Below, in pieces: positions 1 to 64,000 of a stretch of DNA of 64,000 nucleotides; the first letter of the stretch is position 1, and every line of letters starts with the position of its first letter. The notes under the pieces are model-generated. The model worked only from the letters and a program-made list of their open reading frames with translations. It did no database searches and was not told the origin of the DNA. The DNA comes from Psychrobium sp. MM17-31 (GTDB taxonomy: Bacteria; Pseudomonadota; Gammaproteobacteria; Enterobacterales; Psychrobiaceae): assembly GCF_022347785.1 (NCBI RefSeq), contig NZ_JAKRGA010000002.1:62001-126000 (forward strand). The letters run 5' to 3'. Position numbers and translations under genes: made by a program.

Positions 1-1465
1 CCAGCGTTCGTACTTCATCTGCCACAACCGCAAAACCACGGCCTTGCTCACCTGCCCGCGCAGCCTCTATCGCCGCATTAAGTGCCAGTAAGTTAGTTTG
101 TTCGGCGATTCCGCGGATCACATCCATCACCGTCGTGATATGTTCGCTATCATTCACCAGCTTTTTAGCTTCGGTATGTGATTGTTCGAGGTTATGGGAC
201 AGCTGCTGAATTTGCGTTATCGTCGCTTGCACGCCTTGATTACCATCGAGCGCGTTTTTGTTAGTCAGCTGCGCTTTTGATGCAGCGTCTGTGGTATTAA
301 CCACTATACCATCGATAGTTGCGGTTAGGTTTTCCATCGCGCTAGTTACTGTTTGCGCCTGATGAAGCTGTGATTCGATGCTTTGCTGATTATCGCCAAC
401 GCTATGCGACAAGTCGTCGGTAGCGCCATTAAGTGTTTTTACGCTGTGATTAACATCGACAATAATACTTTCAAACTTCTTGAGCAGCTGATTAAGATGA
501 AACGCCATTTCCGCAATTTCATCCTTGCCAACGTCATTGGCTCGCTTGGTTAAATCATTGGTTTGTTCAACATCAATCATTAAGTTACGTAATCGGCCTA
601 TTGCTTGCAAAATACGATTGCTGTTAACAAGGTTAACTACTAACGCTAATGCACTAATCGCCGCAAAGGCACCATAGAGAATCCAAGCCATTAAGCTATT
701 AGTAGCGGTTATTTCTTCCTTACTATGCATAATCAGAGCGTTAAGCATTTCCTCCGTAGTATGAATCGTCGAGCGCATGGTGCCTTGAATACCTAGCTTT
801 GGCGTCAACCCCATGGTTTCATTGGCTTGGGTGAGCTGAATAAACTTATCGTAATAATTATGCAGCACGTCGATATTGCCGTAACTCTGGCTCTTCATTA
901 ATTGCTCAAGCTTATAAAAGTTACCTGTAAATTTATCGACGTACTTGGTATCTAAGCGCAGCATAAAATCTTTCTCATTGCGGCGCAGTTGCAGCAACAT
1001 TATGGTCAGCGAAGGGTCACCACCTTTAACTTGCTCTTCTATCTGATGAGCCGCATCTCTAAGTTCACCATAAAACCCGTCTTTAGGATGATAACCGATG
1101 CGTTTTTGCTGGGCGACTAACGCCATAAAATGTTCGCGGTATTTTGCTGTTGCGTTAGCTAAGCCATCGATTTCATTGGTGGTTAAATCGTATTGGACAA
1201 AGAGTGCTTTTAACTCAGCAATATCTGCGGATAATTTTTGATATCTGTTGTTGTATTTGTCGACATATTTATCGTCTTTACGCGCCAGAAAATCTTTTTC
1301 GTTGCGGCGCAGCTCAAGAATGTCGCTTTTAATGGTTCCCGTTATCTCCACTCCATGACTGAGATCGCCAACTGTTTTTTCGGTATAAGTAGTGACCGAA
1401 ATGACCACCAGCAAACTCAAAATGAGTAAGGCAGTATTGAACATTAAGCGGTATTTGATAAGCAT
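1..1465 (-). CDS. Methyl-accepting chemotaxis protein, 3' part missing
   Basis: Inner-membrane chemoreceptor that relays ligand binding to CheA/CheW. The frame is open from an ATG at 1465 to the left edge, giving the first 488 residues; the rest lies outside the window. Residues 8-28 form the first membrane helix. The periplasmic region holds two copies of the motif LRRNEKDF (about residues 52 and 160), each followed by DxKYVDK, which fits a helical-bimodular (HBM) sensor domain as in McpS-type receptors. A second helix near residue 260 is followed by HAMP-like sequence and then the signalling hairpin with [20 protein letters not shown], cut just after [14 protein letters not shown]-type ribosome site precedes the ATG. 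The ligand cannot be read from sequence; organic acids are known for McpS relatives. Confidence 0.93.
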
Positions 1466-1548
1466 CTTATTCCCCTTGCAATCAATATGTTGAATGTGGG
1501 AATAACGCATTGAGATGGTAAGGAGAATGAACAAAGTCCTTGTGCTAT

Positions 1549-1597
1549 GCAGTAATCCCGAGACTCACTGCTAACATCTAGCGCCGTTTTGCTAGAT
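1549..1597 (-). promoter_or_regulatory. Two small hairpins in the chemoreceptor leader
   Basis: Two inverted repeats lie 84-132 bp upstream of the chemoreceptor ATG: GCAGT/ACTGC at 1549-1553 and 1567-1571, and ATCTAGC/GCTAGAT at 1576-1582 and 1591-1597. If transcription starts further upstream, near the AT-rich palindrome at 1655-1676, both would be in the 5' leader. They match no riboswitch class that I recognise. Confidence 0.35.
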
Positions 1598-1654
1598 ATT
1601 TCGTCCTTAATAAACCATTCAACGCTATCAAAAGGACACTGTCAACGAATTCAC

Positions 1655-1676
1655 CACAAATTGTATAAAATTTGTG
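1655..1676. promoter_or_regulatory. AT-rich palindrome in divergent promoter region
   Basis: CACAAATT and AATTTGTG flank a 6-base centre (1655-1662 and 1669-1676). On the minus strand the centre reads like a -10 element (TATACA). It could be the chemoreceptor promoter with an overlapping operator; that role is inferred from position only. Confidence 0.35.
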
Positions 1677-1708
1677 TAATTGTTTTTCTCAACCTTTCTC
1701 GACATTAC

Positions 1709-1751
1709 ATTAGAGAAACCTAATAAATACTTTACATTAGAAAAAACTAAT
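1709..1751 (+). promoter_or_regulatory. Twin ATTAG-N6-CTAAT operators
   Basis: Two near-identical palindromes, ATTAG-AGAAAC-CTAAT (1709-1724) and ATTAG-AAAAAA-CTAAT (1736-1751), lie 27 bp centre to centre, 40-80 bp upstream of the RND gene. The second overlaps a possible promoter (TTTACA at 1731, TATAAA at 1751). The arrangement suggests cooperative binding of a dimeric repressor to control the RND operon. No regulator gene lies next to it, so the protein is unknown. Confidence 0.5.
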
Positions 1752-1791
1752 ATAAACTATCTGGCATTGTACTATTTTTGAACATGCTCTC

Positions 1792-4329
1792 ATGAACACA
1801 CTGTCTTTCAATCAACGTTTAGCGCAAATGGTTACCCACTGGGCAATCCATTGGCCAAAGACCATTTATGCCGTTGTCGCCATTATTGCCATTGCCTTGC
1901 TGACACAAGTTCCGCGAATCAATATAGATACCGATCCGCAAAATATGCTAAGCCAAGACAATCCGGCTCGTGTCTTCCACAATCAAGTGAAAAAAGAATT
2001 CAATCTTTACGATGCCATAGTGTTGGGTGTTGTTAACAAGCAAGGAATTTATACACCACAAAATCTTACCACCATTAAACACATCAGTGATTTTGTTGTG
2101 GGTATCGACGGTGTTATCGCCAATGAAGTGATGGCGCCCAGTTTAGTCGACAATATAAAAAATGAATCAGAGGGAGCGCTGCGTTTTAGCTGGCTAATGC
2201 CCAAAGCACCGCAAACCCAAATGCAAGCAGATGCAGTGAAAGAAGCTATTAATCGCCTGCCAATGCTAAAAAACACATTAGCATCTAACGATCATCAAGC
2301 CATCGCTATCTATATTCCTATTGAAAGTAGCGATGTTAGTTACGCCATTGCCGAGCAAGTTCGTGAATTTATCGCCACGCAAGATCAAAGTAATGAGTAT
2401 TTCATTACCGGACTACCCATTGCAGAAAACCAATTTGGCAATGAAATGTTTGTGCAAATGGCGATTAGTGCGCCATTAGCAGGCTTAATGATCTTTACCA
2501 TGTTGTGGCTATTTTTACGTAAAGCCATTGTCACTATGGGGGCAATGCTGGTAGCTATGAGCACGGTGGTTATTACCATGGGCAGTTTAATTGCGCTTGG
2601 TTTTTCGGTGCATATTCTGTCATCGATGATTGCCATCTTTTTGATGCCAATTGCCGTGGTGGACGCTATTCACGTGTTATCTGAGTTTAAAGAAAAACTG
2701 CAACACAACCGCGCCTATAACATTGAACAATCCACCGAAGATGCCATTAGCGATGTCATCGGTCACTTGTTTCAACCAATGCTATTTACTACCTTAACCT
2801 CAGCTATTGGTTTTTATTCGCTAATGCTCACGCCAATTCCACCTGTGAAAGTCTTCGGCGGATTCGTCGGCAGCGGTATTATTGTCGCCTTTATCCTAAC
2901 AATGACCCTATTGCCTGCGTATTTATCCCGTTTAAACCCGCAAACCATTAGTGCTTTATCACAAAGCGATGACGAAAAGCCCACTATGCTCGTGCGCGGG
3001 TTGATCGCCTTATCTCGCTTCACAGTCAATGCCAACAAAACTATTATTGTGTCGTTAATTGCTATTACTGCCATTGGTATTGTTGGAATTAGTCATATAG
3101 TGATTAACGATAATCCGGTGCGCTGGTTTAAATCAGATCACCAAATCAGCGTCAGTGATCGCGTGCTAAATCATCATTTTTCAGGTACCTACAACGCTTA
3201 TCTTGTGTTGAATTACGATAACAACCACCAACAAAATGGCCTTGTCGATAGCTTAATTGGTCAAGCTAATAGCCATGATTTAACACTGCCACAATGGATA
3301 ACTAAACCTTCATTAGCGCAATTAGCACAAGCCTTTGACGATATAAGTTTTGAAGGTGAACTTAATGAAAAACAGAGTGATTTTGTCGATCGTTCATTAG
3401 AAATCATGACTAATGCACTGCGCTCACAGCAAGATTTTTATCAGCCATCCGCGCTTAATGTTATAGAAAACCTTGCCACTCACCTGCGCGCAAACCAATA
3501 TGTTGGCAAGGTTAATTCGCTAAGCGATATCACTAAAACCGTTAACCGTGAATTGCTCAGCGGCCAAGATGCTGATTACAGGCTGCCAAGCAGCAGTGAC
3601 GCAGTTGCCCAAGTATTATTGCAATATCAATCGTCACATCGCCCTGGCGATCTCAATCACTTTGTGACACCGAGCAAAGACAAAACCTTGCTCTGGTTAC
3701 AACTAAACACTGGTGATAATCAGGCAATGATGGAAGTCATTGACAGCGTAAATACTTATTTAGCCAATAACCCTTTGCCGCAAGGTATGAGCATTAATTG
3801 GGCGGGCAAAGCTTACATCAACGTTATTTGGCAACAAGCAATGGTTGAAGGCATGCTCGAATCATTATTAAGCGCCTTTGTACTGGTGTTATTGATGATG
3901 GTAGCCCTATTTCGCTCTATTCGCTATGGCCTGCTCGCCATGCTGCCATTATCAATTACCATTATTTCAATCTACGGCGTTATTGGCTGGATTGGCAAAG
4001 ACTACGATATGCCAATTGCCGTACTGTCATCGCTAACCCTTGGTCTATCGGTGGACTTTGCCATCCACTTTATCGAGCGCTATCGCACCTTCCGCAAACA
4101 AGGTCAAAGTGCCATTGCAGCTATAGAAGCGATGTTTAGAGAGCCAGCGCGAGCAATTTCCCGCAACGCCATTGTTATTGCATTAGGTTTTACCCCACTG
4201 CTTTTCGCACCATTAGTGCCTTATGTCACTGTGGGTCTGTTCTTAGCAAGCATCATGCTGTTATCAGCGTTTGTCACACTTACCCTTATTCCTGCGGTGT
4301 TATCCGTCACTGATAAGTCAAATGCTTAG
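1792..4329 (+). CDS. RND superfamily (HAE3/MMPL-like) transporter
   Basis: Large inner-membrane permease of 845 residues with the RND plan: a first helix at about 20-40, a periplasmic loop, a block of helices at about 220-390, a second single helix near 415-435, a second loop, and a last block at about 695-840. The motif TDPQNMLSQDNPA after the first helix, and the short loops, match the HAE3/MMPL branch rather than AcrB. This branch is often linked to hopanoids or other lipids. The next genes encode a LolA-like protein and an outer-membrane barrel, starting 9 and 3 bp after the preceding stops, so the three probably form one envelope machine. The substrate is unknown. No clear ribosome site precedes the ATG. 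Confidence 0.88.
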   Translation: MNTLSFNQRLAQMVTHWAIHWPKTIYAVVAIIAIALLTQVPRINIDTDPQNMLSQDNPARVFHNQVKKEFNLYDAIVLGVVNKQGIYTPQNLTTIKHISDFVVGIDGVIANEVMAPSLVDNIKNESEGALRFSWLMPKAPQTQMQADAVKEAINRLPMLKNTLASNDHQAIAIYIPIESSDVSYAIAEQVREFIATQDQSNEYFITGLPIAENQFGNEMFVQMAISAPLAGLMIFTMLWLFLRKAIVTMGAMLVAMSTVVITMGSLIALGFSVHILSSMIAIFLMPIAVVDAIHVLSEFKEKLQHNRAYNIEQSTEDAISDVIGHLFQPMLFTTLTSAIGFYSLMLTPIPPVKVFGGFVGSGIIVAFILTMTLLPAYLSRLNPQTISALSQSDDEKPTMLVRGLIALSRFTVNANKTIIVSLIAITAIGIVGISHIVINDNPVRWFKSDHQISVSDRVLNHHFSGTYNAYLVLNYDNNHQQNGLVDSLIGQANSHDLTLPQWITKPSLAQLAQAFDDISFEGELNEKQSDFVDRSLEIMTNALRSQQDFYQPSALNVIENLATHLRANQYVGKVNSLSDITKTVNRELLSGQDADYRLPSSSDAVAQVLLQYQSSHRPGDLNHFVTPSKDKTLLWLQLNTGDNQAMMEVIDSVNTYLANNPLPQGMSINWAGKAYINVIWQQAMVEGMLESLLSAFVLVLLMMVALFRSIRYGLLAMLPLSITIISIYGVIGWIGKDYDMPIAVLSSLTLGLSVDFAIHFIERYRTFRKQGQSAIAAIEAMFREPARAISRNAIVIALGFTPLLFAPLVPYVTVGLFLASIMLLSAFVTLTLIPAVLSVTDKSNA

Positions 4330-4338
4330 GAGTCAACA

Positions 4339-5121
4339 ATGAAACTACTTACTTCTTTATTTATTACGGCACTGGCAACAACTTCAATCAATGCGAACGA
4401 ACTTTCAGTGGACGAAATCATTAAACGCGCTAATCATGCTGCATTTTATCAAGGAGATGATGGTTCAAGTGCCGCGCGCATGAAAATAATCGACGAGCAA
4501 GGCCGCGTGCAAATGCGTCAATTTAACGTACTACGTCGTGACATTGAAGATGGTGGCGATCAACAATTCCTTATCGCCTTTTCACGCCCGTCTGATGTTA
4601 AAGGCATGATGTTTCGAGTTGAAAAGCACATTACTACCGATGATGATCGCTGGCTATTTTTACCAGCTCTTGATTTGGTAAAACGCATTTCCGCCAGTGA
4701 CAAACGCACCAGTTTTGTGGGTTCGCATTTCTACTATGAAGATATCTCTGGGCGTAATACCTCATTAGATAGCTTTGAGCTTATTGAGCAAACGCCAACT
4801 CATTACATCATCAAAGCTGTGCCAAAAGATCCAAGCGTGGTGGAGTTTGCTAGCTATATGGTGGAGATCAAAAAAGATGTGATGCTGCCGACGAAGATTA
4901 GCTACACCAATAATAATGGCGATGTTTATCGCATCATCGAAGCGAAAAAGATCAAAGTCATCGACGGTTATCCAACGGTAGTTAGTTCGCAAGTGAGTTT
5001 ACCGCTCACCGGCGCCAAAACCTTAATGCAATTTAAGGGCGTGAAATACAACAAAGGTATTCCGCAAACAGTATTCTCCGAGCGCAGTCTGCGCAATCCA
5101 CCTAAACGCTGGTTGAAATAG
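4339..5121 (+). CDS. LolA-like outer-membrane lipoprotein-sorting protein
   Basis: Periplasmic protein of 260 residues with a signal peptide (cleavage after about residue 19, SINA). The body is the LolA-like fold used by the 'outer membrane lipoprotein-sorting' family: FSRPSDVKGMMFRVEK, DRWLFLPALDLVKRIS and SFVGSHFYYEDISGR are typical blocks. Such proteins bind lipid or acyl chains in an open barrel and are regularly encoded beside HAE3 RND permeases. It starts 9 bp after the RND stop with GGAG as ribosome site. The likely role is a periplasmic shuttle between the permease and the outer membrane; the cargo is not known. Confidence 0.85.
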   Translation: MKLLTSLFITALATTSINANELSVDEIIKRANHAAFYQGDDGSSAARMKIIDEQGRVQMRQFNVLRRDIEDGGDQQFLIAFSRPSDVKGMMFRVEKHITTDDDRWLFLPALDLVKRISASDKRTSFVGSHFYYEDISGRNTSLDSFELIEQTPTHYIIKAVPKDPSVVEFASYMVEIKKDVMLPTKISYTNNNGDVYRIIEAKKIKVIDGYPTVVSSQVSLPLTGAKTLMQFKGVKYNKGIPQTVFSERSLRNPPKRWLK

Positions 5122-5124
5122 CTC

Positions 5125-6342
5125 ATGAATCGCTTTTCACCACCAACATTATTGCCAGCGTTATTGGTTTCAGCGTCTCTGTTACTGTGCGCAACAAATG
5201 TACACGCCAATGACGACGAATGGGACGATTGGCAAGAGACACCAAGCTCACCATGGAGCTATAACGGCTTTGTTCAAGGTAAGGTAGGTCGTTTTCTGTC
5301 AACTCAACCGCAATCTACAAATTTCAGCGCCAAAGATCTTACCTTGCGCCTTGAGACCCAATATGAAGGGGAACTTTTCCAAGCGCAGTTTAAAGCTGAT
5401 AGCCAATACTTGCTGCTCAAAAGCGATTGGCAACATCAAGTGCGAGAGCTGGCAGTTAGTGTCGATTTTGCCAATAGTGATAATGAGACAATTAGCGACT
5501 CAGCGCTGGCTGGCCTGTCGTTTAAAGTGGGCAGGCAGAGCCTGAGTTGGGGGTTAGGTGAGTTTATTTTCCTTAACGATCTGTTTGCTAAAGATTGGCA
5601 ATCGTTTTTTAATGGCGATGATATTAGCTATCTGAAAAAGCCAAATGACGCCTTGAAACTGAGTTATTTTTTTGGCGAATCGAGTCTCGATGTTGTCTAT
5701 CAATCACAGCACAGTGTTGATGATTTGTATCAGCCCATCAGCGGCCTGACATCACCAAGTGATAGCAGTATTCACGCCCGTTACTATTTTAGCAGCGGAC
5801 AAACAGACTACGCTTTTTACGCCAGTGACGGCATTGGCAACACACCGCAATTTATCGCTGGACGGTTTGAATATCAGCAACTAAAAAGTCTTGGTGCCAG
5901 CATGGTAAAACCGCTGGCGGGTGGTTTATTTAAAGCAGAGTTTTCCAATTATTGGCTCGATAACTCTCTAGCGCAAAGCAGTAAACAGCAGCGCTATTTA
6001 ATTGGATTTGAGCGCGAAATAATGCCGCGCCTAAACCTATCGCTACAAGCGCACTTAGAGCAAGACAGCAATCCATACGCCTCTCATACGCTAGACAACC
6101 GTCAGCTAATAACCACTAGCTTTAACTATCGCTCTAGTGATGACAATTGGAATAGCCAACTCATGTTATTTCACTCGCCAAACCATCACGACAATTATTT
6201 ACGTATTAGCAGCAGCTACCGCTATAGCGATCAAATCATTTTGAGTGGTCACATTAATAACCTTAATGGTCACAGCGACACCTTCTTTGGCCAATTAAAA
6301 ACCATTGATAACGCAGCACTGCGAATCACGTTTTATTTTTAG
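5125..6342 (+). CDS. Predicted outer-membrane beta-barrel protein
   Basis: Protein of 405 residues with a signal peptide (about residues 1-29) and a mature part made of alternating polar and aromatic strands, ending in ITFYF. A C-terminal phenylalanine after an alternating strand is the usual recognition signal for the Bam machine. It starts 3 bp after the LolA-like gene, so the two are probably translated together. Proteins of this general type accompany HAE3-RND/LolA-like pairs in related marine bacteria. I cannot assign a family with certainty (DUF1302-like is possible). The inferred role is the outer-membrane partner of the RND system. Confidence 0.75.
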   Translation: MNRFSPPTLLPALLVSASLLLCATNVHANDDEWDDWQETPSSPWSYNGFVQGKVGRFLSTQPQSTNFSAKDLTLRLETQYEGELFQAQFKADSQYLLLKSDWQHQVRELAVSVDFANSDNETISDSALAGLSFKVGRQSLSWGLGEFIFLNDLFAKDWQSFFNGDDISYLKKPNDALKLSYFFGESSLDVVYQSQHSVDDLYQPISGLTSPSDSSIHARYYFSSGQTDYAFYASDGIGNTPQFIAGRFEYQQLKSLGASMVKPLAGGLFKAEFSNYWLDNSLAQSSKQQRYLIGFEREIMPRLNLSLQAHLEQDSNPYASHTLDNRQLITTSFNYRSSDDNWNSQLMLFHSPNHHDNYLRISSSYRYSDQIILSGHINNLNGHSDTFFGQLKTIDNAALRITFYF

Positions 6343-6367
6343 TAGATTTTTGAATCAGGAGAACCTT

Positions 6368-6586
6368 ATGACATATCAACGCGCAACCTTTATGTTTGCT
6401 GGCATTATGATTATTCTGTCAGTTGTTTTAACCCAGATGGTACACCCAAATTTCGTGTACTTTACCCTGTTTATTGGTCTTAATATGATGCAATTTTCCA
6501 TTAGTAAGTTTTGCCCTGCATCATGGCTATTTAAGCGCCTTGGCATGAAATCAGACTGCGAAATAAAAGAAAGGAGCACAACATGA
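6368..6586 (+). CDS. DUF2892 (YgaP-TM-like) membrane protein
   Basis: Small inner-membrane protein of 72 residues with two helices (about 8-26 and 29-45). The FCP motif after the second helix and the RLGMK tail match the DUF2892 family, which is often fused or adjacent to rhodanese domains, as in E. coli YgaP. The ATG at 6368 is preceded by AGGAG; an in-frame upstream start would overlap the barrel gene and lacks a site. Its stop overlaps the ATG of the rhodanese gene (ATGA), so the two are translationally coupled. Confidence 0.85.
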   Translation: MTYQRATFMFAGIMIILSVVLTQMVHPNFVYFTLFIGLNMMQFSISKFCPASWLFKRLGMKSDCEIKERSTT

Positions 6587-6948
6587 AACAAATGCTATTA
6601 GTACTAACCACAATAATGACCCTATTAATCAGCGTAAATAGCGCCAATGCCGAGCAAGCATCTCGCGAACAAATCGCATGGCAGGATATTAATAACGGCG
6701 TATTAGTGATCGACGTGCGCAGTGCTAAAGAGTTTGCTAGCGGCCATATCAAGAACGCCCTAAATATTCCACACGATATTGCCGTAAAACAATTTACCGC
6801 ATTAGGCATCAATAAAGATCGCCGCGTTGTTCTGTACTGCCGCAGCGGTAACCGCTCAGGTAAAGCGATTGCGGCGCTAACTAAAGCTGGTTACACCAAT
6901 CTTCATAACGGTGGTGGTTATCAAGGACTCATGACACAAAAACAGTAA
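6583..6948 (+). CDS. Periplasmic single-domain rhodanese
   Basis: Sulfurtransferase-type domain of 121 residues with a signal peptide (about 1-23, cleavage at ANA). The active loop CRSGNRS with Cys86 carries the persulfide in rhodaneses, and VIDVRSAKEFASGHIKNALNI is the usual substrate-side segment. Together with the coupled DUF2892 gene it recreates a split version of YgaP, a membrane-linked rhodanese. The exported location differs from cytoplasmic GlpE/PspE-like forms but resembles PspE. Its link to the RND operon upstream (25 bp between barrel and DUF2892 genes) may be only transcriptional. Confidence 0.9.
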   Translation: MKQMLLVLTTIMTLLISVNSANAEQASREQIAWQDINNGVLVIDVRSAKEFASGHIKNALNIPHDIAVKQFTALGINKDRRVVLYCRSGNRSGKAIAALTKAGYTNLHNGGGYQGLMTQKQ

Positions 6949-6972
6949 AACCCCACTACATTAGACGTGAAA

Positions 6973-7000
6973 TAGCAGTCAAAGCCATTTTTGACTGCTA
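6973..7000 (+). terminator. Perfect 11-bp hairpin after the rhodanese gene
   Basis: TAGCAGTCAAA (6973-6983) and its exact complement (6990-7000) enclose a 6-base loop. The T run comes only at 7013-7019, so it is not a classical terminator, and it overlaps the -10 region of the thioesterase promoter. It may attenuate readthrough from the RND operon. Confidence 0.45.
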
Positions 7001-7004
7001 TAAT
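6996..7004 (+). promoter_or_regulatory. Extended -10 promoter of thioesterase gene
   Basis: TGCTATAAT is a perfect extended -10 element (TGn plus TATAAT), 31 bp before the thioesterase ATG. It lies in the 3' arm of the hairpin at 6973-7000. No good -35 is seen, which is usual for extended -10 promoters. Confidence 0.6.
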
Positions 7005-7034
7005 CCGGCGTCCTTTTTTCAACACGTAACTTCA

Positions 7035-7439
7035 ATGATTTCAGATCCGCAAATTTTAGAGCGCCTCGATAAGAGTCAATCGCGCATCACCAAAGCCGTA
7101 TTCCCATTTACCACTAACCACCACGACACGCTATTTGGCGGTCAAGCACTAGCTTGGATGGACGAAGCCGCCTTTATCGCCGCCACCCGTTTTTGTCGCA
7201 AACGTTTAGTTACCGTATCGTCGGATAAGATTGACTTCAAACACCCGATCCCCGGCGGCAGCTTGGTAGAGTTAATTGGTCAAGTGATCCACGTAGGTAA
7301 CACCAGTATTAAAGTGGAAGTGAATATTTACGTTGAAGACATGTACCACGACCACCGCGAGAAAGCCATTACAGGTACTTTTAGCTTCGTTGCTGTTGAC
7401 GAAAGTGGGAAACCAACACCAGTTTTACCAGTGGAATAA
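7035..7439 (+). CDS. Acyl-CoA thioesterase, YciA-like hotdog fold
   Basis: Cytoplasmic hotdog-fold thioesterase of 134 residues that hydrolyses acyl-CoA to free acid and CoA. The block HHDTLFGGQALAWMDEAA (about residues 29-46) matches the catalytic helix of the YciA/BACH group, with the Asp in MDEAA as the likely catalytic acid. SSDKIDFKHPIPGG is the second typical strand pair. The length is normal for single-hotdog members, which work as hexamers. It has its own promoter and faces the hydrolase gene at 7794 tail to tail. Confidence 0.88.
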   Translation: MISDPQILERLDKSQSRITKAVFPFTTNHHDTLFGGQALAWMDEAAFIAATRFCRKRLVTVSSDKIDFKHPIPGGSLVELIGQVIHVGNTSIKVEVNIYVEDMYHDHREKAITGTFSFVAVDESGKPTPVLPVE

Positions 7440-7443
7440 CATC

Positions 7444-7789
7444 AAAAAAGAGCTTTAGGAAACTAGGGCCTGTTGATCATTCGAGGATGAATTTTGTGCA
7501 ACTGACAAGGCTTTTTCACAAGGCATAAGGAGCGACGCCTAGTTTACCTCGGCTTTGTCTCCTGAGTCGCTCTACTTCCTGCATCCATGCAGTCATAGGC
7601 GAGCGACGAATAACGCGGTGAAAATATCTTGTCATTGCATCCGAAGGACAGCGTTTGTTCGTGATTTCTACGGCGTTATCCTCTGCTAGCTTAGCCCGCT
7701 AAGCGTCGCAGGCTCTTCCTTGTATAAAACCCGAACAACTCGCTGCAAAAACCTTCACCAAAGATCAACAGGCCCTAATGCTCTTTTTT
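7444..7789. terminator. Bidirectional terminator split by a MITE
   Basis: AAAAAAGAGC at 7444-7453 pairs exactly with GCTCTTTTTT at 7780-7789. If the element between the TA repeats is removed, the site closes to a hairpin: 10-bp outer stem, one T-T mismatch, TTAG/CTAA and a GAAA tetraloop, with A and T runs on both sides. It would end both convergent transcripts. The element now separates the two arms. Confidence 0.7.
7464..7777. mobile_element. MITE-like element with 13-bp inverted ends and TA duplication
   Basis: The ends GGGCCTGTTGATC (7466-7478) and GATCAACAGGCCC (7763-7775) are perfect inverted repeats, and both are flanked by TA (7464-7465 and 7776-7777). The 310-bp interior has no credible gene. 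Small size, no transposase and a TA target duplication fit a non-autonomous element moved by an IS630/Tc1-mariner-like enzyme. This fills the 354-bp gap between the thioesterase and hydrolase genes. Class assignment rests on the ends and target only. Confidence 0.75.
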
Positions 7790-7793
7790 ATTT

Positions 7794-8447
7794 TTAAGCT
7801 CGCCCCGTTACACGATCACCAACTAAAGGATTCGATGCACGCTCTTTGCCAAAAGTGGAATTAGGTCCATGACCACAAATAAACTCCACCTCGTTACCTA
7901 ACGGCCATAATTTATTGCAAATAGAATCGATAAGTTGCTGATGATTGCCTTGTGGAAAATCAGTGCGACCAATTGAACCAGCAAAAATTACATCACCAAC
8001 CCAAGCGCGATTGCTTGCTTGATGATAAAACACCACATGACCAGGAGTATGGCCCGGACAATGCACAACGTTAAGTGATTGCTTACCAACCTCAACCACG
8101 TCACCATCATTAAGCCATGTTGTCGGCGTGAAATTATTCGGGGTAGCAAAACCAAACATTTGCGCTTGCTGCGCGAGATTATCAATCCAGAATGCATCGC
8201 CTTGATGAGGGCCAATCACAGGCACGTTATAAGCGCTAGCAACATCAGCAGTAGCACCAACATGATCAAGGTGCCCATGTGTTAACAACACCTGCTTAAC
8301 ATGAAGTTGTTGCTGATTAATAAACGCCACTAATTTCTCGATATCACCGCCGGGATCGACAACCGCCGCTTCCTTAGTTTCGTCACACCACAAAATACTA
8401 CAATTTTGCGCGAATGCGGTCACGGGAATAACTTGATGCCTCAACAT
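7794..8447 (-). CDS. MBL-fold hydrolase, glyoxalase II-like (YcbL type)
   Basis: Cytoplasmic metallo-beta-lactamase-fold thioesterase of 217 residues. The metal ligands are all visible: THGHLDH (His57, His59, Asp61, His62), His133 in CPGHTPGH, Asp152 in GDVIF and His193 in CGHG. GDVIFAGSIGRTDFPQGN is the signature of the short GloB2/YcbL group, which lacks the C-terminal substrate domain of classical glyoxalase II. The likely reaction is hydrolysis of S-lactoylglutathione or a related thioester; the true substrate is uncertain for this group. It faces the thioesterase gene. Confidence 0.9.
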   Translation of the reverse strand: MLRHQVIPVTAFAQNCSILWCDETKEAAVVDPGGDIEKLVAFINQQQLHVKQVLLTHGHLDHVGATADVASAYNVPVIGPHQGDAFWIDNLAQQAQMFGFATPNNFTPTTWLNDGDVVEVGKQSLNVVHCPGHTPGHVVFYHQASNRAWVGDVIFAGSIGRTDFPQGNHQQLIDSICNKLWPLGNEVEFICGHGPNSTFGKERASNPLVGDRVTGRA

Positions 8448-8595
8448 AAATTTTGCTCACTATAATTTTTTTCGCCTATTATCCTGCGCTCCGAGCCATT
8501 AATCCAGCGTCAATCTATAAAACTTTAAGCTGATAACGTTCCCAAATTCAAAGAATTATCATATGCTTAAATTAGCCGACAAGGAGTCCTACACA

Positions 8596-10311
8596 TTGCG
8601 CAGCGGTATACTTATCATTTCTTTATTATTTGCAGCTTCCGCATTTGCCGCCACAGCAAAGGATGAACCGCGCGCCAAAACTCTTTCAACCGTAAAGCAG
8701 CAATGCCAATGGCACTTAAAAGTTCCAGTGCCAGACAGTGAATTTCAGACACCACCCATCGAGATCCCAAAATTTCTCGACGGCAAAAAGATAGGCGACA
8801 TTCAATACACCCGCTACAACGTATTCAGTGATGATGATTCTGTCTCTCTAAACTGGCTCTATCAATGGCTTAATGGCATTCATACCGTCACCAAAGAAAA
8901 AGTAATTGAGCAGGAATTGTCATTTAAACGCGGCGAATCTTTCAGTGAAGTCAAAGTACGAGAATCTGAGCGCTTATTGCGCAATCAAAAATTCCTCTAC
9001 GATGCCCGTATCGAGCCAGTTTCATTATGTAATGACACCGTCGACTTGCGCATTGCCACCCGAGATACTTGGTCAATTACGCCTGCCTTTAACGTCTCTC
9101 ACAATGGCGATGAAACTAAAACGCGCGCATCTATTACAGAATCAAACTTTCTTGGCACAGGAAAACTGATATCGATTGCCCGTTCAAAAGACGATCAACG
9201 CAGTGAATTCGCGTTTATTTATCGCGATCCCAATGTTGGTGGTACACACATTCAAAATGAGTTAGAGATTAGCGATAACAGCGATGGTCACCGTCATTTT
9301 ATCGCCATTAACAAGCCTTTTTACTCCTTCGCCAGTGTCGATAGCTATGGCGTAAGCTATCTCAACGAAAAACGCGAAGATCCGCTTTATTTGAACAAAG
9401 ATAAACTCACTGACATTGGTCACGAACTCAAGCACTATTCGGCCTATTGGGGGCACTCAAATGGTTATCACAAAGACAAAACAACGCGCTGGCGTTACGG
9501 CGTTAGTTTTGTCGAAGACACTTTTTGGAAAACCGAAAACACCACGCAATTAAAGCCGCTTAACTCGCGTAAAAGTATCTACCCGTGGATTGAATTTAAT
9601 CTGTTGCAAGATCACTACACCACCCTAACCAACTTTCATTCAATCAAGCGCACCGAAGACATCAACCTTGGCCGCAACTTCTCCGCTAGCCTTGGTTATA
9701 GCCCATCATCGTGGAGCGATGACGAGTCGCGTTACATCTTTCATGTGCGTTCTGAAAATGCCTTTAAATTTGATAAAGAGCTAATTGCAGTATCAGGCAG
9801 TGTAAGCGGTCACTACCTCAAAGACAGCAGTACAACGAAAAACCTCAGTGCCAACTTTAACGGCGAGTATTATCACTTTTCCACCTCAGATCGCGTATTC
9901 TTTGCTGGCGTTAACTACAATTTACTGAAAAATCCATATATTGAAAATCAACTATTTCTCGGTGGCGATACCGGTATGCGTGGGTATCCAGTGCGCTTTC
10001 AAACTGGCGATAGAAACGCCGTGTTGAAACTAGAACAGCGCTACTACACCGATCAGTACTGGTGGAAACTGATCCGCGTCGCCGGAGCCGTATTTACCGA
10101 CATTGGCCGTAGTTGGGGCAAACAAAGTCCATTAGCCAATGCGACTTCGCAAAAAACACCATGGCTGGCAAATATTGGTGCAGGCCTACGGTTAACACCA
10201 AGTCGCGCCGATGCTAATCACGTTATTCACATTGATTTGGCCGTCCCCCTCACCGAGCGAGAACACGCCGATAGCGTGCGTTTTATGGTCAGTGTTAAAA
10301 ACTCGTTTTAA
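8596..10311 (+). CDS. Omp85/BamA-family outer-membrane protein
   Basis: Outer-membrane barrel of about 571 residues with a signal peptide, a single POTRA-like region (about residues 85-160, VTKEKVIEQELSFKRGESF to RDTWSI) and a 16-strand-type barrel that includes the GD-GMRGYP element found in the L6 loop region of Omp85 proteins, ending in SVKNSF. It is shorter than BamA or TamA, like the 'BamA/TamA family' proteins with one POTRA. I chose the TTG at 8596 because AAGGAG lies 9 bp upstream and the signal peptide then begins MRSG-ILIISLL. An in-frame ATG at 8563 would add 11 residues and has no good site. The function, translocation or surface display, is not known. Confidence 0.8.
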   Translation: MRSGILIISLLFAASAFAATAKDEPRAKTLSTVKQQCQWHLKVPVPDSEFQTPPIEIPKFLDGKKIGDIQYTRYNVFSDDDSVSLNWLYQWLNGIHTVTKEKVIEQELSFKRGESFSEVKVRESERLLRNQKFLYDARIEPVSLCNDTVDLRIATRDTWSITPAFNVSHNGDETKTRASITESNFLGTGKLISIARSKDDQRSEFAFIYRDPNVGGTHIQNELEISDNSDGHRHFIAINKPFYSFASVDSYGVSYLNEKREDPLYLNKDKLTDIGHELKHYSAYWGHSNGYHKDKTTRWRYGVSFVEDTFWKTENTTQLKPLNSRKSIYPWIEFNLLQDHYTTLTNFHSIKRTEDINLGRNFSASLGYSPSSWSDDESRYIFHVRSENAFKFDKELIAVSGSVSGHYLKDSSTTKNLSANFNGEYYHFSTSDRVFFAGVNYNLLKNPYIENQLFLGGDTGMRGYPVRFQTGDRNAVLKLEQRYYTDQYWWKLIRVAGAVFTDIGRSWGKQSPLANATSQKTPWLANIGAGLRLTPSRADANHVIHIDLAVPLTEREHADSVRFMVSVKNSF

Positions 10312-10374
10312 CGTTGATTTAGGATAGGTTTAGAAGGTAGAGAATTTGTCTGATAAACTAGTGCCAATATTCGC

Positions 10375-11157
10375 ATGACTCAGGCCAGCGCTTTGCCACA
10401 ACGCACTATAGAACAACATCACATCGACATTTACCTCGTCGAGCCACAAAGCTTATCCAGTGATGTGCTTTTCCAGTATAAGCAAATAATCAGCCGTGAA
10501 GAAAGTGACAAGGCGCAAAAAAAGTATAGCGATGATGGCAAGCGCGACGCGCTAATTACCCGTGGTCTTGTGCGCAGTGTATTATCACAATACGCAGATA
10601 TTGAAGCGACCGACTGGCAGTTTGACAAAGGCTGGAACGGTAAGCCTTTCATTCAAGAGGTTAATAGCCAACCAACTGAGCTTGAATTTAACCTCTCCCA
10701 TGCCCACCAGCTGATTGCCTTAGCAGTCACTAAAAATACACCTGTCGGCATTGATGTCGAATACACCAAACGCAAAAGCGACACCAAAAAACTCGCGCCA
10801 CGTTATTTTAGTGCCGCCGAAACAGCAGCGTTACAGTCACTGCCAGATGATGAGCAACAACGTGGATTTTACGATTATTGGACACTCAAAGAGTCATACA
10901 TCAAAGCCTGTGGCGATGGCTTAGCCGCCCCACTGCATCAATTTAGTTTTGACGTAAGTGATAAAGAGAATATAGTTTTAAGCTTCGATGAAGCCCGAGA
11001 TGACAATAGCGACCATTGGCAGAGCAAGCTTTACACAGTGAGTGACGATCACAAAATGGCATTGACGGTTAACACCTCACCGCAAATGCCGCTTAGCGTG
11101 CGACTATTCAAACTCAATGAAAACGGTAAAGCAATCGAGTGTCAGCTACCTTTTTAA
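10375..11157 (+). CDS. 4'-phosphopantetheinyl transferase, Sfp type
   Basis: Cytoplasmic enzyme of 260 residues that moves 4'-phosphopantetheine from CoA to a serine of acyl, peptidyl or aryl carrier proteins. The two family signatures are present: GIDVEY with Mg-binding Asp127 and Glu129, and WTLKESYIKACGDGL with Glu173 and Lys177. FNLSHAH before the first motif is also typical. The Sfp size and the N-terminal half favour a broad carrier-protein role rather than AcpS. No polyketide or peptide synthetase gene is in the window, so its carrier is elsewhere; polyunsaturated-fatty-acid synthase is one option in marine Alteromonadales. Confidence 0.92.
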   Translation: MTQASALPQRTIEQHHIDIYLVEPQSLSSDVLFQYKQIISREESDKAQKKYSDDGKRDALITRGLVRSVLSQYADIEATDWQFDKGWNGKPFIQEVNSQPTELEFNLSHAHQLIALAVTKNTPVGIDVEYTKRKSDTKKLAPRYFSAAETAALQSLPDDEQQRGFYDYWTLKESYIKACGDGLAAPLHQFSFDVSDKENIVLSFDEARDDNSDHWQSKLYTVSDDHKMALTVNTSPQMPLSVRLFKLNENGKAIECQLPF

Positions 11158-11171
11158 GGGTGATTGCTGAG

Positions 11172-11645
11172 TTACAGTAAATGGCGTTTTTCAATCGGCG
11201 TGTATTCATCAGCAGCTTCAATCAGCGCACCAGCTGTGAGATCTAACACGCCAAACACCTGACTAGAAACTTGGTGAGTATCGCGCAGCTCATCAAGCAA
11301 AATGGCAAAATCACCATCGCCCGATAACAAAATCACTTCATCGACATCAGGCGCGTGTTTAAGCACATCAATGGTAATTCCAACGTCCCAATCGCCCTTT
11401 GCACTGCCATCACGGCGCTGAATAAAGGGTTTTAATTTAACGTTAAACCCAATATGACGCAGCGCACTTTGAAACTTCTGTTGTGATACATCGTCTTTAT
11501 CAATTGCATAGGCATAAGCGGCGACAATCTCATATTCTTGTGCAATACCAAACCAAAACTGACGATAATTAAACGGCCTACCGTAAGTATCTCTAGTGGT
11601 GTAATAAATATTTTGGACATCAACGAAGATAGCGACTTTTTTCAA
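11172..11645 (-). CDS. NYN domain protein (LabA/DUF88 family)
   Basis: Single NYN (PIN-like) domain of 157 residues. Conserved acidic positions are Asp9 and Asn12 in FVDVQNIYY, Asp85/Asp87 in KGDWDVGITID, and Asp110/Asp112 in SGDGDF, which would bind a metal as in PIN-type ribonucleases. Members are thought to cut or bind RNA; no target is known here. It ends 15 bp from the phosphopantetheinyl transferase stop (convergent) and is divergent from dbpA. Confidence 0.88.
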   Translation of the reverse strand: MKKVAIFVDVQNIYYTTRDTYGRPFNYRQFWFGIAQEYEIVAAYAYAIDKDDVSQQKFQSALRHIGFNVKLKPFIQRRDGSAKGDWDVGITIDVLKHAPDVDEVILLSGDGDFAILLDELRDTHQVSSQVFGVLDLTAGALIEAADEYTPIEKRHLL

Positions 11646-11840
11646 ATTATTTCCTTTACGTGCGCTTTAGTGCGCGACACGAATAATTCCAATAGGCACA
11701 TCATACAGTGCTCAACAACAATTTAGAGCCAATAATTAAATATTTTACCTCGTTTGCTGCACACAACTGAGCGCCAAACTAATAACCATCAATTAAATCC
11801 TATATACTAGCGCCCAATTCAATCATTCAAGGCCATCACT

Positions 11841-13226
11841 GTGCAATCAACTAGCTTTTCTCAATTGCCTCTCAACGCATCGCTGCTAGAGAACTTAAAA
11901 ACCTTGTCATATAACGAGATGACGCCAATTCAAGCACAAAGTCTGCCGCCGATTTTGGAAGGCAAAGACGTGATTGCTCAAGGTAAAACAGGTTCTGGTA
12001 AAACTGCCGCCTTTGGTCTTGGATTGCTTAACAACCTTGATGTAAAAAAGTTTCGCGTACAATCGCTAATCTTATGTCCTACTCGCGAACTCGCCGACCA
12101 AGTTGCTAAAGAAATCCGTAAACTGGCGCGCGCGATTCACAACATCAAAGTACTAACGCTATGTGGCGGCACACCGATGGGGCCGCAAATTGGTTCACTT
12201 GAGCACGGCGCACACATCCTCGTTGGCACACCGGGACGTATCGAAGATCACCTGCGCAAAGGTCGTATCGACTTAAAGCATCTCAACACGCTAGTACTAG
12301 ATGAAGCAGATCGTATGCTAGAAATGGGCTTTGTTGATGCCCTTGATTTAATTTTCTCGCTTTGCCCACCAAAGCGTCAAAACTTATTGTTTTCAGCGAC
12401 TTTCCCTGACGGCGTAAAACCAATCGCTAAAAAGCTAATGAACGACCCAGTATCGATTGAAGTGGCCTCAACCCACGATGACAACTCAATCAATCAAGCG
12501 TTTTTCCTTGTCGACGACAACCGTCATCGTGCACACGCCGTACGTTTATTACTGCAAGACACGCAAAGTGAATCTACGGTTATCTTCTGTGCTACCAAGC
12601 GCGATGTACAAGATGTCGCTAGTAATCTAAAAGATTACGGCTTTAGCGTCCTCGCTCTACACGGCGATCTAGAGCAGCGCGATCGCGACCAAACCCTAAT
12701 TCGCTTTGCCAATAAAAGCGCCTCAATCTTGGTTGCCACCGACGTTGCTGCACGCGGTTTAGACATCGACAGTCTCGATACGGTAATCAACTATCACGTG
12801 TCGCCAGATCCAGAAGTACACGTTCACCGCATCGGTCGCAGTGGCCGTGCAGGCGCTAAAGGCCGCGCGTATTCGCTGTTTAGCGAGAAGGAATACAACA
12901 AAATAGCCCGTATCGAAGAATTCACTAACATCACCGTCGAGCCAAGCGATTTGCCAAACAACAGCGTATTAGATAAGCCACTGCTAAAACCGGCCATGGC
13001 AACGCTGCAAATCGATGGTGGTAAAAAGCAAAAAGTCCGCGCAGGCGATATCCTAGGCGCACTAACAGGCAAAGGCGGCATCGCGGGTAAAGACGTAGGA
13101 AAAATCAACCTAGCCGACAACTGGGCCTACGTCGCCGTAGCCGCCAGCAAAGCCCAAATCGCATTGCGCAAGATTAGTGAAGGTAAACTTAAGGGACGCA
13201 GTTTCAGAGTCCGTAAGATTAAATAA
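11841..13226 (+). CDS. dbpA: ATP-dependent RNA helicase DbpA
   Basis: DEAD-box helicase of 461 residues that remodels 23S rRNA during 50S assembly. Visible motifs are the Q-region (PIQAQSLPPIL), Walker A AQGKTGSGKT (46-55), PTRELA, TPGR, DEAD (154-157), SAT (185-187), ARGLDI and HRIGRSGR. The tail from about residue 385 (RAGDILGALTGKGGI, FRVRKI) is the DbpA RNA-binding domain that recognises hairpin 92 of 23S rRNA, which separates DbpA from other DEAD-box proteins. The start is GTG. A strong terminator follows. Confidence 0.96.
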   Translation: MQSTSFSQLPLNASLLENLKTLSYNEMTPIQAQSLPPILEGKDVIAQGKTGSGKTAAFGLGLLNNLDVKKFRVQSLILCPTRELADQVAKEIRKLARAIHNIKVLTLCGGTPMGPQIGSLEHGAHILVGTPGRIEDHLRKGRIDLKHLNTLVLDEADRMLEMGFVDALDLIFSLCPPKRQNLLFSATFPDGVKPIAKKLMNDPVSIEVASTHDDNSINQAFFLVDDNRHRAHAVRLLLQDTQSESTVIFCATKRDVQDVASNLKDYGFSVLALHGDLEQRDRDQTLIRFANKSASILVATDVAARGLDIDSLDTVINYHVSPDPEVHVHRIGRSGRAGAKGRAYSLFSEKEYNKIARIEEFTNITVEPSDLPNNSVLDKPLLKPAMATLQIDGGKKQKVRAGDILGALTGKGGIAGKDVGKINLADNWAYVAVAASKAQIALRKISEGKLKGRSFRVRKIK

Positions 13227-13256
13227 CGATACGTTTGATATATCCAAACAATTTAG

Positions 13257-13287
13257 AAAAACGAGCACATTGATGCTCGTTTTTTTA
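13257..13287 (+). terminator. Rho-independent terminator of dbpA
   Basis: ACGAGCA (13261-13267), a 6-base loop and TGCTCGT (13274-13280) are followed by seven T residues and preceded by AAAA, 31 bp after the dbpA stop. Confidence 0.88.
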
Positions 13288-13407
13288 TTTGTCAAATTCA
13301 TAAGCCTTTGACATTGAATTATTTAATAGTTAGCTTTGAAGTCGCTTGTTTGTATTGAAAGCTTACTCGTATTAAATACACCATCGTATTGTATAAGGAA
13401 ATTGCAT

Positions 13408-13791
13408 GTGAAACTTTTCTATCTATTTTTCGTCTTTATCTCATTTAATACTGAAGCACTTACTTGCGTTGTGACTGATGAAATGCAGAGTGAAGATAAT
13501 CGTAAATATGGAGATAAACTATCCATAGAAACAAGACTCAAAGAATCAAATTACATTGTTGAGATTAAGCTTCCGCAGAAAATAGACAATGGCAAGATTA
13601 AAAACATCGCATTATTCGCTGACAGTGTAAAAGAGCCGACATTTTTTGCTCCATTAGAAACTTTTGAAGAAGATGGAAATATTCTGACATGGTATAGCAT
13701 TGACTCTGGCTTCATCAGAAAGCATTTTATAGTGGTTTCATTCGGCGATGATTGCGGTTCAAGTATAATCAAAGAAGTTATTTACGCATAA
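13408..13791 (+). CDS. Hypothetical exported protein
   Basis: Protein of 127 residues with a clear signal peptide (KLFYLFFVFISFNTEA) and two cysteines in the mature part (TCVVTD and DDCGSS) that could form a disulfide. I do not recognise a family. The GTG at 13408 is chosen because TAAGGAA lies 9 bp upstream and the signal peptide begins there; a longer in-frame start at 13336 would put 24 odd residues in front. It opens a low-GC run of orphan genes after dbpA. Confidence 0.6.
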   Translation: MKLFYLFFVFISFNTEALTCVVTDEMQSEDNRKYGDKLSIETRLKESNYIVEIKLPQKIDNGKIKNIALFADSVKEPTFFAPLETFEEDGNILTWYSIDSGFIRKHFIVVSFGDDCGSSIIKEVIYA

Positions 13792-13885
13792 AATGGCACT
13801 GCCGTTGAATTGACCCTAGAGGCTTTAGGCAAAGCGCGATCCATTTTTCATTATTGCTCAATAACCATATCTATGTTGATAAACC

Positions 13886-14263
13886 ATGGACCAACTAACA
13901 TCGAACGACATTCATTTTTTAGTAGCACTACTTGCAAGTGAAGAATCTGCAGTCCACGAATTAAAAACGGAGTTTGCCGCTCGGGGAGTTGAACAAGAAA
14001 ACGTTCAATCTATTTTAAGGGGCTTAATCCTTGATGGAACCATCGGTGTTACAAAACTACAAGGGGAAATTTTTCACGACTATAAGAAAGACGAATCTCT
14101 CAATTTAATCGAAGATTGGAATTCCTTTATTCAAACAAAGCTACAAATATTTCTTACCGACGAAGGTTATCAACGTTGGGACGTCGATGACTGGGGTATA
14201 ACAACTGAAAGAGCCAGATATCTGATGCTTTCAAATCAAGGACAAGTGATCCGCGTATTATAA
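13886..14263 (+). CDS. Hypothetical cytoplasmic protein
   Basis: Acidic protein of 125 residues, no signal peptide or membrane helix. The first 60 residues (NDIHFLVALLASEESAVHELKTEF) look helical, with the pattern of a winged-helix-like domain, followed by GTIGVTKL as a possible wing. The remainder has WDVDDWGITTERARYL. I do not know the family, and the DNA-binding idea is only a pattern impression. It stands alone between exported-protein genes. Confidence 0.5.
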   Translation: MDQLTSNDIHFLVALLASEESAVHELKTEFAARGVEQENVQSILRGLILDGTIGVTKLQGEIFHDYKKDESLNLIEDWNSFIQTKLQIFLTDEGYQRWDVDDWGITTERARYLMLSNQGQVIRVL

Positions 14264-14317
14264 AATGTAACAGCGAAAAACTATTTCTTCGCTAAGAACC
14301 GAATCAGAGTGCGATCA

Positions 14318-15043
14318 ATGAAAAATGTTCTAGTTATATCAATTTTACTCGCTATATGCGTGCCTCTATCCTTCAAGGGATACGCACTCTATTCACTTCA
14401 TAAGAATATAAAAAACAGTGGGATAGTGATTTCAACGCTAAAACTTAGAGAGTTTGAATTACCTGTTTACGAAACCGAATTACCTTCAAAGCCAATGACG
14501 GTTTTCGCGCTTAATTTCAGTATTTCAACAGAGTTTAGTATTCACGACAACCAAGACTTTATTACACCGAATAGAGTACTGCTCACAAACGCTAATCAGG
14601 TAAAAAATAAATCTCTGCTTATTACTCGTAATACTACACAGCGCAGTTACTCTGAATATCTCAAAAAAAATGTATCAGCAGATAAACTATTAAATCTGTT
14701 TGGGCAGGGTAATTTAAATTCTGACTACGCTCTGCGTAAACATCTCTATTCGATAAACCTTAACGAGCTATCACTCATGTCCGATCTTGAAACATATAAA
14801 TTGGCAAATATAGCCATACTCACTCGAACAATGGACACATCCCGTTCTAAACACCTATTTTCATATCACCTTCCCAATATTAATCTCAATATTTTTCAAT
14901 TTGGATCACCTCACGACGATCAAGAAGTATACGTAGAACTTCATAATCAAAATCATTTATACACTTTGAAATTTAGAGGCTTCAAACAATCCGATATTGA
15001 TTTATTACTAACATCATTAAAACTCAACTATTCTAAGCACTAG
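14318..15043 (+). CDS. Hypothetical membrane-anchored protein
   Basis: Protein of 241 residues with one N-terminal hydrophobic segment (about 3-22) that may be a signal anchor, then a polar domain rich in N, L and T with no recognised motif. The ATG at 14318 is preferred over the GTG at 14309 because it places the charged start MKN directly before the hydrophobic segment. Base composition is AT-rich compared with flanking housekeeping genes. The function is unknown. Confidence 0.5.
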   Translation: MKNVLVISILLAICVPLSFKGYALYSLHKNIKNSGIVISTLKLREFELPVYETELPSKPMTVFALNFSISTEFSIHDNQDFITPNRVLLTNANQVKNKSLLITRNTTQRSYSEYLKKNVSADKLLNLFGQGNLNSDYALRKHLYSINLNELSLMSDLETYKLANIAILTRTMDTSRSKHLFSYHLPNINLNIFQFGSPHDDQEVYVELHNQNHLYTLKFRGFKQSDIDLLLTSLKLNYSKH

Positions 15044-15137
15044 TCTTTTCAAGGGTTGCTATATTTTACTACGCAAACAGGATTAGAAAATAAACAGTAG
15101 TAAGCCAGCATAAAAAGACCTAAAATAAGAACTTAAT

Positions 15138-15147
15138 TTAGCGCTAA
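15138..15147 (+). promoter_or_regulatory. Palindrome upstream of toxin-antitoxin pair
   Basis: TTAGCGCTAA is a perfect 10-bp palindrome ending 12 bp before the antitoxin ATG. Antitoxins of this family usually repress their own promoter through short palindromes, so this is a likely autoregulatory operator. Confidence 0.45.
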
Positions 15148-15159
15148 TTTGGTGGCATT

Positions 15160-15411
15160 ATGAGACAGGTTTTAGCTGACTGTTCAGCAAGTATTTCAGA
15201 ATTAAAGAAAAACCCAACTGCACTTTTAAATGAGGCAGATGGTTCTGCTATTGCTATTTTGAATCACAATAAGCCCGCAGCGTATTTAGTACCAGCTGAA
15301 ACTTATGAATTCCTAATGGAAATGATTGATGATTACGAGCTTTCTAAGCTTGTTGAAAACCGCAGAGATGATTTATCAGACGCTGTGGAAGTTAACATCG
15401 ATGACCTATAA
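15160..15411 (+). CDS. Antitoxin, Phd/YefM (StbD-like) family
   Basis: Antitoxin of 83 residues. MRQVLADCSASISELKKNP and AIAILNHNKPAAYLVPAETYE form the dimeric DNA-binding N-terminal fold of the Phd/YefM/StbD group; the acidic tail (RRDDLSDAVEVNIDDL) would wrap the toxin. It overlaps the toxin gene by 11 bp, the usual coupling. Its role is to neutralise the RelE/StbE-like toxin and repress the operon. Confidence 0.9.
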   Translation: MRQVLADCSASISELKKNPTALLNEADGSAIAILNHNKPAAYLVPAETYEFLMEMIDDYELSKLVENRRDDLSDAVEVNIDDL

Positions 15412-15688
15412 GTTAAAATTTGTTCCCGCTGCCCAAAAAGAGTGGAGTAAGTTAGCAACTCCCATAAAGCACCAATTTAAGAAGAAATTAAAAGAACGTC
15501 TCGAGAATCCTCACGTGCCCGCATCTAAATTACGTGGCTATGATTCGGTATATAAAATAAAACTACGCACCGCAGGTTATCGTTTAGCTTATGAAGTTAT
15601 TGATGATGAAATTGTTGTCTATGTGCTTGCGATCGGCAAAAGAGATAAAGACGCAATTTACAAAAAGCTAGCAGCACGATTTGATTAG
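15401..15688 (+). CDS. Toxin, RelE/StbE family
   Basis: Toxin of 95 residues with the RelE/ParE fold: YKLKFVPAAQKEWSKL, then KLRGYDSVYKIKLRTAGYRLAYEV and VLAIGKRDKDAIYK. The sequence is closest to the StbE/RelE branch, whose members cut mRNA in the ribosomal A site. The basic residues of the RTAGYR and GKRDK stretches are candidates for the active site. The ATG at 15401 lies inside the end of the antitoxin gene; a longer frame upstream of it is the antitoxin region read out of frame. Confidence 0.9.
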   Translation: MTYKLKFVPAAQKEWSKLATPIKHQFKKKLKERLENPHVPASKLRGYDSVYKIKLRTAGYRLAYEVIDDEIVVYVLAIGKRDKDAIYKKLAARFD

Positions 15689-15777
15689 CTATTTTTCGGG
15701 AGACGACTAAGTCAACTTGCAAAAATTGCTATCACTGCTTAATTTTCACTCAAAAATCATTAAAGGCTCGTAATAAA

Positions 15778-16038
15778 ATGGACAACTTAGAACTTAGTTT
15801 TTTTCTCCGATTAAAAGGTCTAATTTGTTCTTTTTTATTTTCTGTACCAATCGCTTATGCTTTATATTTTTTGCTGACAAACATTCAAGAAATTAGGAGC
15901 GACGCCATTCCCTTTGCACTGGCGTGTATAATTATTTTACTTTTTTCTTTGTACTCGATTTTCAAACCACTTAGTTTTGTTATAGCCACCAAAAATCTAT
16001 TTAGAATACTAGTAATTCTTAAACGATTACGTTGTTAG
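15778..16038 (+). CDS. Small hypothetical membrane protein
   Basis: Protein of 86 residues with two predicted helices (about 13-33 and 43-63) and a basic C-terminus (RILVILKRLRC). No family is recognised. It has a weak AAGG site 11 bp before the ATG and no close partner. It could be a spurious frame in an AT-rich region, though the two clean helices argue for a gene. Confidence 0.45.
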   Translation: MDNLELSFFLRLKGLICSFLFSVPIAYALYFLLTNIQEIRSDAIPFALACIIILLFSLYSIFKPLSFVIATKNLFRILVILKRLRC

Positions 16039-16197
16039 CTGATAAACCACTACATCCAAGTTTTGGTCGATAATTGGATAATCGACGGTAGACATATCCG
16101 AATAGAATTAAAGACTTCATTATTTTAGAAAACGTCGGGCATAATATGGTTTGCGGTTATCTCAAATTTAAACAATAAAATTCACAGGTATCTCTAG

Positions 16198-16704
16198 TTG
16201 AACATCACCATAAGAAAAGAACATCCAAACGACATTCAAGCGATTCATGACGTAACTGTTTCTGCGTTCCTAAACGCGCCACACACAGGCCATACTGAGC
16301 AGTTTATTGTAAAAGCGCTACGTGAAGCTCGTGTTCTTTCAATCTCGCTTGTGGCAGAAGTCGAGAGCCAAATTGTTGGCCACATTGCCCTCTCCCCAGT
16401 GACGATTTCTGACGGTTCAATGGATTGGTATGGACTAGGCCCGATATCCGTTATCCCTGAATATCAAGGAAAAGGCGTCGGTTCAGTATTAATGAAAGAA
16501 GCTATTGCAGCATTAAAAGCCCTTAATGCCAATGGTTGTGTATTGCTGGGCGATCACAACTATTACAAGCGCTTTGGCTTTGCCCCTAAAGATGGATTAA
16601 TTTTACCAGAGGTGCCAGCAGAGTATTTCCAAGCATTGGTACTGCAAGGCGAATTACCGAAAGGAAATGTTGCTTATCACGATGCGTTTTTAGCAACAGC
16701 GTAG
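16198..16704 (+). CDS. GNAT family N-acetyltransferase
   Basis: Acetyl-CoA-dependent acyltransferase of 168 residues. The acetyl-CoA pyrophosphate loop is IPEYQGKGVGSVLMKEAI (Q-x-x-G-x-G), and LGDHNYYKRFGFAP is the usual C-terminal block of the YhbS-like group. The start is TTG with AGG 7 bp upstream. YhbS-like enzymes have poorly known substrates. It sits in the accessory region after the toxin-antitoxin genes. Confidence 0.85.
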   Translation: MNITIRKEHPNDIQAIHDVTVSAFLNAPHTGHTEQFIVKALREARVLSISLVAEVESQIVGHIALSPVTISDGSMDWYGLGPISVIPEYQGKGVGSVLMKEAIAALKALNANGCVLLGDHNYYKRFGFAPKDGLILPEVPAEYFQALVLQGELPKGNVAYHDAFLATA

Positions 16705-16717
16705 AATCAGTCAATCT

Positions 16718-17245
16718 CTAATTTACATTGACTTGAAAATCCCTAAACGAAAACTCGTTTAGGGAAGTACACCACCCCACCAAAAGATAATGACAAGTAA
16801 CTTTCGATTGATAAGCGTCGACTGAGCGTTGCAGAGAGTCAAATACTTCTTCTATTTCAGTTGGTGTTTTGACTTGAAACACCATGATCTTATATTCAGA
16901 GTCAGCCTGTAATAGCTTATTGAAATCATAGCGAAAGTGATAATCCGAGACTTCAATTTCCATAGTAAGGACAACACGCTTTAAGTTATTTTCGTCATCA
17001 AATTCACGCCATACAAAATCATAAAGCCATTCACCAGCATTAGTTAAGTGAGACGGTCTTGCTTTAAATCCTCGCGCATCGCCTTCAATGGCAAATCGCG
17101 TTTTGATATCCTTATTCTTTTGCGGGCTTGCCCAAATCTCGTGTCGCCATTTCGATTCATCCCCTTTAGCTTGCGCTTTTTGTTTCTTGGTGTCTATTGC
17201 CTGCTGGCGGATTTCTAAAAACCATTGTTTAAACGTTTCAATCAT
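16718..17245 (-). CDS. Hypothetical protein
   Basis: Protein of 175 residues, no signal or membrane segment, with a basic N-terminal helix (KKQKAQAKGDESKWRHE) and a mixed C-terminal domain (VVLTMEIEVSDYHFRYDFNKLLQADS). I do not recognise the family. Its last codons contain a perfect 10-bp hairpin (16741-16764), so the coding end doubles as an RNA structure. It is convergent with the GNAT gene and divergent from the solute-binding protein gene. Confidence 0.6.
   Translation of the reverse strand: MIETFKQWFLEIRQQAIDTKKQKAQAKGDESKWRHEIWASPQKNKDIKTRFAIEGDARGFKARPSHLTNAGEWLYDFVWREFDDENNLKRVVLTMEIEVSDYHFRYDFNKLLQADSEYKIMVFQVKTPTEIEEVFDSLQRSVDAYQSKVTCHYLLVGWCTSLNEFSFRDFQVNVN
16741..16764 (-). repeat. 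Perfect hairpin inside a coding 3' end
   Basis: CCCTAAACGA and TCGTTTAGGG (10-bp stem, 4-base loop) lie 23 bp before the stop of the hypothetical gene. On the minus strand it is followed by ATTTTC, a weak T run, so it may stabilise the transcript end or help termination. Confidence 0.45.
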
Positions 17246-17329
17246 CGATTATTATTGGCTCTTGTTTAAGTTATTCGAATAATAATACTATCTAAGAAAA
17301 TATAAACTATTGAAAAAGTGTAATACTTC

Positions 17330-18100
17330 ATGGATATCACTCAATTAAAGCTTGGATTATTATCCCTACTATTCTCCGTATCTCTTTCAGCGGAAACGAT
17401 CGTTGTAGGTATTAGCAAAGAACCAAACCCACCGTTTAGCTATCGTAACTTAAACGGCCCTTGGCAAGGGGTTGAAATTGAATTGATTGACGCAATCTGT
17501 AAGCAAGCTAAGCTCCAATGTCGTCTAAAACCTGTTCCATCTGACGATTTACTAAAATCTTTATCTAACAAGAAAATTGACGTGATTATGTCTTCTTACG
17601 AAATCACCCCAAGACTTTTTGAAAGAATAGATTTTACAGATCGTTACTATCATACGCCATTGCTAGTACTGAGTAAGAAAAAGGAAGATTCGGCGCCAAG
17701 TAAGCCGATAGAAGACATCATATTAGGCTTAAGGGTCACCTCGATACCACAAATTTACGCCCAGAAATACTTAGCTAATATTCAAACAAAAATGTATCAC
17801 TCATCATCACGTACGATTATTAATAATGCTAAGCGTGACCTAATATCAGGGAAAATAGATGCCCTGATTGAAGACGCAATCACAGTCGATCGTTTTCTCG
17901 ATACACACGACGGAAATTGTTGTGAAATCACTCAGCAATTACCCATTGATGCAGAAATTCAAGGATACGGTGTTGGCGCTGGACTTTTAAAAGGTCAAGA
18001 CAAGTTAAAACAGCGGCTCAATGACGCAATAAAAGCAACTATTAACAACGGCGATTATCAAAAAATTACCGAAAAATATTTTCACTTTAAAATGATGTAA
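17330..18100 (+). CDS. Periplasmic solute-binding protein, family 3
   Basis: Exported protein of 256 residues with a signal peptide (about 1-20, LSA). The mature part starts with ETIVVGISKEPNPPFSY and continues WQGVEIELIDAICKQAKLQC, the first lobe of the SBP_bac_3 family that binds amino acids or similar small polar molecules. Length is normal. No ABC permease is adjacent, which is common for this group in marine gammaproteobacteria, where some members act as sensors or have other roles. The ligand is unknown. Confidence 0.85.
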   Translation: MDITQLKLGLLSLLFSVSLSAETIVVGISKEPNPPFSYRNLNGPWQGVEIELIDAICKQAKLQCRLKPVPSDDLLKSLSNKKIDVIMSSYEITPRLFERIDFTDRYYHTPLLVLSKKKEDSAPSKPIEDIILGLRVTSIPQIYAQKYLANIQTKMYHSSSRTIINNAKRDLISGKIDALIEDAITVDRFLDTHDGNCCEITQQLPIDAEIQGYGVGAGLLKGQDKLKQRLNDAIKATINNGDYQKITEKYFHFKMM

Positions 18101-18122
18101 TCAGCCAACTGCTGATAATAAA

Positions 18123-18150
18123 AAAAGCGCTTACCTAGGTAAGCGCTTTT
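18123..18150. terminator. Bidirectional terminator
   Basis: A perfect palindrome: AAAAGCGCTTACC, two centre bases, GGTAAGCGCTTTT. A and T runs on both sides allow termination of the solute-binding protein gene (plus) and of the RND efflux operon (minus), which converge here. Confidence 0.88.
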
Positions 18151-18176
18151 CGTTCTAGCCTAACTAAACTCGATTG

Positions 18177-21100
18177 TTAAGCAGTTTCTTTATCGCTAAT
18201 GCGCATAAACACCGAATAGAGCACAGGGATGAGCAGCAGAGTTAACAGGGTGGCGAATGTTAGACCAAACACCAATACTACAGCCATCGACTGGAAGAAG
18301 GCGTCGAAAAACAGTGGGATAACGCCAAGTACTGTGGTTAGTGTACCCATCATTACCGGACGAACACGGCTAGTTGCTGAATCGATAACGGCATCGAAAC
18401 GCGCCTTGCCATCGGCAATTTCAATATCCATTTGATCCACCAACACGATAGCGTTTTTGATCAACAATCCAGAAAGTGATAACACACCCAAGATGCCCAT
18501 AAATTCAAGTGGAATACCAGTAACTACAAGGCCAAATACTACGCCGATAAACGACAGTGGCACTACTAGCCAGATCACAATCGGCTGACGTAATTTGCCA
18601 AACAGTATTACCACTACCAACACCATCGCCAATAAGCCTAGTGGAATAGTCGACATTAAATCGTTTGACGATTCTGACGAGTTCCCCGCTTCACCGTCCC
18701 ACGTTAAGGTGTAACCGTCTGGTAATTCAATCGCTTCGATTTGCGATTGAATACGTGCTTGTAGCACCGATGCAGGCACGCCAGCGATAGGATCACACTG
18801 CGCGGTGATGGTAAAGACGCGATCTTCACGGCGAATGATGCCATCGCGCCAAATGGTTCTAAAGCCATTTGTCACTTGCGCGATAGGCACCGAGCGACCA
18901 GTTGCTGAACTTAACACCTGGATGTTGTAAATATCGTCAATGGTCGCGTTTTGCGAGTCAGGTACACGAGAGATAATCGGAATTAAATCTTCGTTTTCAC
19001 GATAAACACCCACGGTTTTACCCGAGTAATAATCTGCCAACGCATTGGCTAAGTCTTGACGAGAAATACCAGCACGACGGCCTTTAGACTCTGAATAAAT
19101 CGGCTCGATAACGGCAACAGGCTGACGCCAATCGTCTTTTACCGACAAGCTTTCGCTGTCGCTGGCCATAATGTCTTTCGCTTGATTAGCCAATTGACGC
19201 AGAATTTTTGGATCGTTTCCTTTAAACACCGCTTCAATTTTTGAGCCGCCACCAGGACCTAATACAAAACGCCATGCTTTTGCTTGCGCCGTTGGGAAGT
19301 TCTTGGCGATATAATCTTGCACCTGCGGCAGCATGCCGTTGATTTCGTTGTAATCATCAACACGCACCAACAATTGACCGTAAGCGCCATTGGCAGGCTC
19401 TGAGCCATAGGTCAGCATAAAGCGTAAACCGCCACTACCGATGAGTGTTTGCACGGCATTAACACCATCCATTTTACTGACATACTGCTCAATCACCTTC
19501 ATGTCTTCGGCTGTCTTTTCGATTTTAGTGCCTTCAGGCAACCAGTAATCAATCACCATTTGCGGCGTAGTCGATTGCGGGAAGAAGCCTTGCGTCATGT
19601 ACTTTGCGCCCCACACTGACGCGCCAAATAAAGCAATTGAGATAAAGATAACAGGCCATCTAAAGTGCAAGATGGTGCGCATAAAGCCTTTGTATTTTAC
19701 CGCCAAGGTACTTGGCTTATTGGCAGCTTCATCATCGCTATTCTGTGGCAATAACCAGTAACAGGCTAATGGCGTAAGGGTGATAGCGAATATCCAGCTA
19801 AACATCAGTGAAATCATTACCACCCAGAACAAGTCGCCAGTGTATTCCGCCGTTTCACCCGGTGCGAAACCGATAGGTGCAAAGGCAATAATGCCAACAA
19901 GCGTGCCGCCTAGTAGCGGCCATTTAGTTTGACTAACAATATCTTTGGCAATTTGCAGTTTCTTAGCGCCATTCTTAAGGCCAACTAAAATTCCTTCAGT
20001 AACAACAATGGCGTTATCAACCATCATCCCCAAGGCAATAATAAGCGCGCCCAGCGAGATACGGTGCATTGGAATATTAATCATATTCATAGTGGCAAGT
20101 GTCGCGCCAATGGTCAGTAGCAAGATAAAGCCAATAACCACGGCACTGCGAATCCCCATGAATAAGAAAATAGTGACAATGACGATAGCTAGCGCTGCAA
20201 TAACGTTCCACACGAAATTATCAACGGACGCCTCTACAATACTGCCTTGATGGTAATATTCGTGAACTTCCATGCCAATCGGACGGCGGCTAATTGACTC
20301 AGCGAGCTTGGCATTTACCGCCTCGCCCATGACCACAACATTACCGCCAGCAACATTACTGACACCTAATGCGATAGCCTCTTGCTGGTTGTAGCGAATA
20401 TACTGGCTAGTAGGCGTTTTGTAACCGCGATACACCTTGGCGATATCTTTAAGATAAGTAATCTTGCCGTCGGCACTGGTTGAAACTAGTAAGTTTTTAA
20501 TCGATTCAATCGAGTCGATGCCGCCAGACGGGTCGATAATCAACCGTTGATCGCCAATGGCCACATTGCCCGCTGCAACTACTTCGTTTTGCGCCCCTAG
20601 AATCTCATATAGTTTAGAGATAGAGACACCTAATACGGCAGCAGTATCACGAGAAATCTCGACAAAAATGGCTTCTTGTTGTTCACCTGCTAACGCTACT
20701 TTGGCAACACCTTTAATTTGCAATAGCTCTTTTTGCAGCGACTTAGCGTATGTACGCAGCTCCGCCGGTGAATAATCAGGACCAGTAATGAAGTAATACA
20801 GACCGTACACATCACCAAAGTCGTCATTAACAATTGGCGTAGATGCTTGTGATGGCAACGAGCGCTGAGCGTCTTTTATTTTGTTACGGATCTTGGTCCA
20901 AATTACCTGCAGGTCTTCTTTGTTTTTCGAAAACTCGTATTTCACATCAACATTGATTTCAGAAACACCCGCCGACGATTTAGAGCGCACTTCCTTCACT
21001 TCTTGCAATTGTTGCAAGGCTGTTTCAAGTGGTTCTGTGACTTCGCGTGCCACCTGCTCAGGACTGCCACCGGGATATTGGGTGAAAATAACCGCGGTGC

Positions 21101-21227
21101 GAATAGTAAATTCGGGATCTTCAAAACGCGCCATATTCTGATAGGCCTGCCAACCACCAGCTAACGACAGCAAGATAATAATGACACTTAAGATCTGATT
21201 TTTAATGGAAAACTCTGCAATATTCAT
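18177..21227 (-). CDS. Efflux RND transporter permease (AcrB family)
   Basis: Inner-membrane proton-driven drug exporter of 1016 residues with the AcrB plan: a helix at about 12-30, a periplasmic domain, helices 2-6 at about 335-500, a linker, helix 7 near 525, a second periplasmic domain and helices 8-12 at about 850-1010. GMMVDNAIVVTEG carries the Asp of the helix-4 proton relay and GLLIKNAIVLVDQ is the matching motif in helix 10. It ends the operon tetR-adaptor-permease. No outer-membrane channel gene is present, so it probably uses a TolC made elsewhere. The substrate range is unknown. Confidence 0.94.
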   Translation of the reverse strand: MNIAEFSIKNQILSVIIILLSLAGGWQAYQNMARFEDPEFTIRTAVIFTQYPGGSPEQVAREVTEPLETALQQLQEVKEVRSKSSAGVSEINVDVKYEFSKNKEDLQVIWTKIRNKIKDAQRSLPSQASTPIVNDDFGDVYGLYYFITGPDYSPAELRTYAKSLQKELLQIKGVAKVALAGEQQEAIFVEISRDTAAVLGVSISKLYEILGAQNEVVAAGNVAIGDQRLIIDPSGGIDSIESIKNLLVSTSADGKITYLKDIAKVYRGYKTPTSQYIRYNQQEAIALGVSNVAGGNVVVMGEAVNAKLAESISRRPIGMEVHEYYHQGSIVEASVDNFVWNVIAALAIVIVTIFLFMGIRSAVVIGFILLLTIGATLATMNMINIPMHRISLGALIIALGMMVDNAIVVTEGILVGLKNGAKKLQIAKDIVSQTKWPLLGGTLVGIIAFAPIGFAPGETAEYTGDLFWVVMISLMFSWIFAITLTPLACYWLLPQNSDDEAANKPSTLAVKYKGFMRTILHFRWPVIFISIALFGASVWGAKYMTQGFFPQSTTPQMVIDYWLPEGTKIEKTAEDMKVIEQYVSKMDGVNAVQTLIGSGGLRFMLTYGSEPANGAYGQLLVRVDDYNEINGMLPQVQDYIAKNFPTAQAKAWRFVLGPGGGSKIEAVFKGNDPKILRQLANQAKDIMASDSESLSVKDDWRQPVAVIEPIYSESKGRRAGISRQDLANALADYYSGKTVGVYRENEDLIPIISRVPDSQNATIDDIYNIQVLSSATGRSVPIAQVTNGFRTIWRDGIIRREDRVFTITAQCDPIAGVPASVLQARIQSQIEAIELPDGYTLTWDGEAGNSSESSNDLMSTIPLGLLAMVLVVVILFGKLRQPIVIWLVVPLSFIGVVFGLVVTGIPLEFMGILGVLSLSGLLIKNAIVLVDQMDIEIADGKARFDAVIDSATSRVRPVMMGTLTTVLGVIPLFFDAFFQSMAVVLVFGLTFATLLTLLLIPVLYSVFMRISDKETA

Positions 21228-21270
21228 AGCACGCTCTCACAATTGGATAAGTAAAATGAAGGTGAAGTCA

Positions 21271-22350
21271 TTAGTCTTTCACCCACGCGCGTACTTTAGT
21301 GCCCTGCACTAATGAGTCGATGCCAGCAGCGACTATGGTTTCGCCTTTGGCTAAGCCGCTAACTACTTCTAAATTCGCGCCAACGCCCGGTTTTAGCACC
21401 ACATCGCGTTTGCTCACCGCCATGGTTTTCTCATCGACAACCCACACAAAGGTTGCGTCGCCATTTGAACCGATTGCCGTTAATGGCACAGCGATATTAC
21501 TCGATTTTTTAGCTTGAGTCGGCGGCTCTAACCATAACGTCGCACTCATTCCCGGCAGGATATTAAGATCGTTAATGGCGTCGAAGCCAAATACCACTTC
21601 ATAGGTTTGCGAGTTCAAATCAGCTTCTAGATTTAATTCTTTAAACGAAGCATCAATCTTTAAGTTTGGCGCAGCGTCTAACACAATATAGGCACGTGGC
21701 GCTTCAGACTCTTCTTTTGGGGCGCGCAGAATTATGTTCGATGGGATGTTAATTTTTGCTTCCAGCTTAGCAAGCGATAACAAGGTCACTACCGTTTGTC
21801 CCGCTTGAATGGTTTCTTGTGGCTCGATCAGTACATTGGCCACGTTGCCAGTAAATGGCGCTCTTAATGTGGTGTCATCGAGTGCCTTTTGTGCACTGAC
21901 CATTTGCGACTGTGTCACTTCGTAATCAGTTTTCTTACGGGCTAGTTCACTCTTAGAAATAACCTTGGTGTCCATTAACTGTTTCGCGCGCTCGTATTCT
22001 GCTTTCGAGTTTTCAAACTGTGCTTTAGCAACATTGAGCTTTGATTGATAATCGCGTTTATCAAGCTGTGCTAGTACATCACCTTGCTTGACTTCATCAG
22101 AATCGCGCACCGCTAAAGTGTCTACCTTACCGCTCACTTGAAACGCCAATTGCGACGACTGGCTCACTTCAATAACTGCTGGGAAATTCAAAAAATGACT
22201 TGTTTGTACCTGACCGATTTTAATGAGTTTGGCAGGACGAATAACTTCTTTAGCGTCTTTTACTGTTGCCTTGGTGTCGTCTTGGCAACCGCCAATCAAT
22301 GGCAAGGTGATAATAAGAGACATCACCATGGCGAGTTTGGTTAATTTCAT
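21271..22350 (-). CDS. Efflux RND periplasmic adaptor lipoprotein
   Basis: Membrane-fusion protein of 359 residues. The lipobox LIGGC (Cys at about residue 22) anchors it in the inner membrane. QVSGKVDTLAVRDSDEVKQGDVLAQLD is the first half of the lipoyl domain, followed by a short coiled-coil hairpin (about 95-155, FENSKAEYERAKQLM to SQMVSAQKALDD) and LRAPFTGNVANVLIEPQETIQAGQ, the second lipoyl half. It links the permease gene 43 bp downstream to a TolC-like channel. Its ATG overlaps the tetR stop (ATGA), so translation is coupled. Confidence 0.93.
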   Translation of the reverse strand: MKLTKLAMVMSLIITLPLIGGCQDDTKATVKDAKEVIRPAKLIKIGQVQTSHFLNFPAVIEVSQSSQLAFQVSGKVDTLAVRDSDEVKQGDVLAQLDKRDYQSKLNVAKAQFENSKAEYERAKQLMDTKVISKSELARKKTDYEVTQSQMVSAQKALDDTTLRAPFTGNVANVLIEPQETIQAGQTVVTLLSLAKLEAKINIPSNIILRAPKEESEAPRAYIVLDAAPNLKIDASFKELNLEADLNSQTYEVVFGFDAINDLNILPGMSATLWLEPPTQAKKSSNIAVPLTAIGSNGDATFVWVVDEKTMAVSKRDVVLKPGVGANLEVVSGLAKGETIVAAGIDSLVQGTKVRAWVKD

Positions 22351-22817
22351 AGTTCCTCCGTAGGAGCTGATATGGACTGATATTTGGGTAAGTTAACAAG
22401 AGCATAACCCATTGCTGTGTATATTGTTTTTTCTATTTCTTCTCGAGTACCTGATTTGAAAGATGCAATGAGACGTTCAATTCCTGTATCGGTATCAACG
22501 AACCATTTTGCATTATCGATGGCTTGCCTAAACTGGTGATTGGATTTAATCGCACTAACCCAAGAATCGTAAAAAACATCGGGATTATCGAAACACAATG
22601 CATCGCGAATAATTATTGAAATCTGCGGTCGTAATTCAGCGAGTAAATCGTCTTTCTTTTTAAAATGAGCATTAATGCTAGAACGCCCGATAGCGGCTTT
22701 GTTAGCAAGATTGGTAAAGGTTAGAGCTGACACACCTTGAGATAATAAAATCTCCAGCGCACAGTCGATAATTCGCTGACGTGTTAGCTGCGCTTGTTGT
22801 TGGCTAACTTTAGGCAT
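22347..22817 (-). CDS. TetR-family repressor of the efflux operon
   Basis: Regulator of 156 residues. Residues 11-57 (TRQRIIDCALEILLSQGVSALTF to GRSSINAHFKKKDDLL) form the TetR helix-turn-helix. The ligand domain is short for the family (usually about 190 residues in total), so the fold may be a compact variant. Overlap with the adaptor gene and first place in the operon point to autogenous control of drug efflux. A 12-bp palindrome lies 70 bp upstream. Confidence 0.88.
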   Translation of the reverse strand: MPKVSQQQAQLTRQRIIDCALEILLSQGVSALTFTNLANKAAIGRSSINAHFKKKDDLLAELRPQISIIIRDALCFDNPDVFYDSWVSAIKSNHQFRQAIDNAKWFVDTDTGIERLIASFKSGTREEIEKTIYTAMGYALVNLPKYQSISAPTEEL

Positions 22818-22886
22818 TTAAGATCCAAGAAGAAAAAATAAAGGATAGCATCCGTTATTCGTAAAAAGCCAGTAGTTTATTCTTAC

Positions 22887-22898
22887 TTTAGCGCTAAA
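22887..22898. promoter_or_regulatory. Palindrome upstream of tetR efflux operon
   Basis: TTTAGCGCTAAA is a perfect 12-bp palindrome, 70 bp before the tetR ATG, in an AT-rich region suited to a promoter. It could be the TetR operator. Nearly the same core occurs before the toxin-antitoxin genes, so it may be a chance or a general site. Confidence 0.3.
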
Positions 22899-22981
22899 AT
22901 TTGAACAAAATCAATAAAGGAGTTGGTTATCAGTAAACTACGAACGAAATTCAGTAAACATAGTTCAGTAATTGAGAATAG

Positions 22982-23025
22982 ACCTTCAACACGAATCACT
23001 GCTTCTATTAATTTGTGTCGAAGGT
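22982..23025. repeat. Imperfect inverted repeat after the AraC-type gene
   Basis: A 14-bp stem with one mismatch and one G-T pair (22982-22995 with 23012-23025) encloses 16 bases, 12 bp downstream of the araC-type gene stop. There is no T run. It may protect or weakly terminate that transcript. Confidence 0.35.
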
Positions 23026-23036
23026 AGAAGTGGGAG

Positions 23037-23945
23037 TTAATGAATAGAGCGAAATTGTTGTGGTGTCATATTAGTTTTTTTCTTAAATATCCTGCTGAAA
23101 TACTGAGGATATTCAAAACCTAAACCATAGGCGATAGTAGCTACACTGTCGTCGCTGTTGAGCAAGCGATATTTGGCCTTTTCGATTAGTTGATGGTGAA
23201 TCAATTCTTGCGCACTTTTGCCCGTTTGTTTACGCAACAAGTCGCTCATATAATTGGGAGACATATTCATCGCCATGGCTAATTGATTAACCGTTGGCAA
23301 GCCTGACTCTTGCTCTACTGCGCTGTCTAAATGCGCGTTAACTAACTTGGAAAAGCGCTCTACACTGTCTTGATAAAAGGGCTTACGTGTCAAAAACTGT
23401 CGATTAAAATAACGATCCGTATATTTAAGTAACAATTCGACACTAGATAAGATGATATCGAGACTAAATTCATCTAGATTCTGATTAATTTCTCGCTTGA
23501 TTTCCCCCACCATCTGATTGAGCGTGTTTTGCTCTTTATCTGACGCATGTAGTGCCTCACAAACATCATAGGAGAAATAACCATATTTCTTGATCTTCTC
23601 TTGCAACGGATGATTGAGAAAAAGATCGGGATGCCACATTACCGACCAGCCTATGAGTTCTCCCGGCTTGTACTCCTCATCAATTTGAATTGTTTGTCCA
23701 GGCGCATAAGCCGTGATGACGCCACTACTAAAATCGTACCTATTGCGACCGTATTGGACCTTTGAACTCGCGTTAACTTTAAGTACCAAGCTATAAAAAT
23801 TACTGCAAATTCTAGTATTTAGAAACTCAGGAAGGATCTGTGTATCTGCTAAGTCAACGACGTGGATAAGCGGGTGTTGCACCGCTTTTCCGGTGTACAT
23901 TTTAACCGCTTCTTCAACGCTATTTATTTCTATCAAGTTAGGCAT
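23037..23945 (-). CDS. AraC-family transcriptional regulator
   Basis: Regulator of 302 residues with an N-terminal cupin-like sensing domain and a C-terminal double helix-turn-helix: LAMAMNMSPNYMSDLLRKQTG and VATIAYGLGFEYPQYFSRIFKKKTNMTPQQFR, the AraC signature. It lies 7 bp after the DoxX gene and downstream of a short-chain dehydrogenase gene on the same strand, so it likely controls that small operon. The effector is unknown. Confidence 0.9.
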   Translation of the reverse strand: MPNLIEINSVEEAVKMYTGKAVQHPLIHVVDLADTQILPEFLNTRICSNFYSLVLKVNASSKVQYGRNRYDFSSGVITAYAPGQTIQIDEEYKPGELIGWSVMWHPDLFLNHPLQEKIKKYGYFSYDVCEALHASDKEQNTLNQMVGEIKREINQNLDEFSLDIILSSVELLLKYTDRYFNRQFLTRKPFYQDSVERFSKLVNAHLDSAVEQESGLPTVNQLAMAMNMSPNYMSDLLRKQTGKSAQELIHHQLIEKAKYRLLNSDDSVATIAYGLGFEYPQYFSRIFKKKTNMTPQQFRSIH

Positions 23946-23952
23946 AAGTCGA

Positions 23953-24348
23953 CTATTTTACTGTTTTTTGAATTATATTTTCGCTTTTGCGCTCAGGTGA
24001 TATTGCCCACCATACAAAGGCTATAAATACAAATTGTAACGCTATTCTAAAGTGTAAAACCAGCGCTGGAATGTCACTAAAATGCTGGGCATTCACTGAC
24101 ATATGAATATGGACCGGCAATACCGCCAGCATAAATGCTATTAAACAATAACCAGCCGCGAGACGAGTTCTAGCAAGTAGAATACCTACAGCTCCCAGTA
24201 ATTCAAAAACGCCGGTAATCGCAACTAACTCTGCATGATAGGGCAAATAATCTGGCATCATTGCTGTGAAAAATTGTGGATTTGCAAAATGGCTAATGCC
24301 GCCAAAGGCAAAATACAGCGCAATAAATAGTAAAGGTAATCTTGGCAT
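23953..24348 (-). CDS. DoxX-like integral membrane protein
   Basis: Four-helix membrane protein of 131 residues (helices at about 5-22, 45-65, 70-90 and 105-122). LYFAFGGISHFANPQFFTAMMPDYLP followed by TGVFELLGAVGILL is the usual DoxX/DUF4267-like pattern. The ATG at 24348 has GGAG 8 bp upstream; a longer frame would add 15 unlikely residues. Its role is unclear; such proteins are often paired with oxidoreductases, as here. Confidence 0.82.
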   Translation of the reverse strand: MPRLPLLFIALYFAFGGISHFANPQFFTAMMPDYLPYHAELVAITGVFELLGAVGILLARTRLAAGYCLIAFMLAVLPVHIHMSVNAQHFSDIPALVLHFRIALQFVFIAFVWWAISPERKSENIIQKTVK

Positions 24349-24409
24349 GTTAGCTCCGTCTGTGCGGCGCAATGCATTGTCATCTTGCACCACAAAGAAT
24401 TAATAGAAA

Positions 24410-25321
24410 TTAAGTTTGAGGTAAAAAATTTAGTCCGAGAATGCGTTCTGTTGTGTGCCATAGTTTTTGTCTGTGATTAGCGTCTTCAGCCGATGTCGGC
24501 AGTGTATTAAATCCTGGGTAACCGCGATAGTTCGACATTTTCATTGGCCCGATATATTCGCCTCCCTTGAGCGATGGATCTGTTGCCGCTTTCAAAGTAG
24601 GTAAAGCTCCCATCTCAATTTTTTGTGCCATCAAAGTATTCATTACGGTGCCTAAGAGCCCCATGTGTTGTTGCAAGTTTGTTGCGGTATAACCAGGGTG
24701 TGCGGCGATTGACACAACTTTGCTACCAGATTCCTTAAGGCGTTTATCTAACTCAACTGCGAACATAGCGTTGGCTAACTTACTTTGCGCGTACGCCGCC
24801 ATCTTGTCGTATCTTTTCTCGAAATTTAGATCTTGATAATAAATATCTGCTGCTTTCATCTTGGCCACTAAGCTGCTCAAAGTAACAATTCGCGGTTGTT
24901 CGGCTTTTTCGAGTAGCGGCAATAGTCCAGCAGTAAAGGAAAAATGGCCTAGGTGGTTAGTAGCCCACTGAATTTCATGCCCTTGAACCGATTTAGTGTG
25001 CTGATTCAACATCATTACACCAGCATTGTTAATCAATACATCAATCTTCTTATCTGTTTCGATGAGTTGTTTTACGCAACTATTTACTGAATCTAAATCT
25101 GATAAATCAAGCGCGATTACACTAGTGTTAGCCGATGGAACCAAGGCCAAAATTTCTTGTTGTGCCAGTTTACCTTTATCGAGGTTTCGCACCGCTAAAA
25201 TAACTTCAGCACCTTTAGAAACAAGCATCTTAGCTGTTTCTAATCCAATTCCGCTATTGGCCCCAGTGATTAATACGCGTTTGCCTGCCTGACTCGGGAT
25301 ATTTTCTGTAGTCCAGTTCAT
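24410..25321 (-). CDS. Short-chain dehydrogenase/reductase
   Basis: NAD(P)-dependent oxidoreductase of 303 residues. ITGANSGIGLETAK (about 18-31) is the nucleotide-binding TGxxxGIG loop, LINNAGVM the NNAG motif, and YAQSKLANAMF holds the catalytic Tyr and Lys, with Ser in TLSSL. Size and the C-terminal YIGPMKMSNYRGYPG resemble the retinol/protochlorophyllide-like branch. First gene of the group SDR, DoxX, AraC-type regulator. The substrate is unknown. Confidence 0.9.
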   Translation of the reverse strand: MNWTTENIPSQAGKRVLITGANSGIGLETAKMLVSKGAEVILAVRNLDKGKLAQQEILALVPSANTSVIALDLSDLDSVNSCVKQLIETDKKIDVLINNAGVMMLNQHTKSVQGHEIQWATNHLGHFSFTAGLLPLLEKAEQPRIVTLSSLVAKMKAADIYYQDLNFEKRYDKMAAYAQSKLANAMFAVELDKRLKESGSKVVSIAAHPGYTATNLQQHMGLLGTVMNTLMAQKIEMGALPTLKAATDPSLKGGEYIGPMKMSNYRGYPGFNTLPTSAEDANHRQKLWHTTERILGLNFLPQT

Positions 25322-25512
25322 GAATAACTCCTCACTGTTTTCTCAATTCGTATTAGTTAACGAAAATCAGTATAGGAGCAAGCCAGCTAAAGTCAGTTAT
25401 ACAAATCATGGAAGTTTGTATACGGATTACAGCTCTAGAGGCAATCAAGAATTAATGATAGCTACTGTTACGAGTGGTTATAATCTCAGCAAAAAAATTG
25501 GGGAGGGAGTTC

Positions 25513-25543
25513 TCCCGAATTTTCGTTAGTTGAAAATTCGGGA
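25513..25543. repeat. 12-bp perfect inverted repeat
   Basis: TCCCGAATTTTC and GAAAATTCGGGA (7-base loop) lie between the DUF1330 gene and the SDR gene. A second short pair, GGGAG (25501) and CTCCC (25512), could compete with it. No T run follows. It may end the upstream minus-strand transcript or serve as an operator. Confidence 0.4.
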
Positions 25544-25588
25544 AGTTATACCTCAATAAGTTATTTCTAACTCATTGATTAATTGCAA

Positions 25589-25876
25589 TTAAAACGAATC
25601 AATTAATACAAAATCAAACTCGCCAGCACCATCACGCAGGTGTTTAACTTGCTGATATTCTTCGCTGTTATACCATCGTTTTGCTTGCTCTGAGCTAGGA
25701 AACTTAAAAATAACAGTACGCTCTTTGTTATGGCTCCCTTCCAATACAGCATTTAAGCTACCGCCGAGTAAATAGCTGCCATTGTATTGCTCTAAAGAAC
25801 TTTCTGCCGCAGCCACATAATCTTGAAAAGCAACTGGATCTGTTAATTTCGAATGAACAATCAGTAGTGACGACAT
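25589..25876 (-). CDS. DUF1330 domain protein
   Basis: Cytoplasmic ferredoxin-like-fold protein of 95 residues. DPVAFQDYVAAAESSLEQYNGSYLLGG and VIFKFPSSEQAKRWYNSEEYQ are the two conserved blocks of DUF1330, a dimeric alpha-beta barrel related to small oxygenases and isomerases. The ATG at 25876 is preceded by GGAG; the frame extends 20 residues upstream without support. It is 69 bp downstream of the puuE-like gene and may be co-transcribed. The reaction is unknown. Confidence 0.85.
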   Translation of the reverse strand: MSSLLIVHSKLTDPVAFQDYVAAAESSLEQYNGSYLLGGSLNAVLEGSHNKERTVIFKFPSSEQAKRWYNSEEYQQVKHLRDGAGEFDFVLIDSF

Positions 25877-25945
25877 AAATATCAATCTCCAACAAATAAA
25901 AACGGAAACTCTATGGTTTGCTCTTGGTTTACACAATGGACGCGA

Positions 25946-26872
25946 TTAGATATTTACATTTTTTACACCAGCAACATTCTTCAACCAATGCTTAGCGATG
26001 TCTTCACGCGTCGCAAACCACACATCGTCAAACTGTGTCACATATTCGAGGAATCGTCTCATGGCCATAATACGGCCGGGTTTGCCTAAAATTCGACAAT
26101 GCATACCGATCGACATCATTTTTGGCGCTTTGTGACCTTCTAAATATAAGGCGTCAAAGCTGTCTTTAAGGTAATTAAAGAACTGATCGGAATAAGAAAA
26201 ACCATGTGGTAAAAAGCGCATGTCGTTATTGTCGAGCGTATAAGGAATAACTAAGTGCTGTTTGCTGGTAATTTCTGGGGCGAAATACGGTAGGTCGTCA
26301 TTATAGGCATCGCTGTCATACAAAAAGCCGCCTTCTTCGACCACTAGTTTGCGGGTGTTTTCACTGTCGCGCCCCGTATACCAACCAAGAGGACGTTTGC
26401 CAATCATCTGCTCTAACACTTCGATACTTTTATACAGATGATCGCGCTCGACAGACTCTTCAATATTTTGGTAACTGATCCAGCGATAGCCATGTGAACA
26501 AATATCATAATTGTGCTGCGCGAGATATTCAGCAAGTTTCGGGTTTCTCGCAACAGCCATAGCAACGGCGAAAATAGTAACAGGCACATCAAAGTCTTTA
26601 AACAGCTCTAAAATACGCCATACGCCAACGCGCGAGCCGTATTCATACAAAGATTCCATCGATTTATGACGTTGGCCGACAAAGGCTTGTGGATTAACCA
26701 TGTCAGAGAGGAATACTTCAGAAGCTTCATCACCATGGAGAATCGAATTCTCACCGCCCTCTTCGTAATTTAAAACAAATTGCAGTGCAACCTTGGCGTT
26801 ATTCGGCCATTTAGGATTAACTGGGTCGTTGGCGTAACCGATTAAATCGCGAGGGTAATTGTGATCAAACAT
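25946..26872 (-). CDS. puuE: Allantoinase PuuE-like polysaccharide-deacetylase protein
   Basis: Cytoplasmic metal-independent allantoinase candidate of 308 residues. The opening MFDHNYPRDLIGYANDPVNP and ALQFVLNYEEGGENSILHGD are near-diagnostic of PuuE, which opens allantoin to allantoate in ureide catabolism with a NodB (CE4) fold. The CE4 core continues with VTIFAVAMAVARNP and ICSHGYRW. No other purine or ureide gene is in the window, so the pathway link is from family knowledge only. Confidence 0.85.
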   Translation of the reverse strand: MFDHNYPRDLIGYANDPVNPKWPNNAKVALQFVLNYEEGGENSILHGDEASEVFLSDMVNPQAFVGQRHKSMESLYEYGSRVGVWRILELFKDFDVPVTIFAVAMAVARNPKLAEYLAQHNYDICSHGYRWISYQNIEESVERDHLYKSIEVLEQMIGKRPLGWYTGRDSENTRKLVVEEGGFLYDSDAYNDDLPYFAPEITSKQHLVIPYTLDNNDMRFLPHGFSYSDQFFNYLKDSFDALYLEGHKAPKMMSIGMHCRILGKPGRIMAMRRFLEYVTQFDDVWFATREDIAKHWLKNVAGVKNVNI

Positions 26873-26884
26873 CGTCTTAGTATT

Positions 26885-26934
26885 CCTTGTATTTATTGCC
26901 TTGCTGTAGCCTTGTATTTATTGCTTTGTTGTAG
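26885..26934. repeat. 25-bp tandem duplication
   Basis: Two adjacent 25-bp copies, both starting CCTTGTATTTATTGC and ending GTAG, differ at two positions. They lie 13 bp upstream of the puuE-like ATG and may affect its promoter or translation. Confidence 0.7.
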
Positions 26935-27088
26935 ATAGTGCAATGCAAATTTATAAAACGGAGTATTTAAACTAACTGCAATAGAATACTAAGTCATTAG
27001 TGTTGTTGATATTTTTAAGATAAATTGCGAGCTAGTTATCAATTTATAGAATTCTCAATTTACCCTCACAGCAGATTAAATTCTAAAT

Positions 27089-27787
27089 TTAATTAACGGT
27101 AAGACCTCTCGACTTAGCGACCTTTCTAGTCTTTTCATCGATAATAGCTCCCTGTTTCACTAAATAGTCAAACGTTTTTTGATCTTTACAAGCGAATGTA
27201 TAAAAGATGGGAGAAACACCGTCTTTAGATAGCACGTTTATATTTGCTCCTAATGCAATAAGCGCTTTGATGTTGTCGAGTCGATTAGAATTTACGGCTA
27301 AATGAAGGGGTGTCATACCTGTTTCAGGAATGGCAAAATTAATATCGAAACCTGCTGAGTTGAGATATTTAATGACTTCAGGATTAGCTTCTATAGCAGC
27401 AATATGTAACAGACTCAGTCCCCAAGTGTATTTATGAGTAACTAATGGCGCGCCATTTTTTACAAGTCGCTTAACATCTTTTAGACTGTTCGCCATTACA
27501 GCAGCCTCTACAATATATCGAGAGTCTTCTTCAGTCGATTGCGCAACAAGCTCTGCTAGCTTAGCTTGTGCTAGCTGGTAATTTTCTCCGAAAACATCAC
27601 ACAAACTATTGCCATTACTAATCTTGGCAGAAATAACATTTGCTCTTAAAGCAAACAGCTCTTCTTCGCGCTTGCTCCCAAATTGCATCGTTATATTTTT
27701 GAACTCTAACTGCTTCCTCTTTTTATCTTCTGCGCTAAAGCAATAGAAACTACAAAATATTAATAAAAACAATATAGTAATACGCAT
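27089..27787 (-). CDS. Exported ankyrin-repeat protein
   Basis: Protein of 232 residues with a signal peptide (about 1-18) and at least three ankyrin repeats in the second half: GLSLLHIAAIEANPEVIKYL, GMTPLHLAVNSNRLDNIKAL and GVSPIFYTFACKDQKTFDYL. Ankyrin repeats bind other proteins; the periplasmic partner is unknown. It follows a small gene on the same strand by 41 bp. Confidence 0.85.
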   Translation of the reverse strand: MRITILFLLIFCSFYCFSAEDKKRKQLEFKNITMQFGSKREEELFALRANVISAKISNGNSLCDVFGENYQLAQAKLAELVAQSTEEDSRYIVEAAVMANSLKDVKRLVKNGAPLVTHKYTWGLSLLHIAAIEANPEVIKYLNSAGFDINFAIPETGMTPLHLAVNSNRLDNIKALIALGANINVLSKDGVSPIFYTFACKDQKTFDYLVKQGAIIDEKTRKVAKSRGLTVN

Positions 27788-27828
27788 ATCTTTCCTTATT
27801 TAAGCGTAACTCATGAAAGTCGACTCTA

Positions 27829-28200
27829 TTAAGTCAACGTTATGACCACCTTAACTTTGCCCTTATTCAATTCGCCAATAAAGCTATTAAAGGATACAAG
27901 TTGGCAAAACTCACCAAAGTCGTTATTGCGTTTAGATTTGGCCAGCCATTGGTTGTAAAAACTATCGATTGAAGCTTCAGTCTGTGGTTTGAGTTTTTTA
28001 TCGATCAGCCAAATAGCGCCAGCGCCTTCAACACCTGCAAGCTCAGTTTTAGTCAGAGTCGAGCCAAACATTTCCATTAACATTACAAGCTCAGTTTCCG
28101 AGGCCAGTGTGATGACCTCTTCTGATTCAACGCGATAATCGATGTCATTTAACTGCGTTGCCGATAGCTTTTTAAGCGGCACAAATGAAAATTTGATCAA
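27829..28200 (-). CDS. Hypothetical protein downstream of mscS
   Basis: Cytoplasmic protein of 123 residues with no recognised domain; the region EEVITLASETELVMLMEMFGSTLT is helical. The start is TTG with AGAGGA 8 bp upstream, 24 bp after the mscS-like gene stop, so it is probably its operon partner. The function is unknown. Confidence 0.65.
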   Translation of the reverse strand: MIKFSFVPLKKLSATQLNDIDYRVESEEVITLASETELVMLMEMFGSTLTKTELAGVEGAGAIWLIDKKLKPQTEASIDSFYNQWLAKSKRNNDFGEFCQLVSFNSFIGELNKGKVKVVITLT

Positions 28201-28224
28201 GCTAATAATCCTCTCGCGATGTCG

Positions 28225-29058
28225 TTACGACGCATCTTGTTGTTGAATAGTCACTATCCGCTGCGGGAATGGAATTTCAATGTTATTTTCGTTCATGGCT
28301 TGATAAACCAAGCGATTAACCGCCAATTTCGTTTCAATAATCTTCGTCGTTGGTACCCAGTAACGATAGCTAATAGTGACTCCGCTAGCAGCAAAGGCTT
28401 CGATACCTACTTTACATTGCGGAGCATCAGCAACGTTGTCATGCTGAGCTAACACCGATTCAATCAGCGAAATAGCGGTATCAGAGCAGGCGTTGTATGC
28501 AATATCAATTTCGCCTTTCACTAGTGAAAACTCATTCGAGTTATGGAGAATTTCGCCAATGACATGCTTATTGGGAATGGTAATTTCGACGTTTTCTTCG
28601 TTAACTAACACCGTATGACCTAAATCGATGGTTTTAACCTGACCACTAACCCCCTTCACTTCGATAGTATCGCCAACCACATAGGGTCGTGTCGCAATAA
28701 TAGCTAAACCAGCGCCATAGTTGGCCAGCATTCCCTGTACCGCAAGGCCCGCACCTAGCGATGCCGCACCAATAGCAGCGACAAATGGCGTCACGCTAAT
28801 GCCGATTTTTCCAAGACATATCACAACTACACCGATGATTATCAGTACCTTTACCACACTACTTACAAAGTTGGTTAGCGTGATATCGACATTGTGGCGT
28901 GTCATTACTTTTGCAACTAATGCTGCTGCCTTCTTAGCAATCCATAAGCCGATGATAAGTATGAAAATCGCACCAACAATTTGCATGCTGTAGGTCAGGA
29001 GGTATTCCATCAACATGTTGTAGTATTTTTCAAATTGGGCGATTTCTTGGTCAATCAT
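28225..29058 (-). CDS. Small-conductance mechanosensitive channel, MscS family
   Basis: Inner-membrane channel of 277 residues that opens under membrane tension after osmotic downshock. Three helices lie at about 20-45, 60-80 and 85-115. The pore helix AAIGAASLGAGLAVQGMLANYGAGL has the Ala/Gly packing of MscS TM3. It is followed by the beta domain (VGDTIEVKGVSGQVKTIDLGHT) and the C-terminal cage. Length equals E. coli MscS (286). Confidence 0.93.
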   Translation of the reverse strand: MIDQEIAQFEKYYNMLMEYLLTYSMQIVGAIFILIIGLWIAKKAAALVAKVMTRHNVDITLTNFVSSVVKVLIIIGVVVICLGKIGISVTPFVAAIGAASLGAGLAVQGMLANYGAGLAIIATRPYVVGDTIEVKGVSGQVKTIDLGHTVLVNEENVEITIPNKHVIGEILHNSNEFSLVKGEIDIAYNACSDTAISLIESVLAQHDNVADAPQCKVGIEAFAASGVTISYRYWVPTTKIIETKLAVNRLVYQAMNENNIEIPFPQRIVTIQQQDAS

Positions 29059-29122
29059 AACGCGCTCTTTTTAAAGGAATTAACATTGATAGCTATCTTA
29101 ATCTGTCTATTTTAAGTTAGCC

Positions 29123-29160
29123 ATAAAAAAAGCGCTGTTTAGATAACTAAACAGCGCTTT
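29123..29160 (-). terminator. Terminator of the M1 aminopeptidase gene
   Basis: AAAGCGCTGTTTAG (29129-29142) and its exact complement (29147-29160) enclose ATAA. Read on the minus strand the 14-bp stem is followed by seven T residues, 23 bp after the aminopeptidase stop. Confidence 0.9.
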
Positions 29161-29183
29161 ATAGACGATGAATATTTCAGTTT

Positions 29184-31880
29184 CTACTTAAGTAACTCTA
29201 AAACCTTAACACAACGACCGATTTCCTGATGGCTGCGCTTCACGCCTTTAAGTACTTGTGGCTTCATGCCTTGATACTTTTCAACTAATTCACCAAGCTC
29301 TTGATGACTTTCAGCAGTACAAGACGTTGGTAACATCGCGCCAGCAAAAGCACCTAATAGCATGAGGTTGCCTTCGTCATTAAGTTTCTCAATGTGCGCT
29401 AGAATACGCTCTTTATATGGCGCTTCGAGAGCTTTTTGATTGCCTGGGAAAATTCCCCACATTGCATAACGCAGTGTCGCTAGCTTAAGGTTATCAGGGT
29501 TATTGATAATAATATCAAACCACTTTTCTTTAACCTTAGGATCTGGACGTAAAACTTCGGCTAAGATAGCGTTTTTCGCCCCCAAATCAGATTTATCACG
29601 CTTAACTTCTGCCGCTAAACGCGCCTTGTAATCACCTACTTGACGGTGGTTCAAGGTGCGAACGATACGCCAGCGCTTATCTTGGTCGATCTTCAAGCCA
29701 GCAAACGTTAGTTTACCGTCGAGAATATCTTCTAATTTAGCAAGCTGTGCTGGCGTGCGAGTCGTCGACAAGAAACGGCCAAACCACAATTGCTGCAAGT
29801 CACTGCCCGCTTGCGCGTTTTGTAGTTGCTTAAAGTAAAAATCATTCACTTGGTTCCGCTTGGCATTAAAATCAGCAACGCCTAACTGGGTAGCAGTACC
29901 TAAATAGCCAAGTGCACCACTAAGCTTGCCAGAGATTGAACGAATAACGTTAAGATCTTTCTCGCCTTCAAGATTGGCCAGTGCAAAATCGACAAAAGTC
30001 GCTGGTGATAACTGTGCATCGTTCACACTATCAGACAAGCTTTGCCACAACATTAAGCGCAGTGATGGGCTTTCAAAATCGTTGATATGCTTGTTTAGCG
30101 TAGCGAGTGAACGCTTATCGAGATTGACTTGCACATAGCCCCAGTCATCGAGATTTGGATATACTAAATCAGGACACTGTTTACCTTTCATCGAGGCAAC
30201 ATCAGTCATCGCACCTTTATAGGTAACAGGCATTTCACCTGTTAACTTCATGGTGCCATTGTCATAGTTAAACAAGCCAACATTCACGCGCTGCTGACGC
30301 AGCGTTGGATATTGCTCTGGTGCCGTTTGTTTGATGGCAAATGAGTCGATAACACCGGCATTACACTGATAGCTCACCTCGATGGTGTTTAAACCCGCTT
30401 TATAAAGCCAATCTTGTGTCCATTGCGTAAGATCGGTATTAGACGCCTCAGCCAACGACGTAATAAAGTCATTTAGTGTGGTGTTTTTATACGAATATTT
30501 CTTCAGGTAATTACTTACCCCTTTGCGGAAGTTTTCTTCACCAAGGTATTTAGGCACTTGCTTTAATACAGAGGCACCTTTACCGTAAGTGATACCGTCG
30601 AATACTTCCATCGCTTCGCGCGTTGTTGCTACAGGTAGTTCTATCGCGTGAGTATTTACCGAACGATCGGTGCTATATGCCCATTGTTTAAAGCCCGTGT
30701 AGAAGTCGTCCCACACATTCTCAAAGTCAGAGCCTTTTTCTAACGCAAGCACCGCCATGTAGCTGGCAAAACTCTCATTGAGCCATAAGCCGTTCCACCA
30801 ATCCATGGTCACGAGATCGCCAAACCACATGTGTGCCATTTCATGGGCGATAGTATCTGCTAGTGATAAACGCTGTGCTTCTGTTTTAGCACCACGAGAA
30901 ATAAAACTCTCGTTAAAGGTTACCGCAGCCACGTTTTCCATTGCGCCGGAATTGTAATCTGGCACCATCACCTGATCGTATTTGCCAAACGGATATGGAA
31001 TTTCAAAGTAGTTGTTAAAGAATTTAAAGCTTTGCTTAGTCGGCGTGAACCACTCTTCGGTATTAACGTATTCCGCCATGCTTTGACGAGCGAATAAACG
31101 CAGTGGAACATCGCCAGTCTTGCCGTGATAAACATCTTCCCATACCGCGTATTTACCTGCGTGGAGTGCAAATACATAGCTAGAGATTTTGGCCGAAATT
31201 GGGAAATCCCAGTGTTTAACGCCATCTTTCTCAGTGATCTTAGTTTCGCGAGTGGTTGAAATAATTTGCCAATGACTCGGCGCATCAACTTTAACTTTAA
31301 ACGTCGCTTTTAGGTTTGGCTGATCAAAATGCGGGAACATTTGATTAGCTGCATACGGCTGAAAATCAGAATAAAGATAAACATCACCGTTAGCTGGGTC
31401 TTCAAAGCGATGTAAGCCAGAGCCATCGGTTTCGTATGGACGGTTATAAACAATTTCTATCGCGTTTTTCCCCGGATTAAACACCGAAGGATCGATAGTA
31501 ATAAACCATTTCTCATAATCAAAAGCGACAGGCTTGCCGTTAACCTTCACCGCATCGACAGTGCCAGAATCAAAATCAACAGTGACTGGAGACTTGTTGC
31601 CTTTCGATAAGTTAAATTCAATTAACGTCTTACCGTTGTAAGATTTTTTCTTATTATCGAGATTAAAATACAACTCATACGCCACGTCGCTAATTTGCTG
31701 CTCACGCATCACCGAGTATTTCTCAGAGAGTGCTTCATTGAACTCGCGGATCACTGGTGCATTTTGCTCCATGGTGCGAACGGTTGAAATTGAATTGTCG
31801 GTTGTCATACAACCTGTTAACGATAGCGAACTAATGGCTAACGCACTGGCAATTGCCAATTTAGTGGGGGTAAATTTCAT
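29184..31880 (-). CDS. M1-family aminopeptidase, lipoprotein
   Basis: Zinc metallopeptidase of 898 residues that removes N-terminal amino acids from peptides. GAMENVAAVTF is the exopeptidase motif and HEMAHMWFGDLVTMDWWNGLWLNESFASY supplies HExxH plus the third ligand Glu. Unlike cytoplasmic PepN it has a signal peptide with lipobox LTGC (Cys at about residue 24), so it is anchored in the periplasm or on the outer membrane. It has its own terminator. Exported M1 enzymes are usual in peptide-feeding marine gammaproteobacteria. Confidence 0.95.
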   Translation of the reverse strand: MKFTPTKLAIASALAISSLSLTGCMTTDNSISTVRTMEQNAPVIREFNEALSEKYSVMREQQISDVAYELYFNLDNKKKSYNGKTLIEFNLSKGNKSPVTVDFDSGTVDAVKVNGKPVAFDYEKWFITIDPSVFNPGKNAIEIVYNRPYETDGSGLHRFEDPANGDVYLYSDFQPYAANQMFPHFDQPNLKATFKVKVDAPSHWQIISTTRETKITEKDGVKHWDFPISAKISSYVFALHAGKYAVWEDVYHGKTGDVPLRLFARQSMAEYVNTEEWFTPTKQSFKFFNNYFEIPYPFGKYDQVMVPDYNSGAMENVAAVTFNESFISRGAKTEAQRLSLADTIAHEMAHMWFGDLVTMDWWNGLWLNESFASYMAVLALEKGSDFENVWDDFYTGFKQWAYSTDRSVNTHAIELPVATTREAMEVFDGITYGKGASVLKQVPKYLGEENFRKGVSNYLKKYSYKNTTLNDFITSLAEASNTDLTQWTQDWLYKAGLNTIEVSYQCNAGVIDSFAIKQTAPEQYPTLRQQRVNVGLFNYDNGTMKLTGEMPVTYKGAMTDVASMKGKQCPDLVYPNLDDWGYVQVNLDKRSLATLNKHINDFESPSLRLMLWQSLSDSVNDAQLSPATFVDFALANLEGEKDLNVIRSISGKLSGALGYLGTATQLGVADFNAKRNQVNDFYFKQLQNAQAGSDLQQLWFGRFLSTTRTPAQLAKLEDILDGKLTFAGLKIDQDKRWRIVRTLNHRQVGDYKARLAAEVKRDKSDLGAKNAILAEVLRPDPKVKEKWFDIIINNPDNLKLATLRYAMWGIFPGNQKALEAPYKERILAHIEKLNDEGNLMLLGAFAGAMLPTSCTAESHQELGELVEKYQGMKPQVLKGVKRSHQEIGRCVKVLELLK

Positions 31881-31986
31881 TGTTATGTGCTCTTTCCGTT
31901 GAGATTGGAACCAGCTATGCTGGATTTTTGTGACCTTGTTATATCACAATTTTGAAAAAAGCACTTTATAGAACAGATATTTAGGA

Positions 31987-32021
31987 CATTGAATGTGTTT
32001 CAAGATGTAACACATTCAATG
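31987..32021. repeat. 13-bp perfect inverted repeat
   Basis: CATTGAATGTGTT (31987-31999) and its complement (32009-32021) lie 12 bp downstream of the VF530-like gene stop and upstream of the aminopeptidase gene. No T run follows on either strand. It may be a processing or weak termination hairpin. Confidence 0.45.
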
Positions 32022-32032
32022 AAGGCTGGGGA

Positions 32033-32356
32033 CTAATCTTTAATACTTGGCCAAACAAAGCCACCATCGCTAGTTGAACGGCTCTTGCGCTCTGCAGTTT
32101 TGTTTGCATGCGATGAATTACGCTTTCTCGTTGGCTTTTTATCACTAAAAGTCGAGATATATAGCTCTTCAACTTTAGTACGCGCCCATTGCGTTTTTCG
32201 CAAAAACTTCAAACTCGATTTCACACTAGGCTCGTGATAAAAACAGCGAATTTCAATCTGGCGACTCAGCGCCTTAAACCCATAATGGTCAACCAATGCG
32301 GTTACTATAGCTTCCAGAGTTAAGCCGTGAAGTGGATCGTTATTGCCTGCGTGCAT
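32033..32356 (-). CDS. VF530-family small DNA-binding protein
   Basis: Protein of 107 residues. DPLHGLTLEAIVTALVDHYGF and IEIRCFYHEPSVKSSLKFLRKTQWARTKVEELY form the whole VF530 (DUF2132) domain, named after a Vibrio fischeri protein whose structure suggested DNA binding. The Lys/Arg/Ser-rich tail (KPTRKRNSSHANKTAERKSR) is an extension beyond the usual domain and could bind nucleic acid. The function is not established. Confidence 0.85.
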   Translation of the reverse strand: MHAGNNDPLHGLTLEAIVTALVDHYGFKALSRQIEIRCFYHEPSVKSSLKFLRKTQWARTKVEELYISTFSDKKPTRKRNSSHANKTAERKSRSTSDGGFVWPSIKD

Positions 32357-32440
32357 TGGTTGCCTGTAATTTAGGAAAAATAAAGGAAGTATTTTAGCAA
32401 GGAATAGCTAACGAATATAGCCTTAAAATGATACTTAACA

Positions 32441-33349
32441 TCACCAAACCTCATCTTTATCAGCCATTTTTTCCCCTAAGAATTCTAACCAAACTCTTAG
32501 CTTTTCCGGCATGTATTCCCGCTCGGGATAAACGGCGTAAATTCCGTGCTCTGGCAATGTGTAATCGTCTAATAAAGTGACTAACTCACCGCTTTTTAAA
32601 TATGGCTCGACGATAAATAGTGGCATTTGGCAAACACCGACTCCATCAAGCAATAGTTGCTTAAGCACTTCACTGTTATTAACTTGCATATTGCCTTGCG
32701 GCTTAATGCGTTCAATACCGTTGGGGCCAGTGAAACTCCATTCTATTCCCGCTCGAAAATAGGAATAAAACAAACAGTTGTACTTTTTAAGTTGCGACAG
32801 TTCTGTTGGCATCCCTGCTTGTTCAATATAATCAGGAGAAGCGCACAAAACACTGCGACAGCGCGATAGTTTCTTAGCGATTAAGGTCGAATCAGGCAAT
32901 GCTCCGATACGAATCGCCACATCTATTTGATCGGCAAGTAAATCAACGACTCTATCGTCTAAGGTAATAACAAGCTCAATATCAGGGTAACGGCGGGAAA
33001 ATTCAGCTAACAGAGGTGCTACATGCTTTTGGCCAAAAACCATCGGTAAGCTTACTTTTAGTAGCCCTTTTGGCGAACCTTGCAGGCTATTAACTACATC
33101 TTGACCATCTTGAATTAGAGCTTGTGCTTGAGCGATATAACCGTAATACAACTCCCCAGCTTCGGTGAGGCTTAACTTTCGAGTGGTGCGCTGAATCAAC
33201 TTAACGCCTAGCTCTTCTTCAAGCGTCTTAATTCTTTTACTGACAGCGGATTTTGTCATACCAAGTTGTTGGCTAGCAGCCGAGAAACTGCCCGCTTGAA
33301 TAACGGCATGTAAAATTGGAATATTTGTAAATACAGACATTTCTGTCAA
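32441..33349 (-). CDS. LysR-family transcriptional regulator
   Basis: Regulator of 302 residues. The N-terminal helix-turn-helix is FSAASQQLGMTKSAVSKRIKTLEEELGVKL (about residues 22-51), and the rest is the substrate-binding-protein-like effector domain. It is divergent from the YdcZ-NUDIX genes across 94 bp, the usual arrangement for LysR regulators and their target, so it probably controls them. The effector is unknown. Confidence 0.92.
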   Translation of the reverse strand: MTEMSVFTNIPILHAVIQAGSFSAASQQLGMTKSAVSKRIKTLEEELGVKLIQRTTRKLSLTEAGELYYGYIAQAQALIQDGQDVVNSLQGSPKGLLKVSLPMVFGQKHVAPLLAEFSRRYPDIELVITLDDRVVDLLADQIDVAIRIGALPDSTLIAKKLSRCRSVLCASPDYIEQAGMPTELSQLKKYNCLFYSYFRAGIEWSFTGPNGIERIKPQGNMQVNNSEVLKQLLLDGVGVCQMPLFIVEPYLKSGELVTLLDDYTLPEHGIYAVYPEREYMPEKLRVWLEFLGEKMADKDEVW

Positions 33350-33443
33350 CCCTGAGGAAACAAAGTTATTCCAATTTACACAATTATCAACTATCAGGAA
33401 ACAAAATATAATCTTCGTATCCTAAACATCAACAGATTAACAA

Positions 33444-33911
33444 ATGAAACAAGGTTTATTTAATTACCTAATTGCCTTTAGTGGCGGCTGTTTATTAGCG
33501 CTAATGATCGCCTCAAATAGCGAGTTGGCAAAATATAGTTCTGCCGTTGGCGCATCTTGGGTAGCGCACCTAATTGGCACTATTGTCTCACTAATTTTAA
33601 TGGTGATTACGACTCTTTATTTCTCCACCTCAAACAAAATATCTCATCATCGAAAAATCCCAATGTGGGCCTATAGCGGTGGTATTTTTGGCGCTTTTAC
33701 CGTGGTATTAGCGGCAATCACTGTTAATAGCCAACTCGGTCTAGCTGTCACCATTGCACTTGTTATGTTCGGACAGTTGCTATTTGGCATAATTAGCGAT
33801 TATTACGGATTATTTGGCTCTAACCGAAAGAAGCCGATGCTTAAAGATATTCTTGGCATTTGTCTTACCTTCAGCGGTTGTATTGTTATGATTATGGGAG
33901 CGCAATACTAA
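33444..33911 (+). CDS. DMT-family membrane protein, DUF606/YdcZ (first half)
   Basis: Membrane protein of 155 residues with about five helices. GGCLLALMIASNSELAKYSSA and WAYSGGIFGAFTVVLAAITVNSQLG are the DUF606 blocks. Such half-size members of the drug/metabolite superfamily work as pairs; a second copy follows directly with TAATG overlap. Together they probably form an inverted heterodimer. The substrate is unknown. Confidence 0.88.
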   Translation: MKQGLFNYLIAFSGGCLLALMIASNSELAKYSSAVGASWVAHLIGTIVSLILMVITTLYFSTSNKISHHRKIPMWAYSGGIFGAFTVVLAAITVNSQLGLAVTIALVMFGQLLFGIISDYYGLFGSNRKKPMLKDILGICLTFSGCIVMIMGAQY

Positions 33912-34366
33912 TGATTACGTTGTGTTTAATCGCTTTGTGCAACGGTGTGGTAATAAGCATGTGCCGCGTTATAAACGGTAGATTAGCGCAAGATACCGAT
34001 GCTTTTCATGCCGCCTATTGGAATCATTTGGTGGGTTTAGTCGTCCTCAGCGTTATCTGCTTAGTTAGTAGTTCCGGTATCAGCACTCTCCTATTTAATG
34101 CACCTTGGTGGGCATGGTCAGGAGGCATCATTGGCGCTCTTTTTGTTGCTATTAATGCCTTTGTGGTCACTAAATTGGGCGCGACACTCACTGCGCTGTT
34201 AATAATATCTGGCCAACTCTTTAGTGGAACAGTGATTAGCTTATTTCAACAAGGCTTTTCACACGGAATGGCAATAACCCCACTCATTGGCTGTGTGCTT
34301 GTTTTTGGCGGCATCGTCATTATCAAATCAGATTTTAATACAACAAATACAAAGGAAACGACGTGA
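33911..34366 (+). CDS. DMT-family membrane protein, DUF606/YdcZ (second half)
   Basis: Partner of 151 residues with five predicted helices and the same motifs (WNHLVGLVVLS, WWAWSGGIIGALFVAINAFVVTKLGATLTALL). The ATG at 33911 shares its first base with the stop of the first half. The reading frame extends 51 bp further upstream but that part overlaps the other gene. The two proteins are diverged copies, a typical product of an ancient duplication in this family. Confidence 0.88.
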   Translation: MITLCLIALCNGVVISMCRVINGRLAQDTDAFHAAYWNHLVGLVVLSVICLVSSSGISTLLFNAPWWAWSGGIIGALFVAINAFVVTKLGATLTALLIISGQLFSGTVISLFQQGFSHGMAITPLIGCVLVFGGIVIIKSDFNTTNTKETT

Positions 34367-34764
34367 ACAACATCATTAAAAAAGCCGCTTGGATAACAAT
34401 TAAAGACAGAAAGTTACTTTGCGTACGCTCAACAGGCAAAACGTTATTTTATGTGCCGGGTGGTAAAATTGAGGCTAACGAATCTATAGAGCAAGCCCTT
34501 ATCAGGGAGATTAAGGAAGAGCTATCTGTCTCACTTATTGAAAGTTCAATTGCCAAGTGTTGCACTGTTACATCTCCAGCTGATGGTAAACCTGCTGGCA
34601 CCTTAGTTGAGCTTTCCTGTTTCACAGCTAATTACAGCGGAACATTAACGGTAAATGCAGAAATAGAAGAATTGGCTTGGCTAGGGATAGAAGATACAGA
34701 GAGATGCTCAGTGGCCACAAGAGCACTATTTGAAAAACTTATATCATTAAAACGATTAAAATAA
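34363..34764 (+). CDS. NUDIX hydrolase
   Basis: Hydrolase of 133 residues for nucleoside-diphosphate-linked substrates. The NUDIX box is GKIEANESIEQALIREIKEELSV (residues about 34-56): G-x5-E-x7-REUxEE fits, but the final Gly of the consensus is Ser. The GTG start overlaps the preceding stop (GTGA), with AAGGAA upstream, so it is coupled to the YdcZ pair. The substrate is unknown; one possibility is a compound handled by the transporter. Confidence 0.88.
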   Translation: MNNIIKKAAWITIKDRKLLCVRSTGKTLFYVPGGKIEANESIEQALIREIKEELSVSLIESSIAKCCTVTSPADGKPAGTLVELSCFTANYSGTLTVNAEIEELAWLGIEDTERCSVATRALFEKLISLKRLK

Positions 34765-34775
34765 TCTCAAACACA

Positions 34776-35273
34776 TTAGATTTTCTTAGGCAGCTGTTTA
34801 TTTTCTAATTGAGCTGTATTGCTTTCATGATTATCTAGTAACGATTTAGCTTTGTCATAGCCAGATTCAACCGCGAGTTTTAGCATTTTCAATGCAAAAG
34901 CCTTTTGTTCGGCGTTAAATTGCTCAGGTATTTCAATGTGGACGATATAATAAAACATCGATGCTGCGTGATTGTGGCCAGAAAACGTCGCAGCGGCGTA
35001 TAGATCGAGAGCCATTTTAAGATCTTTATCTACGCCATAACCGAAGAAATAAAGCTCAGCGAGTAGTGTCGTACTACTGTTATTCTTTTCAATCTCATGG
35101 CCAATACCACACCACTTAAACGCTTTAGCATAATCTTTTTCGACACCTTTATAGCCGTAACTATAGGCATAACAAGCGTCGTGCGCAGAGTCGAAACCGT
35201 CAAACATTTTGTCTGAAGCTGCATTTATAGAACACGTGATAAAGCAGCACACGGCGAATATTAAACGGTTCAT
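34776..35273 (-). CDS. Exported Sel1-repeat-like protein
   Basis: Protein of 165 residues with a signal peptide (about 1-18) and Sel1-type helical repeats: AYSYGYKGVEKDYAKAFKWCGIGHE and LAELYFFGYGVDKDLKMALDLYAAA, then ALKMLKLAVESGYDKAKSLL. Sel1 repeats mediate protein contacts. It is convergent with the NUDIX gene with only 11 bp between stops. No partner can be named. Confidence 0.75.
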   Translation of the reverse strand: MNRLIFAVCCFITCSINAASDKMFDGFDSAHDACYAYSYGYKGVEKDYAKAFKWCGIGHEIEKNNSSTTLLAELYFFGYGVDKDLKMALDLYAAATFSGHNHAASMFYYIVHIEIPEQFNAEQKAFALKMLKLAVESGYDKAKSLLDNHESNTAQLENKQLPKKI

Positions 35274-35333
35274 TTAAAGTCCTTTTTAAAATTCAAGAGT
35301 CTTAATCACTCTAGCGTTAATTAATAAATGCCG

Positions 35334-35804
35334 CTAGTTTTTTGAATATCTCGCAATAAATTTCTCACAATCTCCAGCATGCGTATTATCAATCAAATAA
35401 ACAATCTTCCAGTCATTATCAAATTTCACCAACTGAAAACTGTTAACGCCACAATGACTTAGTTTACCGTCGAGATAAAACACGTATGGTGTCCAAACTG
35501 AGGCTAGGTTGTCGCTGATAGAAACGTCCACCGCTAATAACTTTTCATCCAAATGCTTATCAGTTTTCGAAACGAATGCTGCGAACTTTTTAAGATCATT
35601 GGTTTTGACCTCGTCGCCCTTACCCGCTCGCTGCAATATCGCATTGTCAGTAAACTGAGCTAATAGCTTGTCGCCATTATGCTCCCGCATTGCGTCAAAC
35701 ATGTTGTTAATTGGCTTTGCGCTAGCGTGCTCTTTTGCAAAACTAGGTGTGCTCATAGTGAAAGAACTCATTAAGGTCGCTAGTAATAACAGTGATTTTT
35801 TCAT
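35334..35804 (-). CDS. Exported NTF2-like (SnoaL/DUF4440) protein
   Basis: Protein of 156 residues with a signal peptide (about 1-23, cleavage after SFA). INNMFDAMREHNGDKLLAQFTDNAILQRAG and ISDNLASVWTPYVFYLDGKLSHCGVNSFQLVKFDNDWKIVYLIDN fit the NTF2-like cone fold common in small exported proteins of unknown activity. It is followed on the minus strand by the Sel1-like gene (60 bp). It is preceded by a terminator. Confidence 0.78.
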   Translation of the reverse strand: MKKSLLLLATLMSSFTMSTPSFAKEHASAKPINNMFDAMREHNGDKLLAQFTDNAILQRAGKGDEVKTNDLKKFAAFVSKTDKHLDEKLLAVDVSISDNLASVWTPYVFYLDGKLSHCGVNSFQLVKFDNDWKIVYLIDNTHAGDCEKFIARYSKN

Positions 35805-35823
35805 AACTTTTCTCCTATCAATA

Positions 35824-35853
35824 AAAAAGCGAGTGAACTTTCACTCGCTTTTT
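35824..35853. terminator. Terminator between S15-hydrolase and NTF2-like genes
   Basis: AAAAAGCGAGTGA and TCACTCGCTTTTT enclose ACTT. On the minus strand it ends the hydrolase transcript 15 bp after its stop; the symmetric A/T runs would also work on the other strand. Confidence 0.88.
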
Positions 35854-35867
35854 CGTAGTCCAATTAA

Positions 35868-37748
35868 CTACTTAATAGTGCCGAAGCTAATTGAGCTTGG
35901 GTACTTAGCACTGTGGTAGATTTTGTGCGTTGCCTTAACAAAATCGACTTCCTTCGCGTTAAAGATGTTGTCCACGTAGTGTTGTGGGTTGCGATCGATA
36001 AACGGGAACATGCTACTTTGGATTTGAATTTGTAGCTTGTGTCCGCGTTTAATGGTGTGCAACACATCGTATAACTCAAACGACACCTTTGTCGGTTTGT
36101 TTGGCACGAATGGTTTAGGGTCGCTCATGCTGTCTCTAAAGCGGCCGCGGATAACGCCCCAGCGCACTAGCTCGTGACGATTCGCTTTTTCGCGATCAAC
36201 TTTATCGGTGTTTTCATTGATGCTTGGGAACACATCCACCAGCTTAACCACAATATCGGCACTGCTTTGTGATGTAGAGAACCATAAGTCTAAATCAATA
36301 GCACCTGCGATAGTTTTGTCTTGTTCCATTACTGGCGTTTCAAAGACTAATACGTCTGAGCGACGCGCCGCAAAACGCTGATCTTCAACCATGTATGGCT
36401 TGTCCCAACCACGGCTAATTTTTGCTGAATGCGGTACAGGTTTGTTTGGATCGCTCACCCAGTCACTAGCGCTTTCGCTGTGCTTAGGCTTACTCGCTGT
36501 CAGTACTTGCTTTTCATCGAGGAACAGCGTTTCTTTCTTAGCGTTCTTCGGTGGCCATGCATCGAAGTGTCTAAAGCGGTTAGCACCAGTTTCAAACATC
36601 GTCGCCTTAGCTAAGTTTGGATCTTTCTTGCCTTTTAAATGGTGATTAAAGAACGGCAGTAGTACAGACTTTTGGAACCATTTACTGGTATCAAAGCCAA
36701 AGTCCGCTTCACCGAGTTTGTTGCCCTTACCGCGATTCCATTGACCGTGATACCAAGGGCCCATAATCATTTTTACGTTGTCTTTTTTATTGTTCTTAGA
36801 CATCGATTGATAAGTCTCTAACGGACCGTATAAATCTTCGGTGTCATACCAACCACCAACAACTAAGGTTGCAGGCTTAACTTTGTTAAGGTGCGGCAGA
36901 ATGTTGCGCGCTTGCCAGTACTCATCGTAATTAGGATGCTCGGTCAGCTCATTCCAGAATGGACGCTTGCCGTGGAAATATTTCTTATTAACGTTCGACA
37001 ATGGGCCGAGTTTTAAGAAGAAATCGTAACCGTCTGTAGTTTCACGTTTCATACCTTCTGGCCAATGAGCGTGCGGCTTTTCACGTTGCTTATCAAAGGT
37101 ATCGAAGAACAAGAACGCCATTGGCACTACAAAGGCACCGTTGCGGTGGAAGTCATCAAAAAACCAATCAGCGATTGGCGCTTGTGGTGAAATCGCTTTT
37201 AGCGCCTTGTGACTGTTAATCGCTGCAACAGAGGTGTAATAACCAGGGTAAGAGGTTCCGTGCATCCCCACTTTACCGTTGTTGTTATCAACGTTTTTCA
37301 CCAGCCAATCGATGGTGTCATAAGTGTCTGTCGCATCATCAACCGCTTTTTTACCGCGTTTGTAAGCGTCTTGCGGGCGCATGTTTACGTATTCACCCTC
37401 TGACATGAACTTGCCGCGCACGTCTTGGAATACGAAAATAAAGCCTTCTTTTTCAAACATCGCATCTGGACCAAGGCGCGTTTTGTATTTATCGCTGCCA
37501 TATGGCCCAACCGTATAAGGTGTGCGCTGCATGATCATTGGATAGGTTTTTGAACGATCTTTTGGCGAATAAACCACAGTAAAGAGTTTAGTGCCATCGC
37601 GCATTGGGATTTGATATTCGTATTTGGTGTAGTTAGCGCGAATGTATTCGGCGCGAGGGTTTTCTTTCTTTGCCGCATAACTACTAGCAACAGGTGCAGC
37701 AAGCAGCGACAGCGCCATACAGACGGCGGCTAAAGGCTTCAAGTTCAT
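35868..37748 (-). CDS. CocE/NonD-family (X-Pro dipeptidyl-peptidase S15) hydrolase
   Basis: Exported serine hydrolase of 626 residues with a signal peptide (about 1-25). The catalytic elements are Ser166 in GTSYPGYY, an Asp in GGWYDTED and a His in GPWYHGQW, all in the order of the S15 alpha/beta-hydrolase fold. A C-terminal jelly-roll domain (SADIVVKLVDVFP, LYDVLHTIKRGHKLQIQI) completes the family. Substrates range from acyl esters and beta-lactam side chains to X-Pro peptides, and cannot be told from sequence. Monocistronic, with its own terminator. Confidence 0.92.
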   Translation of the reverse strand: MNLKPLAAVCMALSLLAAPVASSYAAKKENPRAEYIRANYTKYEYQIPMRDGTKLFTVVYSPKDRSKTYPMIMQRTPYTVGPYGSDKYKTRLGPDAMFEKEGFIFVFQDVRGKFMSEGEYVNMRPQDAYKRGKKAVDDATDTYDTIDWLVKNVDNNNGKVGMHGTSYPGYYTSVAAINSHKALKAISPQAPIADWFFDDFHRNGAFVVPMAFLFFDTFDKQREKPHAHWPEGMKRETTDGYDFFLKLGPLSNVNKKYFHGKRPFWNELTEHPNYDEYWQARNILPHLNKVKPATLVVGGWYDTEDLYGPLETYQSMSKNNKKDNVKMIMGPWYHGQWNRGKGNKLGEADFGFDTSKWFQKSVLLPFFNHHLKGKKDPNLAKATMFETGANRFRHFDAWPPKNAKKETLFLDEKQVLTASKPKHSESASDWVSDPNKPVPHSAKISRGWDKPYMVEDQRFAARRSDVLVFETPVMEQDKTIAGAIDLDLWFSTSQSSADIVVKLVDVFPSINENTDKVDREKANRHELVRWGVIRGRFRDSMSDPKPFVPNKPTKVSFELYDVLHTIKRGHKLQIQIQSSMFPFIDRNPQHYVDNIFNAKEVDFVKATHKIYHSAKYPSSISFGTIK

Positions 37749-37903
37749 ACCATTTTCCTTAACAAAAACAGGTTATTATTTTTATAAAATCGGCTTATAT
37801 TAGCGCACTGATTACTTTCTCCACAGCATTAGTTAAATAAGACTTGTAACTAAATGCTATAGCGCTATTATCTGCCTCCAATAACGGTTAGGAATTTATT
37901 CAA

Positions 37904-38674
37904 ATGAGCAAAAAACATTACGTGGTATGGAAAGGATTGAAAACTGGTGTTTTCGATTCATGGCCAGAAGTCAAAAGCTACATCGACGGCCAAGCAGACG
38001 CACAATACATGGGATTTGCCTCGAAACAACTGGCCGAAGAAGCGTTTAAAGACAACTACACACGCGCCTTAATGAAACGCTCTTTAGAAAAAGGCGGTAA
38101 AGCGAGTGCACCAGCTTCAAGCAAACCTAAAGTCAGCAATCGCGCAATCACCTCAGCCGATGTGGATATTTATTGTGATGGCGCCTGTTCACCAAATCCT
38201 GGCAAAGCCGGAACAGGTGTTGCGGTGTATGAACAGGGAACACCTACCAGCTTGTACTATGGCTTATATGACGCCAATGGCACTAATAACTCAGCGGAAT
38301 TACTGGGCATGTTAGAAGCTTTTAAACTTGCGCAAACTTTTGTATCGCAACAAAAAAGCGTACAAATTTTGTCAGATTCAAAGTACTCCATTGATTGTAT
38401 TACCAAATGGGCTGCAGGCTGGCAGAAAAAAGGCTGGGTGCGTGGTAAAAACGAGCCAATCAAGAATCTAGCGTTAATTCAAGAGTGCTTCGCTCGCTAT
38501 CAACAACTTCAAAATCACATTACTATTAGCCATGTAAAAGGTCACGCCGATATCGAAGGTAACGAATTATCTGATCGCATGGCGGTGTATGGTCGTACTA
38601 CTAAAGAAACTGGCTTTGTGGCGTATCAAAACGCCATTGATATTAAAGAAATTCTCGCGATGCCATCAGGCTAA
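37904..38674 (+). CDS. rnhA: Ribonuclease HI with N-terminal viroplasmin-like domain
   Basis: Two-domain protein of 256 residues. Residues 1-50 (KHYVVWKGLKTGVFDSWPEVKSYIDG) are the Caulimovirus VI/viroplasmin RNA-DNA hybrid-binding domain. Residues from about 86 form RNase HI: VDIYCDGACSPNPGKAG (first Asp), NSAELLGMLEAF (Glu), ILSDSKYSI (Asp) and SHVKGHADIEGNELSDRMA (His, Asp). It removes RNA from RNA-DNA hybrids. Linkers rich in Ser/Pro/Lys join the domains. It starts 229 bp after a divergent gene; the flavoprotein gene follows in 20 bp. Confidence 0.93.
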   Translation: MSKKHYVVWKGLKTGVFDSWPEVKSYIDGQADAQYMGFASKQLAEEAFKDNYTRALMKRSLEKGGKASAPASSKPKVSNRAITSADVDIYCDGACSPNPGKAGTGVAVYEQGTPTSLYYGLYDANGTNNSAELLGMLEAFKLAQTFVSQQKSVQILSDSKYSIDCITKWAAGWQKKGWVRGKNEPIKNLALIQECFARYQQLQNHITISHVKGHADIEGNELSDRMAVYGRTTKETGFVAYQNAIDIKEILAMPSG

Positions 38675-38694
38675 GCGACAATGCATTAGGTTTC

Positions 38695-40131
38695 ATGAAC
38701 AACACATTATCACCAACGCCCAAAGTGGCAATTATCGGCGGCGGCATTGCTGGCTCAACCGCCGCGTTAGGGCTTGCTAGCCATCAGCTTGACACGGTGC
38801 TTATCGAAGCTGGCCCAAGTTTAGTCAACGGGCCGCCAATTTGTCATCTCCATGCCGGCGGTAACCTCTATCGCGAAATCGATGACGAGCAGTGCTTAAC
38901 TTTGCTTAGACAATCTATCGATACCCTAAAGCTTTATCCGCAATGTGCCGATTATCGCCCGACACTCATTGCCATTCCCAAGCGCGATCCCGGCACCTTT
39001 GAGCAATTATTACCGCGGCTTGAACTATTAAAGTCTCATTACCAAACCTTGGTCAATGAGAGTGAAGACAATCGGATGATTGGCGATCCCGCTAATTATT
39101 ATCACGTGTTTGAACAAGCTGACGTTGAAGCGCTGCTTGAGTTGCCTAATCCAACTATCGCTAAAACGCCACGCGACTGGTTAATTCCAGTCGTTAAAAA
39201 ACTCGATATTACGCAAATAAAATTTCCGCTGATTTTGGTCGAAGAATATGGCCTTAATGTGTTTAGACTTGCTGCCAGCGCAACACTTGCCAGTGAGCAA
39301 TTGTCGCATTGCCAAGTGATGACCAATACACGCGTCCAAGCCATAGCGCGCATTGATAATCAGTGGCAACTAACGGTAAATAACAATGGCGATGTTAGTA
39401 CAATCAATGTCGACTATCTCGTTAATGCCTGTGGATTTAAGAGCGGCAGCATCGACGATCTTATCGGTTGTCACGAACAGCGTTTAGTGGAATTTAAAGC
39501 GGCCTACGTGACTAAATGGAATGAAGTAGAGGGCCATTGGCCTGAGGTTATTTTCTATGGCCAGCGTGGCACGCCAAATGGCATGGCGCAGCTTACCCCG
39601 TACCCTAACGGCTATTTCCAAATTCATGGCATGACCAAAGATATTACCTTGTTTGACGATGGCTTAGTCAGCAATGATAGCGATTCTTCACAGCCTGAAC
39701 TGCCACAAGGACTCGCTAGCAAAATTGCTCAGCACCAATGGCCAGCAGAGGTTGCCAACGCACGAACTCAGAAATCCATTGATTTTATGGCTCATTTTAT
39801 TCCGGCCTTTGATAGCGCACAAATCGGCGGTATTCCGCTTTATGGCGCGCAACAAATACCCGGTAAAGATCCCGACCTGCGTGCAGCCGATGTCGACTTT
39901 TCCACACCGTTTTACGCCCGCAGTGAAATTGTAAAAGCCTCATCAGCCATTGACGCTACTGCGCTGATTTACAATGATATTTGTGAAAAATTCAGCCTCG
40001 AATTAGCGCCTTTTTCGATGCCTGCAATCAATAATACCCTTATTGAGACTGACGTTGCAGCAAAGGCCGTTCAACTCGCTAGCGAGCGCAAATACCCTAC
40101 CTATTTAGCTAGCCGCATCAACGAAGCCTAA
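38695..40131 (+). CDS. FAD-dependent oxidoreductase
   Basis: Flavoprotein of 478 residues. KVAIIGGGIAGSTAALGLA (about 10-28) is the Rossmann GxGxxG dinucleotide site, with the ribose-binding Glu in LIEAG. NACGFKSGSIDDLIG is the second FAD contact. The DAO-type plan is clear but the substrate pocket is not one I can name; VNGPPICHLHAGGNLYREI near the start is distinctive for an uncharacterised group in related bacteria. Likely co-transcribed with the RNase HI gene and ended by the hairpin at 40145-40180. Confidence 0.82.
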   Translation: MNNTLSPTPKVAIIGGGIAGSTAALGLASHQLDTVLIEAGPSLVNGPPICHLHAGGNLYREIDDEQCLTLLRQSIDTLKLYPQCADYRPTLIAIPKRDPGTFEQLLPRLELLKSHYQTLVNESEDNRMIGDPANYYHVFEQADVEALLELPNPTIAKTPRDWLIPVVKKLDITQIKFPLILVEEYGLNVFRLAASATLASEQLSHCQVMTNTRVQAIARIDNQWQLTVNNNGDVSTINVDYLVNACGFKSGSIDDLIGCHEQRLVEFKAAYVTKWNEVEGHWPEVIFYGQRGTPNGMAQLTPYPNGYFQIHGMTKDITLFDDGLVSNDSDSSQPELPQGLASKIAQHQWPAEVANARTQKSIDFMAHFIPAFDSAQIGGIPLYGAQQIPGKDPDLRAADVDFSTPFYARSEIVKASSAIDATALIYNDICEKFSLELAPFSMPAINNTLIETDVAAKAVQLASERKYPTYLASRINEA

Positions 40132-40144
40132 AGCGCGCATTCTA

Positions 40145-40180
40145 TAAAAATTGGACTTAGTAAATTGCTAAGTCCATTTT
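40145..40180 (+). terminator. Terminator after the flavoprotein gene
   Basis: TGGACTTAG (40152-40160), a 7-base loop, CTAAGTCCA (40168-40176) and TTTT, preceded by an A run, 20 bp after the stop. Confidence 0.82.
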
Positions 40181-40305
40181 CCCGTCTATACTTTGTTGGA
40201 ATTGTCGTTAAATGCTTGACCACAAAGCATTTCATCAACATTTAAAACGATTGTTAAAAGTAGTTAATAAAATTAGATGCCAGATGCATCAATGAGACTA
40301 TCCCC

Positions 40306-42021
40306 ATGAAGAGTATGACTATTGACCTTAATAAGCGCTTGGTCTTAAAAGTACTATGGACCCTCTCGCTGTGTGATGTAATTCTTCTATTAACCCTATT
40401 TTTCGCCGCAGAATATTTCACTAAATATCAGGCGCAAAACGAACTGCAACAAGCCTTTGCTTACATTTCATTTAATTTTCCCAAGCTCAACCTCGCCATC
40501 GGCTTAGTGCTTATTGTTGCCTTAATGATTGGCATTTATACCTTACAAAACATCGAACAGCGTGAACATGATGATGTCGACTCGACCATCAACAATCTCA
40601 TCGATGGCAAAATTGCTAATATCAAAATCCTTGAACGTTATACCGTGCTGCGACATCTCGCCGTTTTTATTCTGCGCTTAAAACAATCTTTGCGTAAGAC
40701 CGAACGTCAACGAGAAGCGCTCCTTAGCGATATTGAAATTCTCGGCGACAGCAAAGCCCATTATTTTATGCTGTTAGATGTTACTGCCACTGCCACCCTG
40801 ACCATCAACGATTCACAAGAAATCGTTCAGTTTAATCAGGCAGCACAGCGCATGTTTGGCTACGAAAAGCACGAGATTATTGGCCGCTCCCTAGTTACAT
40901 TATTGCCAAAGCATGTGCGCGCTGGACACCATAAGAAAGTCAAAGCCTTTGATAAATCCAAAAATAGATTCGCGAGCCTCCGAGAAGGCGCTCGTGTACA
41001 AGGCGTAAGGAAAAATGGCCAAGAATTTCCCGTCGAAGTCGATGTCACTAAAGTTGAAATAAAATCTGAAAAGCTGTTTATTGCCTCGGTATTCGATATT
41101 TCCCAGCGCTTAGTCCAGCAAGAAAAACTGGCGCAACAAACACAGCAACTAAAGCAAAATAATCAACAACTCAAACACTATCAAAAAATGCTGGAAGAGC
41201 TCGTCAATGAGCGCACCGACGAATTAGAACTAAGTGAACTAAGCCTTAGTGCAGCCAACCAGCAACTAATAGACGCTGAGAAAATGGTTGCCCTTGGAGA
41301 AATGGTGTCAGCTGCAGCACATGAGATTAATACGCCAATAGGCATTGGCATTACCTGTGGCTCTAACCTGCTTGAAGCCACTGAAAGTCTAAACAAGCGA
41401 ATCGCTGATAATCAATTAACCAAAAGTGACCTTAATGCTTACACCGCCATGGTGGAGAAAAGTGCCAAAATTGTCCTTAGTAACATGGAGCGGGCAGCGG
41501 GTTTAGTACACAGCTTTAAAGCAGTTTCTTCTGATCAAGTCACCGACATGCAACGTTTGTTTAATTTGCGCGAATATTTAGAAGAAATTCTACTGAGTCT
41601 AAATCCAAGAATTGGCAAAACATCACATGAAGTACTAATCAACTGTGACAGCAATATTGTGCTAGATACGAAGCCCGGTGCGATATCGCAAATTATCACC
41701 AATCTCATTATGAATAGTCTCATTCACGGTTTTGAAGCGATGGAAAATGGTATGGTCAATATCAATGCGACTCAACTCGGTGGTGAGCTTCAACTTATCT
41801 ACAAAGACAATGGCAAAGGACTTAACAAAGAGCAATCAAAGAAGCTATTTGATCCTTTTTACACGACGAAAAAAGACCAAGGTGGTACAGGTTTAGGCAT
41901 GCATATAGTCGAAGAGCTAATCAAAGACTCATTACAGGGAAATATCGAATTGATGCCAAGTGAAGAAGGTATTTGCTTGCGTCTTACCTTCCCCACTATT
42001 TTAGAGAGCGCAGAGTCGTGA
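40306..42021 (+). CDS. PAS-domain sensor histidine kinase
   Basis: Membrane kinase of 571 residues: helices at about 12-38 and 62-82, a coiled linker, a PAS domain (about 150-260, QFNQAAQRMFGYEKHEIIGRS, VRKNGQEFPVEV), a long coiled coil of Gln-rich sequence (about 265-320), then the kinase core. The phosphoryl acceptor is His339 in AAAHEINTPIGIG. ATP motifs are N (LIMNSLIHGFEAM), G1 (YKDNGKGL), F (DPFYTTKKDQGGTG) and G2 (GTGLGMHIVEEL). The H-box HEINTP fits the HPK4-like class. No response regulator is adjacent, so it is an orphan; the signal is unknown. Confidence 0.93.
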   Translation: MKSMTIDLNKRLVLKVLWTLSLCDVILLLTLFFAAEYFTKYQAQNELQQAFAYISFNFPKLNLAIGLVLIVALMIGIYTLQNIEQREHDDVDSTINNLIDGKIANIKILERYTVLRHLAVFILRLKQSLRKTERQREALLSDIEILGDSKAHYFMLLDVTATATLTINDSQEIVQFNQAAQRMFGYEKHEIIGRSLVTLLPKHVRAGHHKKVKAFDKSKNRFASLREGARVQGVRKNGQEFPVEVDVTKVEIKSEKLFIASVFDISQRLVQQEKLAQQTQQLKQNNQQLKHYQKMLEELVNERTDELELSELSLSAANQQLIDAEKMVALGEMVSAAAHEINTPIGIGITCGSNLLEATESLNKRIADNQLTKSDLNAYTAMVEKSAKIVLSNMERAAGLVHSFKAVSSDQVTDMQRLFNLREYLEEILLSLNPRIGKTSHEVLINCDSNIVLDTKPGAISQIITNLIMNSLIHGFEAMENGMVNINATQLGGELQLIYKDNGKGLNKEQSKKLFDPFYTTKKDQGGTGLGMHIVEELIKDSLQGNIELMPSEEGICLRLTFPTILESAES

Positions 42022-42035
42022 GAGCAAAAAAGAAG

Positions 42036-42584
42036 CTACTCAGTCGCCTCTTGCCAACAAGTAATATCTAGCTGAATTGACGTGTCACCACAACTGAGCC
42101 ACACATCGCCATCACTGATGGAAAATTGTAGCTGCATAGTGCGCTGCGCAATTGCCGCCAATTGTTCCATGGTGTCATCACTCACAAAATACACAGCTAA
42201 ATTACTGTATTTACGAGCGATATTTTGATGCTGCTTCCACCACTCATTAGCGCTATTACTGCTATAAGTAAACAGAATCGCCTGTTTTGAACGGACACTT
42301 GCTTTCTTTAAGCGCTTTTCATCTGGCGTGCCCAAATCAATCCACAGCTCGATTTCGTCGCTGTAATTCTTTTGCCATAACTCAGGCTCGTCTTCTTCAC
42401 ACAACCCTTTGGTAAATGTCAGTTGTTCATTGGCATTTAATGCCCACGCTACAATGCGTAGCATCATGCGTTGCAGTGTCTCTGACGGATGCTGTGCGAT
42501 GGTTAGATTTTGATCGAGATAGATATCTTGATCCATGTTCGCCAAGTTAACATCGGCTTTGTAAATGGTGGCTTTTTGCGCCAT
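42036..42584 (-). CDS. yaeQ: YaeQ-family protein
   Basis: Protein of 182 residues, the usual length. ATIYKADVNLANMDQDIYLDQNLTIAQHPSETLQRMMLRIVAWALNA and DEIELWIDLGTPDEKRLKKASVRSKQA are the two conserved stretches of YaeQ, which has a PD-(D/E)xK nuclease-like fold. It was linked to transcript elongation through RfaH suppression in enterics, but its biochemical role is unresolved. It ends 14 bp from the kinase gene stop (convergent). Confidence 0.92.
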   Translation of the reverse strand: MAQKATIYKADVNLANMDQDIYLDQNLTIAQHPSETLQRMMLRIVAWALNANEQLTFTKGLCEEDEPELWQKNYSDEIELWIDLGTPDEKRLKKASVRSKQAILFTYSSNSANEWWKQHQNIARKYSNLAVYFVSDDTMEQLAAIAQRTMQLQFSISDGDVWLSCGDTSIQLDITCWQEATE

Positions 42585-42721
42585 GGGGATTGTCCAAAAA
42601 TTTGCAGATGGCTAATGGTACGACAACTACTTAAAACTTCCAATTATTTAACAATTTATCTATCGATAAGATCACCTTGTTTGTTACACTCAAGCCGTTA
42701 TACACCCGCTGGAAATGGAAG

Positions 42722-44014
42722 ATGCAAACAAGCAAGCTCAACGTAGAACTACTACTCACTGGCAACGAACTGATGTCAGGTGATGTAATTGATAGCAACT
42801 CAGCATTTATCGCTCAAGAACTTGGCAGTTTAGGCCTCGAAGTGACCCGCCGCGTTACCGTCAAAGATGACCTTTCAATGCTAGCAGAAGAAATTGCTTG
42901 TCACGCCAAGCGCTGTGACATACTCATCATCAACGGCGGTTTAGGGCCGACAGTGGACGATATGACAGCGCAAGCGCTTGCAATGGCCGCAGGTGTTGAT
43001 ATTAGCGAACATCCTGATGCCATGGCGCATCTGGTTGATTGGTGCCAACGCCGCAACTACACGCTAAGTGATTCCAATAAAAAACAAGCGATGCTGCCAA
43101 CGGGCTGTGACATTATTCCCAATGAAGCAGGCAGCGCCGTTGGCTTTACCATGCGCGTCGGCAGCTGTCAGATCTACACCACGCCGGGTGTGCCGCGTGA
43201 ATTAAAGAAAATGCTTGGCAGTGAAATTCTGCCGCACATTCAGCAGTGTTTTTCGATTAACGACACGACAGACGTTAGCCGCTTTCAAGTATTCGGCCTC
43301 GGCGAATCAACCATTCAAGACATGGTTAATGCACAACTCCCAGATTGGCCAAAGCACATCGAACTAGGCTATCGCGCCGCCATGCCAATGCTAGAAATCA
43401 AGCTCACTAGTCACCATCAACAAGGCCATGACGACAAGCTAATTTGGCAACAAAAGCTAATGGATATTCTCGGTGCTCACGTGATTGGTGAGGGCCGCAT
43501 TTCGATGGCGCGCTCGCTCATTAACGTGTTAGAAGAACAAGATAAAACCGTCACCTTTGCCGAGTCTTGTACTGGTGGCTTAATGGCTTCATTAATCACC
43601 AAAGAAGCAGGCTCTTCGGCTGCATTTGAAGCGGGCTTTGTCACATACTCTAACGCCATGAAGACCAAGTTAGTCAATGTGCCGGAGCAAACCTTAATCG
43701 ACCACGGCGCAGTTAGTGAGCAGGTAGTTATCGCCATGCTAAAAGGCGCACTCGAAGTAAGCGGCGCCGATGTTGGTGCAGCAGTGTCAGGCATCGCAGG
43801 CCCCGGTGGCGGCAGCGACGAAAAACCAGTGGGCTTAGTGTGGATTGCATGGGGCGATAAAGACAACATCAACACCGCCGCATTATATCTGCCACTTGGC
43901 CGGCTCTACTTCCAACAATACGTCGCCACTTGCGGCTTAGATTTAGTGAAGCGACATCTATTAGATATCGCAGAGCCTGCTAAGTATTTAGATGCTAGAA
44001 AGGCTACAATTTAG
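42722..44014 (+). CDS. cinA: CinA-family NMN deamidase-related protein
   Basis: Two-domain protein of 430 residues. The N-terminal molybdopterin-binding-like domain (LLLTGNELMSGDVIDSN, INGGLGPTVDDMTAQALA) acts as a pyrophosphatase in related proteins. The C-terminal amidase domain (ESCTGGLMASLITKEAGSS, GIAGPGGGSDEKPVGLVWIA) is the PncC type that deamidates nicotinamide mononucleotide to nicotinate mononucleotide in pyridine-nucleotide recycling. ATG at 42722 has GGAAG close upstream; an ATG at 42677 adds 15 residues without support. Divergent from yaeQ. Confidence 0.92.
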   Translation: MQTSKLNVELLLTGNELMSGDVIDSNSAFIAQELGSLGLEVTRRVTVKDDLSMLAEEIACHAKRCDILIINGGLGPTVDDMTAQALAMAAGVDISEHPDAMAHLVDWCQRRNYTLSDSNKKQAMLPTGCDIIPNEAGSAVGFTMRVGSCQIYTTPGVPRELKKMLGSEILPHIQQCFSINDTTDVSRFQVFGLGESTIQDMVNAQLPDWPKHIELGYRAAMPMLEIKLTSHHQQGHDDKLIWQQKLMDILGAHVIGEGRISMARSLINVLEEQDKTVTFAESCTGGLMASLITKEAGSSAAFEAGFVTYSNAMKTKLVNVPEQTLIDHGAVSEQVVIAMLKGALEVSGADVGAAVSGIAGPGGGSDEKPVGLVWIAWGDKDNINTAALYLPLGRLYFQQYVATCGLDLVKRHLLDIAEPAKYLDARKATI

Positions 44015-44016
44015 AG

Positions 44017-44052
44017 TAGTTAAGGGCGACTAACTACTTTGTTGTCGCCCTT
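44017..44052. repeat. Competing inverted repeats between convergent genes
   Basis: AAGGGCGAC (44022-44030) pairs with GTCGCCCTT (44044-44052), and GTAGTTA (44017-44023) pairs with TAACTAC (44031-44037). The stems overlap, so only one can form. They cover the stop of the minus-strand gene at 44030. T runs are poor; termination is possible but not sure. Confidence 0.4.
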
Positions 44053-44476
44053 GGTTAATAACATACTGCATATAAATAACGTGAAGAATTGACGTTATAA
44101 ACGGATTCAACCACATCCTCTCACCGCGTTTTGTTGCCGTAATTCGATTAATCCGGTTGCGCACCATAATTATCCAAGTGACATCAAATAGCGTTGAAAT
44201 TGCATGGATAACAATAGTCAACTCAATAGCTTCGGGGCTATTCAGATTCATAAAAACATGAATCAAACTAGCGAACGAAACTCCAAAGAGAAATATCGCT
44301 GTGGCAATAAACCAGCTCGGAATTTTATATTCGGTATATCGATTAATACGTTGAGAATACTGATATAGCTTTACAATCAAATAAATGCCAACAGTAAGAA
44401 TACACAGTACTAAGACCTTAGCAACAGACTCGTATTCAAAAATATCGGCCACTTTATTTTGCACTATAGTTTCCAT
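44030..44476 (-). CDS. Hypothetical membrane protein with four helices
   Basis: Protein of 148 residues with predicted helices at about 18-38, 54-75, 84-105 and 124-140. MRVGRN-like charged loops sit between them (VRNRINRITATKRGERMWLNPF). The arrangement resembles DUF4328-type membrane proteins, but I am not certain. It lies downstream of the DUF2071 gene on the same strand (62 bp). Confidence 0.65.
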   Translation of the reverse strand: METIVQNKVADIFEYESVAKVLVLCILTVGIYLIVKLYQYSQRINRYTEYKIPSWFIATAIFLFGVSFASLIHVFMNLNSPEAIELTIVIHAISTLFDVTWIIMVRNRINRITATKRGERMWLNPFITSILHVIYMQYVINQGRQQSS

Positions 44477-44538
44477 AAATAATTCAATCTATCCAAATGA
44501 ATCTCATAACCAATCACCATCTGAGCACAATAATTCTT

Positions 44539-45327
44539 TTAGTCGATTACTCTTGGTGGAAGATAAATCGTAAATTCATTGAGCGGCTCTATCAACACGC
44601 AGTATGGTTTTTGTTGCTCCTCTTTTGTAACAATATTTAAGTCAGTTAATAGCTTAAACTGAGCTGATACTAAACGCGCAGGGTTAACTGCCAACTCTTT
44701 ATGCCACACACTATAGGTTCCTAATTTACCGTCTCGACGATAATAAAAACCCGTCAATGGATGCGTTAGATAAACCAACATCGATTCCTTGTTAGGAAAT
44801 CCTGAATATTCAAATTGGTCGTCGATAGACTGTTTTAATTCCACCTCTGCGGCAGCCCATTCAGACTGTGTTTGCATGCAATATCTGTCATACAAGCCAG
44901 TGCTGTTATTCAATGAACAATCAAAATGCACTTTGCCTGCATGCCATGGCAGATTCCACAAATAGCGTGGCACAGCCAGCGTCCAAGAATCGAGTGTCGT
45001 GCCAATAAACCACACACACCGCTCTCCAGTCTGCTTATCAATGATATACACGCGATAGTTTGTCTGCCCCATCGTGAATTTGGGAAACGGAAACACCGCT
45101 GAAGTGAAATCGACATCAATAAAAGGAACTACTGAAATAAGCCCGAGGGACTGTCCATTTGCTTCTATCGTATCCAATTCAAATCGGTCAGGAAACATGC
45201 CATTAAAGCGCTCAGCAGGCACCCCGTAGGTGATAATCGCGAAGTGCTTTAAGCCACACAAAACATCTATACCACTCGGCTTTAGGCGCGGCGTTAAATA
45301 ATCGTTAAACTCTCTGGACTCTTGCAT
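44539..45327 (-). CDS. DUF2071 (YqjF-like) acetoacetate-decarboxylase-fold protein
   Basis: Cytoplasmic protein of 262 residues. ITYGVPAERFNGMFPDRFELDTIEANGQSLGLISVVPFIDVDF and GERCVWFIGTTLDSWTLAVPRYLWNLPWHAGKV match DUF2071 proteins, whose fold is related to acetoacetate decarboxylase; no catalytic Lys can be assigned here. Two small membrane-protein genes lie just upstream on the same strand (12 bp and 1-bp overlap), forming a three-gene group with a DoxX-like member. The function is unknown. Confidence 0.82.
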   Translation of the reverse strand: MQESREFNDYLTPRLKPSGIDVLCGLKHFAIITYGVPAERFNGMFPDRFELDTIEANGQSLGLISVVPFIDVDFTSAVFPFPKFTMGQTNYRVYIIDKQTGERCVWFIGTTLDSWTLAVPRYLWNLPWHAGKVHFDCSLNNSTGLYDRYCMQTQSEWAAAEVELKQSIDDQFEYSGFPNKESMLVYLTHPLTGFYYRRDGKLGTYSVWHKELAVNPARLVSAQFKLLTDLNIVTKEEQQKPYCVLIEPLNEFTIYLPPRVID

Positions 45328-45339
45328 CTAAAACTCCAT

Positions 45340-45708
45340 CTAACTAAATCCTAAATAAATCAATACCACGCCACCAAACACAGCAACAAAGCCTAACGGC
45401 CTAAAATACGGGCCAATCTTCGTGGTTAGTGCTGCAAACTTCTTGTGATTATTGCTGCCAATGACCAGTAAAAATACGCTGACAAAACAAAGCACTGCGC
45501 CGATTACTTTTACTGTTAACGGATAGGACGTTTGTTCTGCAAATAGAATCAATAAAACACCTACAGTTAAACGACTGACAATTTCAAAGGCGTGAAACCA
45601 CGGTTTTTCACTAAAGGCAGTAATGCCTTTTGCGAATGCGAGTGGTTTTGCAATCATCAAACAGCCGAAGAGACACATGCCTATTCCGAATAGAGTGAGG
45701 ATTATCAT
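45340..45708 (-). CDS. Hypothetical membrane protein of the DUF2071 group
   Basis: Protein of 122 residues with four predicted helices (about 2-20, 45-62, 67-85 and 102-120). No family recognised. The ATG overlaps the stop of the DoxX-like gene by one base (TAATG), and the DUF2071 gene starts 12 bp after its stop, so it is the middle of a compact operon. Confidence 0.7.
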   Translation of the reverse strand: MIILTLFGIGMCLFGCLMIAKPLAFAKGITAFSEKPWFHAFEIVSRLTVGVLLILFAEQTSYPLTVKVIGAVLCFVSVFLLVIGSNNHKKFAALTTKIGPYFRPLGFVAVFGGVVLIYLGFS

Positions 45709-46091
45709 TAGTGAGCAGCCGTTTTCTGGTTAGCCTTATTGCGCAATAAAATCACACTAAAAGCAATTAATGGCAGATTTGTGGTGACTGGGTTAAAAGC
45801 CTCAATTAACAATTGCGGCTGTAAAGTCGCCACAAAAAGAAGTAACGCTAACATGCCGATAATGTTAAGAACATTGAGGATCTTATTGGTATAAAAGACG
45901 AAGAAGACTATTCCGAAAAGTATCTCACTTACCCCAGCAAAACGAGTCACCCAGTCCGACATCTCAGTTGATAGACCCAAACTTGCAGTCATCAGTCTTT
46001 CTAAAGGTGCAATATGTATTAATTTGGGAAACAAACCGTGGTAAATCCACGAGAAGGCAATAACATAGCGAGCGATTTGTTGTGCGTTCAA
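45708..46091 (-). CDS. DoxX-like membrane protein
   Basis: Protein of 127 residues with four helices. YVIAFSWIYHGLFPKLIHIAPLE and VTRFAGVSEILFGIVFF fit the DoxX-like group (DoxX_3). It leads the three-gene operon with the unnamed membrane protein and the DUF2071 protein. DUF2071 and DoxX-like genes are also neighbours in other bacteria, which suggests a joint but unknown role. Confidence 0.8.
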   Translation of the reverse strand: MNAQQIARYVIAFSWIYHGLFPKLIHIAPLERLMTASLGLSTEMSDWVTRFAGVSEILFGIVFFVFYTNKILNVLNIIGMLALLLFVATLQPQLLIEAFNPVTTNLPLIAFSVILLRNKANQKTAAH

Positions 46092-46237
46092 GGCACTTCC
46101 TTTTTCTATTCTGATTTACAACACGAGTAAAACTTGAGTGACACTTGCTGTACCTGCTAATCCTTTTATCATCTCTCAAAGGCAAAGTACAAATATTCAT
46201 ATTCATATTTATTGAGATACGCATTGATTCAGAAGTG

Positions 46238-46615
46238 CTATGAGCTAGGCTCACACACATACCCAACTTCAAACTCAGTCGCAGAAGCGCAGTGGACGAA
46301 ATCTTCGTTATTGTCTTTACCAACAAACGTCTTAGTCTCTCCCTGAGCTAGCTTGAAGTCTTCTAAATCAATAGTAATACAGGTTTCCCTACCAGCATCT
46401 AGAAAACAACGTCGAGAAGCGACTTTAAAATAACAAACTCCAGAATCACTTTCTTTACAGTCGATAACAGTCGATTCGTTTTTAATAGCCGTGATAACGG
46501 TCATTTTAACGCCGTCTTCAATGGTAGTATTTGTATGATGAGCATAGCGCGTTGAAAAATCACAGCCAGCAAGCAGAATCACGCCGAAAATTAAGGTTAA
46601 GAGAGTTAGTCGCAT
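46238..46615 (-). CDS. Hypothetical lipoprotein
   Basis: Protein of 125 residues. LTLIFGVILLAGC is a signal peptide with lipobox LAGC (Cys17). The mature part has five or more cysteines (DCKESDSGVCYFKVASRRCFLDAGRETC, VHCASATEFEVGYVC), probably paired as disulfides. The ATG at 46615 is preceded by AAGGA; a frame 12 residues longer lacks a site. No family recognised. Confidence 0.72.
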   Translation of the reverse strand: MRLTLLTLIFGVILLAGCDFSTRYAHHTNTTIEDGVKMTVITAIKNESTVIDCKESDSGVCYFKVASRRCFLDAGRETCITIDLEDFKLAQGETKTFVGKDNNEDFVHCASATEFEVGYVCEPSS

Positions 46616-46740
46616 AGATACATCCTTGTATATTGAAAGTTTTGACACCATAGATTTATAGTCTAAAAAGTCCTAGGTTGATACTTTATTTGTGCTGATG
46701 ACGAATTGAGAAACTTTTGGGTATCTATTGTTTTTTTGTC

Positions 46741-46761
46741 CTTTTGAATGACTTGTTATGC
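46741..46761 (-). other. attC-like half site (integron remnant)
   Basis: On the minus strand GCATAACAAGTCATTCAAAA is a typical attC left end (R'' box TAAC plus the TTCAA stretch). The right half that should follow is missing and replaced by an A-rich run. It contains the stop codon of the gene at 46756, as in the intact site at 47014-47113. Confidence 0.6.
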
Positions 46762-46998
46762 AGACTTTTGCCAAACGCTCTCAAACTCTTCTCTTGATAT
46801 TTCTCGCGAATCTGACAAGCCTAGATCTTTAATGTTTCCATCATATAACCAACACTCTTCAACTGAATCATTTCTAGATGAAAACCACTTACCATCATAT
46901 TGTTCAACCTGCCTGAGCGCATGTCCCTCATCAGCAAACTCTGTCCAAATAGTTCCTTCGTCTAAGTATGATTCAGACACTCCTATCCAATATTGCAC
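46756..46998 (-). CDS. Small hypothetical protein in integron cassette
   Basis: Protein of 80 residues, acidic, no signal peptide or membrane helix (YWIGVSESYLDEGTIWTEFADEG, EECWLYDGN). GTG start with AAGGA 6 bp upstream. The gene fills the space between two attC-like sequences, with its stop inside the following one, which is the layout of an integron gene cassette. No family recognised; cassette genes are often orphans. Confidence 0.65.
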   Translation of the reverse strand: MQYWIGVSESYLDEGTIWTEFADEGHALRQVEQYDGKWFSSRNDSVEECWLYDGNIKDLGLSDSREISREEFESVWQKSA

Positions 46999-47013
46999 TG
47001 AATTTCCTTATCT

Positions 47014-47113
47014 GCATAACGCCCCAAGCAGGGGCAACGTTTAAGCTGGTTAAAATTAGGAGCGAAGCGACGGGAGCCAGCTTAAATTGTCCCGTTGGCT
47101 AGGCTTGTTAGGT
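47014..47113 (-). repeat. attC-like recombination site 1
   Basis: A 100-bp site bounded by ACCTAAC (complement of 47107-47113) and GTTATGC (complement of 47014-47020), read on the minus strand. Inside is a perfect 10-bp inverted repeat TTTAAGCTGG/CCAGCTTAAA (47040-47049 and 47077-47086), giving the folded bottom-strand hairpin that integron integrases recognise. RYYYAAC matches exactly; the other core deviates at one base. Confidence 0.78.
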
Positions 47114-47503
47114 GTTACCTACTCTAGACCACTGAATTTCATTTATTCCGTCGGTTTCTTCTAAGATATCACGAACGGCATCCAATAAAGGCTTTGTTAA
47201 TTCTAAAGGAGCTTTGTTTCTTCCGAAAAAACCTCTAGCGTATGGTTCAAGAAAGCACTGCCACTCAGTCTGCGAACCTTCAACGTTGCCACAACATAAC
47301 CTATATTCATTGTCACCTAAAAAATGTTCGATATACCAACCCCAATCTTCACTTTCAGGGTATGAAGTTACAATCCCCTTAGACGATAACTTTTTACTAA
47401 TCCAAAACGCTAACTCAGCACCATAAACTTCAGGATTCACCTGCAATTCATCTGGTAAAAACGGTTTGAATAGCTCGGATTTAAAACTTACAGACGTATC
47501 CAT
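47108..47503 (-). CDS. Hypothetical protein in integron cassette
   Basis: Protein of 131 residues, cytoplasmic, with YPESEDWGWYIEHFLGDNEYRLCCGN and QCFLEPYARGFFGRNKAPLEL; I do not recognise the family with confidence. ATG at 47503 is used because the AGGTG of the upstream attC site lies just before it; a GTG 9 bp earlier is possible. The stop TAA is inside attC site 1 and the start is next to attC site 2, so the gene and site form one cassette. Confidence 0.68.
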   Translation of the reverse strand: MDTSVSFKSELFKPFLPDELQVNPEVYGAELAFWISKKLSSKGIVTSYPESEDWGWYIEHFLGDNEYRLCCGNVEGSQTEWQCFLEPYARGFFGRNKAPLELTKPLLDAVRDILEETDGINEIQWSRVGNT

Positions 47504-47510
47504 ACGTAAC

Positions 47511-47627
47511 ACCTAACGCTCCAATAATGGGCTAAAACTTGTTGGCTATAATGACTGAGGCACGAAGGAAAGCCAACGAGTTTTTGTCCCAGTGACCGAA
47601 GGGAACGAATTCATTGGCTTGTTATAT
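47511..47627 (-). repeat. attC-like recombination site 2
   Basis: A 117-bp site. On the minus strand it begins ATATAAC and ends GTTAGGT, the latter an exact GTTRRRY core box. AAAACTTGTTGGCT (47534-47547) pairs with AGCCAACGAGTTTT (47571-47584) with one mismatch as the main stem. It differs in sequence from site 1, as expected for diverse cassettes. Confidence 0.78.
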
Positions 47628-47629
47628 TC

Positions 47630-48007
47630 TCAATCACTCAAAGCCATTTTGATTGCTTTATCTAAACGGTCTTCGTCATCTGCTAGATGTTGATAATCAG
47701 CGTAAGGCAATTGGCCATCATTGAATTGTTTTTCGAAGAAAATCTTCAAGCGCCATTCATCCGGCTCATCTTCACCGAAATCAAAGTCGATTCCACCGAC
47801 CTCAGGGGTTTTAAAAACATCTATACCTACACCATGTGTACGATAAAACCAGTTTGTCCCTGGAATTTGATTTCTTCCTCGATATTTTTGACCCAAAATA
47901 TCTTTTGCATCATCCAGTTTATAAGAATGAACCAATACTTCTTTTACCCACGCCATAACTCCATGCCACAAAGGGATTAAGTTTTTAATTAACTCTTCGT
48001 CTTTCAC
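47630..48007 (-). CDS. Hypothetical protein in integron cassette
   Basis: Protein of 125 residues: LWHGVMAWVKEVLVHSYKLDDAKD, then FYRTHGVGIDVFKTPEVGGIDFDFG and DEPDEWRLKIFFEKQFNDG. No family recognised. GTG at 48007 has AGGGA 7 bp upstream; the frame runs on to 48148 with a hydrophobic, Cys-rich stretch that looks non-coding. The stop is 3 bp from attC site 2, so it is the most upstream of three cassettes. Confidence 0.65.
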   Translation of the reverse strand: MKDEELIKNLIPLWHGVMAWVKEVLVHSYKLDDAKDILGQKYRGRNQIPGTNWFYRTHGVGIDVFKTPEVGGIDFDFGEDEPDEWRLKIFFEKQFNDGQLPYADYQHLADDEDRLDKAIKMALSD

Positions 48008-48174
48008 CAAATTTCCCTGAGAATATAGCAGTATATTATCCAGCACGCTTAATAATACCGGACAATTAATTTTAAAACAGACACAAACATTAGTAATAAA
48101 TACAATATTTGTCAATGAGTTAGGAAATGCAAACACATGGACATTCATTGGAATGCTTTGGGGAAAGCGTGCAT

Positions 48175-48212
48175 TGCGTCATACATTGCACACCTATGCA
48201 ATGTATGACGCA
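48175..48212. repeat. 16-bp perfect inverted repeat
   Basis: TGCGTCATACATTGCA and its exact complement enclose a 6-base loop. No T run follows. Confidence 0.85.
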
Positions 48213-48260
48213 CAGCTATAATATTTATCATTTAGTAATCAATTGTTTATAAATTCTATA

Positions 48261-48298
48261 GTGTAGAAAGCGTGCAACATCATGCACGCTTTCCACAC
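48261..48298. repeat. 16-bp inverted repeat with one mismatch
   Basis: GTGTAGAAAGCGTGCA and TGCACGCTTTCCACAC enclose ACATCA. Its right arm can also pair with 48162-48173, so the two hairpins may exchange partners. Confidence 0.8.
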
Positions 48299-48387
48299 AA
48301 CATTTAATATTTTTCATAGAACTTATTATAACTGTACAGATAAACAGCGTTAAGCTGTGACGGTTCCGATCATTATTTCACTTAAAT

Positions 48388-48999
48388 CTAATACCGCTCT
48401 TGAACGTCCTTGGGCATTGACTGAATTTGAAAATCCACCATTGCTTTGAAGCTTGTTAGTAAGCCTTCAAACTTGTCGCCTTCGACGACGGTTAACACCG
48501 CGTGAATCGCTTCTAGGGTCGATAAACTATCAGCGCGGGAAGATTTGCGGATACGGTAATCGCTTTCGTTAACCGCGTCGATACCAATAGCTGGTAAGTC
48601 AGATAGAAATGGATTAAGTTGGAGGGTTTTGAATGCCTTTTTCCAGCTGCCGTCGATCACCACTAGTTGGTAATCACTTAGCTTTAATGCATGATTTTCA
48701 AAGATTTGTTGCGCGAGTTGTTGCGGTAAAATGGCGTCTTCTTGAGGGTATAACAACAAGCTCTTTTTAGCTGCTAGTTTAGTGAGTAATTCGTCGTTAT
48801 CCGTAAAGTCTTCTCCGACAAAAACATCGATATTATTTAGGGATAACTCGACGATTTTCGCGGTGCCTTTCGCGTGCTTCACTTCGCTGGTGTGTTGTAA
48901 AATTATCACAGGTAGCTCATTGTCAATCAGGCTAATGGTGTGACAAAAACAAGCGGCTAAGGCTCTGTTACATTGTGGGCAGCGGGCTCTTTTACTCAT
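48388..48999 (-). CDS. DTW-domain tRNA aminocarboxypropyltransferase-like protein
   Basis: Protein of 203 residues of the DTW (TapT/YfiP) family, which adds an aminocarboxypropyl group from S-adenosylmethionine to uridine (acp3U) in tRNA. CPQCNRALAACFCH is the N-terminal zinc-type Cys cluster, LQHTSEVKHAKGTAKI a conserved block, VIDGSWKKAF the variant DxxW element (DGSW in place of the DTW triplet) and SRADSLSTLEAI the C-terminal motif. Divergent from the rhombosortase gene. Confidence 0.88.
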   Translation of the reverse strand: MSKRARCPQCNRALAACFCHTISLIDNELPVIILQHTSEVKHAKGTAKIVELSLNNIDVFVGEDFTDNDELLTKLAAKKSLLLYPQEDAILPQQLAQQIFENHALKLSDYQLVVIDGSWKKAFKTLQLNPFLSDLPAIGIDAVNESDYRIRKSSRADSLSTLEAIHAVLTVVEGDKFEGLLTSFKAMVDFQIQSMPKDVQERY

Positions 49000-49121
49000 G
49001 ATGATTTTTCTAGTGTTAAAAACGCCGTTATTGTATCACCAATCGCATCGGGCACATGGTTACATTGCTACCGATTTGTGTAACACTGCCCACAACCTTG
49101 TGATTTGTTATTATTTTTCCA

Positions 49122-49814
49122 ATGAAGTACTTTTACGTACCATCTAAATATCTACTAATGCCACTTGCGCTAATTTTAATTAGCAGCTGTTTATATATAC
49201 TACAGCCTGTTTCATTACCATTGTTTGAGTTTAGCCGTATTGCCATCGAAAATGGAGAGTTATGGAGACTCTTTAGTGGCAATTTGATGCATTCTAATAT
49301 TTGGCACTTATTGATGAATCTAGGAGGGTTATTTCTCGCAACAGTCCTTACTGGGCACCTATATTCCAAAAAGCACTTTTTATTGTTTACATGTGTTAGC
49401 TTTAGCTTAGTAGGGTTATTTGTATATTTTTTTAGCCCCAGTACCAAATTTTATGTTGGTCTTTCTGGTTATTTACACGGCTTTTTTATTTACGGCGCAT
49501 TATTAGGAATTTTAAAATCATATAAGTTGAAACTGCTTCATGATAAGTACTTTCCATTGGCTACTGCAAAAAATAGTGCACAATTTAAAATCCCCCAAAA
49601 GTGGTTGAGTAAAATTGATTTTGACAGAAACACATATCTTTTTTTATTGCTAGGATTAATTGGAAAGATAGGCTACGAACAAATATTTGGTGCCAGTGAA
49701 CAGCTAAGCCAGATGATTAACATAAAAATAGCAACCGATGCCCACCTTTATGGCGGTGCAACGGCCGTTCTACAATTTGTATTACTTCTTTGTTACCTTC
49801 GAATTAGACGCTAA
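49122..49814 (+). CDS. Rhombosortase-like intramembrane serine protease
   Basis: Membrane protein of 230 residues with about six helices. [27 protein letters not shown] is the rhomboid L1/TM2 region, VGLSGYLHG holds the catalytic Ser, and TDAHLYGGA the catalytic His. GLSGxLHG and the GK-EQ element (LIGKIGYEQ) point to rhombosortase, which cleaves GlyGly-CTERM tails of exported proteins. A polar insert (about 125-170) is longer than in typical members. No GlyGly-CTERM protein is obvious in this window. The stop overlaps the uvrB stop by 4 bp. Confidence 0.82.
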
Positions 49815-51796
49815 CGCGCCAACACAATTTCGTTGAGTTTTTCAATTTCATCACGCAATTTAGCGGCTTCTTCAAACTCAAGATTACGTGCGTGTTCATA
49901 CATTTGATGCTCGATATCGGCGATTTGTTTTTCGATGTCTTTGTTGGACATCGCTTGGTAAGTCGCTTTTTCTTCCGCCACTTGATCCAAGCTTTCTTCA
50001 TCACCCACATCCAGATAATCGGCGATTTTCTTATTGAGGCCTTTCGGCACTATGCCGTGCTCTTCATTAAAAGCCTCTTGAATGGCGCGACGTTCAATAG
50101 TCGCATCCATCGCCTTTTTCATCGATTTAGTAATGGTATCGCCATATAAAATAGCTTTACCATTGAGGTTACGCGCAGCGCGGCCAATCGTTTGAATCAG
50201 TGAACGCTCAGAGCGTAAGAAGCCTTCTTTATCGGCATCGAGAATAGCCACCAACGACACCTCAGGGATATCCAAACCCTCGCGTAACAAGTTAATTCCG
50301 ATTAATACGTCAAACTTACCAATACGCAAATCGCGAATAATCTCGATGCGCTCAACAGTATCAATATCTGAGTGAAGATAGCGGGCTTTTACGCCGTGCT
50401 CATCCAGATATTCCGATAAATCTTCCGCCATTCGTTTAGTTAGCGTGGTCGCCAAGATACGTTCGCCTTTGGCAGTGCGTGCAACAATCTCACTGTAGAG
50501 ATCATCAACCTGTGTCGCTACTGGGCGCACTTCAATCACAGGATCAAGTAAACCAGTTGGTCTCACGACTTGGCGGGCAATTTCATTACCAGATTTTTCT
50601 AATTCGTAATCCGCTGGTGTTGCCGATACGTAGATCGCTTGCGGACAAATTGCCTCAAACTCTTCAAATTTAAGCGGACGATTATCAAGCGCCGATGGCA
50701 AACGGAAGCCATATTGAACAAGGTTTTCTTTACGTGAACGGTCACCTTTATACATCGCGCCTATCTGCGGCACGGTTACATGCGACTCGTCGAGAATGAT
50801 CAAACCATCGCTTGGCAGATAGTCAATCAGCGTCGGTGGCGCTTCGCCAGGCTGACGGCCAGAGAGATAACGCGAGTAGTTTTCAACCCCTGAGCAGTAG
50901 CCCAGCTCTAACATCATTTCAACGTCGTAGCCGACGCGCTCACTAATACGCTGCTCTTCGATAAGCTTGCCGAGAGATTGCAGCTGTACCTTGCGCTCTC
51001 GCAGCTCTTCTTTGATTTTATCAACCGCGCCTAAAATAGTTTCACGAGGAGTCACATAGTGAGTTTTCGGGTAGATAGTAAAGCGAGTAACCTGACGCTC
51101 CATTGCACCAGTTAGCGGATCGAATAAGGTAATTCGCTCAACTTCATCGTCGAACATCTCAACACGCACCGCGAACTTTTCAGAGTCAGCTGGGAAAATA
51201 TCAAGTACTTCACCGCGCACACGGAAGGTACCGCGGGCAAACTCCATATCGTTGCGCTTATATTGCAGCTCGGCCAAACGGCGTAAAATGGCGCGCTGCT
51301 CCATGATGTCCCCTTGACGGAAATGCAGTAGCATTTTCATGTAGGAATCAGGATCACCAAGACCGTAAATCGCCGATACAGACGCAATCAACACAACGTC
51401 TTTACGCTCAATTAGTGCTTTAGTGGCTGATAGTCGCATTTGCTCGATATGAGCATTAACAGCAGCATCTTTCTCAATAAAGGTATCTGTCGAAGGCACA
51501 TACGCTTCTGGCTGATAGTAGTCATAGTAAGATACGAAATATTCAACGGCGTTATGCGGAAAGAATTCTTTCATCTCGGCATAAAGCTGCGCCGCTAGAG
51601 TTTTGTTTGGCGCAAGAATTAAAGTCGGTCGCCCCATCTTGGCAATTACATTGGCCATGGTGTAAGTTTTACCCGAACCAGTTACACCCAGTAATGTTTG
51701 GTGTGCGAGCCCAGCTTCAATACCTTCACATAATTGTTCAATGGCTTTTGGTTGGTCACCTGCCGGTTGGTAATCACTGACTAATGAAAACGTCAT
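49811..51796 (-). CDS. uvrB: Excinuclease ABC subunit UvrB
   Basis: Damage-recognition helicase subunit of nucleotide excision repair, 661 residues, full length. [17 protein letters not shown] is Walker [21 protein letters not shown] the beta-hairpin that holds damaged [12 protein letters not shown] the Walker B, and [39 protein letters not shown] and QTIGRAARN the C-terminal helicase motifs. The last 35 residues ([28 protein letters not shown]) are the UVR motif that binds UvrC. The MATE gene ends 17 bp upstream, so transcription may be shared; no LexA box is seen in that gap. Confidence 0.97.
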
Positions 51797-51813
51797 TGGT
51801 GTTATTCCGCCGT

Positions 51814-53202
51814 TTATTCTTTTGAAGTTTCTTGATCGGTATCGTGACAGTCATTACGTTCGTCACAATCACCCAACAATTCCTTGAGGTTTTTACGCAT
51901 TAATAGCAAGGCAATAATACCAGTTAACACACCCGATAAACCAACACCAATAATCAAACCACGAATGTCATCGATGTAACCGCCTAAATAAGCTAATGGC
52001 AGCATTAATACGAATAGACGAATAATGTTGAGCCCCACCGACGCCATTGGTTTGTGCAGCGCATTAAGGGATGAGTTGGTTAAGATAGTGATACCACCAA
52101 AGCCGTGAGAGATTGGAATGATCATTAAGTATAAAATGATAATCTCCACTACAGATTTATCATCGGCAAAGGCTTCGGCAATCATGCCTGAGAATACTAA
52201 TAGCACTAAATAAATAGCCGCCTGCCACAGCATGACAAATTTGATACTTGAGTAATAAGCTTGCTTAACGCGTTTATAATGGCCCGCACCATAGTTTTGG
52301 CTAATAAATGGCGGTAGAGACATCGACATTGCCAGCACCACAATCATTGCAAAAGACTCAATACGCGAGCCAACACCAAACGCCGCCACGGCTTCACTAC
52401 CATAGGTCGCTACAATGGCAGTTAAAATACTTGATGAAATTGGCGTCATCATGTTTGACGCAGCGGCTGGTAAGCCAATCGCCAGTACCTTTGTCGCCGA
52501 TTCTTTAATTTGTGCAAAGCTGTAACCCCAACCCAGCATGTCAAAAGTATGAGTTACACGATAAAACACAATGATACAACTGACAATGCTAGCGATGATG
52601 CTGGCAATAACAGCACCTTGCAGCCCCATTGCCGGAACAGGCCCCCAACCAAAAATAAACAGTGGATCTAATGCAGCATTAATCACCGCACCAATGCCCA
52701 TCACTTTGGCAGGCGTTTTGGTATCGCCCGAGGCGCGCATTACCGAGTTGCCGATCATCGGCATAATCAGTATTAAACTACAAACAAGCCACGGTGCCAT
52801 GTAATCGCGAATAAGGCCGAGATTTTCAGGCTTCGCGCCCATTAAGGTAAAGATGAAATCGTGTTGCCACCAGCCAATCATTGCCAAGCTAAAGATCAAA
52901 ATAGCCGAAACGCCCATAGATACGGATGCGTGCTGACGTGCGCGATCTTTATTGTTCTCACCAAGGGTTTTCGCAACTACCGCAGAAACACCAATCCCCA
53001 TACCGATAGCTAAGCTAACTAAGGTAAATGTTACTGGAAAGGTAAAACTAAACGCCGCCAACGGCTCTGTGCCCAACATACTGACGTAAAGCGTATCGAC
53101 GATATAAAATGACATCATTAGCACCATGCCGTAAAGCATAGGGATCGTCATGTTTTTGATCGTTGAATTGACCGGAGCGTTTAATAAGGTAGATGGATTC
53201 AT
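51814..53202 (-). CDS. MATE-family efflux transporter
   Basis: Inner-membrane antiporter of 462 residues with 12 predicted helices in two related halves; [23 protein letters not shown] and [27 protein letters not shown] are typical MATE blocks. Members export cationic drugs or metabolites with Na+ or H+. The ATG at 53202 is chosen because the upstream extension (25 residues) precedes the usual N-terminus. The tail is polar and Asp/Cys-rich ([16 protein letters not shown]). It is followed by uvrB. Confidence 0.92.
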
Positions 53203-54024
53203 CAAAAAGCCGCAGTGAAAAAATAGGAAGCTAATCCTATCAGATTGCTTTAATACAATGAACTCAAATACACTCATGAGTGCACATATTTGCGTTACAA
53301 GATGTTAAGTAATGCCAGTGATCGAAAAACAAGCAAAAAGCGATCGAAAAACTTGCTATTTAATCGTTGACAATTAGAGAGCCCTTATAAAATGCGGCAT
53401 TATTCGATAATTAATACAGCATGAGTTGTTGAATGCCAAATTATTGGCTGAGCAAAACTTATCCAACGATGTGACAATAAAAAGTCAGACTAAATGTCAA
53501 GAGGTTAAAGAAGGACTAACTCAAATCATAATTTACCTATCCACAGGCTATTGACTTGAACTAAGTGCATGAAAATAAAATGATTTATAGTTTTGAACAA
53601 AAAACATCAAAAATGTATACAAGTCCCGCTACCATGGGCTTTGATCGACTTCTAAAAGTTTAATAAACACACTTATCCACAGATTTGGTGGATAACCATC
53701 TCTACCCCTTTTATTCATTGGGTTTGTGATTTATTCACTGACGATGAAAATAATTCTCAAAAAAAATTAATTCAATAAATTAGAAAATATCGATCATCAT
53801 TTTTCGATCTTTTCTCAGGATCTTTTCGTACTTTCATTATGATCGCCTGTTCATTTTTTGACGTTTCACCTGAGATTATCGCCAATCGCACAACTTCGTC
53901 GTTTAACAAACAGTGAAAACGGTCCCCGAACATCTATAAAATGATTATCAAACAAACGAAATGGCGAAAACTAGTTCTATTTGTTTAACTGTTGCACAAA
54001 CAGACATTTTTTAAAGATCGAGTG
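53203..54024. other. Gene-free region with DnaA-box-like and GATC-rich elements
   Basis: No gene is seen in about 820 bp. It holds CTATCCACA (53537-53545), a perfect DnaA box TTATCCACA (53673-53681) and an inverted TTATCCACC (53687-53695). These are followed by an AT-rich run (53756-53791), then four GATC sites in 53 bp (53792, 53806, 53819, 53841). Two of these begin adjacent 13-mers, GATCTTTTCTCAG and GATCTTTTCGTAC. It could be a DnaA-titrating or regulatory cluster; context does not support calling it oriC. Confidence 0.45.
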
Positions 54025-54053
54025 TTGACAGCTGTGCTACCAATCTTTAATAT
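54025..54053 (+). promoter_or_regulatory. Promoter of the tRNA-Asn array
   Basis: TTGACA (54025-54030), a 17-bp spacer and TAATAT (54048-54053), then the GC-rich discriminator GCGCTCC. This is a near-consensus sigma-70 promoter, and the discriminator is the kind that makes stable-RNA promoters subject to stringent control by ppGpp. Confidence 0.88.
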
Positions 54054-54079
54054 GCGCTCCGTCTTCACCGACAATCGAT

Positions 54080-54155
54080 TCCCCAATAGTTCAGTTGGTA
54101 GAACGGCGGACTGTTAATCCGTATGTCGCTGGTTCGAGTCCAGCTTGGGGAGCCA
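54080..54155 (+). tRNA. tRNA-Asn(GTT), copy 1
   Basis: 76-nt tRNA with encoded CCA. Acceptor TCCCCAA pairs with TTGGGGA; the anticodon loop is CTGTTAA with GTT at 54113-54115; the T loop is TTCGAGT. First gene after the promoter. Confidence 0.97.
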
Positions 54156-54229
54156 TTATTTTTAACTTATTGAAAGTAGTGGTTAAATGTTTTCTACCAA
54201 AACTACGATTGCACCGGTGATTTTGTGAT

Positions 54230-54305
54230 TCCCCAATAGTTCAGTTGGTAGAACGGCGGACTGTTAATCCGTATGTCGCTGGTTCGAGTCCAGCTTGGGG
54301 AGCCA
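54230..54305 (+). tRNA. tRNA-Asn(GTT), copy 2
   Basis: Identical to copy 1 over all 76 nt, 74 bp after it. GTT anticodon and CCA end encoded. Confidence 0.97.
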
Positions 54306-54366
54306 TTTCTTATTCAAACTTAACTTTGAGTTTTTAGTAAGAATTGGTTTCACAACAAATAGTAAT

Positions 54367-54442
54367 TCCCCAATAGTTCAGTTGGTAGAACGGCGGACTG
54401 TTAATCCGTATGTCGCTGGTTCGAGTCCAGCTTGGGGAGCCA
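54367..54442 (+). tRNA. tRNA-Asn(GTT), copy 3
   Basis: Identical to copies 1 and 2, 61 bp after copy 2. It is followed by the first degenerate 98-bp unit. Confidence 0.97.
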
Positions 54443-54540
54443 TTACTGACTCAAACTTTGTTGATTGAGATAGGCATATTTAACAGTATTGTTAATCCAC
54501 TCTTTATCTCACACTAGTTCGAGTCCAGCTTGGGAAGCCA
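54443..54540 (+). repeat. Degenerate tRNA-Asn-derived unit 0 (98 bp)
   Basis: Exactly 98 bp from the end of tRNA copy 3 to a second CCA. It ends with AGTTCGAGTCCAGCTTGGGA and AGCCA, the T arm and acceptor 3' strand of tRNA-Asn with one G-to-A change, and keeps TGTTAATCC from the anticodon arm. The 5' half is unrelated to tRNA, so it cannot fold as a tRNA. Confidence 0.85.
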
Positions 54541-54583
54541 TTCTTTTAAAGATAAGCTATTTGAACATCAGACAATTCAAGAT

Positions 54584-54659
54584 TCCCCAATAGTTCAGTT
54601 GGTAGAACGGCGGACTGTTAATCCGTATGTCGCTGGTTCGAGTCCAGCTTGGGGAGCCA
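54584..54659 (+). tRNA. tRNA-Asn(GTT), copy 4
   Basis: Identical to the other three copies. It lies between degenerate unit 0 and the run of 98-bp units, showing that the two forms were copied together. Confidence 0.97.
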
Positions 54660-55149
54660 TCTTATTTCTTAAGTTAATCCGTGATAAATCAATAACAGTC
54701 CAAGACTGCTAGTCCCCTGTTTATCTCACACTGGTTCGAGTCCAGCTTGGGAAGCCATCTTACTTCTTAAATTACTCCGTGATATATCAATAACAGTCCA
54801 TGACTGTTAATCCACTCTTTATCTCACGCTGGTTCGAGTCCAGCTTGGGGAGCCATCTTATTTCTTAAGTTAATCCGTGATAAATCAATAACAGTCCAAG
54901 ACTGCTAGTCCCCTGTTTATCTCACACTGGTTCGAGTCCAACTTGGGAAGCCATCTTACTTCTTAAATTACTCCGTGATATATCAATAACAGTCCATGAC
55001 TGTTAATCCACTCATTATCTCACGCTGGTTCGAGTCCAGCTTGGGGAGCCATCTTATTTCTTAAGTTACTCCGTGATAAATCAATAACAGTCCAAGACTA
55101 CTAATTCTTTCTTATCTCATACCAGTTCAAACCTGATTAACAGCTATCA
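54660..55149 (+). repeat. Tandem array of five 98-bp tRNA-Asn-tailed units
   Basis: Units start at 54660, 54758, 54856, 54954 and 55052, exactly 98 bp apart. Two types alternate (A, B, A, B, A): type A ends TTGGGAAGCCA, type B ends TTGGGGAGCCA exactly like the tRNA. The A-B pair is therefore a 196-bp unit duplicated with few changes. The first four units end in GGTTCGAGTCCA and the acceptor strand; the last is decayed (GTTCAAACC). Each unit has CAGTC/GACTG, a small stem. They sit downstream of the tRNA promoter and are probably in its primary transcript. Confidence 0.9.
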
Positions 55150-55322
55150 ATACTTAAAAATTTCATGCAATTAGGTGTACATTGCAATAACGCCTATATC
55201 AATTCGCAATCACGTCTGTCATAAAAACGACTTTATCCAACACTACACTCTTAGTCTATCAATTTTCGAAGTCGTGACTTTTTCAAATTTCTGCAACAGT
55301 TTTGTCATAAAGCCACCTTAAA

Positions 55323-55337
55323 CTGGTCTAGTCCAAT
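55323..55337 (+). promoter_or_regulatory. GntR-type operator 1 (DUF5690-phnX)
   Basis: CTGGTCTAGTCCAAT, with TGGTCTAGTCCA as imperfect palindrome (55324-55335), ends 20 bp before the GTG of the DUF5690 gene. The same 15 bases occur before phnW, in the same plus-strand orientation. The GntR/UTRA protein encoded between them is the obvious ligand. Confidence 0.7.
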
Positions 55338-55357
55338 AGATGATTTAAGGTTTTATT

Positions 55358-56680
55358 GTGTTGCGTATTACCAACTACCTCAAGCAATCTCCAACAATAG
55401 TGTTTGTGATGTATGCGTCTTGTGCCGCATTTATGACCTACTTTTGTATGTATGCCTATCGCAAGCCCTTTGCCGCAGGCACCTATGAACAGGCAACACT
55501 ATTCCTAGGGATCTTAGATTTCAAAGTTGCACTCGTATTATCTCAAGTATTGGGCTATCTATTATCCAAACTCATCGGTATCAAAATCGTTTCTGAAATG
55601 ACAGCAAAACGCCGTGCTGTATCACTGCTATCACTCATTATGGTGGCACAACTGGCGCTTGTTCTATTTGCTGTAGTGCCAGAGAACATAAAGCCTCTTG
55701 CAATGTTTCTCAATGGCATTCCCTTAGGCATGATATGGGGCATCGTTTTTAGCTTTCTGGAAGGCAGAAAAACCACAGAGATACTTGGTGCGTTTTTAAG
55801 TATTACTTTTATCGTAGCTTCCGGCTTAGTCAGAACCACAGGTAAATGGCTCATTTTAGAGTTGGATATTGCGGAATATTGGATGCCAGCCGCAACGGGT
55901 GCCCTATTTGCCATTCCGCTATTTTTATCGGTATTTCTCCTATCACAATTACCGCCGCCAAGTGCTAGCGACAATGCGGCTCGTCAAGCGCGTTCACCTA
56001 TGGATGGTGCACAACGCAAACGCTTTTTTCTCGCCTATGCGCCGGGATTAATTCTACTCATTAGTAGCTTCTTATTATTTACAGGCCTACGTGATTTTCG
56101 AGACAACTTCGCCGCTGAAATATGGGCGGCGTTAGGCTACGGGCAAGAACCAACAATATTTGCCTATGCAGGTATTCGTATTGCAGGGTTAGTATTAATC
56201 GCCTTGGCGTTAATGGTTTTAATTCGAGACAACACCAAAGCATTTTTAACAAACCACTTATTTATTTTACTCGGTTGTTGCTTACTGGGTGGCTCAACAT
56301 TGGGCTTTAGCCAACAAATCATCGACGGTAAAACGTGGATGGTATTGCTCGGTGCGGGTCTATATATTGCCTATATCCCCTACAATTGCTTTTTATTCGA
56401 TCGCATGATTTCAGCCGTAGGCTCAATTGCTAATGCCGGATTTTTGATTTATCTCGCCGATTCCGCTGGCTATTTAGGGAGCGTTAGCATTTTACTTTAT
56501 CGCACCTTTGCATCGCCAGATATCAGCTGGCTCACATTCTTTATCAACCTCTGTTTTATTGTTGCCACCGTCGGTGGAGCATTGGTCATAAGTTCAATGA
56601 TTTACTTCAGAAAAAAGCTGCAAGTTCATCAATCTAGCAACGTCGCCAGCGCGGCTGTTGTTCCGCAAACAAATCAATAA
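55358..56680 (+). CDS. DUF5690 MFS-like membrane protein, candidate AEP transporter
   Basis: Inner-membrane protein of 440 residues with about 12 helices and the MFS layout. MYASCAAFMTYFCMYAYRKPFAAGTY near the start and LGAGLYIAYIPYNCFLFDRMISA in the second half are typical of DUF5690. It starts with GTG and ends 15 bp before phnX, with a shared operator upstream, so it forms an operon with a phosphonate enzyme. A role in uptake of 2-aminoethylphosphonate or a related compound is a reasonable inference but not shown. Known AEP importers are ABC or other types, none of which is seen here. Confidence 0.82.
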   Translation: MLRITNYLKQSPTIVFVMYASCAAFMTYFCMYAYRKPFAAGTYEQATLFLGILDFKVALVLSQVLGYLLSKLIGIKIVSEMTAKRRAVSLLSLIMVAQLALVLFAVVPENIKPLAMFLNGIPLGMIWGIVFSFLEGRKTTEILGAFLSITFIVASGLVRTTGKWLILELDIAEYWMPAATGALFAIPLFLSVFLLSQLPPPSASDNAARQARSPMDGAQRKRFFLAYAPGLILLISSFLLFTGLRDFRDNFAAEIWAALGYGQEPTIFAYAGIRIAGLVLIALALMVLIRDNTKAFLTNHLFILLGCCLLGGSTLGFSQQIIDGKTWMVLLGAGLYIAYIPYNCFLFDRMISAVGSIANAGFLIYLADSAGYLGSVSILLYRTFASPDISWLTFFINLCFIVATVGGALVISSMIYFRKKLQVHQSSNVASAAVVPQTNQ

Positions 56681-56695
56681 ATTAAGGAATTATCA

Positions 56696-57502
56696 ATGAA
56701 TAACATCGAAGCTGTGATACTCGATTGGGCAGGCACTGTTGTCGACTATGGCTCAGTGGCGCCAACAACTATTTTTGTTGAAGCTTTTAAACGCGCCTAT
56801 GATTTTGACGTCACATTAGCAGAAGCACGTGTACCAATGGGAATGGGAAAATGGGATCACATAAAAACGCTTGGTCAATTGCCTTCAGTCGATAGTCGCT
56901 GGCAACAACAATTCGGCGCATCAATGTCTGATGATATTGTCGATGCTATCTACAATACCTTTATGCCACTACAAAAAGCGAAAGTAGCAGATCACGCGAC
57001 GCCGATTGATGGCGCTTTGGCAACAATTGAGTGGCTAAAAGCACAAAACATCAAGATAGGCAGCTGTTCAGGCTATCCACGTGAAGTCATGGAGATCTTA
57101 GTTCCTGCCGCTAAAGAGCAAGGCTATGAGCCTGATTGTTGGGTGGCCAGTGATGACACTATTGGCTCTCGTCCAGGCCCGTGGATGGCACTTGAAAACG
57201 TACAAAAACTTGGTATCAAAGATGTTGCAAACTGTATTAAATTTGACGACTCAGCACCTGGTATTACCGAAGGAATTAGCGCAGGCATGTGGACAGTGGG
57301 AATCGCCTTAACTGGTAATGCGGTCGGTCTTACTGAAAATGAATGGTTGGCGCTATCAAGCGAGCAACAAGCAGAATTAAAACGCAAAGCCTACAGCGAG
57401 CTCTACGATGCCGGCGCACACTATGTGGTTGATTCATTAGATGATGCTATTGCAGTTGTGCAGCAAATTTCAAGCCTTCGTGCCCGTCAAATGAGACCTT
57501 AA
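56696..57502 (+). CDS. phnX: Phosphonoacetaldehyde hydrolase
   Basis: HAD-superfamily enzyme of 268 residues that splits phosphonoacetaldehyde into acetaldehyde and phosphate. The nucleophile is Asp10 in [13 protein letters not shown]. The cap holds PMGMGKWDH with Lys52, which forms the Schiff base with the substrate aldehyde (Lys53 in the Bacillus enzyme). [11 protein letters not shown] and [12 protein letters not shown] are the later HAD motifs. AAGGA lies 7 bp before the ATG. It is the second step of AEP breakdown after PhnW. Confidence 0.95.
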
Positions 57503-57519
57503 CAGCCCTCTCCCCATTC

Positions 57520-57564
57520 AACGCCGTCTTTGTACACAATAACATAAAGAACGGCGTTTATTCT
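57520..57564 (+). terminator. Possible terminator after phnX
   Basis: AACGCCGT (57520-57527) pairs with ACGGCGTT (57551-57558), with CTTT/AAAG inside extending the stem. Followed by TATTCT, a weak T run, 18 bp after phnX. Confidence 0.5.
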
Positions 57565-57690
57565 CGTCATAAAATTGCAATAAAAATCAGTATAATTACT
57601 ACGGTAAGCATTCACGACGTTATCACTAGCATTTGCAAAATAACACGTTATCATAAACCTAATTAACTTTGTTAGGGGACCCAAAGCTCA

Positions 57691-58389
57691 ATGTTGCTTT
57701 ATCAACAAATTCGCTGCGATCTGCAGCAAATGCTCGCTGATCAACCAGCGCTCAAAAAGCTTCCCTCTGAACGCACCTTACAAGATAAATACAATTCCAC
57801 GCGAATTACCATTCGAGAAGCCTTATCAAAACTCGAAGCCGAAGGCGTTATCTATAGGCAGAATCGCAAAGGATGGTTTATTTGCCCGCCTCGTTTTAAA
57901 TGGGATCCAGTGCAAAAAGTTAATTTTTATCAATTCGCTCAAGAGCAAAATTTCAGTGCTAAAACAGCATTAATTAGCCTTACAACGTCGCCTTGTAACT
58001 CTGAATTGATGAGCTGTTTTTCATTGACTGAATCAGAGCCTGCATATTGCATTACACGTATGCGCTCCCTTGACGAACGGCCAGTAATGGTAGAAGAAAT
58101 TTATTGTTTAAGTTCAAAGTTTGACGACTTACAAAGCAAAGCATTAGACGGTTCAGTAACATCGATTTTTGAACGGGATTACGGCGTAGAAATTGCCTAT
58201 GAGCGCAGTACGTTGATTGTAACTGCAACCCCAGAAGACAAAGCGAACCTGCTTAATTTAAGCTCTGGTTCGCCGTGTTTGAAAATTATTAGATCTCGCT
58301 ACGCTAAAGACGACACATTGGTCGACCACAATATCGAATATTGGGTCCACGGCGCTATCGAAATTAGCGTGCAAAGTAATCGTTTTTAA
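57691..58389 (+). CDS. GntR-family regulator with UTRA domain, likely AEP repressor
   Basis: Regulator of 232 residues. The N-terminal winged helix is [41 protein letters not shown], and from about 75 on is the UTRA effector domain ([39 protein letters not shown]). It is placed between phnX and phnW and resembles PhnR-type regulators of AEP genes. UTRA proteins of this kind bind TGGTnTAGnCCA-like palindromes, which occur twice in the island. The stop overlaps the phnW stop by 4 bp (convergent). Confidence 0.9.
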
Positions 58390-59498
58390 GCAGTAACTGG
58401 TAATTTTTCCCAGTAGATAGTTTCTTCAATGGCCGCTAACAATCTGTCGATATCAGCTGGGTATACCTCTCCGATATTACCGATTCTAAAACAATCGGCG
58501 TCTGACACTTTGCCTGGATAAATCACAAATCCTAGCTGCTTTAGTCCCTCGTAAAAACGCTTGAAGTCATAATCACTTGCCGCAGGCGAGTAGAACGAAG
58601 TAATAATTGGCGAATGCATGGTTGATGATAACAAAGGCTCAAAACCTAACTTGAGCATGCCTTTAACCAAGCGCGATTGATTTTCACGATAACGCTCTTG
58701 ACGCGCAGCAACGCCGCCTTCCTGTTTAAGCTCAGTTAACGCTTGAGCAAATGCGCGCACTACATGAGTTGGCGAAGTAAAACGCCATTTTCCATTTGCC
58801 GTTTCCATTGTATGCCATTGGTCGTAAAGATCTAAACTCAATGAACTAGCATTGCCACGACAACGTTCTAGTGACTGTTTTCGACCAATAACAAAACCGA
58901 ACCCCGGTACGCCTTGAATGCACTTGTTAGCAGAACTAATCATAAAATCGATGCCAAGATCACCAATGTCCATTTCTATACCGCCAAAGCTCGACATAGC
59001 ATCGAGAATAAAACGGATATCTAGGCGCTGACACATTTGAGCGACATCAACCAGTGGATTTAACATACCGGTTGTGGTTTCACAGTGCACCATCGCCAAA
59101 TGAGTAATTTCTTTATCTTGAGTAATTGTTTGCTCAATAAGCTCAAGATCTGGCGCTTGTGTTTCTTTAAAATTAAGCACATGGTGATTGAGCTTTAGCA
59201 CCTGACAAATCTCAGCCATACGCTTACCGTAAGCACCGTTATTAATAATTAATATCTTATCGCTTGGCAATATTGCACTGCCCAATACAGACTCGACAGA
59301 AGCTGTACCACTGCCTTGCATTAATACGCTACTGTAATGCGGTGATGTTGTCGCCAACGACACTAATTCCGCTCTAATTTTTTGTACTACGCCAACGTTG
59401 TAATCGTCATCCCAAGTACACCAATCTTTGAGCATAGCTTGACGCACAGTCTCTGATGTCGTTAAAGGGCCAGGGGTTAATAGTAAATAATGATTCAT
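58386..59498 (-). CDS. phnW: 2-aminoethylphosphonate-pyruvate transaminase
   Basis: PLP enzyme of 370 residues that transfers the amino group of AEP to pyruvate, giving phosphonoacetaldehyde and alanine. [18 protein letters not shown] is the PhnW opening, [13 protein letters not shown] binds PLP phosphate, and [15 protein letters not shown] holds the Schiff-base Lys192 (Lys194 in Salmonella PhnW). Length is normal. It is transcribed opposite to phnX from its own promoter with an operator over the start region. Confidence 0.96.
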
Positions 59499-59514
59499 GT
59501 GAACTCCGTCCCAT

Positions 59515-59557
59515 CTGGTCTAGTCCAATTATAAAATTTATCTGTCAACAAACTCAA
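59515..59557 (-). promoter_or_regulatory. phnW promoter with GntR-type operator 2
   Basis: On the minus strand: TTGAGT (59552-59557), an 18-bp spacer, TATAAT (59528-59533), directly followed by the palindrome TGGACTAGACCA (59516-59527). A bound repressor would cover the start of transcription. Its 15 bases (59515-59529) equal operator 1. Confidence 0.75.
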
Positions 59558-59598
59558 TACGTCACATCAATTGTCACGAAATTGTCATATTGGCAGCG

Positions 59599-59622
59599 AA
59601 AAAAGCGCGTTACTTCGACGCG
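59599..59622 (-). terminator. Terminator overlapping the phosphodiesterase stop
   Basis: On the minus strand CGCGT and ACGCG enclose 7 bases that include part of the stop codon, then a C and six T residues. The stem is short (5 bp) but GC-rich. Confidence 0.55.
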
Positions 59623-61532
59623 AGTGATAACAACTCAGCTGTGCTTAACACCTCTGAAAACACATAAAACTGTGAGAGACGAGCATTGAGTTTATGGTCA
59701 AGGTTATATCGCCCTAAACCACCTTCGCCTAAGGTAAGTGGCAATCCAGAATCTAGCTGCGGTTTACCCTGTAACTCAATACTTCGCTGATGAAGTCCTG
59801 AGTCAACATCGAATACCGTTAGCTGAGCAGACTGATGCTCTGCATCAATAGTGATAGCGGTAAAAAACCATTGTTTCTTAGGCACTGCGATAGGTTTAAT
59901 ATCATTACGCGCTTGGTTGCCACCGATATTAAAACCTATTTGCTGATCTTTGAGATATAACGTAAAGCCGGGATTACCACCTGAGCGCCAGTCTTTATTG
60001 GCGATAATATTGGGATCGCCCATCACAGAGCCATCGAGATAAATCCAAGCAGCAATCGTCATTTTTCCATCGATTGACGGGAGCGACGTTGTAGCAAAGC
60101 CGCGTTTACGATTAAGTACAACGGCTTTGTCATCTTCGCTATTGCCTGGTGCATAAGGAACAACAAATCCACCACGCCATGTAAAATCTCCTAACGCATT
60201 ACGGAAGCCTTCACTAATTAATGCCTTTTTAATAATGGCCGCTTTATCAGGTAACTGACCTAGATTGAAACTCAGCTGCGTTGAAACAGCAGAACCACGC
60301 TTGGCAACTAGTGTGTAGTTAACCACCTGTGGCCCTACACCCAAGTCTTGTTCAGTAAGGGTTTCACTGTAAGATGTTGTACCTGCAGCTAGCTCTGTAA
60401 CCAATTGATTATTGCGATACAACTCAATGACTCCCGCTTGCAAAGGCACTTGCCATGCTAAATCGATCACGGCGGCACTTTGCTTGCGAACAACCTTGTG
60501 CTTGCCATAAAGTTTATGGACACCAAGAGGACCAATCAGGGATGCGCTGTCAAAGTGATAAGCTTTTGATGGTTGCTCGGCTAAATAACTCATTATCGTC
60601 GGCACAATGGCCGTTATTGCCGGATAAGCCACTAATTGATTTTGTTGAGCATTATCGGTTAACGCCAGCGCCTTTGCAGGTTGCTTAAATAGTTTGTTCA
60701 TCAATTGTGGACGATTTGTCCCTATTACCGATGTGCGCTCCACTAATAAATCGCCGCCGTGGCCACCTTGTTGCTTATGGCCATGATCTGACACTAGCAA
60801 CACCAGCCACTCTTCATTAAAACGCTGTTCTCGCGTTTGCACAGCATCGAGTAAACGACCTAATCGCTTATCTGTTTTAGCCACCTTCTTTTCATATAAG
60901 CCACACCAACCGCACGCATGACCAGCGTGGTCAATATCGTCAAGGTGAACAAAAGTGAACAATAAATCAGATGCCGGATCCGCCAAATCTGCGACGGCCT
61001 TACGCGTAATAAAGTCATCAACGCCTTCTCCTTTTGGATGAGAGGCGCCGTCAATGCGGTGGCTTACATAGGCCATGTCTTTGACTAAATGACCTGCGTT
61101 AATAGGAGTCCACGCAGCGTAACTTCCCATTTTGGCCTTGGGAAACAATTCGTGCAGATAATTAAAAATTCCCTTAACTTGAACCGGTTGTTTGTTGTTG
61201 CGAGGGATTTTATGACGATTGACCCAAGTGCCCGTCAAAATACTTGCCCAACTAGGCCCTGATGAAGATGCCTGATACGTTTGGGTCGATAGCATGCCAC
61301 CAACATGCGCTTTGCTAAGGCTTAAGCGAGCAAAGTTTGGCGGTTGCACATCATTTAATTTGGCGTCATTAACACTATCGATATACGAATACATTAAGCC
61401 ATCAACGCCAATTAGCAAGACTTTGCGCTCAATAGGTTGTACTGCGTTTACATTATCACAATGGCTACTACAACTGATGAGCGACAAGGTTGCTAGCAAT
61501 CCTAACCAACTGGATAATTTGCGATTTATCAT
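59610..61532 (-). CDS. Alkaline-phosphatase-superfamily lipoprotein with LamG-like domain
   Basis: Surface or periplasmic lipoprotein of 640 residues (lipobox ISC, Cys21). The type I phosphodiesterase/nucleotide pyrophosphatase core has Asp44 in IGVDGLMYS (metal), Ser91 in ASSSGPSWASILTGT as the likely nucleophile, and HLDDIDHAGH and SDHGHKQQGGHGG for the remaining metal ligands. Residues about 465-640 (GKMTIAAWIYLDGS, LTLGEGGLGRYNLDHKLNARLSQFYVFS) look like a LamG/concanavalin domain that binds glycans. It lies behind phnW on the same strand. It may free AEP from a phosphonate ester; a phosphonoacetate-hydrolase role is less likely. Confidence 0.88.
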   Translation of the reverse strand: MINRKLSSWLGLLATLSLISCSSHCDNVNAVQPIERKVLLIGVDGLMYSYIDSVNDAKLNDVQPPNFARLSLSKAHVGGMLSTQTYQASSSGPSWASILTGTWVNRHKIPRNNKQPVQVKGIFNYLHELFPKAKMGSYAAWTPINAGHLVKDMAYVSHRIDGASHPKGEGVDDFITRKAVADLADPASDLLFTFVHLDDIDHAGHACGWCGLYEKKVAKTDKRLGRLLDAVQTREQRFNEEWLVLLVSDHGHKQQGGHGGDLLVERTSVIGTNRPQLMNKLFKQPAKALALTDNAQQNQLVAYPAITAIVPTIMSYLAEQPSKAYHFDSASLIGPLGVHKLYGKHKVVRKQSAAVIDLAWQVPLQAGVIELYRNNQLVTELAAGTTSYSETLTEQDLGVGPQVVNYTLVAKRGSAVSTQLSFNLGQLPDKAAIIKKALISEGFRNALGDFTWRGGFVVPYAPGNSEDDKAVVLNRKRGFATTSLPSIDGKMTIAAWIYLDGSVMGDPNIIANKDWRSGGNPGFTLYLKDQQIGFNIGGNQARNDIKPIAVPKKQWFFTAITIDAEHQSAQLTVFDVDSGLHQRSIELQGKPQLDSGLPLTLGEGGLGRYNLDHKLNARLSQFYVFSEVLSTAELLSLASK

Positions 61533-61545
61533 ACTTGCTTTCCAC

Positions 61546-61575
61546 TAAAAAAGGGCAGTGCTACTGCACTGCCCT
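61546..61575 (-). terminator. Terminator of the TonB-dependent receptor gene
   Basis: AGGGCAGTGC (61552-61561), a 4-base loop and GCACTGCCCT (61566-61575), followed on the minus strand by six T residues, 18 bp after the receptor stop. Readthrough would feed the phosphodiesterase gene, which starts only 14 bp further on. Confidence 0.88.
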
Positions 61576-61592
61576 ATTGGCGATATTAGAAC

Positions 61593-64000
61593 TTAAAAAT
61601 TCCAGCTTAAGCCCAAGTTAAATACGCGACCGCCTTCAACATAATCCATCATATTGCGACGCGCAGAGCCTGATGTCGTAAAGTAGCTAGCTTCTTCAGT
61701 TAAGTTTTTCGCTTCAAAGCTCACACGAACATCGTACTCTTCCCAGATATAGCTGATATTCATATCAACATACTCAAGCGCTTGATGATATTTATCGATA
61801 CCGTAATCGCGCGGCGATTGTAGGTATTTACCAGTGCGCTGATAAGAGATGCGCGCTTCCCAGCCATTTTGCTCCCAATATACTGATAAGTTCTGTGTTT
61901 GATCCGGAGCACTTACAATTTCAGGATCATCGTTGCGCCAGTCGTGAATGTTATCGCTTTTGGTGTCTTGGAACATTACATTAGCGTTAAAACCCAAGCC
62001 ATCGAATGGCGCCGGTAACATTGTTAGCTGTTGACTAAAGCCTAGTTCAATGCCTGTGATTTCTGCGCTATCTAGATTGGTTGGCTCAGTAACTAATACA
62101 TCACCTTGGTTACCCGTTTGATTATTTGACGCGCCAACCACTAAGTAATTATCGATATCTTTGTGATAAGCAGCAACTGACAGGTAGCCCGTTTCCATGT
62201 AGTACTCAAACGAGATATCTAAATTAGTAGACTCTTGTGGCTTTAAATTGATGTTTTTACGCGAAATTGAATCTATTTCATTACCATCATAGTTGTAACG
62301 AGTTTGACCGGCGATCATGCTAAACGCAGGACGAGTAAAGCTGGTCCAAATTGCGCCGCGTACGGTAATTTCGTCGCTAGGACGGTAATTAACGTGAAAA
62401 CTTGGTAAAACGTTGTCGTAGTCTGCTTCTGCAACTTCAGCGCGAGTCACGTTTTGGCCATTGCGACTTTCAGTGGCCAAGGCATCAGATGAATGCTCAG
62501 TGTATTCATAACGGATACCCGAAATCACTTCCCACTCATCTTGCGCACCAAAGTTCCACGTCCCCATCACGTAAGCCGCCAAGATATCTTCTTCAAATTT
62601 CAACTTATCATCGCGGGAACCTTCACCGCTGCGGTTACAATCTTCGCTTTGGAAAAAGTTTGTATCACAGTTGTTGATCAAAGCATAAACGGCGTTGATA
62701 TCTTGACTGCCGCCTAAGGTGCGTAGACCGCTGTAACGACCATCGAGATGAGAGTTAAAATAAGGACCTTTTATACGGTCATCAGCCAAACTAATGCTAT
62801 CGAGGGCTCTAAAGTTAACACGGCCTTCATCTGAATTACGCTCAGAGGTTGAGTATTTAGCACCAAAATCAATAGTAGTTAAGCTGCCAGAATTAAACTG
62901 ATAACTGAAATCGATTTGACCGCTTAAACGCTTGTCTTCCGATTCTTCCCACTTATCCCAAGCACCTACATTGCGATACTTAGTCATATCTTGCAGATCT
63001 CTTAATCCTTGCTCGCCATTACGCGGATTAAATTGAGGGTAACGCGGATCGCTAATATCAAATAATATACCGCCAGCTTCATTGAGTTGCGCGGTATTGT
63101 AGCTGCCTGCAATACCGTATGCTTTAGGCAAAGAAGTCTCAGACTTAGCATGAGAAATTGCATAATCAATGGCTAGCATATCGGTGTTGTGCTCACCACC
63201 AATAGTGATGATGGCTTGATTTTCTGTTTCTTCACGAAACTCAGTACGACGTGCTGTGCGATGGGCCACGGGATCCCACTGACCTTGCTCGTTGTATAAG
63301 CTATTATTGCCATTGGCGCGAGCTGTCGGGTAATTACGCATCTCTAATGAACGATGCACTTCTTCGTCAGTGTAATCGTTGTAACTACCGCGTAAATAAA
63401 CGCGATTATCATCGCCATAACGACGATCTAGGGAAAAATTCACGCCATAACGATTAAGTTCTTTCTCGTAGCGATCTAATTCATCACCTTGCATATGCAG
63501 CGTGTGCTGGTCAGCGTATTGATTCGTAGCAGTTTGAGTCTGAGGTTCCCAGCGTCCCCAGTTTTCGCTTTCCTCAGAAACGATATCCTTATTGCCTACA
63601 TAACCAGCTAAATAGATCCCCCAGTCGTCACCGAGGATGTTTGATACCGAGCCAGAGAATAAGGTACCAGATTTATCAGAGCGATCTTGCACACTGTAGT
63701 CTGCGCTAAAGCTTGTTTGAAAACCATCGAAATCAAATGCGTTAAACAACTCAACATCAACCGCTCCTCCCAATGCATCACCATCCAAATTTGGCGTCAG
63801 CGTTTTAGTGACAGAAATAGACTTTACACCTTCTGGTGGTAACGATTGCAATGACACTCGACGGTCACCACCCGACGTTGCCATACGTACACCGTTAACA
63901 CTGTATGTGTTTAATGAAGCGTCTAACCCGCGAATAGTAACGTATTTACCTTCACCAGTTTCAAAGTTCAACACAACACTCACGCCCGGTAAGCGACCTG
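61593..64000 (-). CDS. TonB-dependent receptor, N-terminal part missing
   Basis: Outer-membrane active transporter; 802 residues to the C-terminus are in the window and the start lies beyond the right edge. The plug is visible from GRLPGVSVVLNFETGEGKYVTIRGLDASLNTYSVNGVRM to GDALGGAVDVELF, and the 22-strand barrel ends in FNLGLSWNF with terminal Phe. The plug style (RGLDASLN, SISVTKTLTPNLDGDALGG) is that of the CirA/Caulobacter-type receptors of marine bacteria, which often import glycans or other organic matter. Its place behind the AEP genes suggests a phosphonate-bearing ligand. An in-frame GTG at 63983 is internal, not the start. Confidence 0.95.
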   Translation of the reverse strand, partial: GRLPGVSVVLNFETGEGKYVTIRGLDASLNTYSVNGVRMATSGGDRRVSLQSLPPEGVKSISVTKTLTPNLDGDALGGAVDVELFNAFDFDGFQTSFSADYSVQDRSDKSGTLFSGSVSNILGDDWGIYLAGYVGNKDIVSEESENWGRWEPQTQTATNQYADQHTLHMQGDELDRYEKELNRYGVNFSLDRRYGDDNRVYLRGSYNDYTDEEVHRSLEMRNYPTARANGNNSLYNEQGQWDPVAHRTARRTEFREETENQAIITIGGEHNTDMLAIDYAISHAKSETSLPKAYGIAGSYNTAQLNEAGGILFDISDPRYPQFNPRNGEQGLRDLQDMTKYRNVGAWDKWEESEDKRLSGQIDFSYQFNSGSLTTIDFGAKYSTSERNSDEGRVNFRALDSISLADDRIKGPYFNSHLDGRYSGLRTLGGSQDINAVYALINNCDTNFFQSEDCNRSGEGSRDDKLKFEEDILAAYVMGTWNFGAQDEWEVISGIRYEYTEHSSDALATESRNGQNVTRAEVAEADYDNVLPSFHVNYRPSDEITVRGAIWTSFTRPAFSMIAGQTRYNYDGNEIDSISRKNINLKPQESTNLDISFEYYMETGYLSVAAYHKDIDNYLVVGASNNQTGNQGDVLVTEPTNLDSAEITGIELGFSQQLTMLPAPFDGLGFNANVMFQDTKSDNIHDWRNDDPEIVSAPDQTQNLSVYWEQNGWEARISYQRTGKYLQSPRDYGIDKYHQALEYVDMNISYIWEEYDVRVSFEAKNLTEEASYFTTSGSARRNMMDYVEGGRVFNLGLSWNF

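Follow-up and report, generated by a model that had tools for sequence, protein, structure and literature searches.

The six 98-bp units at the tRNA-Asn operon of Psychrobium sp. MM17-31 are probably by-products of tandem duplication that were homogenised by unequal exchange and now form the tail of the operon. The array looks like a recurring by-product of such events rather than a dedicated regulatory RNA. It lies within the window (the whole 64,000-nucleotide stretch of DNA that was analysed), where its features are as follows.

54025..54053, + strand: promoter-like TTGACA-17-TAATAT, then a GCGC-rich start region; the motif also lies upstream of the tRNA-Asn genes of congeners
54080..54155, + strand: tRNA-Asn(GUU) copy 1 (ARAGORN)
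54230..54305, + strand: tRNA-Asn(GUU) copy 2 (ARAGORN)
54367..54442, + strand: tRNA-Asn(GUU) copy 3 (ARAGORN)
54444..54541, + strand: unit u0 (98 bp; repeat scan), consisting of spacer, TGTTAATCC, insert ACTCTTTATCTCAC, then a tRNA-derived end
54584..54659, + strand: tRNA-Asn(GUU) copy 4 (ARAGORN)
54661..54758, + strand: unit A1 (98 bp)
54759..54856, + strand: unit B1 (98 bp), its tail matching tRNA-Asn exactly
54857..54954, + strand: unit A2 (98 bp)
54955..55052, + strand: unit B2 (98 bp), its tail matching tRNA-Asn exactly
55053..55150, + strand: unit u5 (98 bp), without a tRNA-derived tail
54443..55357, + strand: operon tail, the top C-over-G stretch of the window at 600 nt, with no convincing intrinsic terminator within the array

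The ARAGORN calls and the repeat coordinates confirm the layout given in a preliminary description of this DNA: four tRNA-Asn genes, identical in sequence (54080-54659), and six units of exactly 98 bp (54444-55150), five of them tRNA-ended. Unit u0 sits between tRNA-Asn copies 3 and 4 and the other five units are 3' of copy 4. In five of the six units the final 28 bases correspond to the tRNA-Asn T arm, acceptor 3' strand and CCA, with 0-2 differences (in u0 these elements lie at 54514-54540); the sixth, u5, retains the 5' part, with a ruined tail that differs at 20 of the 28 positions. The CCA ends of the tail copies fall at 54540, 54757, 54855, 54953 and 55051, with a spacing of 98 from the preceding CCA end, tRNA-Asn copy 4 being inserted 119 bases past the first tail copy. 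Types A and B alternate, and the 196-bp AB dimer (54661-54856, 54857-55052) is repeated at 99% identity, so that the last expansion was recent and by unequal exchange. Unit u0 has 37-39 differences from units A or B in the 70 bases preceding the 28-base tail.

The preliminary description took the 5' half of the unit to be unrelated to tRNA, a view that closer alignment corrects in part. Unit B holds GACTGTTAATCC of the tRNA-Asn anticodon arm (local alignment versus shuffles, p=0.002), and (GAC)TGTTAATCC, which is the tRNA anticodon region, precedes the T arm in units B and u0 (12/12 in B) and is followed there by the ACTCTTTATCTCAC insert. This anticodon-region match means that the unit is best read, from its sequence, as a broken tRNA-Asn 3' half plus a spacer, and the alternative of an unrelated 5' half joined to a tRNA tail is disfavoured. 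Searching a plasmid collection for the unit gave no match, and Rfam scans of the window gave nothing beyond tRNA and sub-threshold noise. The ORFs in the array are just short, chance-like ones that mostly overlap the tRNAs, and none resembles the arginine-rich tpr.

A search of 395 genomes of the order found the exact unit core TTATCTCANNCTNGTTCGAG only in the window's genome and in one congener, G008. In the former it is confined to the tRNA-Asn locus and in the latter to the orthologous locus; this confinement places the array far beyond chance. Two congeners (G002, G003) have four tRNA-Asn genes each and zero units, three others (G004, G005, G006) have one or two tRNA-Asn genes and zero units, and G008 has a single tRNA-Asn gene followed by three decayed units. 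The absence of units in close relatives, which the preliminary description had linked to a neutral duplication, thus holds for G002-G006 and fails for G008, whose units are mostly decayed with one clearly shared. Unit u0 matches one G008 unit at 54 of 59 bases, and G008 has an exact copy of a 46-base stretch from within one unit, some 20 bases of which do not derive from the tRNA. Because four-fold sites of the flanking genes are only 33% (MATE) and 41% (uvrB) identical in the two species, the shared unit must be old, or kept, or exchanged; the upstream intergenic region (53278-54079) is also well kept (79% identical), so the 46-base identity is not decisive for selection on the unit. We also considered a conserved TTTATCTCA box as an ancient element and rejected it, since it is found in G005 and is absent from four other congeners and from L050.

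How might such units arise? A tandem duplication whose left end lay inside a tRNA gene would leave the intact gene first, and its downstream product would be a module of spacer, tRNA 3' part and old 3' flank. Unequal exchange could then multiply this module in 98-bp and later 196-bp steps and keep it uniform. Having no working anticodon, the module cannot decode, and most likely it works only as part of the tRNA-Asn operon tail, where RNA polymerase may be released, perhaps in the Rho manner. We infer these recombination events from the sequences themselves.

A duplication breakpoint in a tRNA gene predicts 3' remnants downstream of an intact gene with a common 3' flank, and the mirror event predicts 5' remnants upstream of an intact gene with a common 5' flank. 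First, each of the 27 3' remnants tested, among them those of E. coli tyrT, lies downstream of an intact gene of its own isotype and on the same strand. Second, in 24 of the 27 the 50 bases past the CCA match the flank of the intact gene or of a sister copy (p about 0.01 or less). The three exceptions are the His remnant of G592 and half of the four E. coli tyrT copies, one of these two being a borderline case. The window's five tRNA-ended units have intact copies upstream and flank-match p values of 0.009 (u0, weak) and 0.000 (the four others). Third, the mirror case is represented by four interleaved 5' remnants in a Lys operon and one in a Phe operon, which precede the intact gene and have a 5' flank in common with the following intact gene or a sister.

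The pattern extends to other tRNAs. A scan treating 5' and 3' ends alike, applied to 86 tRNA loci of five genomes, found 3' copies at 10 loci (25 in total) and 5' copies at 4 loci (10 in total, including a contig end, L207). The loci with 3' remnants are Asn, Val(UAC), Val(GAC) and Met in the window's genome, and Thr in G003, Asn, Thr and His in G592, Lys in G014 and Asn in G008. The three operon ends with 3'-end units that lie elsewhere in the window's genome are as follows.

L185:4086-4640: tRNA-Val(UAC), then three exact 3'-end copies with a period of 140
L191:560-891: tRNA-Val(GAC), with one 3'-end copy behind it
L192:636-1250: tRNA-Met, then three 3'-end copies with a period of about 160-166, each unit including an intrinsic terminator

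In the G014 tRNA-Lys operon (L234:560-2540), distal pseudo-tRNA-Lys copies carry a D-loop insert and 5' remnants are interleaved upstream of intact tRNA-Lys genes. We rejected the idea that 3' ends are specially protected, since 5' remnants also occur (L065, L066, L190, L234). Much of the 3' bias follows from where a remnant lies relative to the intact gene, so no special role of the tRNA 3' end is needed.

The MATE/tRNA-Asn neighbourhood is kept in many Alteromonadales. At the orthologous locus of Thalassotalea sp. ND16A (L059:1-850), four identical 95-bp units and 99-bp relatives are interleaved with tRNA-Asn, and other pseudo-tRNA-Asn units occur in Colwellia-type and Psychrosphaera genomes. 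About 14 genomes of one family have a pseudo-tRNA-Asn whose anticodon loop is expanded (CTGTGCTnTTATnAAAnnCAGCG), in most cases placed after the operon's terminator; such Colwellia/Thalassotalea-type loci include L141, L143, L145, L160, L162, L163, L167 and others. Like the window's array, the Thalassotalea/Colwellia arrays belong to an operon beside a MATE gene and consist of units of 95-99 bp or longer that end in T arm, acceptor 3' strand and CCA. Unlike the window's, their units have different internal inserts (mostly the expanded anticodon loop), some fold well, and many stand behind an intrinsic terminator.

A possible objection to the tandem-duplication origin is that the units were left behind by integrative elements whose attachment site was the tRNA 3' end. 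Such sites often duplicate a tRNA 3' end, which favours the idea. The units, however, are head-to-tail with an exact 98-bp period, no integrase gene is found among the ORFs listed around the locus, and the duplicated part includes the 3' flank, beyond the tRNA end. We regard this explanation as highly improbable. Gain of tRNA copies by tandem duplication has been observed in laboratory populations, with duplications of 45-290 kb (PMC7661048); the route is like the one proposed here, although the scale is not, our proposed duplications being sub-gene in size.

Some observations sit less comfortably with a by-product. Conservation is far higher in the 28-base tails than in the preceding 70 bases, which speaks against pure decay and suggests gene conversion from the intact genes, or weak selection. 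The 46-base identity with G008, despite the divergence of four-fold sites, also counts on this side without being decisive. So does the motif ACTCTT, which recurs without explanation in a few inserts: it or a close variant is in or at the start of 5 of 14 inserts, where 0.008 would be expected per 20 bases. The bearers belong to Asn, Lys, His (at the start) and Val (within) in different genomes (for example 54500-54513 of the window), and the ordinary tRNA 3' flanks that we examined do not account for the recurrence. As the motif was picked after looking, we treat it as a lead only.

Promoter-like sites were about as numerous in our scan as in shuffles; the TTGACA-17-TAATAT site at 54025-54053 is visibly conserved in congeners together with the downstream GCGCTCCGTC. 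The retention of its -35, -10 and GCGC region in congeners suggests that this promoter drives the operon, and the earlier placement of the array 3' of a promoter stands, the site being consensus-like. Neither this array nor seven other loci of the genus yielded an intrinsic terminator behind tRNA-Asn. With no such terminator from the tRNA genes through to the array's end, transcription of the tail is probable, provided that the promoter does drive the operon.

The composition of the tail is biased. The array is the window's most C-over-G stretch of 600 bases when both strands are taken together; on the sense strand it ranks in the top 0.4% of 80-base windows and the top 0.2% at 200 bases, and its units are G-poor (5-9 G per 69 bases). 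The array and the seven genus loci all have C in excess of G and YC in excess of its reverse. The array thus has the sequence marks of a Rho terminator, namely C-over-G, G-poor untranslated RNA without an intrinsic terminator, and this makes Rho-type release in the tail plausible. One could go further and suppose that selection has kept the tail to end the transcripts of the tRNA-Asn operon by way of Rho and to buffer their 3' processing, the repeats adding rut-like C-rich, G-poor stretches, a reading compatible with an origin by duplication. It would be consistent with the C-over-G ranks at 600 and 200 bases, the scarcity of G in the units and the C bias of all the terminator-less loci of the genus. 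C-over-G bias on its own is nevertheless weak evidence, operons with like remnants in other species have good intrinsic terminators, and a hairpin followed by T-rich DNA is present just before 55358. We consider selection for termination rather unlikely.

In other species several remnants lie behind an intrinsic terminator, with units bearing their own copy of it. These copies are unlikely to be expressed, a point against an RNA function common to them all. The isotypes of the 3' remnants also differ by lineage, which argues against an Asn-specific function. The preliminary description had speculated about a decoy or regulator; we find like remnants at two tRNA-Val genes and tRNA-Met here and at Thr, His, Lys and Asn elsewhere, several of them behind an intrinsic terminator, and no RtT match, so a specific role of this kind tied to tRNA-Asn is not supported. 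A decoy for an anticodon nuclease was rejected, as the units are without an intact anticodon arm.

The same scan applied to E. coli tyrT shows tandem units ending in the 3' end of the upstream tRNA, bearing out the likeness of plan noticed earlier: four copies of the last 19 tRNA-Tyr bases, one of them between tyrT and tyrV. As a positive control, four Rfam RtT (RF00391) matches of 133-137 bits were found there. The tail of E. coli tyrT has a role in Rho-dependent termination. Like E. coli rtT/rttR, the window's array has CCA-ended tandem units downstream of and between tRNA genes, with 3' flanks in common among the copies. Of the differences from tyrT claimed earlier, tRNA species and unit length hold (tRNA-Tyr, a period of 178 and the last 19 bases in E. 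coli; tRNA-Asn, a period of 98 and 28 or more bases here), but interleaving does not, given the E. coli copy between tyrT and tyrV. The two kinds of unit do not match in sequence or by covariance model: the RtT model found nothing in 54443-55360, and the units match no Rfam family, both even at E up to 10. In plan the array is built like rtT, from tandem units that finish with the 3' end of their own operon's tRNA. It belongs to a tRNA-Asn operon rather than to a tRNA-Tyr operon with a tpr-like ORF in the repeat, and it is not an RtT family member.

Could the units nonetheless be transcribed, cut at each CCA and act in trans as an rtT-like RNA, for example as a decoy for RNase P, the CCA enzyme or a stringent-response factor? 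The plan shared with tyrT would fit, and unit B is predicted to be able to fold with an acceptor-like stem CUUCUUAA/UUGGGGAG. The Thalassotalea ND16A units form a long hairpin and a CCA-ended acceptor/T-arm minihelix, far better than shuffles (z -4.1 and -4.7), and Northern blots of Actinobacillus (Pasteurellaceae; PMC4986893) show RtT-family RNAs encoded beside tRNA-Asn and tRNA-Lys. Against this, units A fold like shuffles (z about -0.4) and units B moderately (z about -2), the changes between A and B disrupt a pair of the inner hairpin without compensation, and the varying isotypes, the many remnants behind a terminator and the unmatched RtT model all count as well. A trans-acting RNA is without support, and we judge it quite improbable.

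A common fold was rejected: units A/B and the G008 units give no shared, well-supported fold, those of G008 folding no better than shuffles, and no covariation support for a structured RNA in the genus was obtained. By eye, the Colwellia-type T stem has about three compensated versus about ten broken changes, and the homologous hairpins L139/L167 and L140/L171 differ without compensation, so we do not claim selection on the fold. A broader proposal is that operon-distal remnants with this kind of end (T arm, acceptor 3' strand, CCA) make up a class of tRNA-derived RNA that recurs in marine Gammaproteobacteria and is maintained for a common purpose; we find it improbable. If true, the class would arise repeatedly from different isotypes, its purpose might be binding RNase P or acceptor/T-arm enzymes, and E. 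coli rtT would be one example of it.

The E. coli rtT repeats, an oddity known for a long time, could have arisen simply by sub-gene tandem duplication where a tRNA operon ends. The pattern is common, with different tRNAs affected in different lineages. If the tails are transcribed and processed, they would provide a natural set for asking whether rtT-type RNAs act. The remnants also call for care in annotation, since tRNA finders call some of them tRNA-His, tRNA-Tyr or tRNA-Asp (ARAGORN at L143:1483-1569, at L077:3349-3437, and a tRNA-Asp call in L234).

Two minor observations concern the surroundings. The 800-bp intergenic region upstream of the tRNA genes (53278-54079) contains DnaA-box-like TTATCCACA (53673) and an inverted near-copy (53687). 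A palindromic CTGGTCTAGTCCA lies just before an apparent phosphonate-use cluster (window 55314-59498) comprising an MFS transporter, a PhnX-like protein, a GntR regulator and a PhnW-like protein, names that we gave by reading the sequences.
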